DNA from: Heterostelium album PN500
Taxonomy: Eukaryota > Evosea > Eumycetozoa > Acytosteliales > Acytosteliaceae
NCBI RefSeq assembly: GCF_000004825.1
Contig: NW_008805066.1
Location: 868,001-932,000, forward strand
Length of the DNA: 64,000 nucleotides
Direction of reading: 5' to 3'
Shown here piece after piece: positions 1 through 64,000 of this stretch; the stretch's first letter is position 1; each line of letters starts with the position of its first letter. Position numbers and translations under genes: made by a program. A model generated the notes under the pieces. That model was not told where the DNA came from. It ran no database searches and saw nothing but the letters and a program-made list of their open reading frames with translations.

Positions 1-763
1 AAATATAATTTAAAAATTTGATCAAAAAAAAAAAAAAAAAAAAAAAAAGAAATAGGAATTCTGATCATCTGACCTTGTACATTAAATGTGGAATAAAGTA
101 ATAAACTCTGATAATCAAGTACAATTTTTTCATCTTTAGAGAAAAGTAAAAAGACATCCCCCAACAACATAGTATTAATGATATAATAATACAATACTCA
201 GGTATGAATATATATAGAGTTTGATTTTTTTGTTAAAAGTCATTAATAGAACATATATTTAACAACCACCTATAACTTTTTCAAACACTGGTTCTAATCA
301 CAATTAAAATTATATTAAACACACACTCACAATGAAATTGTTGTTGAATATGATCTCACCCACCGTCTGATCTTAAAAAAATATTGTTATGTGTGAATTA
401 TATAATTTTGATCAACTTTTAAACAAACCACGCTCATACACATACATAAAAACAATGATTACAACAACTTAAACAAACTATCTAATCAACCAACCATTAA
501 AATGGTGGATTTAGTTCAACCCTTAACTGTTTAAATCAATCTGTGAAAAGAGAGAGAAGTTTTTTATTATTATATAATTTAAAATACAGAATAAAATCCT
601 AAATTAAAAAAAAAAACATAAAAAGAAGAAACACACAAATAAACAAACTATTTTAAATAAATCCTTATTTATCTATCTATAAATTATTTATATCTTTGTA
701 ATTATTATAATTGTTTCTCTATTTCTATTTTATTTTTCACACAAAAAAAAACAAACACGAAAA
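1..763. other. A+T-rich intergenic DNA
   Basis: There is no open reading frame of note here. The stretch holds a long A run near 28-48 and a T/A-rich leader up to the start of the IPT/TIG gene. The last 100 bases are very A+T-rich with A runs, which is the usual look of a dictyostelid promoter and 5' leader. I see no RNA gene in it. Confidence 0.6.
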
Positions 764-2632
764 ATGATTAAAAATATTTTATTATTTTTAATTTTTTATA
801 ATATTTATATATCGTGTAAGATTTACAAAAAAAAATTAAATAAAATAAAGTGATTAAATAATTAATAATTTAAATCTTTATTTTTTGATTTTATAGATGC
901 TGCAAATATTACAAGTATAACATTTAATGGGAATGTTACTACCATTAGTGGAATAGACATTGGTAGCACAACGAAAATAAATGTTTTAGTTAGTATCGAG
1001 GGTAGTCCTGCAACCATTCAAATCTCTGACTTCACAGCCAATGGTGGTGCATTGCAATTTACGATTCCATCTGCTGTCGGTGTAAGAGGTACCATTCAGT
1101 TGGAACCGAGTGGAGTCCAAGCCGATTGGAATCCATTGCCTGTTGTCAGCTCTGTCAGTACCGCTCCGATCTCTGGTGGTACAATCACAGTGAGTGGTAG
1201 CTATCTATCGTCTGGCAATGAAGCAGATGCAAACAAATCGACAATAACATTCCCACATGGCAAAGTAATCCAAGAGTACCAGAGTTCATCGCTTTCAAAG
1301 GTTGCCTATTTCACACTGACACCGAGTGTTGCCATTCTTTACTCTGGTGTTAATATCCCACTTACTCTGACTGTAAGAGGATTGAATCAGACCGTTTTGT
1401 TCTCCTTTGATAAACCAAACATCACCGGTGAATCATATATTAACACTGGAATAGTATTGAACGGTGTTAACTTAGGTACCAATGCTTCATTAGTTCAATT
1501 GTATACAGACCAGACAAAAATAACCATTTCTAGTATAACCAACACTGCCATAACAATTCTCTATAGTGATAATCCAATTCTTTTCTTCATCTGGAACTCG
1601 TTATCTTAATTTAACCAGTAAATGGAAATGTTATCGATAAAATCTATACTTTAACAATACGTATGTATAGTTAGTTTATATCAAATAAGTAATAGTATTT
1701 ATTAATATATTTATTTTTAAAATAGAAATACAAGTTCTAGGATATTATCAAATTCATGATAAAGGATACCTTTTAACCAATGTTCCCTTGACAAAAGCTG
1801 GAAAAGTATTGATTCAAAGCGAGGAAAGTGATTTCAATCCATATACCTCTCCATCAGAGCAGGGTGTATCTTTCTCGTTACCATGGGATGCTACTATCGG
1901 TAATACCACTATGACATTAAACATTGGTGCTGGTGCAACAATTATTCAGAACATTCCAATCTCCCATCCAACCATCTCTCGATAACATTACAAGTGGTAA
2001 TGTACCCTGTCCAGTGAGTGGATGTGATTTGGTATTCCACGGTTTCTTCCCTACAACAAAGCAAGACCAGTATTAAAAACTTGACATTCGGTGATATCCC
2101 ATGTTCGAATACCTACACACAAGGATACAACCAATTGGTTTGTACCGTTGGAAATGGAACTGGTTCCAATCTGCCAGTTCTTCTGGTCTATAATAATGGT
2201 GTGACAAATCCAGCTTCCGATAAATTGTTCTTTAGCTATCAAGCACCCACTGTCCAAGATGTTGGAATCAACGAGAACAACTTGACTATCAATGGTACCA
2301 ACTTTAACTACCCTCTTTCAGTAGTGGCAACTATCAACTCCACTATGATCACGTGTACCAATCCCTATGTAGATTCATTCTCTCAGATTTATTGTACGTT
2401 CGACAGATCGATTGGAACACCTGATAAAATTTACTTGAACATTACTGTTGGAAATCAATATATTGCTGATGATTATATTTGTAAGTATAACACTCACACT
2501 TAAATAGTAGTTTTTTCATTAACTAACTATTCTTATTGTTTTTATTTAGTGGGAGCATCATATGGTATTAAATTAAATATTAATTTCTCAATTTCTTTTG
2601 CCATTATAATAATATTACTTTCTTTTATTTAA
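764..2632 (+). pseudogene. IPT/TIG-repeat, GPI-anchored adhesion-type protein, frame-disrupted
   Basis: Exon 1 (764-815) encodes MIKNILLFLIFYNIYIS, a clear signal peptide, and splices in phase (816-896) to an exon reading YAANITSITFNGNVTTISG. The product is Thr/Ser/Asn-rich with many N-x-S/T sites and repeated IPT/TIG-like beta-sandwich sequence, as in contact-site-A and Tgr cell-adhesion proteins of dictyostelids. Further introns are likely at about 1661-1724 and 2481-2549. The last exon (2550-2632) ends in a hydrophobic tail (ISFAIIIILLSFI), which suggests a GPI-attachment signal. The length, roughly 550 residues, is close to contact site A. The frame must change at least three times (twice between about 1575 and 1620, near 1985, near 2050), so this is either a decayed gene or poor sequence. 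The family call rests on architecture, not on a close match. Confidence 0.55.
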
Positions 2633-2767
2633 ATAAAATTTTGACTATAATTTTCGTAAAATATTTGTTTAAAAGATAAATATAGTTAATTTTTGATTTT
2701 TATTACTATGATTATTTATTGTAATGGTGGTTTTGGAATGAGTGTATACATGTATAGAAAAAATTGT

Positions 2768-4548
2768 TTAGATGGTAATTGATGTAGATGCACACCACTC
2801 TCTATTTTTTTTAATAATATCTCTAAAGAATGGTTCACATTGATTGGATTCGATTGAATATTTGAAATTACATTCATTAAATTCACCGAATGAATAGATA
2901 TAACTTGATGTTGGTGATTCTCGATGATACATCAAATTAGAAAACTGTAAATTTGTTAGAGGAATTGCATTGAGATTGATTGTTTGTTTGGTTTCAACAT
3001 TGTATTTGATGAATTGATTGTTTGTTGAATCTAATATGAAGAAATTTCCATTCTTATCATGACATGCTGACCATGGTGAAATATCAATTTGGTGATCTGT
3101 TATCGTTCTGTTTGTTAAATCGAATTGAAATAGCTTATTTTGATCGTATGATACTGAATATAATGAACCTTTGAAGATCATTGATGATACTTGCATATTA
3201 TATCCAATTTCTAATTGATAGTATGATTCAAATTTCATTGTCTTGATGTTGAATCGATCAATTCTATTCTTTATATTATAACCATTCACTAAATAGATAT
3301 GATCTTGACCATCATAACAAACTGATATATGGTAATCACCTTTTATTCCTTTGAAATCACCAATATATTCAATTGATTTCGATTTCATTGATATTATAAT
3401 CCATTTGTTTCGATTGTAATATCCACCGAATATATAGATATATTCACCAATTGAAACAATAGAGGAGTGCGTACCCCAAAACTGATAATTAAACTTTAAT
3501 TCTTCAGTTGAGTAGTTGTTTGTGTTTATAAGTGTTGCTCCATTTGATTTATGTGTCGCGAAAATATAAGATTCTTTGTTATCATTGTTGTTTTTTGTTT
3601 TTTTTATTGATTCAGTTGATTTTGATTCAATCTTCTCGTTTGATTGATTGTTCAATGATTGAATTCAATTGATTGAAATCAGGTTGTTTGATTGATAATT
3701 TATATGATGATAATGTTAAGTTATTATTGTCTGTGATTGTAGTGGATTCATTGAATTGATTGTTGTATTTATGAATGATATCTAATAATAATGATGATGA
3801 ATCTGAGGAATGTTGTTTAAGTAGTGTATCAATATCGAAATAATTATTATAATTGTGTTCATTGAATAATGTTTGATTATTATGATTGATGAATGATTGT
3901 AATGATGAACTTGTTGTTATTGATTCCATTATTGTTGTTGTTGAATATAATGTCGTTGTATCTGGAATAATCGATTGATCATCACAACTACTGTTAATAC
4001 TATCATTACTACTATTATCATTATTACGATTTAATTTATTAAATATATTGATAATATTTAATAAATATTTTAAATGATTAATATTATTATCGATTTGATT
4101 TGTGATTGTTTGTTTATCATTGATAATATCTCTTTGTAGTTTATGTTCTTCTCTGATTAGATATTGATGTAATTGTTCAAAGTATTGTTTTATTGAATAC
4201 TCTGTTGTTGATAATCTTTGATATCTGGATGTCGATGATCTTAATGATTCCCATAAAGATTTAAGTTTATTATTGATTTGTGAATTCAAATTATTACTAT
4301 TATTAGTATTACTACTATTATTACTACCACTATTATGATTATTGTTTGTTATTGTGGTGGTGTCAATAATATCATCTAATTTCAATGTACTCAATGAATG
4401 CTTGATGTCATCGATATGTTCCCATTGATCGGCATGATCAGGATGATCTTTGTTATGTGTACTGATACATTTTGAACACATCAAACTATTACATTGATAA
4501 CAAATGAATTCGTGTGATCTTTGATGATTTAAACCATTTAATTGTCAT
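2768..4548 (-). pseudogene. B-box/coiled-coil/beta-propeller protein, copy A (two frame breaks)
   Basis: This is the first copy of a TRIM-like family seen again at 8240, 11309 and 57013. From the N terminus it has a B-box zinc finger (C-x2-C then H-N-K-D-H-P-D-H), an Asn-rich linker, a coiled coil with the family pattern LHQYLIREEHKLQRDIIND, and a C-terminal repeat domain of about 280 residues with ISVCYDGQDHIYLVNG, which looks like a kelch/NHL-type beta-propeller. Compared with the intact copy at 8240-10018, one extra base lies in the first codons (AAATGG for AAATG, near 4530), and a second shift near 3640 sits where the coiled-coil half meets the propeller half; elsewhere the frame is open. 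No RING finger is present. The two breaks could be real decay or sequencing error. The function of the family is unknown to me; B-boxes usually mediate protein contacts. Confidence 0.75.
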
Positions 4549-4639
4549 TATTACTTTTAATATTTTATAAATGTTACAAAAATAAAAAAGTATTTGTGCA
4601 AAAAAAAAAAAAAAAAAATCACCATATTCCCAAAAAATG

Positions 4640-4915
4640 TAACGTTGCTTTATTAGTCGACTAATAAAAAACTAATATAATTTTGACTGTATAAAAAGTT
4701 TGGTTCACATTGATCGACTAATTAATAAAGAAATTAATAAAGTAGTGAGTTAGAAGATTTAATTGATTCGAGTCAGGATTTAAATCATGGTGTTGTGCTA
4801 TAGATTCATTCTTACCGATCACAGAAAAGAAAGAGATCGAGCGACAAGAGCTAACAATGAAAGCACACACAGAAGTAGAGACTAGAGAAGAGATACATCT
4901 ATACATAGAATAAAA
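4640..4915 (+). repeat. Relic of the leader repeat found upstream of the Uma2-like genes
   Basis: The part around 4795-4890 (containing GAAAGAGATCGAGCGACAAG) resembles 7020-7110 and 10545-10615 (GAAAGAGATCGTAACGACAAG in both, followed by similar AATGAAA and GAGATAGAGAC text). In all three places the repeat lies just upstream of, and divergent from, a B-box gene. Here the nuclease-like body that should follow is missing, so this looks like a truncated third copy of the duplicated unit. The rest of 4549-5349 is A+T-rich with no supported gene. Confidence 0.6.
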
Positions 4916-5349
4916 GGCCGAATTGATGTTGGTTGCCTAAAACAGTAGAACCACAAGATTCATTAAACAATGAAGATCAAGATAAAAGTAATGATAAAAA
5001 TATAGTAACATCAAGAAAATATAACTCTCGACACATGTTAATATTCTTTTGATGATCGAACATAAACCATTGAGTAGCTTTCTGATATAAAATTTAATAT
5101 TTTCAAACATATCATCTTTAGAAATTAAAATATCAATTGAAATTTCAGTGTTGTATATTGATCTTTTATTTTACAGATATTGTTGTTAAAGAATAGATGA
5201 AAAAAAGATATTTTTCTTAAATATCGTTATGAATAATAAATACAGTTTTTTTTCAAAATTATTTATTAATTTATTAAGTAAGTATATTTAGTTTTTTTTA
5301 ATTGCAATAAACATTAATGTTTTTGAAAAGAGTTTGAGGGAAATCTCCA

Positions 5350-6006
5350 TTATTGCGAGAACAATGAAGATAAAATAGATTCCTCTATCTTTTGAAAAGG
5401 ATTGAGTCTCATGTGATGGTGGTTTGCACCGGCTGATTCATTTCTTAAGTATAGATCTACTCCATAGAATAGATTGTGTGACTTGCATAGATAGTTCTTG
5501 AAGGAGTGAAGTTTTTGATTATATTTACCAAACACTTCTTTAATCACTCCTCCATTCAAGGAATAATACTTGGTAGATAGAAGTTGACCATTATTTACTT
5601 GTTTCTTTACTTCAAATATATAATTTGGATAGGCTCCTAAAGATTTTAGAAAATCTGAAAATGCTATATCCTTTTCTGTACGAATTGGTTTGTATGGAAT
5701 TAGTTTATCAGGACAACAAAAAGGAAGGTTTTCTGGAGTGGAAACTACTGGAGTATCTGAATATACTGGTCTTGGTAGATCGGATTTATAACAAATTAAA
5801 AGATCTCCTAACCTTTTTTCATTGTAATTTGTTAATAATTCCGCTGGATAATTTGGAAGCAATTCGTTGGAATTGAAATCTACAATTAATGAACTAAATG
5901 ATGTAGTCCAGTTATTTTGTATTGTTATAACAAGTACTCCATTTGTAGAAATTCCTTTGGAGGAACAGAAATTTCTTAGGTTTTTAATGATTTCCGAGTT
6001 ATCCAT
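5350..6006 (-). CDS. Orphan 218-residue hypothetical protein
   Basis: This is an uninterrupted single-exon frame. The first Met of the longest frame is at 6069, but Met at 6006 (MDNSEIIKNLRNFCSS) is preferred because the 21 residues before it are Lys/Ile-rich, as translated A+T-rich leader would be. There is no signal peptide, membrane segment or low-complexity tract. Visible features are a mixed alpha/beta composition, a Pro-rich middle (VVSTPENLPFCCPDKL) and a His cluster near the C terminus (GANHHHMRLNPF). I do not recognise the family. It lies inside the B-box/Uma2-like array where the body of a nuclease-like gene would be expected, so it may have been brought in by rearrangement. A function cannot be given. 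Confidence 0.6.
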   Translation of the reverse strand: MDNSEIIKNLRNFCSSKGISTNGVLVITIQNNWTTSFSSLIVDFNSNELLPNYPAELLTNYNEKRLGDLLICYKSDLPRPVYSDTPVVSTPENLPFCCPDKLIPYKPIRTEKDIAFSDFLKSLGAYPNYIFEVKKQVNNGQLLSTKYYSLNGGVIKEVFGKYNQKLHSFKNYLCKSHNLFYGVDLYLRNESAGANHHHMRLNPFQKIEESILSSLFSQ

Positions 6007-6738
6007 TATTCTTATTTTCTTTTTTGTTAATTTTTTTAAATTAATATTTAAAGTTAGTATTGTGCACAATAAAATAAAAGAATTTAAGGATTTAATTTGA
6101 AAAGATAATATCGCAATATATATACTTTTTAAACTTTAATATTTAAGTTTAAACATATATATATATGAATTAACACTTATTAAATATAACCACTTTTTAT
6201 ATTGTTTGTAAAATTAACACTTTTTTTTGCCTGTATTTGATGATTTTATTTATATATTATTATGATAACAATCTGATATTGGTAGGAGATCTAATTTAGA
6301 TCCAAATTTCATTTAAAAAATAACAGCTTATTGATTATCCAATCCTGTTAATAACAATATTTTTATTTTAAGTGAAACGTATGCACTCTTGAAACAACAA
6401 ATTCTTACCAGCTATATCTTACCATCTAAAAAAATTTCTGAGTGCTAAGAGTGTGATTGATAAAATAAAGAATAACATAAACAATTCTCATTACATTCAT
6501 TAATAAGAATAAATTAACTTCACACAAAATGAAATTGGGGCACTTTCTTGTATCTGCTATGATATTTACATAAAATAATAAGTAACATTAATGTTTGAAC
6601 TTAATTATGCTTATTTTATTGAAAACATACATGTCCATCTATAGGTGAATATTCTCATTATCTATACCTTAATTAACTTTTCTTCAAATTCTTTCACCTT
6701 TATATAATCTTTGTAATAATCATTTATAATAATTCTCT
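6007..6738. other. A+T-rich spacer within the array
   Basis: I see no gene here. The sequence is A+T-rich, with no frame showing coding composition on either strand. It separates the orphan ORF from a propeller-gene fragment. Confidence 0.5.
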
Positions 6739-6850
6739 CAATTTGATGATCCTTTATTGTTCTATTTTTTCAATTGAAATATCTTATTTTGATTGTAAGA
6801 CATTGAATAAATTGATCCTTTGAAGATCTTTGACAACTCGCTACCACTAA
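6739..6850 (-). pseudogene. Internal fragment of a B-box/propeller gene
   Basis: About 110 bases (TTGATGATCC then TTATTTTGATTGTAAGACATTGAATAAATTGATCCTTTGAAGATC) match the part of the propeller region at 8566-8660 of copy B that encodes the FDLTNRTITDHQ and SSMIFKGSLYS segments, with several differences. It sits next to the leader repeat, just as complete B-box genes do, so it looks like what remains of a copy after an internal deletion. Confidence 0.65.
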
Positions 6851-6879
6851 AGATAATCTATCCTATTTAGAGTATACAA

Positions 6880-8070
6880 TACATAATCAAGAGTTATAGC
6901 AACATACAAGAAAAGAGATTTTTAGTTGAAAGAAAATTGAAAGAACTATGTAGATGAACCACTTCCACCAATAGCCCCCTACATCAAAGTTATTTGATCG
7001 ATCATTAAGATTCCTTCATTTATCAATTGAAAGATAAAGAGATCGTAACGACAAGGATGTCAATGAAAGAAGCTAAACAAAAGTAATAATGAGATAGAGA
7101 CAACAGAAGTGATGAGTAAGATAATAATTTATATAATGTTAATCAATACAATCAGTTGTTTATTAATCATTTTTATTGATTAAATGCATCTAATATTAAC
7201 AATAATAGTAATAAAATTAATAACAGACAGTAACAACATCAACCAATACCTTCTTCGATACCTCTTCTGATTCAATGATAATGCAACTGTTTATCTCACA
7301 GCTTTATCCATCTATGGTTCAAGGAGAGATTTCTTCTTTTGTCTGTTGTGATACCATTGAGAATCGTAGGTTACACTAAATCAGTCAACAAGGAAGAATG
7401 ATCGATGATGTACCCAAAATTCGATAGACCTGACAATAGTGTAATTCCAAGAGGTAAATGAAACAAGCAAACATCCAGCTATTACCATCCAATCCAGTGA
7501 ACGATCCATTTCCAACCGTTATCATAGAGTTTGGTGTTCACTTCTCCGACTCAATCGACGAGCTGCCAAATATCTTGGAGAGACCACTGATATCCAATAT
7601 ATGATATGTTGAATCTGTTTCTTCGCTATCCAAATCAGAACTTTGAAGGTGGACCTCCAAGTACAACAACATTTTGTGCATTAGCTCTTTTAAAGCAGAG
7701 ATGGACCACCTGGACATAATCCGACCATTCCAACACAAGTTGTTTCGTTTGATACGAGACCTTCGACATTGGTCAAACAATGGAACAGATTCTTCAACTA
7801 GGTGTGAGTCAAGCATCAATACTTGGCAATAAACAACCGATTACAATCAATCCGTATGTACTCGCAGTTATTCCCTCCGGTTTTCAATATATACTCAAAC
7901 TACATAGTGCGAATGTATTTAATAGAGTTCCTCCTCCTCCTGTCGTTCCTCATGGTTTTCCTCCCTCTATAGATTTGATAACAATCAGAAATTTGATAGA
8001 GGAAACACAGAAAATAGACAAGTTCTTATTAAAATTCATTCAACCAAAATCGTCTCATTTGTTATATTAA
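6880..8070 (+). pseudogene. Uma2-type PD-(D/E)XK nuclease-like gene, copy 1, degraded
   Basis: The 5' part (6880-7165) is the leader repeat. From about 7285 the DNA parallels 10900-11170 (GAGAATCGTAGGTTACACT, AGTCAACAAGGAAGAATGATCGATG, ATCCAGTGAACGATCCATTTCCAACCGTTATC). The decoded segment DPFPTVIIEFGVHFSDSIDEL, with the following AAKYLGETTDIQ in another frame, fits the end of an Uma2 (PF05685-like) fold, where the Val-Glu-Val strand carries an active-site acid. The last 97 codons (7780-8070) are open and Pro-rich. Coding frames change several times, so the gene is broken. It converges on B-box copy B, 170 bases away. The Uma2 assignment is inference from motif order and needs a profile search. 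Confidence 0.5.
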
Positions 8071-8239
8071 AACAAAATAAAGAGAAATAAAGATAATTTG
8101 TAATTTATATGGATTTGAATTTTGATTATTTTTTATAAAAATGTTTTGGTAGTGTCATTAAATGCTAAGTTTATCAAATATTATTATAAATTTATAATGT
8201 AATTGATGTAGATGCACCACGTCTAATGTGATCTCTTTA

Positions 8240-10018
8240 TTAAAAAATAATTGATGTAGATGCACACAACCCTCTTTGGTGATTATTAATATCTCTAAAG
8301 AATGGTTCACATTGATTGGATTCAATTGAATATTTGAAATTACAATCATTAGTGGTACCAAATGAATAGATATAACTTGATGTTGGTGATTCTCTATGAA
8401 ATATCACAAATGGAAACTGTCCATTTTTGAGAGGAATAGAATTGAGATTGTTTGTTTGTTTGGTTTCAACATTGTATTTGATGAATCGTTTGCTTGCCAT
8501 ATCAAATATGAAGAAATTTCCATTGTTATCATGACATGCTGATGATGGTTTAATGTCAATTTGATGATCTGTTATCGTTCTGTTTGTTAAATCGAATTGA
8601 AACATCTTATTTTGATTGTGCGATACTGAATATAATGAACCTTTGAAGATCATTGATGATACTTGCATACCATATCCAACAGGTAATTGATGATATGATT
8701 CAAATTTCATTGTTTTGATGTTGAATCGATCAATCCTATTCTTAATATGATAACCATTCACTAAATAGATATGATCTTGACCATCATAACAAACTGATAT
8801 CAAATAATCACCTTTGATTCCTTCGATATCACCAATATGTTCAATTGATTTCGATCGAATTGAAAATTTAATCCATTTCCATTCATTTTCTATTCCACCG
8901 AATACATAGATATATTCACCAATTGAAATAATAGAGGAGGTGGTATAAGTAAATTGATAATCAAACTCCAATTCTTCAATTGAATAGTTGTTTGATGTGT
9001 TGATCAGTGTTGCTCCTCTTGATTGGTGTGTTGTGAAAATATAAGATTGTTTATTATCATTGTTGTTTTTTGTTGTTGTATTTATTGATTCAGTTGATTC
9101 TATCCTATCAAGTTTGATTGATTGTTCAATGATTGAATCCAATTGGTTGAAATCAGGCTGTTTGATTGATAATTTATATGATGATAATGTTAAGTTATTA
9201 TTGTCTGTGTTTGTTGTTGATTCATTGAATTGATTGTTGTATTTATGAATGATATCTAATAATAATGATGTCAAATCATTATCGTGTTGTTTGAGAAGCT
9301 CATCTATATTGAAATAATTATTATATTTAAAATTATGTTCATTGAATAATGTTTGATTATTATGATTGATGAATGATTGTAATGATGAACTTGTTGTTAT
9401 TGATTCCATTATTGTTGTTGAATATAATGTTGTTGTATCTTCAATTACTGACGTATCTTCATTACTATTATTATTGTTATTATTATTATTTAATTTATTA
9501 AATAACATTATTATATTTAATAAATATTTCAAATTTATGATATTATTATCGATTTGATTTGTGATTGTTTGTTTATCATTGATAATATCTCTTTGTAGTT
9601 TATGTTCTTCTCTGATTAGATATTGATGTAATTGTTCAAAGTGTTGTTTGATATCATTCTCTGTTGTTGATAATGATTGATATCTTGTTGTCGATGATCT
9701 TAATGATTCCCATAGAGATTTAAGTTTATTATTGATATATGAATGAGAATTATTATTATTATTACTATTTTTAACACTGTCATTATTAGTACTATCATTA
9801 TTAATATGATTATTGATTGTTGTTGTGTTGCTGTAAATAATATCATCTAATTTCAATGTACTCAATGAATCCTTGATGTCATCGATATGTTCACATTGAT
9901 TGGCATGATCAGGATGATCTTTATTATGACCGGTGATACACCTTGAACACATCAAACTATTACATTGATAACAAATGAATTCGAGTGATCTTTGATGATT
10001 CAAACATTTAACTGTCAT
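8240..10018 (-). CDS. B-box/coiled-coil/beta-propeller protein, copy B (intact)
   Basis: This is the intact reference copy, 592 residues in one exon. Residues about 4-45 form a B-box zinc finger (CLNHQRSLEFICYQCNSL, then CSRC and HNKDHPDHANQCEH). An Asn/Ser-rich linker follows, then a coiled coil at about 95-175 with LREEH-like heptads and a second helical part ending near residue 300. The C-terminal 280 residues are a repeat domain with GEYIYVFGG, CYDGQDHIYLVNG and SSMIFKGSLYS, typical of propeller blades. The layout is that of TRIM/NHL proteins without the RING finger, so ubiquitin-ligase activity cannot be assumed. The gene converges on Uma2-like copy 1 and diverges from the leader of Uma2-like copy 2 about 320 bases away, which suggests a shared upstream region. 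Cytosolic location is inferred from the lack of a signal peptide. Confidence 0.85.
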   Translation of the reverse strand: MTVKCLNHQRSLEFICYQCNSLMCSRCITGHNKDHPDHANQCEHIDDIKDSLSTLKLDDIIYSNTTTINNHINNDSTNNDSVKNSNNNNNSHSYINNKLKSLWESLRSSTTRYQSLSTTENDIKQHFEQLHQYLIREEHKLQRDIINDKQTITNQIDNNIINLKYLLNIIMLFNKLNNNNNNNNSNEDTSVIEDTTTLYSTTIMESITTSSSLQSFINHNNQTLFNEHNFKYNNYFNIDELLKQHDNDLTSLLLDIIHKYNNQFNESTTNTDNNNLTLSSYKLSIKQPDFNQLDSIIEQSIKLDRIESTESINTTTKNNNDNKQSYIFTTHQSRGATLINTSNNYSIEELEFDYQFTYTTSSIISIGEYIYVFGGIENEWKWIKFSIRSKSIEHIGDIEGIKGDYLISVCYDGQDHIYLVNGYHIKNRIDRFNIKTMKFESYHQLPVGYGMQVSSMIFKGSLYSVSHNQNKMFQFDLTNRTITDHQIDIKPSSACHDNNGNFFIFDMASKRFIKYNVETKQTNNLNSIPLKNGQFPFVIFHRESPTSSYIYSFGTTNDCNFKYSIESNQCEPFFRDINNHQRGLCASTSIIF

Positions 10019-10339
10019 TATTAACTTTTAATATCCTATTAATGTTGGTAAATAGAAAAGGATGCAAACCAAAAAGAAACTAACTCACAACCCTTCCGGA
10101 CCTCTGCGCATTTATTTTAATAAAAAAAGTAAAATTAGAGGTGAAAATGATTCAATTATGCAGGTCAAAAAAAAACAATCAGATTTTTATTGTAATGACT
10201 AGTCGATAAAAAAATGTGTAACGTTTCTAATTAATTAAGAATATTAAATAAAGTAATGAATTTGAATATTTAATTAATTCAATTAGATAGTTTTATTATT
10301 TTGCGCGACTGACACACTAAGTTTGCAAGAATATCATTA

Positions 10340-11185
10340 TAATTATTTATAGTTGTTTGCTCATAGCAATCGATTAGGAAATAGACATTCAATCAGAAGT
10401 ATCAGCAACAATAACCAACATACAACAAAAGTCATTTTTAGTGGAAGTAGTAAAGAGAAAGAACGATGTATATCAACCACTACCAACACCAAAAGTCCCT
10501 ACATCAAAGGCATTTGTCGATCATTAAGAATCATTCATAGATCAACGGAAAGAGAAAGAGATCGTAACGACAAGGATAAAAATGAAACAAAATTAATAAT
10601 GAGATAGAGACAGCAGAAGTTATGAGTATGTTAATAATTTATATAATGTTAATACAATACAATCAGTTGTTTATTATTTATTAGTTATTACAATAAACAC
10701 AAACTGTTCTCATATGAGTTTATGAAATAATATTCTAATTCTTGTTTTTTTCAAACTCTAGTATTACCTTCCAATTGTAAACAACCTTAGAAGAAGATTT
10801 ATCTAGTCTACCCTATCGATTTGTCCTCGAGGAGAATGTACAATTGAAAAAATATATAAACTATCGGAAGGTAGAGATCCAAAGGTCAGACTCCAATACG
10901 ATAATGGTAGAGTTTATATCACACAGCTTTATCCATCTGCAGTTCATGGAGATTTCTTCTTGGGTCAGTAGTGATATCACTGAGAATCGTAGGTTACACT
11001 TACTCAGTCAACAAGGAAGAATGATCGATGTTGCACCCAACATTCGATACCTACCAGACGATTGCGTTATTCCAATAGGTAGAGGTGGACAATCTATCAT
11101 CCCGCTCTTACCATCCAATCCAGTGAACGATCCATTTCCAACCGTTATCGTTGAGGTTGGTGTTCACTTCTCATCACTTCTCTGA
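10340..11185 (+). pseudogene. Uma2-type PD-(D/E)XK nuclease-like gene, copy 2, degraded
   Basis: The leader repeat (10340-10690) has a coding look in one frame (STERERDRNDKDKNET). Beyond a likely intron, 10800-10960 reads RVYITQLYPSAVHGDFF and a neighbouring frame reads QGRMIDVAPNIRYLPDDCVI, then DPFPTVIVEVGVHFS. That order (an acidic/aromatic strand, an LYPSxxHGD turn, a P-D-D segment and a V-E-V strand) is that of the Uma2 restriction-endonuclease-like family (PD-(D/E)XK superfamily), known mainly from bacteria and also expanded in some fungi. The gene stops soon after the V-E-V strand and shows several frame breaks. It lies between B-box copies B and C and ends 124 bases from the 3' end of copy C. 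Family assignment is inference. Confidence 0.5.
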
Positions 11186-11308
11186 CTTCACCAATAAACT
11201 AATTAAAAGAAATATTGTAATGTAATGTAATATTAACAACCATTTTATAGTAAAATGGTATTTATTAACTTTTAAGTTGTTAATTGAAATGGTTTAAAAA
11301 CAAATTTA

Positions 11309-13073
11309 TTAAAACGTATTTGATGTAGATGCACACTCTGCTCTTTTGTGATTGGAAATATTTCTAAAAGTTGCTTCACATTGATTGGTTTCAATTGAAT
11401 ATTTGAAATTACAATCATTATAATTACCAAATGAATAGATATAACTTGATGTTGATGATTCTCGATGATACATTAAAGATGTAAAATGTGCATTCGCGAG
11501 ATGACCTGCATTGAGATTGGTTGTTTGTTTGGTTTCAACATTGTATTTGATGAATCGTTTGCTTAATATATTAAATATGAATTGACTGTTTCTCTTATCT
11601 AATATGAAGAAATTTCCATTGTTATCATGACATGCTGACCATGGTATAATGTCAATTTGATGTTCTGTTATCGTTCTGTTTGTTAAATCGAATTGAAATA
11701 GCTTATTTTTATTGTATGATATTGAATATAATGAACCTTTGAAGATCATTGATGATGCTTGACGATCATATCGATCAGGTAATTGATGATATCGATCAAA
11801 TTTCATTGTCTTGATGTTGAATCGATCAATTCTATTATTTATTTTCCAACCATTCACTAAATAGATATGATCTTGACCATCATAACAAACTGATATTAAT
11901 TGATCACCTTTGATTCCTTCGATATCACCAATATGTTCAATTGACTTCGATTTCATTGATATTTTAATCCATTTGTTTTCATTGGTATATCCACCGAATA
12001 TATAGATATATTCACCAATTGAAACAATAGAGGAGTGCGTACCATCAAATTGATAATCAAACTTTAATTCTTCAATTGAATTGTTGTTTGATGTGTTGAT
12101 CAGTGTTGCTCCTTTTGATTGGTTTGTTGTGAATATATATGAGTGTTTATTATCAAGTTTGATTGATTGTTCAATGATTGAATTCAATTGATTGAAATCA
12201 GGTTGTTTGATTGATAATTTATATGATGATAATCTTAAGTTATTATTGTCTGTTTTTGTTGTTGATTCATTGAAATTGATTGTTGTATTTATGAATGATA
12301 TCTAATAATAATGATGTCGAATCTGAGGAATTTTGTTTGAGAAGTTCATCAATATTGAAATAATTATTATATTTAAAATTATGTTCATTGAATAATGTTT
12401 GATTATTATGATTGATGAATGATTGTAATGATGAACTTGTTGTTATTGATTCCATTATTGTTGTTGTTGAATATAATGATGTTGCATCTTCAATATCTGA
12501 TTGATCATCACAACTACTATTATCATTATTATTACTGTTATTACTATTTAATTTATTAAATACATTAATTATATTTAATAAATATTTTAAATGATTTATA
12601 TTATTATCGATTTGATTTGTGATTGTATGTTTATCATTGATAATATCTCTTTGTAGTTTATGTTCTTCAATGATTAGATATTGATGTAATTGTTCAAAGT
12701 GTTGTTTGATATCATTCTCTGTTGTTGATAATCTTTGATATCTGGATGTCGATGATCTTAATGATCCCCACAGAGATTTAAGTTTATTATTGATTTGTGA
12801 ATGAAAATTAATACTATTATAAAGATTATTATTATTATTATCAGTTCTGTCATTATTAATATGATTATTGGTTGTTGTTATGGTGATGTCAGTAATATCA
12901 TCTAACTTTAATGTAATCAATGAATGTTTGATGTCATCGATATGTTCACATTGATCGGAATGATCAGGATGATCTTTATTATGACCGGTGATACACCTTG
13001 AACATATCAAACTATTACATTGATAACAAATGAATTCGTGTGATCTTTGATGAACTAAACATTTATTGGTCAT
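11309..13073 (-). CDS. B-box/coiled-coil/beta-propeller protein, copy C (one frame break)
   Basis: This is the third tandem copy, with the same order as copy B: B-box (CLVHQRSHEFICYQCNSLIC, then CSRCITGHNKDHPDH), Asn-rich linker, coiled coil and propeller (GEYIYIFGGYTNENKWIKIS, CYDGQDHIYLVNG). At about 12272 it has one extra T against copy B (CAATTTCAATGAATC for CAATTCAATGAATC), which closes the first frame after 268 codons; the second frame then runs to 12187 and on to the stop at 11309. A single homopolymer change may well be a sequencing error, so I list it as a gene. Inside the propeller it carries a short duplication-like insertion (FILDKRNSQFIFNILSKRF) against the other copies. Confidence 0.75.
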
Positions 13074-13460
13074 TATTAATTACTTTCAATTTATTTACTT
13101 ATTATTACACAAATATTGTGAGAATATCGAAAAAAATTAAAATTTTAATTAAAATAGTGATCAAAAAACAACAAAAAAAAAAAAACAATGCTTTTAATTA
13201 AATTTTTAAGTTTCTATTAACAGATAGCAACAATCATCTGTAAATCATTCATTATTTATTTTGAAAAAGTCTAAATTAAGAATATTATGAATGATTGTTT
13301 ATAGTTTTTTTATTGTATTATTTTTTTTTTAAAAAAATGATAAATGTAATAGTATTATTATTTGTGAGCTTTTTGGGTGCGATGTGATGATGGTAATTAT
13401 TATTATTTATAATATATATAAAAGTTGATCTTTTTTTATGGTTCTTTAGATTTAATTAAA
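13074..13460. other. Spacer between the B-box array and hook
   Basis: This is A/T-homopolymer-rich DNA holding the promoter side of B-box copy C and the 3' flank of the hook gene. I see no gene or RNA in it. It marks the boundary between the accessory array and the core block. Confidence 0.6.
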
Positions 13461-16214
13461 TTAATTATTCCAATCAGTTCTCTTTTTGTTTAAATAGGAT
13501 CTTGGATCTTTGCTCATGATATCACTGTTCTTTAATCTCTCAAACTCTACACCAATATTCAAAAAAGCAGTTAACATTAGATTCAACTCTCTTTGTTGAG
13601 CTTCCTTTCCTTCCTTGATCTGCTTGGCCAGGCTGTCGACTCTCTCGTCCTTTTGCTTGAGTTTCTTTTCAACGTTAGCAATGTACTCTTCTTGAGCTGT
13701 GATCTTTGCTTCTTTAGCTTCAAATTCTTTTTCTTTTTCTCTGTGTGCTTTGATCATCTGTGTATATATGAAAATAATATTATTATTAATAAAAACTATA
13801 ACTATTATCTCTATTATTAATATAAATATAGTCTAAATTACCTTTCTAGCAGCTCTAAGATAACCTTCGAGTTTTTCGATTTCAGATCTGTACTCTGCAA
13901 CCTTACCCTTATCTTCGGAGTCGGCGGTGGTCGATTCAACTTGTTGTTTGGACAGCAAGTCGAGTTGTTGTTTTCTGAGATCGTCGATTTGCTTGGTGGC
14001 GTCTTCCAGTTGTTGGTTCTTCGATGACAATGTCGTATTGACAGACTCGACCGATTGCTTCATCTTTTCAATCTCTGATTGCAGTTGTAGATTCTTATTG
14101 TTCATCTCCAAGATCTTACCATTCAACTCTTGAATGACAACCGATTGCTGTTGCTGTTGTTGTATCTGTTGTTGCAATTGTTGTTGTTGTTGTTGCATCT
14201 GTTGCTCCGATGGCGATGATTGGCTTGGACTTGTTTGTTGTTGTTGCTGTTGGAGTGTTGCCATCTCCTTCATCATTATCTCCTTGTAACTGTTTGCTTC
14301 CTCAAGCTGACTTTCAAGTTCCTCCAATCTCTCAACCGATTCCTTTAGACGTTTATTCTCTCTTTCCAATCTTGCAAGTCTTTCTTTGGTCGAGGAATCT
14401 AAAACTTGATCCAATCCACCTACAAATGAAGATGACTGTGATGATTCCAACACTATAATAATAATAATAACAAATAGTAACATGTTAATAGTCAATAATA
14501 TGGATATTATTAAAAGTGGTTTAGTTACTTACATTTTGATTCTGAATCATGTTCCAATTGTTGTAATTTAATGGTTTGACTATCGAGTTGACCGGTTAAC
14601 GATTGATGATCCAACTCCATTTGAGAGATGGTCGATTGTAGACGATCACGATCTTCGCTGATCGACTTTAGTGACATCTCCAACTTGGTATTGTCGATCT
14701 TCAATGTCAGTACCTGTTGCTTGCTAGACTCGAGTTGAGTCTTGAAAGTGTTACTCTTCTTGACTTGTTCCTCTAAATCGAGAATCTGATTCAAATAGTT
14801 ATCGTTGTTCTCCTCCAGTGTCTTTGTTTGTTTCTTTAGCTCTGCAATCTCCTCGATCTTTTGTTGATACTTCTTCAGTTTCTCCTCTGCCAACTCTGCA
14901 TTTGTAACCTTCTCTCTTAGAATATCGATCTCATCTCGTAACTCTCTGTTTTCATTTATCTGTTTATTTCCTTCATCGATCTGAAATGCATAGAGAAACA
15001 GTATTAATAACTTATTGAAATAGTTTAAATAGATAAATGATAATCTTCTTACCTTTCTCTTTAACTCTTGAATTTGTTTCTCTTTATCATCGATTTGCTG
15101 TTGAAGTGTATTGATTTCATCTTTGATACGGATGTCACTCATGACGTTGAGCGATGCCTGTTGTTTCTGCTCGTCCAGTCGCTTCTGGGCGGATTCAAGT
15201 GATTGCTGTAAATTAGAGCATACCTCCAGCAGATTTTCCTTCTCCTGATCCCAACCCTTCTGGTCACGTTGCAACTGATTACAAGTCAATGTCATCTCTT
15301 CCAACTCATTCTGTAGATTCGATTTGTCACGTTGTAAACCATCGATCTGTGTCTCAAACTGTGCCAATCTCTCCTTTACACCGCTATCGTCAATCGGTGA
15401 ATGATGATTCTGTCTATCTATACTATCCTCACTAACAAATCATAACAATAATGTGAATCAAATGTTAGTTAAAGTCTATCTATATATATATATATATATA
15501 TATAAGTAAGTTGTTAGCTAGTTACCTTTGATCTTCACCATCGAATGAGGTTCTTGAGTGGTCGGCAGTGGACATCAACTCTTGATGTGATGTCATGATC
15601 TTCTCGATGATCAACATGAGATCACCTTGTACTTTTGGATCGAGACTCTGCATTCTACCGATGTATTCACCTTTGTTTTCGCACTCCACAACGACACCCA
15701 GTATCAGCTCGACCAACTTTATTGTCTCTTGTGGATCCATATCCTTTGCTACGGTGTCAGCATCGATAGCGACGGTCTGCTCTGTCAAACCCAACTCTGA
15801 ACTGAACCAGCTATCGAGTGAACTCAACAAATTCTTTACATTCTCTGATCGCAATACCCAATTATCCTTTGCATCCTGTCTAGATACCAATGTTGTATCA
15901 AAATGTTTAGGTGATCTTAATATTAAAATAAAAAAATAATTAATAACTACTACTACTACTTTCTATTTAACAACATCATATAAACTAACTAACTAACTAA
16001 TAAAGATATCTTACATTTCTTTACAAATATCATAAAGTATGATACCATCTGTTAAATCCTCTATATTATCACATTTCTCTGATAGATTGTCAAATGAATT
16101 AATCTAAATTTTATAATAATAATAAAAAGTAATGATAAATGAGCAAATATGTTTCGTATTTTGTGTATAGAATAGAATAGAACTACTCACCCATTTGATT
16201 AAACTTTGATCCAT
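13461..16214 (-). CDS. hook: Hook-family microtubule/dynein adaptor
   Basis: Seven exons join in phase: 16191-16214, 16015-16103, 15526-15915, 15053-15431, 14533-14980, 13842-14452 and 13461-13757, giving 745 residues, the usual size for Hook proteins. Exon 1 is a micro-exon (MDQSLIKW). Residues 1-165 are the N-terminal Hook domain (calponin-homology-like, binding dynein light intermediate chain), with the hallmarks LTDGIILYDICKEI, DNWVLRSENVKNLL and LVELILGVVVECENK. The remainder is a long coiled coil (about 170-720) interrupted by a Gln-rich stretch near 530-560. The short C-terminal tail, which in other Hooks binds cargo adaptors, ends RSYLNKKRTDWNN. Hook proteins link endosomes or other cargo to dynein. 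The recognition is firm because the domain and the coiled coil lie in the expected order in one gene. Confidence 0.93.
15481..15504. repeat. (TA)12 microsatellite in a hook intron
   Basis: An uninterrupted TA dinucleotide run fills part of the third hook intron. It is a simple length-variable repeat with no coding content. Confidence 0.9.
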
Positions 16215-16967
16215 TCTTTGGATATTTCTATTTTTATTTTATTTATATTTATCTTTTTTTTTTTTTTGTTTGTTTATTTATTTGTTTGGTTGTTTTATTA
16301 TTTTACTTTAAAAGGTTATAAATTCAAATTGACAATAGCAATGACAATGACAACAACAGTCAAAATTCATATGATATGATATTGATTTGTAAATGGTGGT
16401 GGTGGTTGTTTAAATTACAATTATTATTATTATATATACCTAAATAAATTTAAAATGTTGCTATAAATATAAATAAATAAATAAATAAATTTATTTAAAA
16501 TAAAACAAAAACTCTCTCTATTTGATTTGACAGATGGATTAAAGTATGGATTGAATAATATGCTGATATGATGGTCAATAGTTAATAACAATAAGAAGAT
16601 ATTTGCAATTTTTTTGATTTTTTTTTTTTTTTTATTTTTTGTAAGGAATTTTGTTGTGTGAACAACAAAGAAAGACAAAAATAAAAAAAAAAATTTTTTT
16701 TTTTCATTTATCAATTTTATTTTTTTTACAATAATGGTTAATAATAGTAATAACTAATAAATGTATACATACACACAATTTATTATTATATTTTTATTGT
16801 AACATAACACACACAATTTATTATTATATTTTTATGTAACATAACAAGTTTAAACAAACTACCTTTTTTTTATTATTATTACTTATTTAATTTGATTGAG
16901 AATTATCATGATTGTTGAATAGTTAGTTAGATAAACGCGTTTATTTAATTTATTTTGTTTTGTTTAT
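16215..16967. other. Intergenic DNA between hook and the GPDH gene
   Basis: This contains T and A homopolymers (16251-16268, 16618-16634, 16683-16707) and a near-duplicate 30-base piece (CACACAATTTATTATTATATTTTTAT at about 16773 and 16810). It serves as upstream DNA of hook and 3' DNA of the dehydrogenase. A 94-codon frame in it is Lys/Phe/Ile-rich translation of homopolymers and not a gene. Confidence 0.6.
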
Positions 16968-18956
16968 TTAATAATTCATTGTATCAAGGAATTTATTTGC
17001 TTCCTTTAATTGATTTTCTTTGGTGGATTTACTCCATTTTAATTCGGTTGCCATCAGATCGACGATACGTGGAAGTGCTTCTCTTGATTTCTGATTGTCT
17101 AAAAATGCAAGTCTAGTACGTCTAGCGATGACATCCTCAGCGTTACAAGCGTATTCCTGTACGGCATAGACAGCTTCTGCTTCAATATAAGGATATCCCT
17201 GTACCAAACGATTAAACAATCCTCTTTCCTTTGCCAATTTACAAACACTAACAGCTTGATCACCATAGGTATGTGCTAAATGATTGGCAATCTCTGGTTC
17301 AATATTGAAATCTAGAACGAAATCAAATTAACAAAGAATTAGTAACTAGTTTGGACAAATAACAATAACAATAATAATAATACTTTACGTTTAATTAAAT
17401 ATTTATCTGTATCTTTATAATATTTATCACCACCAAATAGTTTCATGGTGACGGTATGTGATTCTTTGGGTGTGAAGATACGTGTTTGTTCGACGACTTT
17501 ATCGACGGTTTCCTCTGCCATCTCTCTGTAGGTTGTCCATTTGCCACCGCTAATCGTTATCAAACCGGATGGACTGGTTATGAGTGTGTGATGGCGGTTG
17601 ATCTTTGAGGTAGGTGTGTTTGGCGACGATTTAATTAGTGGACGAATTCCAGTCCACGATGCCAGTACGTCTTTGTCTGTCAGATTGTCTTTGTAATACT
17701 CTGACACCGTTTCCAAGATGAATTGGATCTCTTCGTGTGTTGGCTTTGGTGTGAAGGTGACGTCCGCAGCCTGGTCGGTGGTTCCAGCGATGGTTCTGCC
17801 CTCGAATGGCAAGATAAACAAGACACGACCGTCTTTTGTCTTGGGATTGAGGAATCCCATGTCGTCAGGACAATATTTACGCGGGAGGATCAAATGTGTT
17901 CCCGATGCGCCAATTACCATTGGTGCGGCGTTCGGGTCGTCCATCTTACGAATGCCGTCGGCAAACGGACCGGTTGCATTGACAACCGATTTCGCACGAA
18001 CATTATATTGTTTTCCGGTGAGTCGATCCTCCACAACGACACCAACCACTTTTTGCTGTTCCTTCAGGAGTGACGCCACCTGCATGTAGTTCATGGTGAG
18101 TGCACCGTTGGCGCGCGCCGACATGACAATCGACAGGTTCATTCGCGCATCGTTGTGTTGTCCGTCGTAGTAGATAACCGATCCCAAACAACCGTCTTTC
18201 AAATGCGGGAACTTCTCCATTGTTTTCGCTTTCGACAGATAGTAGGCACCGGGAATATCGTTTCCAGGATAGAAAAAATCGTATAGCTTCGTTCCAATCA
18301 TCATCTTTGGCAAGTCGATCCAACTGTAAATTGGAATCGCCAGTGGCAGAGCATGAGAAAGATGTGGTGCATTATTCAGCAAATTCGATCTCTCATTCAA
18401 CGCTTCCTTCACCAATTTCAAATCCTGATAATCTAAATTCATAATAGCCGATTCCAAATATCTAATTCCACCTGTACAGCAATATTTGAGAACAAATATT
18501 AGCTAATTGCATTTGTTTGCATTTTCTAATTTTATCTATTTTTTTGTTTGCTTGTTTGCTTGTTTGCTTACCATGAATTAATTTGGTGGAACGTGATGAT
18601 GTTCCAGATGAGAAATCACCGCGTTCAAAGAGAGCCGTGGAGAGTCCACGTGTCTGAGAGTCTAGTGCAACACCGGAACCAGTTGCACCACCACCGATAA
18701 CTATGACATCGATTGGCTTAGTTGCATACTCTTCGAGTTTGGCGAGTTGTTGTTGACGGCTTGGGAATGGTGCCGTCAGCAATTTATCCGGTTCCATCTC
18801 AAAGTAGGCCGATCGGTTGATACGATCGTGTCTATCGGAATACGACTCTCTTGGATACGGTGAGAACATATTGTTTGCATGCGCAAACCATACTGCACCG
18901 GTACCAATTGCCAAAGGCAATTTATTTCTCTTTATAAATGAAAATAATTTAGACAT
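16968..18956 (-). CDS. FAD-dependent glycerol-3-phosphate dehydrogenase, mitochondrial
   Basis: Three exons (18572-18956, 17389-18471, 16968-17311) join in phase to 603 residues. It oxidises glycerol 3-phosphate to dihydroxyacetone phosphate at the inner mitochondrial membrane and passes electrons to ubiquinone (glycerol-phosphate shuttle). After a short basic N terminus and a hydrophobic stretch (residues 13-26) comes the FAD Rossmann motif [16 protein letters not shown], then the family signature with [20 protein letters not shown] split by intron 1. The catalytic domain carries [11 protein letters not shown] and the TTDQAADV segment, and the C-terminal DAO_C part ends with [20 protein letters not shown]. 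The calcium-binding EF hands of the animal enzyme are absent, as in yeast Gut2. It diverges from the RsmJ-like gene over 386 bases. Confidence 0.95.
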
Positions 18957-19342
18957 AGTTTTTTTTACTAACTAATTAAATTAACTAACTAATTATTATT
19001 ACTTATTTATAACTAATAATTATTATTTATCTAAATTTAAATTATTGTTTATTCTAAAAATAAATAAATAAAAATATAGAAATTATATACAAAAAAAACT
19101 ACTGATAATACATTAATGAAAAATAACACATAAAAGTTAAATTAAACATTGATTGATTTAACCTATCTAAGGTGAGTTCACATGTGACCACCAACCACTG
19201 GAGACAAAAAAATATAATTAAAAAAAATCAATTTTTGAAAAACGAATAAAAATATAATTGTTTCGTCATTTTTTTGTCTAATTTGGTTTAAATTGTCATC
19301 ATTTGATCAAAGATATACTCATATATATATAAAAACAAAACA
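18957..19342. promoter_or_regulatory. Shared divergent upstream region (GPDH / RsmJ-like)
   Basis: Two head-to-head genes, both with mitochondrial-type N termini, are separated by only 386 bases. Most of it is A+T-rich, but a more G+C-rich block at 19171-19202 (GGTGAGTTCACATGTGACCA onwards) contains the near-palindrome TTCACATGTGA and is the only obvious candidate for a control element. A bidirectional promoter is inference from spacing. Confidence 0.45.
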
Positions 19343-20821
19343 ATGTTATCTTTATCAAAATCTTTATCATTTATATCAAATAGATCTTATTTAAAAAACA
19401 TAAATATATATAAATCAATATCATATACATCTAGTATAGGTATTAGTAATAGTAGGAATTATAGTAGTAGTAATAGTAATAATAATAATAATATAGAAGA
19501 AGATTTAGAATTTGCAAAAAATCAATGGAATTTAGAAAAGAATAAAAAGAAACAGAATTTACATTTAAATAAAGTATTGAAGGATTTGAAAAATAATGAT
19601 AGTGAAATCAATCAGCTGATTGGAAATAATAGTGGTAGTTTCAATGATGATATGGAAACAGGTAGACCAAAGAAAAAGATGACCAATACAAATAAATTAC
19701 AGCAACAACAGCAACAAAGAGAAAAGATTGAATTCAAAAGAGTTGATAATAGTGATATGATGGAAAGTTTGGAGGTTGATCGTGTACCACGTGGTAACAG
19801 ACCACAACAGTTTGCTGGCAGTAGTGAGCAAGAGAGAAGAGATACGAAGGATCCTGCATACTACCGTGAGATTGCACCGGGCATCGCAGTGAATCCTTCG
19901 CTCTCAAAGATAAACAAGCAACAGACCGTGGTTTCATCGACAACCGGTGATTCCGAGGTGGAAAATGCAAAGCGACTGGCAACGGAACTCGGACTTGACT
20001 ATTTACCGTTGAATCAGGTTGAGTCGTTGCCAGAGCAATTCTTTGGTTACCAACTGGTGTTGTGTGTCACACCGAGCGCCACCACGTTGAACGACACTGA
20101 GATGTTTGAAGCAAAGAGTGGAAAGATCAAGCGGAAACTAAAGTGTGAGGTATCAGTGGATTTCACTGCTGGTCAACTGCAATTCAAAACTGAACACAAG
20201 ACATACGCGAAATCACCGATGATTCGTGCACTGCGGCTGAGTGGCGGATCGATGCCCAAGACGGTGCTCGACGTCACCGGTGGACTTGGAAAAGACAGCT
20301 GGATTATTGCGTCATTTGGCAGCGCTGTGACAATGGTCGAACGTAATCCAATTCTCCACTATCTCGTTAGCCAAGCACTGGAGAAAGCGAAACTCGATGA
20401 GAATACTCGCGAGATAGCTGAGCGTATCACCCTGGTAAAGTCGGATTCCATCGAGTATCTGGTGTCGGTAATCAATCGTGAGCCAGAACTGCAACCCGAT
20501 GCCATCTACATGGATCCAATGTATCAGTCGCGCGAGGACGACGAGAAAGCAGCACTCTCCAAGAAGGATATCAGAGCGATAAGAAAGTTGGTTGGTGGTG
20601 ACCGTGAGTCGAAACTCTTATTTGCCTTGTCAAAGCGTATTGCACAACAGCGAATCGTTTGGAAGAAACCAAAACGTGTATTGCCAGTGGTGGGTATCGA
20701 CACTTCCTACCGTTCTAGAGACACCCGATTCGACGTTTATTTAACTTCCACCAAGAAATTGAATTTCAGTAAACCACCACCCACACAAGAAAAGGACGAT
20801 CAATCACTTGATCACCAATAA
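19343..20821 (+). CDS. rsmJ: RsmJ-like 16S-type rRNA guanine-N2 methyltransferase with mitochondrial leader
   Basis: A single 492-residue exon. Residues about 205-480 match bacterial RsmJ (YhiQ, formerly DUF548), which methylates G1516 of 16S rRNA using S-adenosylmethionine. Visible landmarks are LATELGLDYLPL, LSGGSMPKTVLDVTGGLGKD (motif I), TMVERNPILHYLV (acidic residue plus N-P), AIYMDPMYQSRE (motif IV, compare YLDPMFP in E. coli), AIRKLVGGD and the closing DTRFDVYL. Residues 1-45 are Ser/Asn/Tyr/Arg-rich without acids, as in a mitochondrial presequence, and residues 60-200 are a low-complexity linker with short Gln and Lys runs. The substrate is therefore probably mitochondrial small-subunit rRNA. 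RsmJ is known to me as a bacterial family, so the eukaryotic copy is of interest. Family call firm; location inferred. Confidence 0.87.
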   Translation: MLSLSKSLSFISNRSYLKNINIYKSISYTSSIGISNSRNYSSSNSNNNNNIEEDLEFAKNQWNLEKNKKKQNLHLNKVLKDLKNNDSEINQLIGNNSGSFNDDMETGRPKKKMTNTNKLQQQQQQREKIEFKRVDNSDMMESLEVDRVPRGNRPQQFAGSSEQERRDTKDPAYYREIAPGIAVNPSLSKINKQQTVVSSTTGDSEVENAKRLATELGLDYLPLNQVESLPEQFFGYQLVLCVTPSATTLNDTEMFEAKSGKIKRKLKCEVSVDFTAGQLQFKTEHKTYAKSPMIRALRLSGGSMPKTVLDVTGGLGKDSWIIASFGSAVTMVERNPILHYLVSQALEKAKLDENTREIAERITLVKSDSIEYLVSVINREPELQPDAIYMDPMYQSREDDEKAALSKKDIRAIRKLVGGDRESKLLFALSKRIAQQRIVWKKPKRVLPVVGIDTSYRSRDTRFDVYLTSTKKLNFSKPPPTQEKDDQSLDHQ

Positions 20822-22205
20822 AATAAAAAAAAAACAATTTTATTATTATAAAGTAAAACAAACAAATATTTAACCAACTTTATCAACCCTCATTTTTAGT
20901 TGTTTTGTTTTTTTTTGGTTTGAGATGTATTGAGATATATATGGTTTGGATTGAACATTTCAATTGATTTGTTTAATGTAATTTCAGAATCAATGAATTG
21001 ATGAAAATTTAGAATTTATAAATAAATAATCATGGTTCATTTCATCCAAATTTAGTTTAAATCTATGAAAATTGCAAATTGTTTAGAAAACAAAAAGATT
21101 GATTCAAGAAGTTACCAAATATAAAAAAGTATATCCTTAAAATTTATGTTTTAATTATGACAACATTGTACATAGTGGTAGTTTTAAGTTGAAGTTTTAG
21201 ATGTGTGATTGTGTTGTGTGTTTGTGGTAAAAACTGTTGTTATTTTTAGCAATATATATCTGAGAGTAATTTTTAATTGTTTATCAGTATTCTTGTTGAG
21301 TGTTTGGTGGGTGGACCAGATATTCTTTTATTCATATGACTTTAAATTCAATTTTAAGAAATTTGGTTAGTTTTTAAGGGAAGACGACCAACAAAAAAAA
21401 AGAATGTGGTTATAAATTTTTGGTTTGTCTTCAACCTATATTTACATTAGTAGTAATGAGCATTCTTTGTTAGTAATCAAATTCCGATTCCACTAACCAA
21501 TTCAATTTTAAAAAGAAAAGTGGCATCTGTTGAACCATCTACATAAATGGAAGTTTGTTGTTTGTATCCAACCAACGAATTTTAATTTTTGATATACCTT
21601 TTTTTAAGTGGTGTGGTCTGGTGGTATCATAAAAAGGATCAGAACACACAAATCCTTTTAAAATTTAAAAAAAAAAAAAGGATTGGTAATAGAATATGTG
21701 TGTGTTTAGAACTTAAAAAATTTTTTGTTTTTTTTTAATCCATCCATCTTTACAGTTTATGATTCCAATAAGTTTTTGATGTTTTTTTGGTTAAATTAAT
21801 TGGTGTGTGTAGTGTGTTTTTAGAGTGTGTGATTGTGTGTATTGTCATTGAAACATTTTAATTAAAAATGTCTTTTAAAAAATTATATATAAAATTAAAC
21901 ACACATATTATTTTTAATATATCAAAATTCTGGTAGATGGCATGCAGGGAGTTGCTTGGATAGGTGGTGATGTTGAAGATGGCTGGTTCCAATTTTGTTT
22001 ATTAATTTAAGTTCGGGGTGAAATGTGAATGAAATGAAATCAATCAATCTATTATCATTTTAAATATAGACTTAATTATTTGGACTCTCTCTTTATTTAT
22101 TCTCTAAATAATCTTCTTTAAAACTTATTTATTTATTATTATTATTATTTATACTTTAAGAAATTTAAGAAATTTAATTATTAATAATTTATATAATATA
22201 TTAAA
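20822..22205. other. Long intergenic region
   Basis: This is 1.4 kb of A+T-rich DNA with T and TG-rich stretches (21180-21230, 21770-21840) and no coding frame of length. One islet at about 21931-21996 is clearly richer in G (GGTAGATGGCATGCAGGGAG onwards) and holds a 22-codon frame from ATG 21939. It may be an exon remnant, a structured RNA or a control element. I cannot identify any RNA gene. Confidence 0.45.
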
Positions 22206-22646
22206 ATGTCAGAAATTGAAGTTGAAAGAGATTTATCATCTCCACAATATTATAACTATTTAATGATTTTACTTAGAAAAAGAATGGAGAGTAAAGATAT
22301 TAGATATAGAAAGAGAAGAACTCCTAGTAATGTACCTTCGAGTAACAACTACAATAGTAGTAGAGCTTCACCACCGTTACAAACACCAATACAAGATCCA
22401 TATGAATATTGTGCTCTAAGCTTTAAAATTGAAAAAGTTGACAACAAAGCGCTTAAATCCTCTTCATTTAGAACAATAAAACCACAACCACCAAGTCCAA
22501 CCAACAACATAAGATCAACTTCATCTTCACCTATTTATCATCAACAACTTCAAAATAATAAATTTCAAAAATATAAAAGAGAAGAATACAACAACCCATA
22601 TTACTATAATAGTGATGAGAGTGATGAAATTGAAGTAATCTTTTAA
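22206..22646 (+). CDS. Small low-complexity hypothetical protein (146 aa)
   Basis: A clean frame starts at ATG 22206 after an A+T-rich leader. Its N terminus (MSEIEVERDLSSPQYYNYLM) is followed by a basic patch (RYRKRRTPSN), a Ser/Pro/Asn-rich middle and an acidic end (YYNSDESDEIEVIF). There are no membrane segments or signal peptide. Codon use is like the neighbouring core genes, which supports it being real. I do not recognise the family. It converges on the small heat-shock gene, whose stop is 219 bases away. Confidence 0.65.
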   Translation: MSEIEVERDLSSPQYYNYLMILLRKRMESKDIRYRKRRTPSNVPSSNNYNSSRASPPLQTPIQDPYEYCALSFKIEKVDNKALKSSSFRTIKPQPPSPTNNIRSTSSSPIYHQQLQNNKFQKYKREEYNNPYYYNSDESDEIEVIF

Positions 22647-22864
22647 ATTACAACTTTAAAAAGATGAAGAAAAAACAAAACAACTTGAAATATTATTTAT
22701 AAAACAAACAAATATATAAGCGTAATATTAGAATCATACCGAAATAGAAATTAATATAAATAAAAAAACACAGATAAAAATGTAAAATAAATATATATTT
22801 TACTTAAATTTAATATCTATTATTTAATTATATATTGTACAATTTATTTATTGTTTTTATTTAA

Positions 22865-23944
22865 TTACAAGATATTAACACTGAATGATTTTTGAGTTGG
22901 TTTTCTATTGATTTTAATATTCAACATTCCATTAGTATGCTTGGCATTGATTGTTGTCAAATCAAGATTCTTTGAAAGTTCAAATGGTAAACTGAAACTA
23001 TCATTTTGCTTTGGTTTTACAAGAGTTGTTTGTTTACTAGCCCATGGATTTCGTAGTGGAATAGGCGAGTCGGTAGAGTTGATAAAATCGATCTCTTGGT
23101 CATCAATCTCTTCGAAATATGGAGAATCCTCTTTAGAATTGATTGTATCTTCACTCTTTGTACCAGAAACAGTTAAAAGTAAGCCATTTACAGATATATT
23201 GATATCTTCTTTCTTGAAGCCTGCAAGTTCAACTGAAATCAACACTGAACCATCAACAGAATCAGAAATTTGATATTTGGGAATAAATTTCTTTTCAACT
23301 TTCAATTTCTCTTCCTTTTGTCTCTCAAGATACTCTCTTAATTGTCTTTGTCTTTCTTCAAATTGAATTTGCTGTCTTTGTTGTTGTTCTTGTTGTTGTT
23401 GTTGGTGTTTTCTTTGTTGCTCCAAAAATTGTTGTTGTCTTTGTTTTCTCTGTTTCTCTAAATATTCTTGTTGTTGCTCTCTTTGTCTTTGCTGTAATAA
23501 CTCTTGTTGATATTTCTGTTTTCTTTGTCTCTCCAATAGTATTTGTTGTTGTCTTTGTTCATCTTCTAATTTTCTCAATTTCTCTCTCTCCAATAGTTCC
23601 TGTTGTTCTCTTTGTTTTCTCTGTTGATATTGTTGAAATTGTTGAAATTGCTGTTGTTTCTTTCTCTGCTCTTCTTGTCTTAATTGTTGGTAATATTGTT
23701 TTTCTCTAAGATGATTTATTCTCTCTTGTTCATAGTCATCCTCATCCATATATTCATCTTCCTCATCAGAAGAATCACCTCCATAGAATTGATTCAATCT
23801 TGAAACTGGAATTTCAACATAGAGTGCTGGTTGTGGTTGTCCAAATAAAAATTCATCATAACTTTGTGGTTGTCTTTCTCTACTATTGTAATAGTTTGGT
23901 CTAACTTTATTTTGATAATAAATTGGTTCTTCTAAAATATACAT
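22865..23944 (-). CDS. Small heat-shock protein with long Gln/Arg/Glu N-terminal arm
   Basis: The 359-residue single-exon product ends in an alpha-crystallin (Hsp20) domain from about residue 215: YQISDSVDGSVLISVELAGF, KEDINISVNGLLLTVSG, then SFSLPFELSKNLDLTTINA and HTNGMLNIKINRK, which fits the family's G-x-L motif. Between these halves lies an acidic insert of about 40 residues (EDSPYFEEIDDQEIDF), longer than the usual inter-strand loop. Residues 70-210 are an almost uninterrupted run of Gln, Arg, Glu and Leu that should form a long charged helix or coiled coil and is not part of ordinary small heat-shock proteins. Members are ATP-independent chaperones that hold unfolded proteins. Residues 58-68 are acidic (DSSDEEDEYMD). 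Confidence 0.83.
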   Translation of the reverse strand: MYILEEPIYYQNKVRPNYYNSRERQPQSYDEFLFGQPQPALYVEIPVSRLNQFYGGDSSDEEDEYMDEDDYEQERINHLREKQYYQQLRQEEQRKKQQQFQQFQQYQQRKQREQQELLEREKLRKLEDEQRQQQILLERQRKQKYQQELLQQRQREQQQEYLEKQRKQRQQQFLEQQRKHQQQQQEQQQRQQIQFEERQRQLREYLERQKEEKLKVEKKFIPKYQISDSVDGSVLISVELAGFKKEDINISVNGLLLTVSGTKSEDTINSKEDSPYFEEIDDQEIDFINSTDSPIPLRNPWASKQTTLVKPKQNDSFSLPFELSKNLDLTTINAKHTNGMLNIKINRKPTQKSFSVNIL

Positions 23945-24312
23945 CTTGCAAGTTTCTTTAAAATAGTTTATAATTATTGGTATAAAATAAAAAAAAAAAT
24001 AATAATAATAATAATTTTATATATAAAAATGGATAATTAATTTAATTTAATTGTATCTTAATTTTATTTGTAGAATGATTTACATTGACTGTCTAACTGA
24101 TCAGTTGTATTTATATTAACTGATTTTCTATCCAAGTTGTTAAAAAAAAAACATGAATTCTGGAAAAACTAAAATCTCATCAAAATTTTTTTAAAAATCC
24201 AACGAAATTTGGGTGAAAACTAAAAAACTGGACAAGATGTTTATTACACAGAAGAATTACTGAAAAGATGTAGAATTCTTTTTTTTTTTTTTTTAATAAT
24301 TTAATTTAATTT

Positions 24313-25203
24313 TTAATTTAATATGATTACATCGATTAATCTTGTTTTTCTATTTGCACCGTGGAAGAATACAGCTAATGATAAGATGGCACCGTTTGGT
24401 ATGACGCTGTCGTTCTCTAGTTCTATACCGGTGTCACCGTTTGCCAAACTGATATAATCTACTTTCATCTTTGAGCAACCGGATTCCAGTGTGTCTTTTA
24501 GTAGGTCGGCCAGCGCCTGTCTGGTGGTGGTCTGATAGTGTTGTTTCATGTTGGTCATCTCACGATAGATGAGTGCTGCTTCTTCACGTTCCTCCGGTGT
24601 GAGATAGCTGTTTCTACTTGACATTGCCAAGCCGTTCGATTCTCTAACGGTGTCGCCAACGACAACCAGCGTATTGAAAGCGAGATCGCGTACCATCTTT
24701 CTCAGACAAACGCATTGCATTGCGTCTTTCTGACCGATGTACATGACGTCGGGCGAAACGATGTTGAGCAGCTTGGTGACGACAGTGGCGACACCACGGA
24801 AGTGTCCGGGTCGTGCAACGCTCTCCAGTACCGGTGCCATCGATGTCACCTCGACAAAAGTGGATGCGTCGGTTCCGTACATCTCGGCAACTGATGGCAG
24901 GAATAGAATGTCGGCGTTGGCAGCGGTCAGAAGACGCACATCCGACTCGATGTCGACGGGATAGCTCGCCAGATCTTCGTGTGGCGCAAACTGTGTTGGA
25001 TTGACAAAGATCGATGCTACTACTATATCGTTGGCTGCTCTCGCTTGCTCGACCAACGAAATGTGTCCGCGATGCAAGTATCCCATTGTCGGAACGAATC
25101 CGACAGTCGGTTCATCCTTACCGGTCGACGCTCTAATCGTTTTCTTTTTCAATTTAATCTCATCTCTCAATGTTTGAATTGTTTTACAAATGATAACCAT
25201 CAC
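24313..25203 (-). CDS. panC: Pantothenate synthetase
   Basis: The 296-residue single exon matches PanC (pantoate-beta-alanine ligase), which makes pantothenate from pantoate and beta-alanine with ATP, the step feeding coenzyme A synthesis. Landmarks are FVPTMGYLHRGHISLVEQA (ATP-binding HxGH), SIFVNPTQFAPHEDLASYP, ARPGHFRGVATVVTKLLN, PDVMYIGQKDAMQCVCLRKM and SNGLAMSSRNSYLTPEER (the KMSKS-like SSRN loop). All expected catalytic segments are present, so it should be active. The residue after PTMG is Tyr where Ala or Asn is common. Start: either of two adjacent Met codons; no targeting peptide, so cytosolic. The gene is more G+C-rich than its surroundings, as are the neighbouring enzyme genes. 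Confidence 0.96.
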   Translation of the reverse strand: MMVIICKTIQTLRDEIKLKKKTIRASTGKDEPTVGFVPTMGYLHRGHISLVEQARAANDIVVASIFVNPTQFAPHEDLASYPVDIESDVRLLTAANADILFLPSVAEMYGTDASTFVEVTSMAPVLESVARPGHFRGVATVVTKLLNIVSPDVMYIGQKDAMQCVCLRKMVRDLAFNTLVVVGDTVRESNGLAMSSRNSYLTPEEREEAALIYREMTNMKQHYQTTTRQALADLLKDTLESGCSKMKVDYISLANGDTGIELENDSVIPNGAILSLAVFFHGANRKTRLIDVIILN

Positions 25204-25615
25204 GTGATTTGTTGTTTTATTTTAACTTTTTAAATATTATTTATTATTTATATTGTAATAATAATAGAAACTAACTTAATCACTACTTTACATTATATAA
25301 TAAACCGTCATAATTTTACAATCATTGTAAAAAATAAAATAAAATGAAATTGCGATTCCGATTTTTGGGAAATTTGAAAAAAACAAAAACGCATCAAAAT
25401 TATTCAAATTTGGTTATTTATTCAATTTTTCAATGATAGTTGTTTTGGCGATTCAAAAAATTTTGTGAAAAACACATTTGTTTGATTGAACTTCTCAATT
25501 TTTTATTACTCTGGAATAAAACAAAAATAAAAAAGGTTTTTTTTAATTTATTATTTTTTTTTTATTTAATTAACATTTCATTTATACTTTCTTTCCTTCC
25601 TTGATACTTGAGAGT
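25204..25615. other. A+T-rich spacer
   Basis: This is upstream DNA of panC and of the mini-ORF at 25616, with many A and T runs. I see nothing else in it. Confidence 0.5.
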
Positions 25616-25780
25616 ATGGATCGTAGAAGTGACAGTTTAGAGCTTCAGATGCATTCATTATCTCCAGAGAGAGTAACCTCTTATTACACTGGAAACTCTT
25701 TAGTTGCTCTTAAGTTTTATAATGCATCTTCTTCAATAAAAAAGAAACTTAGATCTCCTTCAGAACCTGAAGCTAACTAG
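25616..25780 (+). CDS. Mini-ORF of 54 residues
   Basis: An ATG-initiated frame (MDRRSDSLELQMHSLSPERV, ending LRSPSEPEAN then TAG) stands out from its setting: about 40% G+C, balanced codons and Ser/Pro/Leu-rich peptide content inside DNA that is otherwise mostly A and T. A T-rich, C-containing leader and an A+T-rich trailer flank it, as for known genes here. It may encode a small Ser/Pro-rich protein like the many short developmental proteins of dictyostelids. No family is recognised and no splice sites are needed. Confidence 0.55.
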   Translation: MDRRSDSLELQMHSLSPERVTSYYTGNSLVALKFYNASSSIKKKLRSPSEPEAN

Positions 25781-27953
<2,173 letters not shown>

Positions 27954-28527
27954 ACACCAACAATAAATTCATTTTTAGAAGTTTAGTATCATTTATCTAA
28001 ATTTCTCACCCAACCAATCAATTAATCTATCATCTTTAAAATTTACTTTATTAGATTTATTTTACCTTTTTTAATTGAGTTCCAAACTTGATCTTTTTTA
28101 TAAACTTGTTTAACAATTGTGTTGGCACAAAAAAAAAAAAAAGGGTTTCTCAATTTCTAAAGAATTCAAGGATTTGCACAAAAAAACTATCAAAATTCAG
28201 ATTTTTTGATCGATCAAAAAATAATAATAAAAAATAAACTATTAATAACAATTTTTTTTTGCATAAAACAAGTAACGATCTAGATCGAAATTTGATTTCA
28301 GTTGAGTATTTTTAAATATATTTTCAACTTTTAATTTTTTGTGAAACACATCAAACTTTAAATAAATACAAACGGAATTGATCAACACACACTCATTTAC
28401 TATACTTGTTCATGGGGAGTAGTACAGATTAAAATTAACTAATTATTATATCTATATCTATATTACTATAAATTTGTACTATTATTATCAAGAAAGAAAT
28501 AAATAAAACAGAGAATATAATTTAAAA
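27954..28527. other. Spacer after polyubiquitin
   Basis: This is the 3' flank of polyubiquitin and the A+T-rich upstream DNA of the SLC44 gene. A block near 28380-28425 is less A+T-rich (CACACACTCATTTACTATAC, then CATGGGGAGTAG), but I see no gene. Confidence 0.5.
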
Positions 28528-30809
28528 ATGACTCATAAAAAAGAGAGTCATATTAAAAAGTCTACAGAGGTCATTAAAAATAAAGGTGTTTATTCGAAAA
28601 GAAAATGCCATGACTGTCTATTTTTAATATTATTTTTAGCATTCTGGGCTGGTATGGCTGTTGTAGCTCACTATGGAATTAAAGAGGGTGATCCAAAAAG
28701 GTAAATATCAATGATCAGTTTTGTTTTTTTTTTGAAAATTGTATTTTTTATTAATTTACCAAATATATTATTTATAAATAAATAAATCATAAATCATTAG
28801 ATTGTTATATGGAACAGATTATGAAGGTAATACATGTGGTGTCGATAATATCGCTGCTGGAAAACTGCCAGCGAATCACTCACGAGATTTCACCCATGAG
28901 AAATATGTATACTTTATCTACTATCCGAGTTTGGCATCGTATAGAACGATCTGTGTAAGTTCCTGCCCGAATGAAACCTACTTGACACCGGACGATCCCT
29001 CACAGTTGATCTGTGCTTACAACACGACGCCGGCGTTGAACGAGACATTCCCACAGGGTACATGTATGGGTAGTATCGCCAGTACACCGGTTCTCAATCG
29101 TTGTGTACCCTCGAAGATCACTGATGCCACTGAGAGCATCATCGACAAGCTCTTCCAGGTGATCAGCGAGAACTTTGGCGATACATCGACCAAGGTGTTT
29201 TCAGACACCGTCGAGAACTGGAAGTATCTTATCTATGGTGCGTTGATTGCAATGGGTTTGGGACTTGTCTATATCTTCCTCCTTCGATTCTTTGCCGGTC
29301 TAATTACGTGGGCAACCGTAATGGGTGTTATAGGTTGTTTAGCATTACTTTGTGTACAAGTTTATTATCAATGTAAATATATCTATTATAATATTAATTT
29401 TTGTAAAAGAAATAGTAATAATTAATTAATATTTATATGTATTATTAAATAATAGGGCAAAAAGCAATTGATGTATATGATAGTATTCCACCAAATCAAA
29501 GATTACCAACTCAAAAAGATAATGTTTTAGCATTGAAAGTTATATTCATTATATTGTGTGTGATAACAGGTATATTGGCATTGATTATCTTGGCAATGTT
29601 CTCGAGAATTAGATTGGCCATTGGTATTATCAAGGAGTCAAGTAAAGCAATTGGAACAATGCCATCTATCTTTTTCTTCCCTGTTTTTATTTTCGTTGCT
29701 CTTTGTGCATTCTTGGCTTATTGGGCTGTTTATTGCTGCGTATGGTTTTTTTAATAACTATTTAATTAGTTATATTATAAATATAAACTATTTATTAATG
29801 TTTTTATTATTTATTATTATAGTTATCTTGGTACAGCAGGTACACCAACATACGATGAAAACGATGTATTTATTGGATATGAAGCATCAAAAGTACTGAG
29901 ATATATGCAAATCTATCACTTTTTCGGTTTACTCTGGACGTATGCATTCATTCTGGCGATAAATCAATGTACTTTAGCAGGTGCCATTGCATTGTGGTAT
30001 TGGGTAATGGATAAGAAAGACACACCTTACTTCCCGGTTTGGAAATCATTCTTTAGAGTCATTAGATACCATCTTGGTTCATTGGCATTCGGTTCACTCA
30101 TTCTGGCGGTCGTCCAATTCATTCGATGGATACTCAGATTCTTGGAGAAGAAATTCAAAGGAAAAGAAGCATTCCTCGCAAGATTTGTAATTCGTTGTTT
30201 GAATTGTCTATTCGGTTGTTTCGAAAGATTCATCAAGTTTATTGATAAGAATGCTTATATCATGGTAATTATAATAACATAACATATATAATCATTTTAT
30301 CTTTTTACTAATTAATTAATTATCTTTATTTAGGTTGCAATCTATGGATATTCATTCTGTAAAGGTGCAAGAAGAGGATTCTCGCTGATTGTAAGCAATG
30401 TTCTAAGAGTGGCAGCAGTCAGTGTTATCAGTGCATTCCTCATATTTTTGGGACGTCTTTTGATTACCGTTATTACCATCGGTATTTCCTTCATTCTTCT
30501 ACAGAGAATTGCAGAGGATGGTTTCTATGTTGTACCAGTAATTGTAAGTGTTATGTAAAAAACAAAATTACCATAATAATAATCATTTCTAACATATATT
30601 ATCTTATCACAATTAATATTTAGATTATCGGTTTCATTGCATTCTTTATTTCAGGTGGATTTATGTCTGTCTATGACATGGCTATCGATACCATGTTGCT
30701 ATGTTTCTGTGAGGATAGTGAGCGTAACGATGGATCTCCAGAGCGTCCATACTTTATGAGCAAATCACTAAAGAAGTTTGTCGATGGTGGTCACACCAAA
30801 TGTTGTTAG
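28528..30809 (+). CDS. Choline-transporter-like protein (SLC44/CTL family)
   Basis: Six exons (28528-28700, 28801-29372, 29456-29744, 29823-30264, 30334-30543, 30624-30809) give 623 residues, the normal CTL size. The N terminus is basic and cytosolic, followed by a first membrane helix (LFLILFLAFWAGMAVVAHYG). A large lumenal or extracellular loop carries the family's paired Cys (NTCGVD, CVSSCP, CAYN, GTCMGS, NRCVPS). About nine further hydrophobic helices lie from residue 230 onwards, and the C-terminal part reads MAIDTMLLCFCEDSERNDGS, a strong family signature. CTL proteins move choline or related substrates across plasma or organelle membranes. The third exon's donor must be G|GTTTTTT at 29745 for the frame to hold; the better-looking GTATGG five bases upstream would break it. 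Confidence 0.92.
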
Positions 30810-31063
30810 ATATTACTATCAAAAAATAGATAATAATAATAATAAAAATTTGTATTTTAAAACTAAATTTATTTATTTTGTATATTTCTGATCACTGGTT
30901 CCAAGATATTTTTTGTAAGATCAAATTTTTTAATTTTTTTATTAATTTTTTTTTTCAAAAAATCTTTTTTTGGACGAGGCATGCATGTTTGATGAGTCGT
31001 CTTTATTTTATTACTCTTTTCATCTTACAATTGAATTTAATCATTCTATCTAAATTTCAAAAG

Positions 31064-32086
31064 ATGAACAAATTTAATACCTCTACAATTCTCTTTAAGA
31101 ATCTTTCACAAGCTTTATCAAAGCGTACATTCTCAACAAACATTCCAAAAGATGTTGAAAATAGAGTCTATGTAAGTAAAATATATTAATCTATTACTGT
31201 TTCTTTATTAACTCTAAACCGTGTATTATACATTTAAAAAATAAAAAGGAATTAAGAACTTATAGCATTTCTTTAGAGAATTTTGCCAATTTTATTTCAC
31301 TTACTCAAGAGCATATGCATATGAGAGCTAAACATTCAAAACTATGTGGATATTGGGTAAAGTAATCATTTATTATTATTATATATTATTTTATATTAAT
31401 AGATTTATATATTTAGATGTCAGAGTTAGGTGGTATCAATGAAGTTGTTCATCTTTGGGAATATTCATCACTTGATCATCGTGCTCAAGTTAGAAGCAAT
31501 CTTCGTTTCGATAAGGATTGGAATGAAAAATATATGGCAAAAATGAAACCAATGGTATTGAAACAAGAAAACATTGTTTTAAAGGAGTTCCCATGGGGAA
31601 AGCTCTCTTTACCAGAGAATTTAGATTCAAAGAAAGTTTGGGAACTTAGAACCTATCAAATTAAAGCAGGACAAGTACCAAAATGTAAGTATAGAATACT
31701 ATTTCTAAGATAATATTTAAAAATAAATAAGTATATTAATATACGTTTTAATTTATTAGGGGAGGATTTAATTTCAAATGGTATTGAAGCAAGAAAGCAA
31801 TATTCATCACCAAGTGGATTGTTCTACTCTGAGATTGGAAAATTAAATACAGTTGTATCATTATGGTCATATGATAACTTTGAAGACAGAACTAAAGCAA
31901 GAAGAGCTGCTTTGGCTGATCCAAAATGGTAAGAATATTTATTAAAAATAATAGAATAAAAATTCTAGAATTCATACTTATCATTTTAATAATATTATTA
32001 GGAGTGGAGCTGTACAATCATCATATGAAATCACAGAGAAACAAGAAAACAAAACTCTTATTCCAGTTATCTTCCCAACAAAATAA
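31064..32086 (+). CDS. NIPSNAP family mitochondrial protein
   Basis: Five exons (31064-31171, 31249-31356, 31417-31684, 31760-31928, 32002-32086) join in phase to 245 residues. Residues 1-25 (with LSQALSKRTFSTNIPK) look like a mitochondrial presequence. Two ferredoxin-like NIPSNAP repeats follow, each opened by the family phrase: YELRTYSISLENF and WELRTYQIKAGQV. The first contains HLWEYSSLDHRAQVRSNL and the second VSLWSYDNFEDRTKARRAAL, ending in DPKWSGAVQSS. NIPSNAP proteins act in mitochondrial quality control in animals; in amoebae the role is unknown. It converges on the ComC-like gene with 192 bases between the stops. Confidence 0.93.
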
Positions 32087-32278
32087 AAAGATAATTATAT
32101 TCTTAAATATCTATACTAATTTTATATTAGATTGTATTGTTGATTTAGAATTTTATATTAGATCAATAGATATTAAAACAATCTTTATATATTTATATTC
32201 AGATTTCTTGCTGCTGGTAAAACAACAAATTACATTTATTTTTGAAGTAAAGATATCGATAGCTACTTTTATATACAT

Positions 32279-35200
32279 TTATTTGGTGGTATCTTGACCT
32301 AATCTCTTTAGCTTGATAATTTTGATTTTAAGATTATGTTTACCAATTTTTTTGATTATAAATACTGACAATGATATAAGAATAGCTAGACCCACTACAC
32401 CAACCACAACACCGATAATTATTTTTGTTGTTATTTTAGAGTCATCTTTACCTTCACATGCACTGGGACTATCATCAATATCAACCAAATGAGAAAAATC
32501 TGGATCAATCAAAACTAAAATAATTTAAAAATATATTTAGTTAATATAGATGTTTGAAGTTCTTAAAATGTTTTTGTTAATTACCTTGATTAAAATAAAA
32601 TGGTATAATTATTCCGACTTTGTTGGTGGTTGATTTTGTTTCGTTTGATTGTTCCAAGAGTCTTTGACGAATTAGTAAAGGTCTATCGTCAATCAAAGCA
32701 TAGGGTACAAATCTACTATAAAGAGATTGTTTATCGATATTCATTTTTAGCCATTGTACATTATCGCTATTGTCCAAACCTACAGAATTTGAAATACAAG
32801 CATCATCAGAATTACTACCAATAGAAATATCCATTTCAACTTGTAGACTAGAAAGTTTATCTGTAAAGCTAAATGAAGATAGTGCCACCGTAAATTTTAT
32901 GGAAGAAGGTGAAAGTACTATTTGTTTATCACCAAATGTAATATTTGTTTGAACCTTGAAATATTCAATTGTTACATTGACGAATGTATCTCTTCCTTCC
33001 AACTTTGAATAATAAAGATAAACAGTCTGATTGTCAGTGCTTTGGTCATCTAGTTTCCAGTTTGTTGGAGTATATGTTTTGATTTCCTTCAATTCTGCAT
33101 CGAGTTCCTTAATCGTTGTGACTTTCATTGATGTTTCAAAATCGACATTGTCATTTATAGTGATATTGTTTGAAGTGACTGGTGTTGTTTGTGGAGCTGG
33201 AGGTGTGACATTGATTGCCTCTGTTAATATTGTTTTTTTTAAGAGTTAAAATTAGTATGTTAATATTAATATAAGATATTTAGTTATAATATTTACCAGA
33301 AGAACAAGATGGACCATAGTATGGTAAGTTACAACGACAACCGTCGAAAGTACACTGTCCTCGATTGTTACAATTTCCTGGACAACTTGGAGATGGTGAT
33401 GAGGTTGGTGTCACAGTTGGAATTGGAATTAAACCAACCCAAGGAGATGGGTTAGATACTAGGACAACCAATTCATTCGAGGACTTTGAATTGACAGTAA
33501 CAAAGATCTTCAATGGTCCGATACTAGGTTGAATATTAAATTTCAATAATGTTTGTGAGATGTATTCAAATGAAGTAATTTGATATCCATTTCCATAGTT
33601 TATATATGCTGTGATTGCAGGTGGCATGACGTTCAAACCAAATCCCTTACCATGGACATAGAAACTATTTTGATTTCGGGTGACAGTTGATGTTGATTGG
33701 AGAACAGGTGTTGTAATATTAAAGTATCTCTTTACAAAGTATGGCTTACCATTTTTCTCTAAGTCAATCGAGGTATAGGAAATGAAATTCATATGATTAT
33801 CAACCAACCCATAGACTGAAAATATGAAACTATCACCACAACCATAACCATAAGGAAGATCTATTGTTGCTCTATAGGTAACTCCTTTGGCATTTGAGCC
33901 ATTTACAACTGTTGGTATTGTTAAAACTTCATAAGGATATTGTGGAATAAGTTTAATCACTGGTGTAACAGACTTTGACATTCCACTTCCAGAATCAGCT
34001 CCAAAAAGAGTAAAAACCAACGTTCTTTGATTAGATCCAACGTCAACAAATTCATTTGCCACTAAAGAAACTAATTCTGGTGGATCTATATCAATTGGAT
34101 CTAAATAATAAAATAATAATAAGTAATTAGTCAATTTGATTTGATTGAAATAATTAAATATATATTTACCTTGACAATTGGCAGTTATTGATAATTGATC
34201 ATCCCTTCGTCCAATCATCGATAATAGAGCATCGAATTGAATAACATTACTCTTATCAAAAAGATACAAATTCATCAATCTATAGGTTTGTGTCGCACAA
34301 TTTCCAGAAATGTTTAAATATATATTATATAGTCCATCATTCGCATTGCCATATGTACGAGTGGCGCCATTAAAATATATTTCGATGGGAACAGTATTGG
34401 CAGATGATATTACACGAGCCAAACCATACTCAAATCCATTTGGTTGATCTCTAATTGCAACGGACCAACCAATTGTGCGATTCGAATCGCTTGGGACAAG
34501 AACTTTGAGAGCGGGAATTGCAGTAATGTCTAATAAGTTAGGTTGTAATATATCACCAACTTAATTTGGATTGGTATTAGTTTTAAAATCTAATTAATAA
34601 TTGATATAAAATACATACTTGATTTTGTAATTGTTAAAGTAGCATTTTTAATTCCTACTAGCTCAAGATAACTATTCGAGAAAGTATCGATTCCATTTGA
34701 TAGAGTATATGTCATATTTCCAGCTATTTGTGACGAGATAACATCAAAATTGATATAATATAATTGAAGTTCTGGAACAAATACACCAGAAAATGATTTT
34801 CCAGTATTTGGGAAACTGAGAGATGGTGTAAAATAAGGTATTGGGCTTCTAACTTTTAAGAAAAGAGTATTCTTTACATCAATACCACTTTTTAGTTCCA
34901 TGTTGTTTACTCCAAACTCGAAATAGGTGATATCTTCGATTTGGAAGGATGTATTGGTTGTTATGTTGGTATAGAACAAGTTTGACAATCCCATTTGGTA
35001 ATTCGATTGGTCAGAGACTATCATATATTCATTTTTCATCAGCAGCATGTTGTTTCCTTCGATGTTTGCCTCTAGAACACCAGCAGTAGTACTTCCAGAC
35101 ACCAAATTTGATTGAGTCATCTCCAAATAAGAGAACCTAATACTTCTTATCGGATAAACTGAAATGAATTGAACTCTAATATTTGCAATACCATCAAAAT

Positions 35201-36865
35201 ATCTGATATTAATTTTCTCTATAAAAATATTAGGACCTTTTTTCGAAAAAAAGTTATAAATATATTAGTTGATTTTGTTTCCAAATAACAATAGTTTTTG
35301 TGTATTTAACTTACTTGGTGCTGGGAGAACAGCAGACAAGGTGGTGGCGAGATTAACCACCAGTGGAGGTACCTGAAAATTTACAATCGATGAAAAGACA
35401 CTAAATGGCCATGGAAAAGTAAACGAGTATTTGTATCTGCCTGATTCAAATCCGTTTGGGTGTCTGATGGTAGTGGTGAATCCATTACTCGTGATATTAT
35501 TCATGTATATTTTATTTGCCCATAGATTTACACTATATATATAGCAACCAGCATTTGGATAGCTTCCAGCTGTAACATTAAAATTTGGAAAGACATCTAT
35601 AAACCATATTAGATAGAGTTATTAGTTATGCAATTTTAGCTGAAAAAACAAATACTTTGTTTACACTTCACTTACCGACAGCCCTATTTATAGTTAGAGA
35701 ATAGATGTTCAACTCAATAGAGACAGCTTGCATATAGTATAAATCGGAAGACAATGGACTGAGATAGGTAGTTTGATTATCCCAATCTCTGACAGGCATG
35801 ACTCCAGTGCTCAAGAATCCTTTTGATTGATTAAATGTCTCTATTTGAGCAAATTGAGGAAATGTATCCTGAATGGTTGTTGGATTTTCATTTATAATAG
35901 CATTTTGAATTGGAAAATTTGTGCTTCCGTTCATAAAAACACTATAAACTATATTTTGGTTTGTTTTTGTAACATGTTAGATTAGTAAAAAAAGTTGAAT
36001 ATAAAAGAATTATTCCTCTGGTTGAATTTAAATAAACAAAGATATTCTAGAATTTACAGTGTAGTTACCTATATCGAATGGATTGCGAACAATAAATTTT
36101 GACTTAACATCACCAAAGATAGATAATGTTATATAAAAATCAGAGTTTAACGAAGCGTATGGTTGACTGATTGCAAACTTGAAACCTAGTTGAGTAGCAT
36201 CTCTATTTAAAACAGTGATGGTTCCCGTTTGATTGGCCAAAGGTCTGGCGTATCCATCCAGTAGATAGAGGATATTTTGTTGCAGTGTATTTGAGCTGGC
36301 GAGGACATTGTCTTTTTCGATGAAAATGACACCATAATAGCTACCGTCGTTCGCTCGAATGAATTTGGTGTCCTTAACAGTGATTCTAGCAGTTTGTTCG
36401 GAACATGTTGTCGTTCCCAAAAAGTAGTTGTTTCCGTCGTCCATCTCGATCGTCAGGTTTACCGCACCAGGATTGGCAAGTACGTTCAAGAGAAACATCT
36501 GATTCTCTAGAGTCATAAAAGGTATCCGCGTCGAAGTTATGTTGATAACATTTCCAGATCCACTTGACAATGTAATCAATTTCACCTGAGTAGTATCGTT
36601 TACAGAGATGTAAACATCGAAAGCACATTCAGAATTTCCATCGACAAACAGGGGATTGAATTCTGAGAGAACACTAACATCTCTTGTATTTACTGAATGA
36701 ATTGTCCCAAAACCTTTTTTTTTGAATACGAATATATATAAATTTATTTTATTCAGATTTATTAGTTTATTTAAACATTACAGATATTTATAATTAATTA
36801 AAAACTAACTTACAAAATAATAATAATATTAAAAGTAATTGAAATAAATATTTATAACTATTCAT
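32279..36865 (-). CDS. ComC-like EGF/IPT transmembrane receptor-type protein
   Basis: Nine exons (36814-36865, 36069-36713, 35676-35948, 35315-35596, 34619-35236, 34170-34559, 33297-34100, 32585-33220, 32279-32514) join in phase to 1311 residues. It opens with a signal peptide (MNSYKYLFQLLLILLF). A long extracellular part contains beta-sandwich repeats, several keeping the phrase HPNGFESG or QPNGFEYG. Near residue 920 is an IPT-like segment (NSFYVHGKGFGLNVMP), then one EGF module (CPGNCNNRGQCTFDGCRCNL, YYGPSC), a ComC-type domain and a single membrane helix (IIIGVVVGVVGLAILISLSV) with a short basic tail. D. discoideum ComC and relatives have this order and act in developmental cell-type signalling. 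All eight introns are phase 1, typical of modular extracellular genes. Recognition of the family is good; the ligand is unknown. Confidence 0.85.
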
Positions 36866-37740
36866 TTATGATTTATTTGATGCTTAAGTCCAGTCAGTCT
36901 TAAAAGATAATCTTCAAAGTTTTATTTTTTATTTTTAACATCATCAAAAAAGATATTTTTAGGAAAATTTAACTGTAAAACTGATGGAATCTTTGCCAAA
37001 AACGAAAAATGGCTGAAAAAAAATAAAAACATAAAAAAAAAAAACTATGCTGCTTTTGGTTGCAAGAAATAAAATCTAGATTATTTCTTGAACGTAATTG
37101 TTTTATTAGAAACATCTCCCCACAATAATATTTTATTTATCTTTTGTATTTTTAAACCAATACAATGTAAAGCAACAATATAAATATAAATAAAAATAAA
37201 TTAAAATAAAACTATTGTTATTTAAATTTTTAATCTGGATATATTCTTAAATCTTTAATTATTGATGGTTAAATAAATTATTTAGTTTGATTAATCTTAT
37301 TATCATAATAATAAGGATTGTAAGAGTTTTCAGATGTTCATTCATTTCTTTTTATCTAAAAAAACATAATATGCAAATGTTTGAAACAACGTGTTTAGAG
37401 ACATGGTCTTAAAACAAGGTGTTGGAATTGCTAGGTTTTAAGACTTTAAGAGTAAGATTTTTATATGGTTAGCTCTTCAGGCAGACTATTTTAAGCCACA
37501 CATTTTTTAAAAAAAAAATTGAATTTTTTTTTTTTTTTTGTTATTTTTACTAAAAATTAAAACACCTATTTACTTTTTCTTTTTTTAATTAATTCTTTTT
37601 CTTTTCAGTTCAGCTTTTTTTTTTGTATTTTTATTATATATATCTTAAAAAGATACTTTTATCTATAGTTTGTATTATATTTGTTAGTTTAGAATATTAT
37701 TTTTAGTTTTGTTAGTTTTTTTGTATAATTTACATAGAGA
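36866..37740. promoter_or_regulatory. Divergent upstream region (ComC-like / VWA)
   Basis: 875 bases between two outward-facing genes. It is A+T-rich with T runs at 37527-37540 and 37615-37625 just before the VWA gene. A less A+T-rich block at 37385-37500 (ACAACGTGTTTAGAGACATG onwards) has no frame and may be regulatory or a small RNA; nothing identifies it. Confidence 0.4.
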
Positions 37741-39217
37741 ATGAGTAAAGCTCCAAATCAACCAGGTGCACCAGCTCCAGGACAATATGGACAGCCACAA
37801 CCAGGTGCTTATCCACCACCAGGACAATATGGACAACCACAACCAGGTGCATATCCACCTCCAGGACAATACGGACAACCACCAGCTCCAGGTCAATACG
37901 GACAACCACCAGCTCCCGGACAATATGGACAACAACCAGGACAATATGGTCAGCCACAACCAGGTCAATACGGTCAACCACAACCAGGTCAATATGGACA
38001 ACCACAGCCAGGTGCTTATCCACCACCAGGACAATACGGACAACCACAAGCTCCAGGTCAATATGGACAACCACAACCAGGTGCTTATCCACCACCAGGA
38101 CAATACGGACATCCACAAGCTCCAGGTCAATATGGACAGCCACAAGCTCCAGGTCAATACGGACAACCATACCCAACTCCAGGACAACCAGCAGCTCCAG
38201 GACAATACGGTAAGCCACCAGCAGGTGCACCAGCTCCAGGACAATACGGACAACCACAGCCAGGTGCCTACCCACCTCCAGGACAATATGGACAGCCACA
38301 GCCAGGTGCTTATCCACCTCCAGGACAATACGGACAACAACAACCAGGTGCCTACCCACCTCCAGGACAATACGGACAACCACAAGCTCCAGGACAATAC
38401 GGTCAACCACAACCAGGTGCTTATCCACCACCAGGACAATACGGACAACCAGCAGCTCCAGGTCAATACGGTGCTCCACCCGCTGCACCAGCACCAGCAG
38501 CAGGAGGAGGTGTCAGTTTAGTGAAGTTCTTTGATCACGTCAAACACAGATATGCAAGAGACTACACATTGATCATCGATAAATCAGGTAGTATGTCAGG
38601 TTCACTCTGGAACCAAGCATCGGCTGCCGTTGCCAAGATTGCACCATTCGCTTGCCAAGCCGATCCAGATGGAATTACAGTTTACTTCTTCTCCAGTCCA
38701 TCGCCAAGACATCCAAAATACGAGAACATTCGTGATGGAAATATGGTAATGGGATTATTCCAACGTGAGAAACCAAGGTAAGAATGATAGTTATATCTTT
38801 AGCTATTGAACATAGTAGTTCAAATCAAATCAAATCAAATTTATTAATAATTATATCTTTATTTAATTTAGTGGTACAACTGATTTACATGGTGTATTGA
38901 AACAAGCTATCGATGATCATTTCATCAAAGGAAATAAACCAGAGACTATCTTGGTCATTACCGATGGTATTCCAAACAATGAATCGGATGTAAAGAAATT
39001 AATAATCGCAACAGCAAACAGACTCACAAGAGATGAAGATCTTTCGATCTCCTTTATTCAAATCGGTAGAGACCGTAGTGCAACCACTTTCCTCAAGGGA
39101 TTGGATGACTATCTCACTTCACAAGGTGCCAGATTCGATATCGTTGACACATTGACCATGGATGAAATGCAGAACCTTTCATTCGAACAAATGATTGACA
39201 AATCAATTGCCGATTAA
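37741..39217 (+). CDS. PGQYGQP-repeat protein with von Willebrand A domain
   Basis: Two exons (37741-38777, 38872-39217) give 460 residues. Residues 5-250 are about 30 tandem copies of a PGQYGQP or [11 protein letters not shown] motif, a disordered Pro/Gly/Gln/Tyr tail like that of annexin VII and other calcium- or membrane-associated proteins. Residues 262-460 are a VWA domain with an intact [14 protein letters not shown] near residue 281, the Thr in SGTTDLHG, and the acidic [10 protein letters not shown] strand. VWA domains bind ligands through the MIDAS metal. No signal peptide, so it is cytosolic. The repeat codons are near-uniform, so all reading frames through it are open on both strands; those frames are shadows. 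It converges on the DHODH-like gene, 105 bases away. Confidence 0.9.
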
Positions 39218-39322
39218 TTAAATACAAACAAACAAACAATCGAATAAAAAAATCAAATATATTATAATAAATATTATTATTATTGGTTTTTAGTTTTTAG
39301 TTTTATTTATATGTTAAGATAT

Positions 39323-40438
39323 TTAAAGTTTGTTATGCCATTTCATTGCAATGTATGGATCCCACATTAAACCGGTGGCAGACATAGCAATATCTACACC
39401 TTGTTCGAGGAAATCATCGAAATGCTCTGGTAAAACTACTCCACCGCATCCGAGAAGTTTGAGGTTGAGTTTGTTGTCGTTGACGATCGATCTTGCGTTT
39501 CTTACCCAGTCGAGTGCTGCCGAACGAATCGGTGCACCACATACACCACTGGTGAGTCTGTTCTCACCGAGCGATGGAGCACCTGTCTTGCTGTCGGTGA
39601 TCTTCATCGACATGGTGTTGATACCGGCGATAGCGGCGACACCAGCCTCTTCAGCACGACGGAATAGCTTTGTCATCAGTTCACGGTCTTCCATGACACC
39701 GACCTTGATGATCAATGGTACACCCTTTGGCTGGAGGATATCGACCAATGCCTTTGAGATCTTGTAGACTTCGTCTGGGTTGTTGTAGATTTGTCCTTCG
39801 CCTGTACATACATTGGGACAACTGTAGTTGACCTCGATGACTTTGGCACCGGCATCCAACGCGATGTTGGCAACATCCAAAAAGTCTTGGATAAAGTCAC
39901 TGGCGTTCGCTGCAGTTCCGGTGATGGAAACGATCATCAGTTGTCCATCGGCCAAGTACGATTGTGCTTTCTTTATGTCTTCCAAGAGGTATGCACGGTC
40001 TTTCGATGGCATACCGAACGAGTTGGTGATGGCCAGCTGCTCGATGTCGCCGGGCATCTGTGTGGTGGCGTGAAGAGTACCGCCACTCTCTGACTTGTTC
40101 AACTGACCCTGTGGAACATCGATATAGAGTACATTCGGTACTGGATGTCCAGAGTATGGATTCGAACGAATAGTCTTGTAGGTGACGACATCGAAACCTG
40201 CCTCCGCAGCAAACTTGATCCATGCCGAATTCAAAAGTGGACCCGCTGGCACACCGAGAGGTGAAGCGACTTTATGACCCAAAAAATCGATCCACTGATC
40301 CTTTGACTTCCAATTACGCTCTAAAACCTTGTATTTATCGCTAACGAATGGTCCTTTCTCCAAGTTCTCCTCCCAACTCTTGTTGATATCATAGATTGGT
40401 TTTTCTGATGGGAACCAATTTACTTGATTTAAATTCAT
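39323..40438 (-). CDS. Dihydroorotate dehydrogenase-like flavoenzyme (class 1 type)
   Basis: A single exon of 371 residues. It has the FMN-binding TIM-barrel of the DHODH family: LGHKVASPLGVPAGPLLNSA, the FMN lysine in VVTYKTIRSNPY, ITNSFGMPS, and EVNYSCPNVC, where Cys is the catalytic base of class 1 (soluble) enzymes; class 2 mitochondrial enzymes have Ser. The phosphate-binding end reads LLGCGGVVLPEHFDDFLEQG and MSATGLMWDP. No targeting peptide or membrane helix is present, which fits a cytosolic fumarate-dependent enzyme oxidising dihydroorotate to orotate in UMP synthesis. The D. discoideum counterpart would be pyr4. A dihydropyrimidine-dehydrogenase-like paralogue is the main alternative. 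The N-terminal 45 residues (NWFPSEKPIYDINKSWEENL) are an extension to the barrel. Confidence 0.8.
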   Translation of the reverse strand: MNLNQVNWFPSEKPIYDINKSWEENLEKGPFVSDKYKVLERNWKSKDQWIDFLGHKVASPLGVPAGPLLNSAWIKFAAEAGFDVVTYKTIRSNPYSGHPVPNVLYIDVPQGQLNKSESGGTLHATTQMPGDIEQLAITNSFGMPSKDRAYLLEDIKKAQSYLADGQLMIVSITGTAANASDFIQDFLDVANIALDAGAKVIEVNYSCPNVCTGEGQIYNNPDEVYKISKALVDILQPKGVPLIIKVGVMEDRELMTKLFRRAEEAGVAAIAGINTMSMKITDSKTGAPSLGENRLTSGVCGAPIRSAALDWVRNARSIVNDNKLNLKLLGCGGVVLPEHFDDFLEQGVDIAMSATGLMWDPYIAMKWHNKL

Positions 40439-40740
40439 CTTTATATAACTATCAATATATAATATATAATATAATACTTTAAAACAATTTAATATATAAA
40501 TATGATAAATATTCTAAATGATCTTCTCAAAAAAGAATAATATTTAATTTCAAATAATTTTTCGTTTTATTTTTTTTTCATCGGAATTTAAATTAAAATA
40601 ATTAAAAAAATTAAATTAAAATTCAAAAAAACCGATATTCCCATTTGCAGATTTAAAAACATGTTTGATCATAAGAATAATTCATTCATAACATGTGAAT
40701 AGTAAATTTAGAAAATAATACAAATGATAATGATTATCAT
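40439..40740. other. A+T-rich upstream DNA
   Basis: This holds the upstream region of the DHODH-like gene, with A and T homopolymers. It contains no gene. Confidence 0.5.
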
Positions 40741-41028
40741 TTGCTAAAGAAAATACTTCGTTCAGTAGTTTTGAATCAAAAGATCTTTCAATATGTAAAG
40801 GATTTTCGTAATCCAAGATGTAATTGGTATGATCTTGGTTGCTTTCCTGGTGTCTTGATCAAATTCAATTATATTAAGCGTTACAAAGAGATATTCAATA
40901 CACTGATAAGAGAGCATCCTATTCATGTTAATCCACTACCTAAACCGCTATTCCAATGTTTGATAAGAGAAGATCAATACAACAAGGATTACATAGTAAC
41001 CAAGGATGAAACTATCATGCTCTCTTAA
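40741..41028 (+). pseudogene. N-terminal fragment of a dictyostelid multigene-family protein
   Basis: An open frame reads KILRSVVLNQKIFQYVKDF and continues for about 95 codons to TAA at 41026-41028, with no in-frame ATG at its start. The opening resembles the L-R-S/N-x-V-L-x-x-x-I-F-x-Y-V pattern that begins many dictyostelid ankyrin-type multigene proteins. I take it as a truncated, non-functional copy. The link to that family is from memory of the pattern and is weak. Confidence 0.35.
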
Positions 41029-41088
41029 ATTAGTGGGATTAATGTGATCTGCGTGGTTTTTTTATTTTATTCGATTTAGAGCCAACTG
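41026..41088 (+). repeat. Dispersed repeat, plus-strand copy
   Basis: The text AAATTAGTGGGATTAATGTG and on through TGGTTTTTTTATTTTATTCG is found again as its reverse complement at 49564-49640, with a few differences and one 15-base indel. It begins exactly at the stop codon of the fragment before it. It probably marks part of a mobile or duplicated segment. Confidence 0.65.
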
Positions 41089-41572
41089 CAAAAAAAAAAA
41101 ACCAAATATTCCATATTTAATCATTGTTAAATATCTATTTCCCATATTACAATAACTATTTTTTGAACACCAATTTTTGATTGAAGATCTTTGAGAAATT
41201 GATTGAATCTTTCATAACATTGATAAATATGTCTGTTCCTGTATTCTTTGATCTCTCGGGTTCGTTGTAGCTTGCTCCGAACTCCGATGCAGATTGGAAA
41301 ACTCATTTTACCCATCGAAAAACAGAGGCCAAACTCTTTCAATTTTTTTTAAAGAATAAAACAAACTTTATATTCTAAATCTACTATAAAAGTGCTTTCT
41401 ATTTATCTAATTTTTATTAAAATCTAACAAGGTTTGATATTTTATTTTATTTTTTTTAATATTAATCTCTATTGCAAAAACTTAGAAAAAAAAATTGTGA
41501 AAAACAGCCACAACCACTATCATTGAAAAAAATTTAGCATATTTCAATATATGGCGCTTATATATATATAAG

Positions 41573-43097
41573 ATGGATAATTATATTGATAACACCTTAA
41601 CGAAAAGACGTAGTTTAATAGAGGAAAACTTTAAAGCAGAAGGAAAGGTATGCCCTTTATGTCATAAGAAGTTAAATCATCACATTTTAATTAAACATGT
41701 TTGTAAGTATTGTATGTCTGTTAAAACTTGGGATGATATATATCTGTTTATTAATTGCAATAATATAATACTACAGTAAAATGCATCTTAATTGCAATTA
41801 TTATCTTCCCTAAGTCATCCATAGAGATTTTAAAGAGCAAGTTTCGATATTCAAAGATTAAATCAATATTACGAGATACATACCCACATATTGTAAAGCA
41901 GGATAACAATAAACAATCTCAATTAATTGGATATTCACCAAACAATCATCTTACTATCAATCATCAATCAAACATTTCATATAACCCATCTTTTCACAAT
42001 TCAAATATAGACTCGAGTTTCAATTACAACAATCTAAATCAATATCGATCATCATATAAACGACCACATTATGAATTATATTTAGATGAAATCAATTCTG
42101 ATAAATACAAGAACAACAGTGATAGCAACAACAATTTTAGCAACAACAATAATAGCAACAAAAATATTAGGAACAACAATAGCACACACAAGTCCCATAA
42201 TGAACCTCTTTCATCACCATTACCATCACAAATTAAGATTAAGGAGGAGCCAACCATACCTGGCTATGAAGTCGACAAACCAGCTGCATGTCTTTGTAAC
42301 CAAGTAATAGCCTACTCTTGTAAAAAACCTTCATCACATATCAAAAAGGTTGTTGTATTCATTGGATTGAAGGTTCGCAATATTTGTAGAACTGCTCACT
42401 TTTACGATCCCCAATGTTCAGAGATTATTCGAATACAGATGAATAAGCTATATGATACAACTATCTCAATTAAATATCCTAAAGGAGTCAGTTGTACATC
42501 TTGTCATATGGTCTGCTCTACTTATTTTAGTATTAAAGGTCCATCAACTATTTCGGGAGTTTTCTTATATTTTTGTAATCCTACTTGTTTAATTAAATTC
42601 TTTGAGCACAGGAAATCCTATAGTCATAAATGGTATGAGAGCTGGGTAAAAGAGAATATACGTATGTTTATTTTAATATCATAACTATTCCTTATAATTA
42701 CTAATTCTTTTTATTAATTGATAAAGCTAATGTTGACGGATTAACTCCAAAGTCTCCAAAGTCACACAATTCAAAATCTAAAACATCAACCAAGACAAAG
42801 GCAACAGAGATCACCAAGTCTAAGGCCACTACCAAAAGAGCTAAGGTTATTGAAGAAGAGGAGGAACATGAGGATCTGGAGGAGCATGAGGATCTGGAGG
42901 AGTATGAGGAACCAGTGGAACATGAGGAACCGGAAGAACAAGACACGGCCGTGGAGGAAGTTCAAATATCAAAAAGACAAAAGATCACCAAAGCTGCAAC
43001 TGCTAAATCACCAGCTAAAGCTGCAACTGCTAAATCACCAGCGAGAGAAGAACAAACTAAACGCATCACCAGAGGTAAAAGAAATAATAACAATTAA
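41573..43097 (+). CDS. Cys-rich protein with acidic and basic low-complexity tail (461 aa)
   Basis: Three exons (41573-41702, 41777-42661, 42727-43097) join in phase. The N terminus carries a CPLCHKKLNHH pair; the middle is Asn/Ser-rich (60-200); residues 215-355 are Cys/His-rich with CLCNQVIAYSCKK, VSCTSCHMVCSTYFS and FLYFCNPTCLIKFFEHRKSY, a possible multi-zinc module of the FCS/MYM kind. The last exon is a run of Lys/Ser/Pro, then Glu-rich repeats (EEHEDLEEHEDLEEYEEP), then a repeated KAATAKSPA with a basic end (KRITRGKRNNNN). This mix suggests a nuclear, chromatin-associated protein. I do not recognise the family. The clean exon joins show it is intact although both sides are accessory DNA. 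Note that splicing intron 1 removes a C-x2-C that would otherwise be read. Confidence 0.65.
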
Positions 43098-43159
43098 TAT
43101 TTCATTGTCGTTTCTCAAATCAAAATTAATACAGTGTAATAAACTATTCAAAATTACAG

Positions 43160-43947
43160 ATACTGTAATTTGGTCTCTCTTAAAACCCACAATGTTTCAC
43201 ACAAGTTTGATTGGTGTGGATATGAGTTCATTCGACGATTTATAAAAAGAAACCAAATTAACTGAAGAAGAACTATATCTTCTTAATTTGGCTTAGTCAT
43301 TTTTATTCCATATTCAGTTTTATCTTTATTATTTACTCGTGGAAAGTGCTGGATATCAAATTGTGTAAACAATGGAATTAGACTTTCGGAAATAGCAAGA
43401 AAGGATGTCATTCCTCCAGATATAGATATTAGAATGAGGTCAGGGGAAACCATTGTAGATCCAAATGGCAATGAGAAATGCATTACAGTAAAGGATCAAA
43501 GTTAACATTCAACCATAGCCGATCATCGTACAATAATGTAATATCACCAATACTACCAAAGTTACTTTCACCTAAGTGGAGGATCTTTCCCTTGGGGTCA
43601 AAATAAACAAGCTTGGTATATGTATGATACTTTTTCTTTCCTGAAAATTGCTTCTGCCAAATGTTTATCTTTGGGTCTCAAAACCTGTTCCTTTCTGTGA
43701 AGGAAGTGAACCTCCTGATCTCTCAGAAGAAAAACTAAAGACATTTGATAATAGGATAAAGCAAGTACGAATAGTAGTAGAAAACTCAATTGGAAGAATG
43801 AGAAAATGCAATGCAACCTCAGTTTGTTTTCCCTTTTTTTCATGTAAAATCGATAGCACATCTAAACATCATAAGGTTTGGATGATTGCAGCCATGCTTA
43901 CAAACAGATATATATTAATACGTTCTAAATATATTGAAAATGTTTAA
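43160..43947. mobile_element. Rearranged relic of a DDE (HARBI1/DDE_Tnp_4-type) DNA transposase
   Basis: On the plus strand 43700-43947 reads EKLKTFDNRIKQVRIVVENS then IGRMRKC and HHKVWMIAAMLTNRYI, the C-terminal helix pattern (FN-x-x-R-x-x-VE-x-x-x-G-R-x-K) of DDE_Tnp_4 transposases. On the minus strand 43500-43680 reads KDKHLAEAIFRKEK and, one frame over, YTKLVYFDPKGKILHLGES, the catalytic DDE strand region (compare HT-K-x-x-V-D-P-x-G-x-I). The two parts of one protein therefore lie in opposite orientation. Plus-strand 43160-43300 (VIWSLLKPTMFH, KETKLTEEELYLLNLA) looks like the helical N-terminal part. No full-length frame or clear terminal inverted repeats were found, so the element is dead. 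Confidence 0.6.
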
Positions 43948-44236
43948 AAACTAGAATATTTAGTCGATATTCTAATATTTTGCATTTTCACTAATAGATA
44001 TACATTAACGAGTTAATGGGGGTGATAAATATTTGGGTTTTTACTCGAGTATTAGAGGTTGAATACTGCAATATTGAACGTTCGATGTTCAGTTTATAAA
44101 AATCAGTTCAGCAGCTCTAAGATTAGCCATTTAAAAACACTATAAAAAATGGATATTGGGAAGATAAAGATAAAATTAAATTATTTCTTATTTATTAATT
44201 ATATAGAGGAAGATAATAGAAATATAATAAATTTTA

Positions 44237-45560
44237 TTACATATTTAATTCGAAAATAGCACCTTTACAACAAGATCTACAATAATCATCTTTTGTAAAA
44301 ATGATCTCCCATTGATCATTCTCGATTGAATATCTTTGATTTTCTTTGTTATATTGATTTCCACGAAGAACATAAATATATGATTGTTCATCTGAAAACT
44401 TGTGATACAACAAAGAATTAGGAAATTGTTGATTAGATTTCAGATCGACCATTTTCAAGGTGTCGACATTGAAACGATGAAAAGTTTTGTTATTTGTGTA
44501 GAAATAGACATTTCCATTGCCATCGGTGCATGCACAATAATATTCCATCTCACTAGGCATATCGATGTCTTCTATCTCGTCTTTGGTTGGATCATAAATT
44601 GACATATAAATATTGAAATCGGAAAAAGTATAGAGTTTGCTTTTGTACCAGAACGAAATTGTGGATGGGAGGAAAGGAGAATCATTATCATCATCTTCCT
44701 CTTCATCATCTCCATAGTAGTTATCTCTTAAATAACTATCGAAGATGTCATCGATTTCGTGAGAATGAATGTTGAATCAGACAATATATTTGTTCAAACC
44801 CATCAAATAGATATGATCTTTACCATCATAGGATAATGTGCAATTAATAATTTCATCATCATAATCGATATCACGGATTTTCATTTGTTTTGTGGTAATC
44901 GAGTATGTGAAATAATTATTCTCCCGGATATTGAATGAATAGATGGTATCACCAACTTGAATAACTGGACAATATCTAAATTTGAAATTAGTGTTTCTCA
45001 ATTGATGGATTCCAGTTGGTTCTGTTGAGTTGTTGGTGATGTCAAACAATGTTGCTCCATTATCAGAATGTGTTGAAAAGATATAGGTGTGTTTGGTGTT
45101 TTGTTTGTCATTGATAATAAGTTGTGGTTGTTCAAATGGTAAAGTGAAAAGATCTACTGAAGATTTAAAGAGATTTTCTAATTTCTGTTGACCTTTTAAG
45201 GAATATGAAGATTCCCTAAAATAATAATCATTAAATGATTGTTGTTTGATTATTGATTTCGTTGTGTTGTTGATGTTGTTATTTATCTTATAAATTGAAT
45301 CTAATAACATTGAATCTGTATCATTATTATATTGTTGTGAAAGAATATCTTTGATATCGTAATGATTATCATGATTGATATCTAAAGTGTATTGATTGAA
45401 TATTGTGTCTGAATTCGATTGAATGAATGATATTAATGTTGAACATTGATTGATTGATTCAATGATTGATCTTGTTGAATATCTTGTTGTTGTATCTTCT
45501 TGATTACTTGGTGGATCTGTACTTTTAATATGATTATTATTAATATTCTGTATTCTATTA
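44237..45560 (-). pseudogene. B-box-family propeller gene, 5'-truncated copy D
   Basis: This is a second-subfamily propeller gene paralogous to 54077-55410. The C-terminal part (44237-44610: CACTDGNGNVYFYTNNKTFH, YHKFSDEQSYIYVLRGNQYN) is nearly identical to copy F, differing by about two bases in 320. The N-terminal part (45170-45560) is also almost identical, while 44610-45000 is clearly diverged and carries the frame break after LMGLNKYIV. The B-box and coiled coil are missing: similarity stops sharply at about 45560, where dispersed repeat DNA begins. The final residues also differ (CRSCCKGAIFELNM against CRMSGAIFEINSQ). It is a pseudogene made by duplication and truncation. Confidence 0.8.
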
Positions 45561-46900
45561 ATATCTTTTGTTGATTATTGTTGTTGGGTACTGTTTTATT
45601 GATTTGTTTCACGTGATTATCATGTTGTACTATTCCATTTCTAATCTTGTTATGAGTATAGAATGAAAATAAATAAATGAGTATGAAATCTTGATGAGTG
45701 AGTGCAGCAATATAATAAACATTTAGAATACCTAACTAATTGCATTTGAATTATCTTATAATGATGGTTTGTAGAAACAAACATTGTGATCTAATCTAGT
45801 CATCTCTGTTCATTTTATCAGATTCTCGTGGTACAAACCGAACAATAGGTCTACAGTTTAGTCGACCTCTTGCTCAATGATCAATTCTGAAAGATGGTTA
45901 CGATTCGAACTCAAGGTTCTTTCCATATCACTTCTGTAGGTGTATCACTTTGCTTCAAAGAACTGGATCTATAGTCTTCGGTTGGGTCGACTTTGTTTAA
46001 ATCGCTGCCTTCTCTGGTTCCAATCGAGATTAACCTGACCTAATTCCACTGTGATCTATCGACACGTTCCCGATCGATCTTTTCTGTCTCTACTATTTCA
46101 AAGCAATCGTACATGGCTTGATGTTGCTGAGGTATCTCTGTTCAAACCAACATCAAGCATACACTGAATGTAGTAGAGATGTTATCATTAGATTCTATGG
46201 ACATGTTCATTAACCAATAAATCAACGATCTAAGAGCTAAGTACTATTGTGTATTCTGCGATGATATCTTTCTTTAACTGTTCTAAATGTTGTTGTTGAT
46301 ATCTTACAAGTATGGAAAAACAGCAACAACATATCAATCACCAACCTAGGAATACACTATGTACTTATTTACTGGTGATGACATTCCTTCTTGTTGCTTC
46401 AAATATAGATGTCAGTAGAGAGCAACCAAACAGTCATCATATCTCTCAATCTCTTGTTTGAATACAAGATTGTAATCGAATCGACTTATTGTTGTTGAAT
46501 TTAACCAATCTATTGATACACATAATTTACAACTCTGTTATAAATAAATCACACATTATCTCTAACAATGCTAAATATTTTGGTTATATCTTACACTTGA
46601 ATAAACTTTTCTGAGATTGCTTGTTGTTCAAAAGTGTTAAAAGTACTAAAAGACTGTTCATAGATCTGAAAACATAATATGTGTTATTTCATTTTTTAGG
46701 TTGGGTTGTTTTTTAAAAAGAAATTAAATAGGTCATTGAATGATCCTATAGAATAATTTTTAAACACTAGACAAATCGAATTATATAAAAATTATCAAAA
46801 TAATATGAATATAATAAATAAAATATGTAACCATATTAAATCTATTTTTTGATTAGAAGATAAATTTATCTTTTGATTAGAAGATAAATTTATTTTTAAA
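45561..46900. repeat. Dispersed non-coding repeat, copy 1
   Basis: About 1.3 kb without coding frames that parallels 52.8-54.0 kb. Shared blocks include TTTTGTTGATTATTGTTG (45571 and 53169), GAGTATAGAA (45655 and 53262), TCTGTTCATTTTATCAGATTC against CGTTCTTTTACCAGATCCAT, CTGAAAGATGG with GATTCGAACT (45887 and 53499), GTAGAGATGTTAT (46163 and 52965), CACATTATCTCTAACAAT (46552 and 53722) and GTACTAAAAGAC (46645 and 53814). In both places it lies at the 3' end of a B-box-family gene on the minus strand. Its nature (transposon relic or part of the duplicated gene unit) is undetermined. Confidence 0.65.
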
Positions 46901-46983
46901 ACGACTCGAATAAAGATTGGATAATTGAAATAAAATATTGTTTTATTGGGTATTTAATTCGAAAATAGTAACACCACCAACTC

Positions 46984-48990
46984 TTAAATAGTCGTCGTTT
47001 GTAAAAATGATCTGGATGTTGTATTGGTTATCAATTTTATGTTTGAAATATTAAAATGAGATTCTTTCCATTGATTGTCTTTAAGTGAATAGAAATAGTT
47101 TTTATCATCTGTGAAAAGATAGATATTTCCATCCTGGTCGCAGTTGTAAACCATTGGTGTTACGATCAACACTTGATTTTCTCTTACTTCTATGGTTGCA
47201 CGTCCTTCAATTGTGGCAAGATTTGTGATCTTGTAGTCATAAATAGATTCTATTTTAATGAAATAGTCTTGATTTTCATCGCCATAATAAAGATAACCAG
47301 TTTTACCAGCAAAACAAGAGGTGATGAATGTCGGTTCTATTTTACTGATAATCGGATGGACTTCTTCAACATCTGTTATTAATTCATTGTATCTAGCAAG
47401 AAAGATCACTCTTAAAGAAGAATCGTAGTATATATTGAATGTATATGGTATTGAGTGATGATTATCAATCAATGCCACTGGGATGCTGTCTTTTGAATTA
47501 TTATGATAATGAAATAATTCAAACTCCTCCAATATGGTATTGAATCGAATGATTAATGTATTGTCCTCAAAATCTTCGTTGGATTTGCAATAGAGATACA
47601 AGTAGCATAGTTCGTCTGAGAAAAAACAAGGCTGACCAATGAATGTAGGATGAAATAATGGGTAAAACGAAGATAGTCTGAATTTGTTGTCAATGATCGA
47701 GTAGGCAATGAATATGTTATCTTCCTTTGGGAATACATAGATGGTTGAGTTTGATGATACAAAGAAAATTTGATCGGTATCCAGTTTGGTTCTAATTAAA
47801 TCTGTCAATTCTTTTGATTCATTCTCCATTAATTCCATTTGATTTCCTGATTTGTAATCCCATTTGTATAATGATACTATATTGTCATCATCCATAGTTA
47901 TAATATGTTTGATATTATTGGTTGTTTTGTCAGCATCAAGTTTGAGGTTGAGAGAATTTCGAATGAGATTTATGACTCCATTAAAATAACTCTGATGATT
48001 CTCATTCTTGTCGATTGAAATATTATTCTTGTAGACAATTTGATCGATATTATGTTGATTGAAATGATTGCGAATGATTCCTAATATTGAATTATAAATA
48101 TTATTATTACTTGTCTTGTTGTTATCATTATTCTTATGTCTCTTATTCTTGTTGGTTTCATTGTTATCTTTTAGATATTCAATGATTTCATTGTTGGTTT
48201 GTTTTTTGTTTTCAAGATTAAATATTGTATTACTATTATTATGAATGAATTGATCGAATGTTTTAGTTTGTCGAATTGATTCAATCAATGTTGGAAGTGA
48301 ATAATTGATTGTAATATCTGGTAGAATATCATATTCATTATTATTATTTGGTATATCATGATCATGATTATTGCTCTTTTCATCTGGTTTCAGAGTTGGA
48401 GTGATCGATTGAATGATATTGTGTAATGATTGTATTTCTTTGATGATTTGATCGAGTTGTTGTTTGGTTTGGTCGATTTCATCAATGATTGGTTGTTTTA
48501 ATTTACTCTCTTCTTTCATTAACATTTCATAATATTGTTTGAAATGATCACTGATTTGATTCTCGATTTCGCTAAGTTTTTGAATATGATTGACTGATTC
48601 TTTTGATTTATTCCATAAAATTTGTATTCTATTTTGAATAATATTATTATCATTCTGTTTATTGCTATTATTCTTATTATTACGATCATCTTTATTACTA
48701 ATCACTTCATTCATCTCTTTTTCATTAATATGATCACTGCCATCTTTGTTATTATTAATATTATTATCTTTATTAATTTCTTCTTCTTTTTCTTTATGAT
48801 TATGATTACTATTAATATGATCATAAGCAACAACTGAATAATCTACATTTAAAAGTGATTTTTTAATGTCATCTGTGTGAAATGCACAATGTCGATTATG
48901 ATATGCAATGTGACAACGATAACACATTACAACATTGCAATCTGAACATAAAACGTCCAGATCTTTATCATGTTCAACACATTCTTTCAT
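46984..48990 (-). CDS. B-box/coiled-coil/propeller-type protein, third subfamily (668 aa)
   Basis: A single uninterrupted exon. Residues 4-42 are a B-box (CVEHDKDLDVLCSDCNVVMC, then CHIAYHNRHCAFH). Residues 60-115 are Asn/Glu/Lys-rich, 115-200 form a coiled coil (with LKQPIIDEIDQTKQQLDQII), followed by another low-complexity part and, from about 345, a C-terminal repeat region with WDYKSGNQMELMENES, FVSSNSTIYVFPKEDNIFIA and DQDGNIYLFTDDKNYFYSL that resembles the propeller of the other copies but is only distantly related. It has no RING finger. Its 3' flank is dispersed repeat copy 1. It is the most diverged family member here and appears intact. Role unknown. Confidence 0.78.
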   Translation of the reverse strand: MKECVEHDKDLDVLCSDCNVVMCYRCHIAYHNRHCAFHTDDIKKSLLNVDYSVVAYDHINSNHNHKEKEEEINKDNNINNNKDGSDHINEKEMNEVISNKDDRNNKNNSNKQNDNNIIQNRIQILWNKSKESVNHIQKLSEIENQISDHFKQYYEMLMKEESKLKQPIIDEIDQTKQQLDQIIKEIQSLHNIIQSITPTLKPDEKSNNHDHDIPNNNNEYDILPDITINYSLPTLIESIRQTKTFDQFIHNNSNTIFNLENKKQTNNEIIEYLKDNNETNKNKRHKNNDNNKTSNNNIYNSILGIIRNHFNQHNIDQIVYKNNISIDKNENHQSYFNGVINLIRNSLNLKLDADKTTNNIKHIITMDDDNIVSLYKWDYKSGNQMELMENESKELTDLIRTKLDTDQIFFVSSNSTIYVFPKEDNIFIAYSIIDNKFRLSSFYPLFHPTFIGQPCFFSDELCYLYLYCKSNEDFEDNTLIIRFNTILEEFELFHYHNNSKDSIPVALIDNHHSIPYTFNIYYDSSLRVIFLARYNELITDVEEVHPIISKIEPTFITSCFAGKTGYLYYGDENQDYFIKIESIYDYKITNLATIEGRATIEVRENQVLIVTPMVYNCDQDGNIYLFTDDKNYFYSLKDNQWKESHFNISNIKLITNTTSRSFLQTTTI

Positions 48991-49249
48991 CGTTTAAATA
49001 TATATAAATATTAAATAAGTATAATTGCTGTAATAAAATAAAAAAAAAATTTTGAAACTCAAAACAAAAGATAAGACATGTCTTATGTCAAGGTCGAAAA
49101 AATCTTTTTTTGTTCCAATAATATCAAAAAATAAAAAAAAAACAATTTTTTTTAAAAGTTTTCGAAGTTCAATTTACAATTCATAGAGAAGTAAATGACG
49201 TACTTCAAATATGTAATCATATAAAGAACTAAAATCAAATAGTTCAAAG

Positions 49250-50221
49250 ATGCAATTCAGTAATGAATTTGTTTTCTCAAGTGGTCAATCATATGAAGCC
49301 GATGGTGAAGATAATCTGAAATCCTACCTTGAAGGGATGATCAAACCTCCCCACATCAACAACTACCACATCATCAGGTATATAGTAGTAATATCTTCAT
49401 CACAATACACTATTACCAATCAACCTAAATATCCTTCCGTACTATCTAACTAACATATTACCTTCTATCACTTCTTTTTCTACCGAAAAAAAAAAAAGAA
49501 AATTTGATGGTTTACACCATCCAAATATAAAACTTAGTAAATCAATTTTTACTACTCAAAACAAAATTGGCTCTTGCTTGTAACCATAAATCGAATAAAA
49601 TAAAAAAACCACTTTGATCACATTAATCCCACTAATTTTTAATTTTTACATTTTTTTTAAAATTAATGCGCATGTGAAAGTTGTTGGGAGCCAGTTTTGT
49701 TTTTTAAAAAAAAAAAATTTGCATTTACATTCTTAATATTTCGAGGTTGAAAGTGAGTTTACCAATGAAAAATAAAGTGCGAAGGTGACACCACCCATTC
49801 CCTCACTACCGGATCTTCAAACAAAAAAGAAGTCCAAGAAGACCGACAAGAAGTCCAAGAAGACTGACAAGAAGTCTATCGATAGCGATGAAGACAAAGA
49901 CAATCATCCGAAACCCGAAAGAAATCAAGTAAGTAGTAAACTTTTGGTTATTTTTCAAATTAAAACAGTTCATTAATACTAATATAAACACTTTCATTCT
50001 TTATAGAGAATAATAAAATAGGTAGATGGGAGTGTTTACATTGTGGACAAACAATTTCAAACGATTTACTGAAGTTATATTATTACAAAGTTCTCCAATG
50101 CAATCACTGTTTATTGGTACACATCCCTTTTAAAGATCGAAAAGCTGCCAAAGAATCTGTTGATAAAACTAGAGTAGGTAAGTATAGTATTAATAAAAAT
50201 ATAAAAAAACTAGTAGTATAG
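49250..50221 (+). CDS. Small GATA-like zinc-finger protein (three exons)
   Basis: A phase-consistent model is 49250-49377, 49778-49932 and 50007-50221, giving 165 residues. The N terminus is MQFSNEFVFSSGQSYEADGE; the middle is Lys-rich with tandem KKSKKTD; the C terminus carries GRWECLHCGQTISND and LQCNHCLLVH, i.e. C-x2-C-x20-C-x2-C after a Trp, the spacing of GATA-type fingers, followed by basic residues. GATA fingers bind DNA, so a transcription-factor relic is possible. The second donor (A|GTAGTA) is chosen only because it keeps the frame; the stronger GTAAGT four bases earlier runs into a stop. The first intron, 400 bases, is unusually long and contains the dispersed repeat at 49564-49640. 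The last codons lie in a foldback. The gene may be decayed. Confidence 0.42.
49564..49640 (-). repeat. Dispersed repeat, minus-strand copy inside an intron
   Basis: This is the reverse complement of 41026-41088 (ATAAATCGAATAAAATAAAA, then ACATTAATCCCACTAATTTT). It sits in the long first intron of the GATA-like gene, 8.5 kb from its partner and in opposite orientation. Confidence 0.6.
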
Positions 50222-50259
50222 TATACTTACCGACTCTAGTTTTATCAACAGATTCTTTG
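50149..50259. repeat. 41-bp inverted repeat with 29-bp loop
   Basis: The left arm (50149-50189, CAAAGAATCTGTTGATAAAA onwards) and right arm (50219-50259) are reverse complements with only two mismatches in 41 positions. The left arm contains the end of the GATA-like coding part and a GTAAGT donor; the right arm is an inverted copy of the same sequence. The RNA would form a strong hairpin. The arrangement looks like a local template-switch duplication. Confidence 0.85.
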
Positions 50260-50543
50260 TCGGTAGGTAGGTTTTAACTTTTTAATATCAATAGTTTTTT
50301 TAATATTTTTATTAATTATTTTTTTTAAAATTTGTTTGTACTTCACACAAACGTATATAAGCTCTCCTCAACAACAACAACAACAACAACTCTCTACCAT
50401 TCACATTTTTCTAACTTCAACAACAAGTAACAATTCTTTGTTCTTTCAATTACATATTATCTCTTTATTCATTTCTTCAACATTTCTATTTCTCATTATT
50501 CTATTATTCAGCACATCAATCTATATTTCTTTAGTGTGAAACC
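50222..50543. other. Spacer upstream of the CRN-like gene
   Basis: This contains the right arm of the foldback, a T-rich stretch, a run of CAA repeats (50369-50390) and C/T-rich leader DNA that resembles the introns of the following gene. No separate gene is supported. Confidence 0.45.
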
Positions 50544-51845
50544 ATGTCTGGCAATGAAGCATCTTCCTCTACCACTACTTCAACCAATGATTCAAAGCCT
50601 TTTGACCAAGTTAATGGTAATATCAGCATGAACATCATTATAATGCATTTGCATACAATGACTAACCTATTATTTACTTTCTTCTCCCTCTCCTTGTTCA
50701 CAACTCTCACACCGCTCATTACTCTACCAATCATATGACTTCAATCGTTTCCTACAACCTATTCATATACACTCACTCTTCTTCTCATCATACTTCATAC
50801 ACAACAGCTCCTCAAACATCAACACCAGAAGGTATGTACATCTACACAAACCAACAACCTTAATGATACTGACAAACTTATTCCACTTCTTAATTGTCAA
50901 TACAGTTGCTTCAGAGCTCGAGTTTTGGAGGACGTTGCACAGTGCCTCGATTGATCCCGCAGTCAATATCCTTTCCCTCCCAGTGGGCGTGTACTTCATG
51001 GGGAATAGTGTCAAGAGATCATCAATCTACGTGAGAGATTGCTATGTTGAGCTGAAAGATCAAATCTATGCAGAATTTGATCAATATGAAGTTAATTCAA
51101 CTTCAACCCCAACCACAGACTCTATGAATGGATTCGTTATCACTGGCAATCCAGGAACTGGTAAGTCCTGTTTCCTCTTCTACATTATGTATCTCATCGC
51201 ACGGGTCAAGGGAACTATGGTTGTTCACTCGATTCACGCCAAGAATGCCGATTCATACTATCTCTACACTTACGTTGGTGGCATTCCAGTTGTCAGACGT
51301 GGACCCAAGAGTGATTTTATCACTCTCCTTAGTCTCAGATCAACTTTCTTTTTGGTAGACAGCAAAGAGGAGACAAATGTCGCAGCTAAAACGATCATTG
51401 TTTCATCGCCTGATCCGAGGATCAACAAACATTTTCTGAATAACGTTGGCACGACCCGCTGGTATATGCCACCTTGGTGCAAATCCGAACTTGATCACGT
51501 AAGACCAATTTTATACCCAAATGTCACACAGGTAAGTATCTACTCCCTAACTTTGACAACTTTCCTGCGATCGATAGTTTGATCAAACCCAACCAGCTGT
51601 TTCAGGTCACCACCTCGAATGAGCATCCACCAGTGATGAACAAACTGTCCGATATCATCGATCAACTCGGAACGGGAGTGGCACAAGTAGACTTGTATTT
51701 CGTCCTTCCTAAAGATCGGTACGACACATTCAGAGAACAGAATTATCTCACCGAGAAGATGAAGAAAGCTTCCAAGATATCCAAGCAAGTGAAGAAAGTC
51801 ACCCAGTATGCATTGTTGATTGAGTTGCCAGCACCATTGCCCTAG
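50544..51845 (+). CDS. Crinkler/RHS-type P-loop NTPase
   Basis: Four exons (50544-50616, 50808-50831, 50906-51531, 51606-51845) join in phase to 320 residues; exon 2 is only 24 bases. After a Ser/Thr-rich start, about residue 33 begins ELEFWRTLHSASIDPAVNIL, then the Walker A loop FVITGNPGTGKSCFLFYIMY and a strand ending LRSTFFLVDS in the Walker B position. KTIIVSSPDPRINKHF with RWYMPPWCKSELDHVRPILY follows. The SSP element followed by Y-M-P-x-W-x-x-x-E-L is the hallmark of the CRN/RHS NTPase group seen in oomycetes, chytrids, trypanosomes and some amoebae, often N-terminal to a nuclease. No nuclease domain is visible here. The gene looks whole and sits amid repeats. Assignment is from motif order. 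Confidence 0.7.
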
Positions 51846-51895
51846 TTCGTCAGTTGATCCTCCTCGCAGCTCCCACTCAGCTAAATAACTCACTT

Positions 51896-52113
51896 CTCGC
51901 AGCTCATTTTACAACAACCTGTCAAACAACAATAAATTTTCTATCCAACCAGGATCACTTTATAAAATTCCAACTGTTTAGTTGTACACCTAATTCAGAG
52001 AATGTCTCTCGCAGCCCTTCCTATAACAACCAATCAGACAACAATAAACATACTATCCAATTAGTATCATTTTTATCACTATATTATCCAAATTGAAAGA
52101 CTTCCAACCGTTT
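51896..52113 (+). repeat. Pair of ~100-bp direct repeats downstream of the CRN-like gene
   Basis: Two tandem imperfect copies begin with CTCGCAGC (51896 and about 52008), share ACAACAATAAA and TATCCAA and end CCAACTGTTTA or CCAACCGTTTA. A third CTCGCAGCTCCC lies at about 51863. They follow the stop codon of the CRN-like gene and may be part of its 3' untranslated region. Confidence 0.6.
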
Positions 52114-52379
52114 ATTACATATTCTTCTCGTATAAATTGGAGAAGAATATATTGATACAACCAATAAATTATCATTCCAAGATACCTACCTTGCCAATCT
52201 TTCATTTATTATATATAATCAGAATGGTCTTTAAGAGTGATGTTCTTTCTAGGAAAACAGGTAACTTAGAGGTGAGAAGTTTGCAGGTGTTCCAGTGTTT
52301 GTTGAAGTTGTCGATTTGTTTGATATTCTGTTGGTATTTGAGTTGTTGATGGTTGTGTTGATCTCATAGTTCTTCTCCT

Positions 52380-54010
52380 TAGTTATTCTTCAAGCAATCA
52401 TCTTTTGTTGTAATTGTTAGTTATTGTTTCTGATAATGCTGATTGAATATCTTATTTCTCTAATAGATTGGAACCGATTATACTAGCACTAACACAGATA
52501 GAGAGATTGTATCGCTTTGTTTGTTCGGTCGAAGGATATATATCGAACCAGCGCCGTCGAAGAACTAGTCTTTGCTTAGGTGTAACGTTTTTTTTTGGAA
52601 TAACTAAAAGTTAGGTAATATCTGTGGTGATGCAAACTTGCGGTATATATGACTATACTTATTTATTTATTATAATGTTTATTTTACAACGTTCTACCTC
52701 TTTACTTCTTCTACCAGCAATAATCTCTTTGTTTTATTGTTGTTTTTGCTGATACTGCTGATTAATGTCTTTGTTTTCTCTAAATAGACGTGATTATTTG
52801 TTGTACTTTCTATTTCCTAGTCTTGATATCTAGACTACTCGATCGATCTTCCTTTCTCAACTGTTACTGAGCTGTTGTACATTGATTTCCTCGATAGGTG
52901 TCAAGCTGTACATGATCAAAGCTGATGTAACTCTTTTAAAACCGGTCACCACGAGCACTGATGTAGAGATGTTATGATTAAATTCTAAGCACATATATTT
53001 ACTACCAATCAAACACCTGTTAGTTAATCACTTTTGTGTGTTCTACAATTATCTATGATACAATAGAATATCTCTCAAACTATGATAAATATTGTCATTG
53101 TTATACTTGTCGAGCGATCGATCTTCTTTTAATAGTTTCTCTTGTTGGTTTCAAGTTTGGTTGGTTGGTGGATCTTTTGTTGATTATTGTTGCTTGGTGA
53201 TGTTTGTTTTCTCGAAATAGACGTGTTTCTCATGATGTACTTTCCATTTTTAATCTTTATATGAGTATAGAACGAAGAAAAATGAGTAAGAAAACTTGAA
53301 GAGTGAGTTGTATCAATAGAATAAACAATTACAGTATCTAACTAACTAACTGATTGAATTTATCTTTTAATAATGGTTCGATTTCTGTCTTAGAAATGAT
53401 CCAATCTCGCAATCTACGTTCTTTTACCAGATCCATTCTTGTCGTACAAACCGATCAAAAGATCTACTAGTAGATCTCTTGCTTGACAATCGTCAATACT
53501 GAAAGATGGTAATGATTCGAACTATTGACTTCACCAAAGTTTCTTTCGATTTCTCTGATATCTATGATCTAAATCAAGCATCTTTTATCCAACTATAGTT
53601 GTTTGTGTCATTCTATTGTAATCTTGATCTCTTTTTAATGGTAAGAACTATCATTCCTATTTGATTGGTCCATGTCATCCGTATCATATATGATAGCATT
53701 TTGGTTAGCAATGTTGAAATCACATTATCTCTAACAATACTAACTTACAAGTCTAGAACTGCTTTAAAATAAACTTTTTTAAACCTGCTAGTTGTTCAAA
53801 AGAGTCAGTTAAAGTACTAAAAGACCGTTCATAGATCTAGATCTGTGTTATTCATTTTTAGGTTGTTGTTTAGTAAAAATGAAATTACACAGGTCATTGA
53901 ATGAAAGATCTTATAATAAACACTCAGAGACATATCGAATTATATAAAAACTAACAAACAATAATAAGAATACAATAAACAAAATGAATCTATAGATGTA
54001 TCTATATTAA
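52380..54010. repeat. Dispersed non-coding repeat, copy 2, internally duplicated
   Basis: This 1.6-kb block parallels 45561-46900. In addition, its own first half repeats in the second: for example TTTGTTTTCTCTAAATAGACGTG at 52771 matches TTTGTTTTCTCGAAATAGACGTG at 53204, and CGATCGATCTTC occurs at 52840 and 53115. It has no coding frames of note; a 41-codon frame at 52224-52349 just before it (VFKSDVLSRKTGNLEVRSL) may be a relic. It ends at the 3' end of B-box-family copy F. Confidence 0.6.
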
Positions 54011-54076
54011 AACTATTTTTCTAAATTTATATCTATATATTTATAGAGGAAGATAATAGAAATATAATTTTTTTTT

Positions 54077-55910
54077 TTATTGAGAATTTATTTCGAAAAT
54101 AGCACCACTCATCCTACAATAATCATCGTTTGTAAAAATGATCTCCCATTGATCATTCTCGATTGAATATCTTTGATTTTCTTTGTTATATTGATTTCCA
54201 CGAAGAACATAAATATATGATTGTTCATCTGAAAACTTGTGATACAACAAAGAATTAGGAAATTGATGATTAGATTTCAGATCGACCATTTTCAAGGTGT
54301 CGACATTGAAACGATGAAAAGTTTTGTTATTTGTGTAGAAATAGACATTTCCATTGCCATCGGTGCATGCACAATAATATTCCATCTCACTAGGCATATC
54401 GATGTCTTCTATCTCGTCTTTGGTTGGATCATAAATTGACATATAGTTATCTGATTCCGAAAAAGTATAGAGTTTACTTTTGTACCAGAATGAGAGGATG
54501 GATGGGATAAAAACACCTTCATCATAATCTTCCCAATGAAGATTGTTTGTTAAATAACCAATGAAGAAATTTTGGAACATGAGAGTATGAATGTTGAATC
54601 CAATAATATATTTGTTGACACACATTAAATAGATATGATCTTTACCATCATAGGATAGAGTGATATTCGAAATATCATGATCGTAATCCATTTCACTGAT
54701 TTTCATTTGTTTTGTGGTAATCGAGTATGTGAAATATATTCTCTTCTCGATATTGAATGAATAGATGGTATCGCCAACTTGAATAACTGGTGAATCTTGA
54801 AAATCGAAATGAGAGTGTTTAATTTTATGGATTACACTTGGTTCTGTTGAGTTGTTGGTGATGTCAAACAGTGTTGCTCCATTATCAGAATGTGTTGAAA
54901 AGATATAGGTGTGTTTGGTGTTGTTTATTTTGTTATTAAAAATGAGTTGTGGTTGTTCAAATGGTAAAGTGTGAAGATCTATTGAAGATTTAAAGAATTT
55001 ATATAAATCATTTTCTAATTTATCTTTTGAAAGTGATTTAAAATAATAATCACTGATTGATTGTTGTTTGAAATTGATTATTGATTTCGTTGAGTTGTTA
55101 ATGTTGTTATTTATCTTATAAATTGAATCTAATAACATTGAATCTGTATCATTATTATATTGTTGTGAGAGAATATCTTTGAGATCGTAATGATTATCAT
55201 GATTGATATCTAAAGTGTATTGATTGAATATTGTGTCTGAATTCGATTGAATGAATGATATTAATGTTGAACATTGATTGATTGATTCAATGATTGATCT
55301 TGTTGAATATCTTGTTGTTGTATCTTCTTGATTACTTGGTGGATCTGTACTTTTAATATGATTATTATTAATATTCTGTATTCTATTATTTATTTTGAAG
55401 ATATTTGATATTTGTTTCAATTCATTGATATTTGATTCGATTTGATTGATAATTATTTGTTTATCATTGATTATCTCTTTTGTTAATGATCTTTCTTTTT
55501 CAATGAGGTAGTCATGCAACTCTTTAAAGAATCGTGAAATATCATTCTCTGTTTTTGATAATTTCTGATAGTGTGTTGATGATGATTTGATTGTTGTCCA
55601 TATATCTTTGATTCTATTGTTAATGAAACTATTATTATTATCTATTTTTTGTTTTTTTAAAAAGAGTTTGTTGTTGATAGTTATTATTATTATTATTATC
55701 GAATCCTAAATTAGTACTATATGATAAATATTCAGATATTATATGATTGTTTATGGTTGTTTTGATATCATCGATATGTTCACAACAATTATAATGATCA
55801 TTAGTTTTATTATGAATCGATATACATCTTGAACATAACAACAGATTACATTTAAAACATATATTCTCGAATGATCTTTGATGTTCTGAACATTTAAAAT
55901 CTAAATTCAT
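54077..55910 (-). CDS. B-box/coiled-coil/propeller protein, copy F (second subfamily, one frame break)
   Basis: The N-terminal B-box is CSEHQRSFENICFKCNLLLC with CSRC and HNKTNDHYNCCEH. After a short Asn/Gln-rich linker the frame shifts within a poly-A tract near 55655 and resumes as FINNRIKDIWTTIKS, running into the coiled coil (YLIEKERSLTKEIIND) and a C-terminal propeller of about 290 residues (VGDTIYSFNIEKRIYFTYS, LSYDGKDHIYLMCVNKYII, CACTDGNGNVYFYTNN). A change within a homopolymer may well be a sequencing error, so the gene is listed as coding. It is the full-length relative of truncated copy D. Total length would be about 600 residues, as for the first subfamily, but the two subfamilies share little sequence outside the B-box and blade motifs. 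Confidence 0.77.
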
Positions 55911-56329
55911 ATCTTTTAAATAATAAATATAAATAGATAGATATATAAAATAGAAAAAGCGTATAGAGTAAAAACGCTTGACTCGTTTTGAAAAAAAAAA
56001 TTAAAAATTAAATTAAATAAAATTAAAATTTGTTAGCATAATTTATTAAAGTAAAAAGGAAGTTCAGTAGTTATGAATTTGTAAAGAAATTCGATTAAAG
56101 ATCAGTCGATTCATGTGGACTACAAAATCTATCTTATCTAATAAAATCTGAATTATTACATAATCAAAGATAGAACCATTAGCAATTTAACTATTTTACC
56201 AATAGAGAGAGCTAATATTAGCAAAAGAATGAGGTTATTTGATTTATTAATAATTAACTTTACTATATTATCAAATGCTGAATAAATAGTTAATATCATT
56301 TATTATTTAAAATCAAACTTTTTGGTATT
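55911..56329. other. A+T-rich upstream DNA of copy F
   Basis: No gene or repeat is recognised in this stretch. Confidence 0.45.
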
Positions 56330-56800
56330 CAATGATTTATCTAGTTGTGGTTGAACTAAATCGTTTTCATCTTCGTCTTCTTATTCTTCTTCCCAATTAA
56401 TCTTTTTTCTTGTTGTTGTTGCCGTCCAGATAAATTTGATTCTTAACCCATCCTCCTATGAATGGACACGAATACTTTTAGCAATTTGTCTCTACTGTTG
56501 CAACACGCGTATCCTACTTGTCACAAGAAGAGCACAATTGCGTAATTGGTATGACCAAAATGCAATAGTCGAACACCATACATAATGGTTTATCTTGACT
56601 AACTTTGTTTTTCTCTATTCTTATACTACAAAGTGGTTTCAATATATTGGTTTAATAATTGATTCAATGATTCTCTATTCTTTGGTATTTGATCCAACAA
56701 TCGATGAATCAATTGTTTTGAATATCTGCATTCTGAAATCTTAATTTCACCATTTGATTTAAATAGATCATGATTATTTCGATCATCTTGATGACTGATC
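56330..56800 (-). pseudogene. Degenerate coding remnants beside an assembly gap
   Basis: Read on the minus strand, about 56640-56800 gives EIKISECRYSKQLIHRLLDQ and then a short open stretch, and 56330-56420 gives an acidic piece (EDENDLVQPQLDKSLNTKKF) with a stop inside its Glu run. These look like remains of one or two genes of dictyostelid multigene families, but no family can be named and start and end are not defined. Confidence 0.3.
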
Positions 56801-56911
56801 AATTTAAATATTCAAAAATACAGAGTTAATATCTGATTGATAATAATATTTTAAAAGTATGATTATTCGAGTATTTACCAACATAATAATTTGAGAATTG
56901 TTGATCCAATT

Positions 56912-57011
56912 NNNNNNNNNNNNNNNNNNNNNNNNNNNNNNNNNNNNNNNNNNNNNNNNNNNNNNNNNNNNNNNNNNNNNNNNNNNNNNNNNNNNNNNNN
57001 NNNNNNNNNNN
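56912..57011. other. Assembly gap (100 N)
   Basis: Exactly 100 unknown bases, the conventional length for a gap of unknown size. It removes the 5' part of the propeller gene that follows. Confidence 0.98.
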
Positions 57012-57012
57012 A

Positions 57013-57867
57013 TCAACTGAATCAATAAATACAACAACAACAACAAACAACAATGATAATAAACAATCTTATATTTTCGCAACACACAATCTAAATGGAG
57101 CAACACTGATCAACACATCAAACAACAATTCAATTGAAGAATTACAGTTTGATTATCAATTTTATGGTACGCACTCCTCGATTTTTTCAATTGATGAATA
57201 TATCTATATATTCGGTGGATATCAAAATCCAAACAAATGGATTAAAATATCAATTCGATCGAAATCAATTGAACATATTGGTGACATCGAAGGAATCAAA
57301 GGTGATAATTATATATCAGTTTGTTATGATGGTCAAGATCATATCTATTTAGTGAATGGTCAAATAAATAATAGAATTGATCGATTCAACATCAAGACAA
57401 CGAAATTTGAATCATATCATCAAATACCTGTTGGATATGGACATCAAGCATCATCAATGATCTTCAAAGGTTCATTATATGCATTATCCCAAAATAGAAA
57501 AAAGTTATTTCAATTCGATTTAACAAATAGAACGATAACAGATCATCAAATTGATTTTAAACCTTATTCTGCTTGCCATGACAACAATGGAAATTTCTTC
57601 ATTTTAGATACAAACAAACGATTAATCAATTATAATGTTGAAACCAAACAAACAATCATTCTAAAAATATTTCCTATCATTAACAAAGCTCAACCATTTG
57701 TTATGTATCATCAAGAATCACCAACATCAAGTTATATCTATTCGTTTGGTAATTCACTTGACTGTAATTTCAAATATTCAATTGAATCCAATCAATGTGA
57801 ACCATTCGAAAGATATACTATGAATTATAATAGAGAGTTGTGTGCATCTACTTCAATTACATTATAG
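57013..57867 (+). CDS. B-box/propeller protein, copy G, C-terminal part (5' end in gap)
   Basis: An uninterrupted frame runs from the gap to TAG at 57865-57867, 284 codons. It begins with STESINTTTTNNNDNKQSYI, corresponding to the linker before the propeller in copy B, and covers the whole propeller (DEYIYIFGGYQNPNKWIKIS, CYDGQDHIYLVNG, SSMIFKGSLYALS, FKYSIESNQCEPF, CASTSI). It belongs to the first subfamily although it lies next to second-subfamily genes, and it is the only copy on the plus strand. The B-box and coiled coil presumably lie in the gap. The frame is clean, so the gene may be functional. Confidence 0.8.
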   Translation, partial: STESINTTTTTNNNDNKQSYIFATHNLNGATLINTSNNNSIEELQFDYQFYGTHSSIFSIDEYIYIFGGYQNPNKWIKISIRSKSIEHIGDIEGIKGDNYISVCYDGQDHIYLVNGQINNRIDRFNIKTTKFESYHQIPVGYGHQASSMIFKGSLYALSQNRKKLFQFDLTNRTITDHQIDFKPYSACHDNNGNFFILDTNKRLINYNVETKQTIILKIFPIINKAQPFVMYHQESPTSSYIYSFGNSLDCNFKYSIESNQCEPFERYTMNYNRELCASTSITL

Positions 57868-58714
57868 TAAATAAATTAAAGAAATTTTTTTTATTTTTAT
57901 TCTCTTAGATAGATAAATCTGTTTAAAATTATTCTTACTGTTGGGAGATGACAAAAGTAAAATGAAAAAATAAATTGAAAAGGTTAAATTGTGAATACTA
58001 TTTATCTTGAATATATATTAGGATGTTGTTTTTGTTATTACAGGTGTAAGAAATCTTAGAAGAGTTTGGAACTACATTAGAATAAACTTCTATGAACTTG
58101 CTAGTTCAAGGGTATTTTAAAAGAACTAAAATATTGTTAATAGATCTCAATATTACTAACATTCGATATTTTAATAAGATATAGGGTAAACTCTATGACC
58201 AATAAAGTAGAAAATACTATTTACAACTCCAACTATAAACTGTCCTGTCATGTTTTAAATGATTTTTAACAAATAGTTATAATATTCTAACTATCTATAA
58301 TTATATTTATTTATCATAGAGTGATCATAACAAAAACTCTTATTGATGTGTATTTAATAATGTGAAGAAATTTATAGAATTTTTTTGGATGCTTTATAAA
58401 TTTCAAAAAAGAAAATTAATAAATCATTTTTTTAAAAGCAAAAAAAAAAGATAATCTGGATTATCGATAAATCTATTGATATCAAAATTATTAAAAATAA
58501 TACAAGAATTTAAAAACAATTATAATAATTTTAAACAAATACAAAAAAAATAATAAATTAAAAGACTATAAAAATCCATTTATTTATTAACAATGTTGCT
58601 CAACTTAGGCAGAAGAAAATGATTTATATTTATTAGTTGTTCAACATATTAAAAGGACAAAGAAGAATTTTAATATTCAAAAATGAATAGTTTCATAAGA
58701 TGAATAAACTCAAT
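57868..58714. other. A+T-rich spacer with weak repeat similarity
   Basis: No gene. A stretch at 58040-58170 (AACTTGCTAGTTCAAGGGTA, AGAACTAAAATATTGTTAATAGATCT) vaguely resembles the ends of the dispersed repeat at 46620-46670 and 53785-53845, suggesting a third, decayed copy. The rest is homopolymer-rich 3' flank of the chromatin gene. Confidence 0.4.
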
Positions 58715-61700
58715 TTATAGTTGAAGATTGTTCCACCAAGTATTTTCAAAGAAAACATCTGTATTTGGCTCGCTTATAAATTGTGATTTGGGAGAATCAG
58801 TTAGTCCACTATTACCAGATTTTAAATCGTCAATGATTGGATTTTGGATAGCTTGATTAAATGAATTATTTGGACTATCATTGCTTTCATTTGATTGTGG
58901 ATATTGAACTGTTTGATACAAAGTGTCGAATTGATCTTCCATTTGATTCTCTGTTTTTACGATTGGAGTGTTGTTATTGTTGTTGGAAAACGATGTTGCT
59001 GTTTGTTGAACAATAGATTGTTGATTGTTAGCATTGTTGTTGTTTTGATTATTACTATTGTTTGGAACAAAGAAATGCTCTAAGCTACCAGTGCTTTGTA
59101 ATGACATGTTTGATAGAAAATGTGATGCGTTTGTAATTCCAGAGGAACTCTCTGCTAACATATTGTGCTGTGAACCTGTAATCGTTTGTTGTTGAGATGA
59201 ATCACCAGAGATTGGAACATTCTCATTTGATTGATGAATTGATTGAGAAGAGTCCAATTGATAAGTAGTAGTTTGGATTTGTGTTAAATCAATATTTGAA
59301 TTCAAGTATACAGAATTAGATGAAAGTTGTGGATCATTCATCGTAACATTAACAAAATGAGTATGTTGTTGCTGTTGTTGTTGTTGCTGTTGTTGTTGTT
59401 GTTGGGATGTAAAATGATCATTGTTTGTTTGATAGCAATTCTGTTGCATAGAATCTTGATAGTTAAACATTGGATGATGAAGTGGTGTTTGAAGTGGAGT
59501 GCTTGCACCATTAATAAATGTTCTTTTGTACTCGTAGGCTTCCTTGATAGCCAAACCAAAAGCAGGTGTCTGCAGATACTCAAATTCAGCACCGGTTATA
59601 AACTGGAATATGTTCTTATTTTGAACCCAATCGAAAAAGTTATCACCAAAGAAGTAGAGATAGACGGCATTATCTGGATGTCTCATACCAACCGGTATTT
59701 CCTCAGGGAAACTGATTCTCGCAGGGAAAAAGTGTGAAAGTCCACCCAGTCTCGCCCAAACCATTGATCCTGATAAATAGATATCTTTTGACACAGGTGG
59801 TTGTGGTATATGCGAGGTAAATGTTATTGTGGTGTTGTTATTGATGGTTGTAGTTGTTGTTGCTTGTTGTTGTTGTTGTGGTTGTTTAATAGCTAATACA
59901 TTAGGAGTTGCAGTTGTATTAGTAAGAGTTACAACACTGTTGGGTGTGGTGAATGGTGTTTGTTGTTCAGAAGGCACCTTTTGATCGAACCAATTGCTAC
60001 CACTTGAACTCAAAACCTTTTGATCGGTGCTCGATGCTGAAGCAGTGATGGTTGGTGGCGATTGTTTCTTGGAGGATCTGGATTTACCTGAACCTTCTTT
60101 CTTGATGGGTGGTATGGAGTCATCGGTTCTTCTTTTCTTTGATCCTTTCTTTCCTTTTTTTGATGGTTCATTTGCAACTGGTACTTCTGCCGTTGCTTTG
60201 GTAATTGTGGATTCATCACCTGTAGTTGTAGATGTTGTTGATTTATTTGCCATCGTTGTAAATTCGCTGTTTTCAAATGAATAATCAGTACTTGTTAGTG
60301 ATGAAAAGAGTGGATATGATGATGTAGATGTTCTAAAATTATTAATATTAATATAATGATTTTGATAATTTTGATAGGATGATGTTCTATCGGGTGAAGA
60401 AATAGATTGATTTACAAATGTGGGATTAATATTAGTATATTTGAAAGGTGATGTTATAAATGGTGAATAAATGGGTGATGTTTGTGAGATGTATGGTGAG
60501 TTCATATTGGGAGTGGAGTTTGAACTCGTAGAATAGTATGTACAATTGTTATTTGCCCTTGGAGTATGATAGGGTGAGTATGACGGTGTAGATGGTGGTG
60601 TTTGGTGGTGTACCACAGGAATATACGATAACGACTGTTGCAATGGTAGACCTGTATTCGTATTGAATGTTTGTATACCACTGGTGTTTCCATTAATGTT
60701 AATTAGAGTATTATTATTTTTATGAAGTATAACATTTGGATTAGATACAATATTATTATTATTGATACTGATAGTATTATTATTATGGTTGGAAGAAGGA
60801 GAGGAATTAGAGGATCTAGGATATTGTGCCCAGAGTTGTGTAGATGATTTCGAATTGAAAATAAATGGATTGTTGTTAACATAACAATCGTAGACTGTTG
60901 GTGTTAATGGAGATGGTGACGACACCATTGGTGATGCGCAATAATGTGTTTGATATAATGAGATATTATCTCGTTTTCTCGGACTGTTTGGAATGGAAAC
61001 TGCCATATTCCTCTTTTTAACACATGCACCACAATTACATATTCCTTGACAAACTAAACATAACCAATTCAATGATTTCTGACAATCAACCAATCTATAA
61101 TAATCGAATTAGTTAGTTTCAAAAAGATATGAATATGAGTGATTATATAACTACTTACGATAGATTATATCTATTTCTTAAACAATGAAAACAAAATTTC
61201 TTGTTACAATTGGCTGGTGTTAGTGCCCGGTTCTCGGATGATACTCCAGAACAGAATGCCATTTTTGATAGCGGTTTGTTCAGTTTACACTGGTGACATG
61301 TCGATTTAACATCGTTGTTGGAAAGCACAACTTGGTTGAATGCTATACTTGCAATGGAAACACTGTTTTTCGATATCATAGGTGTAAAACAATCGTCAAA
61401 TATTGCTTGTGATTCAAAGAGTTTAACTTTGATGAGAATTTCCTTGAGAGTATTCTTTGATTGCTCCAAAAGGTCGTCAATACTATTTGGTGGGAATATC
61501 TGTGTTAGATTGATATCATTGGCATGTTGTTGTTCTTTACCCTCGGCAATACAATAGATACAATAGTCAACGCAATCATCACTACCACAGCCAGTACCAC
61601 CACTACCGCCACTCTTTGCTTGATTATTATGTTGATAGGATCGGTTGAATATGACAGTTGAACAATCTGCACAGTGAAGTAGAGGTGATTGGAAATTAGG

Positions 61701-63143
61701 AGAGTTTGGATCGGTGCTGCTTTCAGGTAGCTGACGAACACCAACTGGTTTACTGAGTTTCGTTTCCTCGTGGAAGATCTTTTCGTTCCAGTTTAGGTCG
61801 AGTAACAACTTGTAGATCATCAATGTCTCACGAACATATCGAACTACCTGTTCCTGCGTGATGTCACTACGATACAACCATTCATTTCCTCGTGAAATAC
61901 TAGCTTTCAAACTATGATAAGCTATCAGCTTAGTTGGATAGTATTCGGTTTTCTTTATCGTACGGTAGAATGGAATGATGTATTCATAGGCAAGATAGAG
62001 TGAATGCGGTGTAACTCGTTGCCAAGATACCTTGATGCTGTTACCACCGATATTCAAACACTGATAGACACTACAGGATGGCAAGATCACTAGATCTCCA
62101 ACCTTTTGCTCGATAACGTAGAATCTGATACCGGATCGCATCAGATCATTGATAGGGACAATCAATGCATTCTCTTCGCTCTCCAGTGATACACCACCGC
62201 TCAGTTTTGAATTCCAAAATTCTGATACTTTGCTATGACTCTCGCTGTCCGTACAGAACCAAAAGGTAGAGGTATTGGCACTGCCGCTCACCATTAGACT
62301 ATGACTGATACTGGCACAACAATCTCTTTGGCCATGTGACCAAAAGTCATCGCCATCGATAGAGAATCGCATTGATGACGGTACCATATAGTTTGATGGC
62401 AGGTAAGATACCAAATCGTACACTGCATTCCGTTCCATTAGAGACGATGGTATCTTACTAACTAGAGGATCTTTCAGGTACTGTGACCACTCCTCTGGAC
62501 ATTCCATTGATTTCTTACTTCTTACAGATGGTGGTGTTGCTGCTGTTGTTGTTGGGGTGATTTGTCTGTTTGATCCAGATGAATAGCAGTTTGGTGTTGA
62601 TGGTACATGTGGTGAAGATATAGGTGTATTTACACCCGATTGATTTAGTTGGTCTGTCATGGACATTGACAATGATAATGGTGATGGTTGTTGTTGTTGA
62701 TCACCCATAAGATGATCAATAAATCTTCCTAATGTCCATCCATTATCAGGATAGATTATTTCGTTTAATTTATTGGAATGATCTTTCAACCATTTCAAAT
62801 TGAATAAATAATTATTGTTATTGATACTAATGTTATTATTGTTACAACTACTATTTCCTTGTATTGATATGAATTCAGATGAAACATAGTTATTATTATT
62901 ACTACTACTACTTGTTTGATTGGGAGTAGGTGGAGCAGATAGATTATGATTATAATTCGAGTTACTATTACTAATAACTACACCATTTAGATTTTGATTG
63001 AATCCACCTATTAACAATGGAAATCCATTTACATAGACATGTTCATGAACAAAATCTTCTTTATATTGAGAGATATCTATCCTTGGAGTATTGTAGAAAC
63101 CACCATTATTATTTATAATCAATGACTTTATAAAACCATTCAT
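58715..63143 (-). CDS. JmjC-like / zf-4CXXC_R1 / PWWP-like chromatin protein
   Basis: Two exons (61159-63143, 58715-61094) join in phase to 1454 residues. Residues 1-240 are Asn/Ser/Pro-rich. Residues 270-440 resemble a JmjC barrel (STFWFCTDSESHSKVSEFWN, RFYVIEQKVGDLVILPS, GNSIKVSWQRVTPHSLYLAY). Residues 635-705 form a zf-4CXXC_R1 finger, interrupted by the intron: CHQCKLNKPLSKMAFCSG, KKFCFHCLRNRYNLS, then WLCLVCQGICNCGACVKKRN, as in CDCA7 and plant KDM3-type proteins. After a long Ser/Thr/Asn-rich part comes a basic patch (KKGKKGSKKRR) and a PWWP-like module near 1110 (GSMVWARLGGLSHFFPARIS, YLYFFGDNFFDWVQ). The C-terminal 340 residues hold Gln and Asn runs. It should act in the nucleus on chromatin. 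The JmjC metal ligands appear degenerate. Confidence 0.83.
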
Positions 63144-64000
63144 CCTAAAAAATTAAAAAAAAATTATTTTTGTTTTTGGAAAAAAAAAAAAAGATAAAAG
63201 AATTTAAATAATAAATAGAAAAAGAAAAATAATAATAGATAGAAATTAATATATATGATTATATTGTTTTATTAAGAAATAAAAATTTAATAGTTTTTTT
63301 TGATTAATATCTTAAATATCATTGTAAAATTGAGTAAAAATTGATTTGTTTTTATTCCTTACTTTTGAAAGTCAACCAACCAACCAATCAATTAATGTAA
63401 ATCAATTGATTATTGGAATCGAATCTTAATATTATTAATTACACAAAATTATTTATAAAAAAAAACAAAAAACAGTAGTACTTTGAATGGAAATAGAAAA
63501 TTATAACACTTATTTGTTTTAAAAAAATATTTATTGAAATTATTTTAAAAGGTATTTATTTAAAAGTTATTTTTTTGGTCAATGAATTGAACATAGCCTA
63601 ACAAATAAAAAACTTTTTATTTTTATTATTAAATAAATTTTATGGGTGTTTTTAAAATTTAAATTATCTTCTAAGTGTTATGATCTATTATTTAAATGTA
63701 AACAAGTTCAAAGAGTATTATGTAGTTTTTTGTGGTGAAAACAAACACAAGAAAGAAGTTAAAACCATTAGATACTATTTAAAAGGAGTGTGCTATATAT
63801 CAATAGAGGTATGTAATAAAAAAATTTCAATTATTACCGTTTGTTATATCTTCAAGAATTGGTTATTGTGGAAACAAGAGATGATGATATGTTATATTTA
63901 TTTCAAAGAAATTTTTAGAAACAATGAATTTGTCAAAGTATTTATTGTGAATGAGAGAATGCTAATCCAAAAAAAATATACAAATGAATATATTTGACCT
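63144..64000. other. A+T-rich flank at the window end
   Basis: This is the upstream region of the chromatin gene, with A and T homopolymers. A 105-codon plus-strand frame at 63680-63997 (with YYVVFCGENKHKKEVKTIRY) is Ile/Lys/Tyr-rich; it could be a relic of a multigene-family protein or chance, and I do not call it a gene. Confidence 0.4.

What the first reader, a model, noticed from the sequence alone, without database searches (positions are those of the whole stretch)
2768..13073. Tandem array alternating TRIM-like B-box/propeller genes with Uma2-like nuclease genes
Seen: minus-strand B-box/propeller genes at 2.8, 8.2 and 11.3 kb, with plus-strand leader repeats and nuclease-like relics between them, so the repeating unit is (B-box gene, minus)-(shared upstream)-(leader plus nuclease-like gene, plus). 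Counting the truncated copies there are at least three units. Inference: the two gene types were duplicated together, shared an upstream region and may once have worked as a pair; the nuclease partner has decayed while the B-box partner is kept. A receptor-like propeller beside a nuclease would fit a defence or recognition system.
Basis: partly seen in the sequence, partly recalled or inferred. Interest (0 to 1): 0.72.

Follow-up and report, generated by a model that had tools for sequence, protein, structure and literature searches.

The report
TRIM-like kelch family with variable pocket
The tandem genes belong to a family of about 70 similar genes in this amoeba genome whose proteins share one barrel-shaped scaffold but differ most at spots predicted to form its binding pocket, as a set of recognition proteins would; the supposed nuclease partner beside them is a decayed hitchhiker of unproven identity.

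Summary
The tandem array is real but differs from the description. Three B-box/kelch genes (83-85% identical DNA) are present; only the middle one (8240-10018, 592 aa) is open, the other two are frame-broken. A leader and a decayed plus-strand gene were duplicated with two of them; a third leader-relic copy lies 200 kb away without a full B-box gene. No test run here identifies the relic as Uma2-like. True Uma2 genes exist elsewhere: 4 of 10 loci lie within 10 kb of the B-box family, but FNIP genes are also enriched there.

The unexpected result is the B-box partner. The genome holds about 70 loci of this family (49 long open frames): B-box, predicted long helix, six-bladed kelch propeller, no RING in members scanned. 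In 15 paralogs, variation in the propeller peaks at 18 sites. On a predicted structure 17 of 18 lie in DA and BC loops, the pocket loops of Keap1 and KLHL20, and none in the opposite loops. Omega at these sites is about 2.5, also in eight paralogs not used to pick them, though not in an older set (1.08). This resembles HET-D/HET-E non-self receptors. Reading: a diversified repertoire of recognition adaptors; ligand and function are inferred. The receptor-nuclease pair is not supported.

The parts
2768..4544 (-). B-box/coiled-coil/kelch gene, copy 1, broken by two frame-shifting indels
   Evidence: ORFs 2768-3664 and 3627-4544; indels; 83-85% identity to the other copies
8240..10018 (-). B-box/coiled-coil/kelch gene, copy 2, open, 592 aa (reference protein; residue 1 is at 10018)
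   Evidence: ORF; Kelch_6 E 2.6e-17, B-box E 1.9e-4 (21.9 bits, cut-off 24.1); L006
8243..9070 (-). Propeller of copy 2 (residues 317-592): six-bladed kelch; 18 hypervariable sites (residues 332, 357, 358, 376, 377, 405, 406, 423, 424, 467, 492, 507, 527, 533, 535, 536, 555, 583)
9482..9766 (-). Predicted long helix (residues 85-179), coiled-coil-like; low confidence
   Evidence: DSSP H85-179, block pLDDT 38-64; TRIM25 match E 0.015 over residues 4-153
11309..13073 (-). B-box/coiled-coil/kelch gene, copy 3, broken by one frame-shifting indel
   Evidence: ORFs 11309-12301 and 12267-13079
6738..6833 (-). Fragment of a kelch-coding part of a further B-box copy
   Evidence: 79-80% to the three copies
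6900..7171 (+). Leader, unit 2
   Evidence: 82% to 10416-10682
7277..8070 (+). Decayed plus-strand gene (relic), unit 2; not identified
   Evidence: no Pfam match
10416..10682 (+). Leader, unit 3
10781..11185 (+). Decayed plus-strand gene (relic), unit 3, truncated
4718..4769 (+). Remnant of the region upstream of the leader, unit 1
   Evidence: 85% over 54 columns to 10227-10280
5333..8258 (.). Block also present at C5:670.9-673.9 kb (MDN gene, kelch fragment, leader, relic)
   Evidence:-91% in the two main pieces
5350..6006 (-). 218-codon open frame beginning MDNSEII, no Pfam family; travels with the block
54077..55705 (-). More distant member of the same architecture (542 aa frame)
   Evidence: (67-71% DNA to N-terminal parts), TRIM_CC E 0.035
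57019..57864 (+). Propeller part of another close family member
   Evidence: 77% protein identity
46984..48993 (-). Distant B-box gene (669 aa) whose C-terminal part was aligned to the propeller (24% identity)
   Evidence: B-box E 0.048

Best explanation
The array is a small, partly decayed outpost of a genome-wide family (about 70 loci) of TRIM-like proteins without a RING: an N-terminal B-box, a long helix (probably a dimerising coiled coil), a flexible linker and a six-bladed kelch propeller. Each copy keeps the same scaffold but has its own residues in the DA and BC loops that form the ligand pocket on one face of a kelch propeller (10 of the 12 such loops hold a hypervariable site; one more site lies at the strand edge of an eleventh). 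Most likely the propeller binds a target that varies or evolves fast (a foreign or non-self protein, or a degron-like peptide), and the B-box and helix bring bound targets into an oligomer or to a partner enzyme. The repertoire renews itself by local duplication, decay and gene conversion, while selection diversifies the pocket. The leader and relic were copied along with two of the genes as hitchhikers. Shown: family size, predicted fold, location of the variable sites, omega above 1 at those sites in the C5-type and related copies, local homogenisation. Inferred: that the pocket binds a ligand, what the ligand is, and oligomerisation.
For: Family: 88 HSPs = 69 merged loci (one holds two genes, so 70), 31 on C5 at 737-1141 kb; 49 genes with one open frame of at least 550 aa. 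Fold: AlphaFold2 propeller pLDDT 81.6, pTM 0.84, six blades; best PDB matches are designed and Keap1/KLHL kelch domains, TM (by query) 0.72-0.79 in the 50 rows listed. Hypervariability: of 273 sites, 18 reach 2 bits of entropy in 15 copies, 33 more reach 1.2 bits and 135 are invariant. 17 of 18 lie in DA/BC loops, 0 in AB/CD loops, 1 in the second residue of a strand: P 1.8e-8; with loops widened by 1 or 2 residues 17 or 18 of 18, P 1.5e-6 and 2.2e-6. Ten of the 12 DA/BC loops have one length in all 15 copies. Selection: pN/pS 1.63 at the sites in the same set, 1.42 in 10 other paralogs (rest of propeller 0.56 there), 1.41 (1.15-2.02) in cross-validation, against 0.83-0.85 for the rest of the propeller in the 15. 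ML omega at the sites 2.47 (core 15, 2dlnL 12.4) and 2.68 (other 8, 2dlnL 8.7); opposite-face loops 0.30-0.37. Replicate: 7 C9 copies are also more variable in DA/BC loops (mean entropy 1.47 against 0.90, P 5e-5). The sites are aromatic-rich (F/W/Y/H 32% against 11% in the rest of those loops; strands 26%). DA and BC loops are the pocket of Keap1 and KLHL20 (passages of PMC4668279, PMC6720452). HET-D/HET-E show positive selection in the same two loops (PMC1805685 passages).
Against: In the C9/C12/C24 set (9 copies) omega at the same sites is 1.08 and over all DA/BC loops 0.61, so positive selection is not shown there. Over all DA/BC loops omega is only 1.05 (core 15, 2dlnL 0.14) and 0.92 (other 8); by counting 1.23 (bootstrap 1.00-1.55) in the core and 0.98 in 10 others. 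The sites were picked by amino-acid entropy, which biases the same-set test. Gene conversion among copies and non-independence of paralogs weaken the P values. B-box scores of the window copies scanned are below the Pfam cut-off, and no RING was found. The full-length model is poor in helix and linker (mean pLDDT 60.3, pTM 0.46). No expression, ligand or localisation data. A periodicity test of the sites along the sequence was not significant (P 0.06).
Confidence: 0.6

Rival explanations
1. Substrate-adaptor repertoire for endogenous targets: the proteins are ubiquitin-system or autophagy adaptors whose pockets diverged to bind different self proteins (subfunctionalisation after duplication), with no immune or non-self role.
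For: The kelch pocket of Keap1/KLHL proteins binds degron peptides; B-box and helix are TRIM-like; omega of about 2.5 can also follow from functional divergence of duplicates.
Against: About 70 copies, the same loop positions varied again in a second clade, many decayed copies and local gene conversion look more like an arms-race repertoire than stable subfunctions; no BTB, F-box or RING domain found in members scanned.
Confidence: 0.25
2. Relaxed constraint: the loops tolerate change in a redundant, decaying family, and hypervariability is neutral drift.
For: 21 of 69 merged loci fail the open-frame criteria; omega over whole DA/BC loops is about 1 in the core and 0.61 in the C9/C12/C24 set, where the sites themselves give 1.08.
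Against: Omega above 1 at the sites in paralogs not used to choose them (2.68); 10 of 12 loops keep one length in all 15 copies and the other two in 14 of 15; aromatic residues are enriched at the sites; the opposite loops are conserved.
Confidence: 0.11
3. Defence module: B-box propeller receptor plus divergently transcribed Uma2-type nuclease, duplicated as a pair.
For: Leader and relic were co-duplicated; 4 of 10 Uma2 loci lie within 10 kb of the family against 0 of 55 TIG groups (Fisher P 3e-4), one in a divergent arrangement about 1.2 kb apart.
Against: Relic not recognisable as Uma2; only 3 relic copies found for 70 B-box loci; FNIP genes are also enriched near the family (5 of 38 groups); six of 10 Uma2 loci are not within 20 kb of it.
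Confidence: 0.04

Closest known systems
HET-D/HET-E/HNWD NACHT-WD40 non-self recognition genes of Podospora anserina (PMC1805685)
   Same: Propeller scaffold homogenised between paralogs while positions in the DA and BC loops on one face are under positive selection; family with pseudogenes (passages read).
   Different: There: WD40 repeats, nearly identical repeat units exchanged between and within genes, NACHT domain, allorecognition shown. Here: six unlike kelch blades, no NACHT found, B-box and helix instead; allelic variation not examined.
Keap1 / KLHL20 (BTB-kelch E3 adaptors)
   Same: Six-bladed kelch fold; pocket built from DA and BC loops, where the variable sites lie.
   Different: No BTB or BACK domain found; N-terminus is a B-box; 9-14% sequence identity in the listed structure matches.
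TRIM (RBCC) family, TRIM-NHL type
   Same: B-box, predicted long helix, C-terminal propeller; weak sequence matches to TRIM25, TRIM2, PML and TRIM_CC in a relative.
   Different: No RING found; propeller is kelch rather than NHL by best Pfam score. One TRIM (TRIM37-like) is reported for D. discoideum (PMC5758549, PMC3503706 passages).
Dictyostelid 'zinc finger, B-box domain and FNIP repeat-containing' family OG5_126643 (206 genes in P. pallidum; PMC4334915 Table 2)
   Same: Large lineage-dependent dictyostelid expansion of B-box proteins.
   Different: The reference protein shows no FNIP repeat but a kelch propeller; whether these genes were counted in that group could not be checked.
Tachylectin-2 of corals (PMC2880987)
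   Same: Reported under positive selection (title and start of abstract only); that it is a propeller is recalled.
   Different: Lectin without a B-box (recalled).

Membership tests
TRIM / RBCC | RING finger before the B-box | tested here: not met
   Searches (reference protein, E up to 10; 5 members, E up to 1): no RING family; the protein starts directly with the B-box
TRIM / RBCC | B-box zinc finger | tested here: met
   zf-B_box E 1.9e-4 but 21.9 bits, below the 24.1 cut-off; 5 of 5 members match at E up to 1; C5, H8, C16, C19, C24, C27, H31, H35, H38 invariant in 5 aligned members; TRIM25, TRIM2 and PML matches E 0.015-0.085
TRIM / RBCC | Coiled coil after the B-box | tested here: inconclusive
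   single helix 85-179 at low pLDDT; TRIM25 residues 156-300 aligned, E 0.015
Kelch propeller | Six four-stranded blades closed by a C-terminal strand | tested here: met
   predicted model (24 strands, pTM 0.84), TM 0.72-0.79 to designed and Keap1/KLHL propellers, Kelch_6 E 2.6e-17
BTB-kelch E3 adaptor | BTB/BACK domain | tested here: not met
   no BTB or BACK match
HET-D/E type NLR | NACHT domain plus WD40 repeats | tested here: not met
   neither found
HET-D/E type NLR | Positive selection concentrated in DA and BC loops of a propeller (works-like feature) | tested here: met
   in C5-type and related copies, at chosen sites rather than whole loops; not shown in the C9/C12/C24 set
Uma2 nuclease (PF05685), for the relic | Profile match to PF05685 or to this genome's Uma2 genes | tested here: not met
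   the likeness in single motifs is by eye and recall
Uma2 nuclease (PF05685), for the separate genes at C5:979, C35:109, C16:177, C10:2213, C13:263 | Profile match to PF05685 | tested here: met
   5 of 5 members of A3 (exon translations joined by eye) match, best 1.6e-13; by exon, 3 of 5 over the cut-off
Dictyostelid B-box/FNIP family | FNIP repeats | tested here: not met
   no PF05725 match in the members scanned

The most novel reading that the evidence does not exclude
Social amoebae carry a germline repertoire of intracellular recognition receptors built on a kelch propeller with a TRIM-like front end: one fixed scaffold, up to twelve diversified pocket loops, tens of genes. It arose independently of, but by the same design as, the WD40 non-self receptors of fungi.
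Probability: 0.35. Interest if true: 0.86.

Novelty: new variant of a known kind. Interest (0 to 1): 0.65.

Why it matters
What amoebae use to recognise pathogens inside the cell, or foreign cell material, is to my knowledge largely open; the review seen in passages lists one TRIM homologue in D. discoideum (PMC5758549). A family of tens of paralogs whose differences concentrate in the predicted ligand pocket is a direct, testable candidate. It would extend the design principle 'fixed propeller, diversified DA and BC loops' from fungal WD40 receptors to a kelch fold with a B-box. Large B-box expansions in dictyostelids are already in print (PMC4334915), so the new part is the kelch architecture and the pocket diversification.

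Tried and rejected
Nuclease identity of the relic: five calls against Pfam, PDB, plasmids and this genome's own Uma2 profile gave nothing convincing. By eye and recall the relic shows Uma2-like motifs; this stays a lead. The relic was also searched in the whole genome with two of its open frames and by DNA; only its own copies came back.

Uma2/B-box proximity as evidence for a pair: 4 of 10 loci within 10 kb (P 1.9e-4), 2 of 10 within 5 kb (P 0.016), 4 of 10 within 20 kb (P 1.2e-3). Controls: TIG 0 of 55 gene groups, FNIP 5 of 38 (coordinates typed from the listed rows, which are capped lists, meant as at least one row per gene, not every row). Fisher P 0.075 against FNIP and 3e-4 against TIG. 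I did not keep it as evidence for a pair.

Periodicity of variable sites along the sequence: P 0.06; not used. Relatives in viral and prokaryote contigs: none confirmed. The leader was considered as a coding exon: no consistent frame seen by eye. The relics behind leader fragments at C24 and C5:986/991 kb have no Pfam match in the three frames tried. A profile of the propeller against PDB sequences gave CD44 at E 0.002, which I take as spurious.

Rows dropped: of 30 loci fetched for the family, L029, L031 and L032 were left out before (stops), and L024 and L025 before (truncated). The 15 'core' copies are the best-scoring L006-L020; the other 10 are L021-L023, L026-L028, L030 and L033-L035; L022 and L028 were left out of the ML test (truncated C-terminus), leaving 8. 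Of the 39 or so merged loci not fetched, nine more genes were fetched. Some members (L007, L009, L011, L057, L058) lack the usual start codon and were trimmed to a later methionine.

Full report
What is there. The window is G000:C5:868001-932000 of a 32.9 Mb genome in 39 contigs. Its gene content and low GC (30.8%) are those of a dictyostelid; I recall Polysphondylium/Heterostelium pallidum as a fit by size, but no call names it. Self-alignment confirms three minus-strand B-box/kelch genes at 2768-4544, 8240-10018 and 11309-13073 (83-85% DNA identity), a leader (6900-7171 = 10416-10682, 82%) and part of a plus-strand relic (7277-7546 = 10900-11172, 83%). So two units of leader, relic and convergent B-box gene were duplicated in tandem. 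A first unit is only a remnant: 54 columns upstream of copy 1 match by BLAST. Only the middle B-box gene is open; copies 1 and 3 carry two and one frame-breaking indels.

The block is not confined to the array. A 3 kb block (5333-8258: an MDN... gene, a kelch fragment, the leader and the relic) recurs at C5:670.9-673.9 kb, 89-91% identical in its two main pieces, without a B-box gene nearby. Pieces of the leader (40-66 bases) also occur at C24:1278.0, C5:987.1 and C5:992.4 kb, near B-box genes but followed by a different relic. The leader therefore looks like part of the unstable intergenic DNA of this family rather than of one gene pair.

The nuclease. The relic has no Pfam match and no credible match in PDB sequences or plasmids. 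It does not match a profile of this genome's real Uma2 genes (probability 0.2%). Real Uma2 genes exist: 10 loci after merging 13 matches; five members tried all match PF05685. Four of the 10 lie within 10 kb of a B-box/kelch locus (binomial P 1.9e-4), one of them divergent about 1.2 kb from a broken B-box gene on C35. TIG genes are not near the family (0 of 55 groups), but FNIP genes are (5 of 38, P 0.007). I read this as shared unstable regions, not as a receptor-nuclease module.

The B-box family. A search of the genome with the 592 aa protein gave 88 HSPs, which merge to 69 loci (one holds two genes), 31 of them between 737 and 1141 kb on C5 and 16 on C9. Forty-eight merged loci (49 genes) have an open frame of at least 550 aa covering at least 480 query residues without a stop; 21 do not. 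These are lower bounds and open frames, not proven genes. Architecture: B-box (zinc ligands invariant in 5 aligned members), a predicted helix of residues 85-179 (low confidence), and a six-bladed kelch propeller. No RING, BTB, NACHT or FNIP was found in the reference protein or in 5 members scanned.

The main result. Pooled dN/dS over 15 full-length copies is 0.58 for the B-box, 0.69 for the linker and helix, and 0.99 for the propeller. Inside the propeller the variation is concentrated: of 273 sites, 18 reach 2 bits of entropy, 33 more reach 1.2 bits and 135 are invariant. The AlphaFold2 model of the propeller (pLDDT 81.6, pTM 0.84), made only from window sequences, has six blades of strands A-D closed by the C-terminal A strand. 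Of the 18 sites, 17 lie in loops joining D to A or B to C, none in loops joining A to B or C to D, and one in the second residue of a strand (hypergeometric P 1.8e-8; 1.5e-6 and 2.2e-6 with loops widened by one or two residues). Ten of the 12 DA/BC loops hold at least one such site, and 10 of 12 have the same length in all 15 copies. In Keap1 and KLHL20 the DA and BC loops form the substrate pocket (passages of PMC4668279 and PMC6720452).

Selection. At the 18 sites pN/pS is 1.63 in the set used to choose them, 1.42 in 10 other paralogs, and 1.41 (5-95% range 1.15-2.02) when sites are chosen on one half and tested on the other; the rest of the propeller gives 0.83, 0.56 and 0.85. ML codon fits give omega 2.47 (core, 2dlnL 12.4 against omega 1) and 2.68 (8 other paralogs, 2dlnL 8.7), against 0.30-0.37 for the opposite-face loops. 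Results against: for the whole set of DA/BC loops omega is only 1.05 (core) and 0.92 (other 8), or 1.23 (1.00-1.55) and 0.98 by counting. In the C9/C12/C24 set it is 0.61 overall and 1.08 at the sites, so positive selection is not shown in that older set. The location of variability does replicate there: 7 C9 copies have mean entropy 1.47 in DA/BC loops against 0.90 in the opposite loops (P 5e-5), 12 of their 18 most variable sites are in DA/BC loops and one on the other side, and the C5-defined sites exceed other DA/BC positions (1.85 against 1.38, P 0.02). Aromatic residues (F, W, Y, H) make up 32% at the sites against 11% in the rest of the same loops and 26% in strands; I take this as a sign of a binding surface.

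Homogenisation. Codons 251-300 have synonymous divergence 0.02 among the 15 copies but 0.40 to the C11 and 0.47 to the C9 members. The low value is therefore more likely local gene conversion or recent spread than codon constraint. Nucleotide distances in the N-terminal, middle and propeller parts are poorly correlated (N-propeller 0.45, N-middle 0.12, middle-propeller -0.04), as expected if parts have been exchanged.

How it most likely works. Shown: conserved scaffold, diversified pocket face on a predicted fold, many copies, decay and homogenisation. Inferred: each copy binds a different ligand in the pocket, and the B-box and helix oligomerise the bound complex or pass it to a partner, as TRIM proteins do. 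The closest functional analogue is HET-D/HET-E of Podospora, where four codons per WD40 repeat, two in the DA loop and two in the BC turn, are under positive selection and the repeats undergo concerted evolution (PMC1805685 passages). The present family is not a member of that family (no NACHT, kelch instead of WD40) and fails the RING criterion of TRIMs.

What is in print. D. discoideum is reported to have a single TRIM (TRIM37-like; PMC5758549, PMC3503706 passages). A large dictyostelid family 'zinc finger, B-box domain and FNIP repeat-containing' is tabulated with 206 members in P. pallidum (PMC4334915 section 7 read); these genes may be counted there. The main text of a survey of dictyostelid lineage-specific expansions mentions no B-box or kelch (PMC8535579, term search; supplements not seen). 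In the rows listed by searches (several capped far below the number of papers found) I saw no paper describing a B-box/kelch family or propeller diversification in dictyostelids; most subscription papers are not in that library.

Noticed in passing
window 872-2500: Plus-strand TIG/IPT-domain gene in pieces (TIG E 1e-8 and 2e-5), related to the Tgr-type cell-surface proteins; separate frames, possibly introns or decay.
   Followed up: partly
window 50662-51582; L004 5410-8463: P-loop NTPase-like frames (weak AAA/STAND hits for the window one) that look, by recall, like Crinkler/RHS-type proteins of eukaryotes; short pieces shared between L004 and the window around 49.4, 50.7 and 52.0 kb.
   Followed up: partly
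L053 5249-6319 (C5:988.2-989.3 kb): By eye, the C-terminal part of a retrotransposon-like frame inserted in a B-box/kelch gene between its N-terminal part and the rest.
   Followed up: no
L052 2450-3650; L053 2950-4180 and 8090-9450: A different decayed gene follows the leader fragment beside other B-box genes (three copies); no Pfam match in three frames tried.
   Followed up: partly
L037 and L038 (C16:177 kb, C10:2213 kb): Two very similar Uma2 genes next to similar leucine-rich-repeat-like genes (by eye): a separate segmental duplication.
   Followed up: no
codons 196-225 and 251-325 of the B-box family (window 9344-9433 and 9044-9268 in copy 2): Very little synonymous change among 15 paralogs while neighbouring codons vary; probably gene conversion.
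   Followed up: yes
C9:1624-1687 kb and C24:649-657 kb: B-box/kelch, FNIP and (on C9) Uma2 genes intermixed, as if these families share unstable regions.
   Followed up: partly
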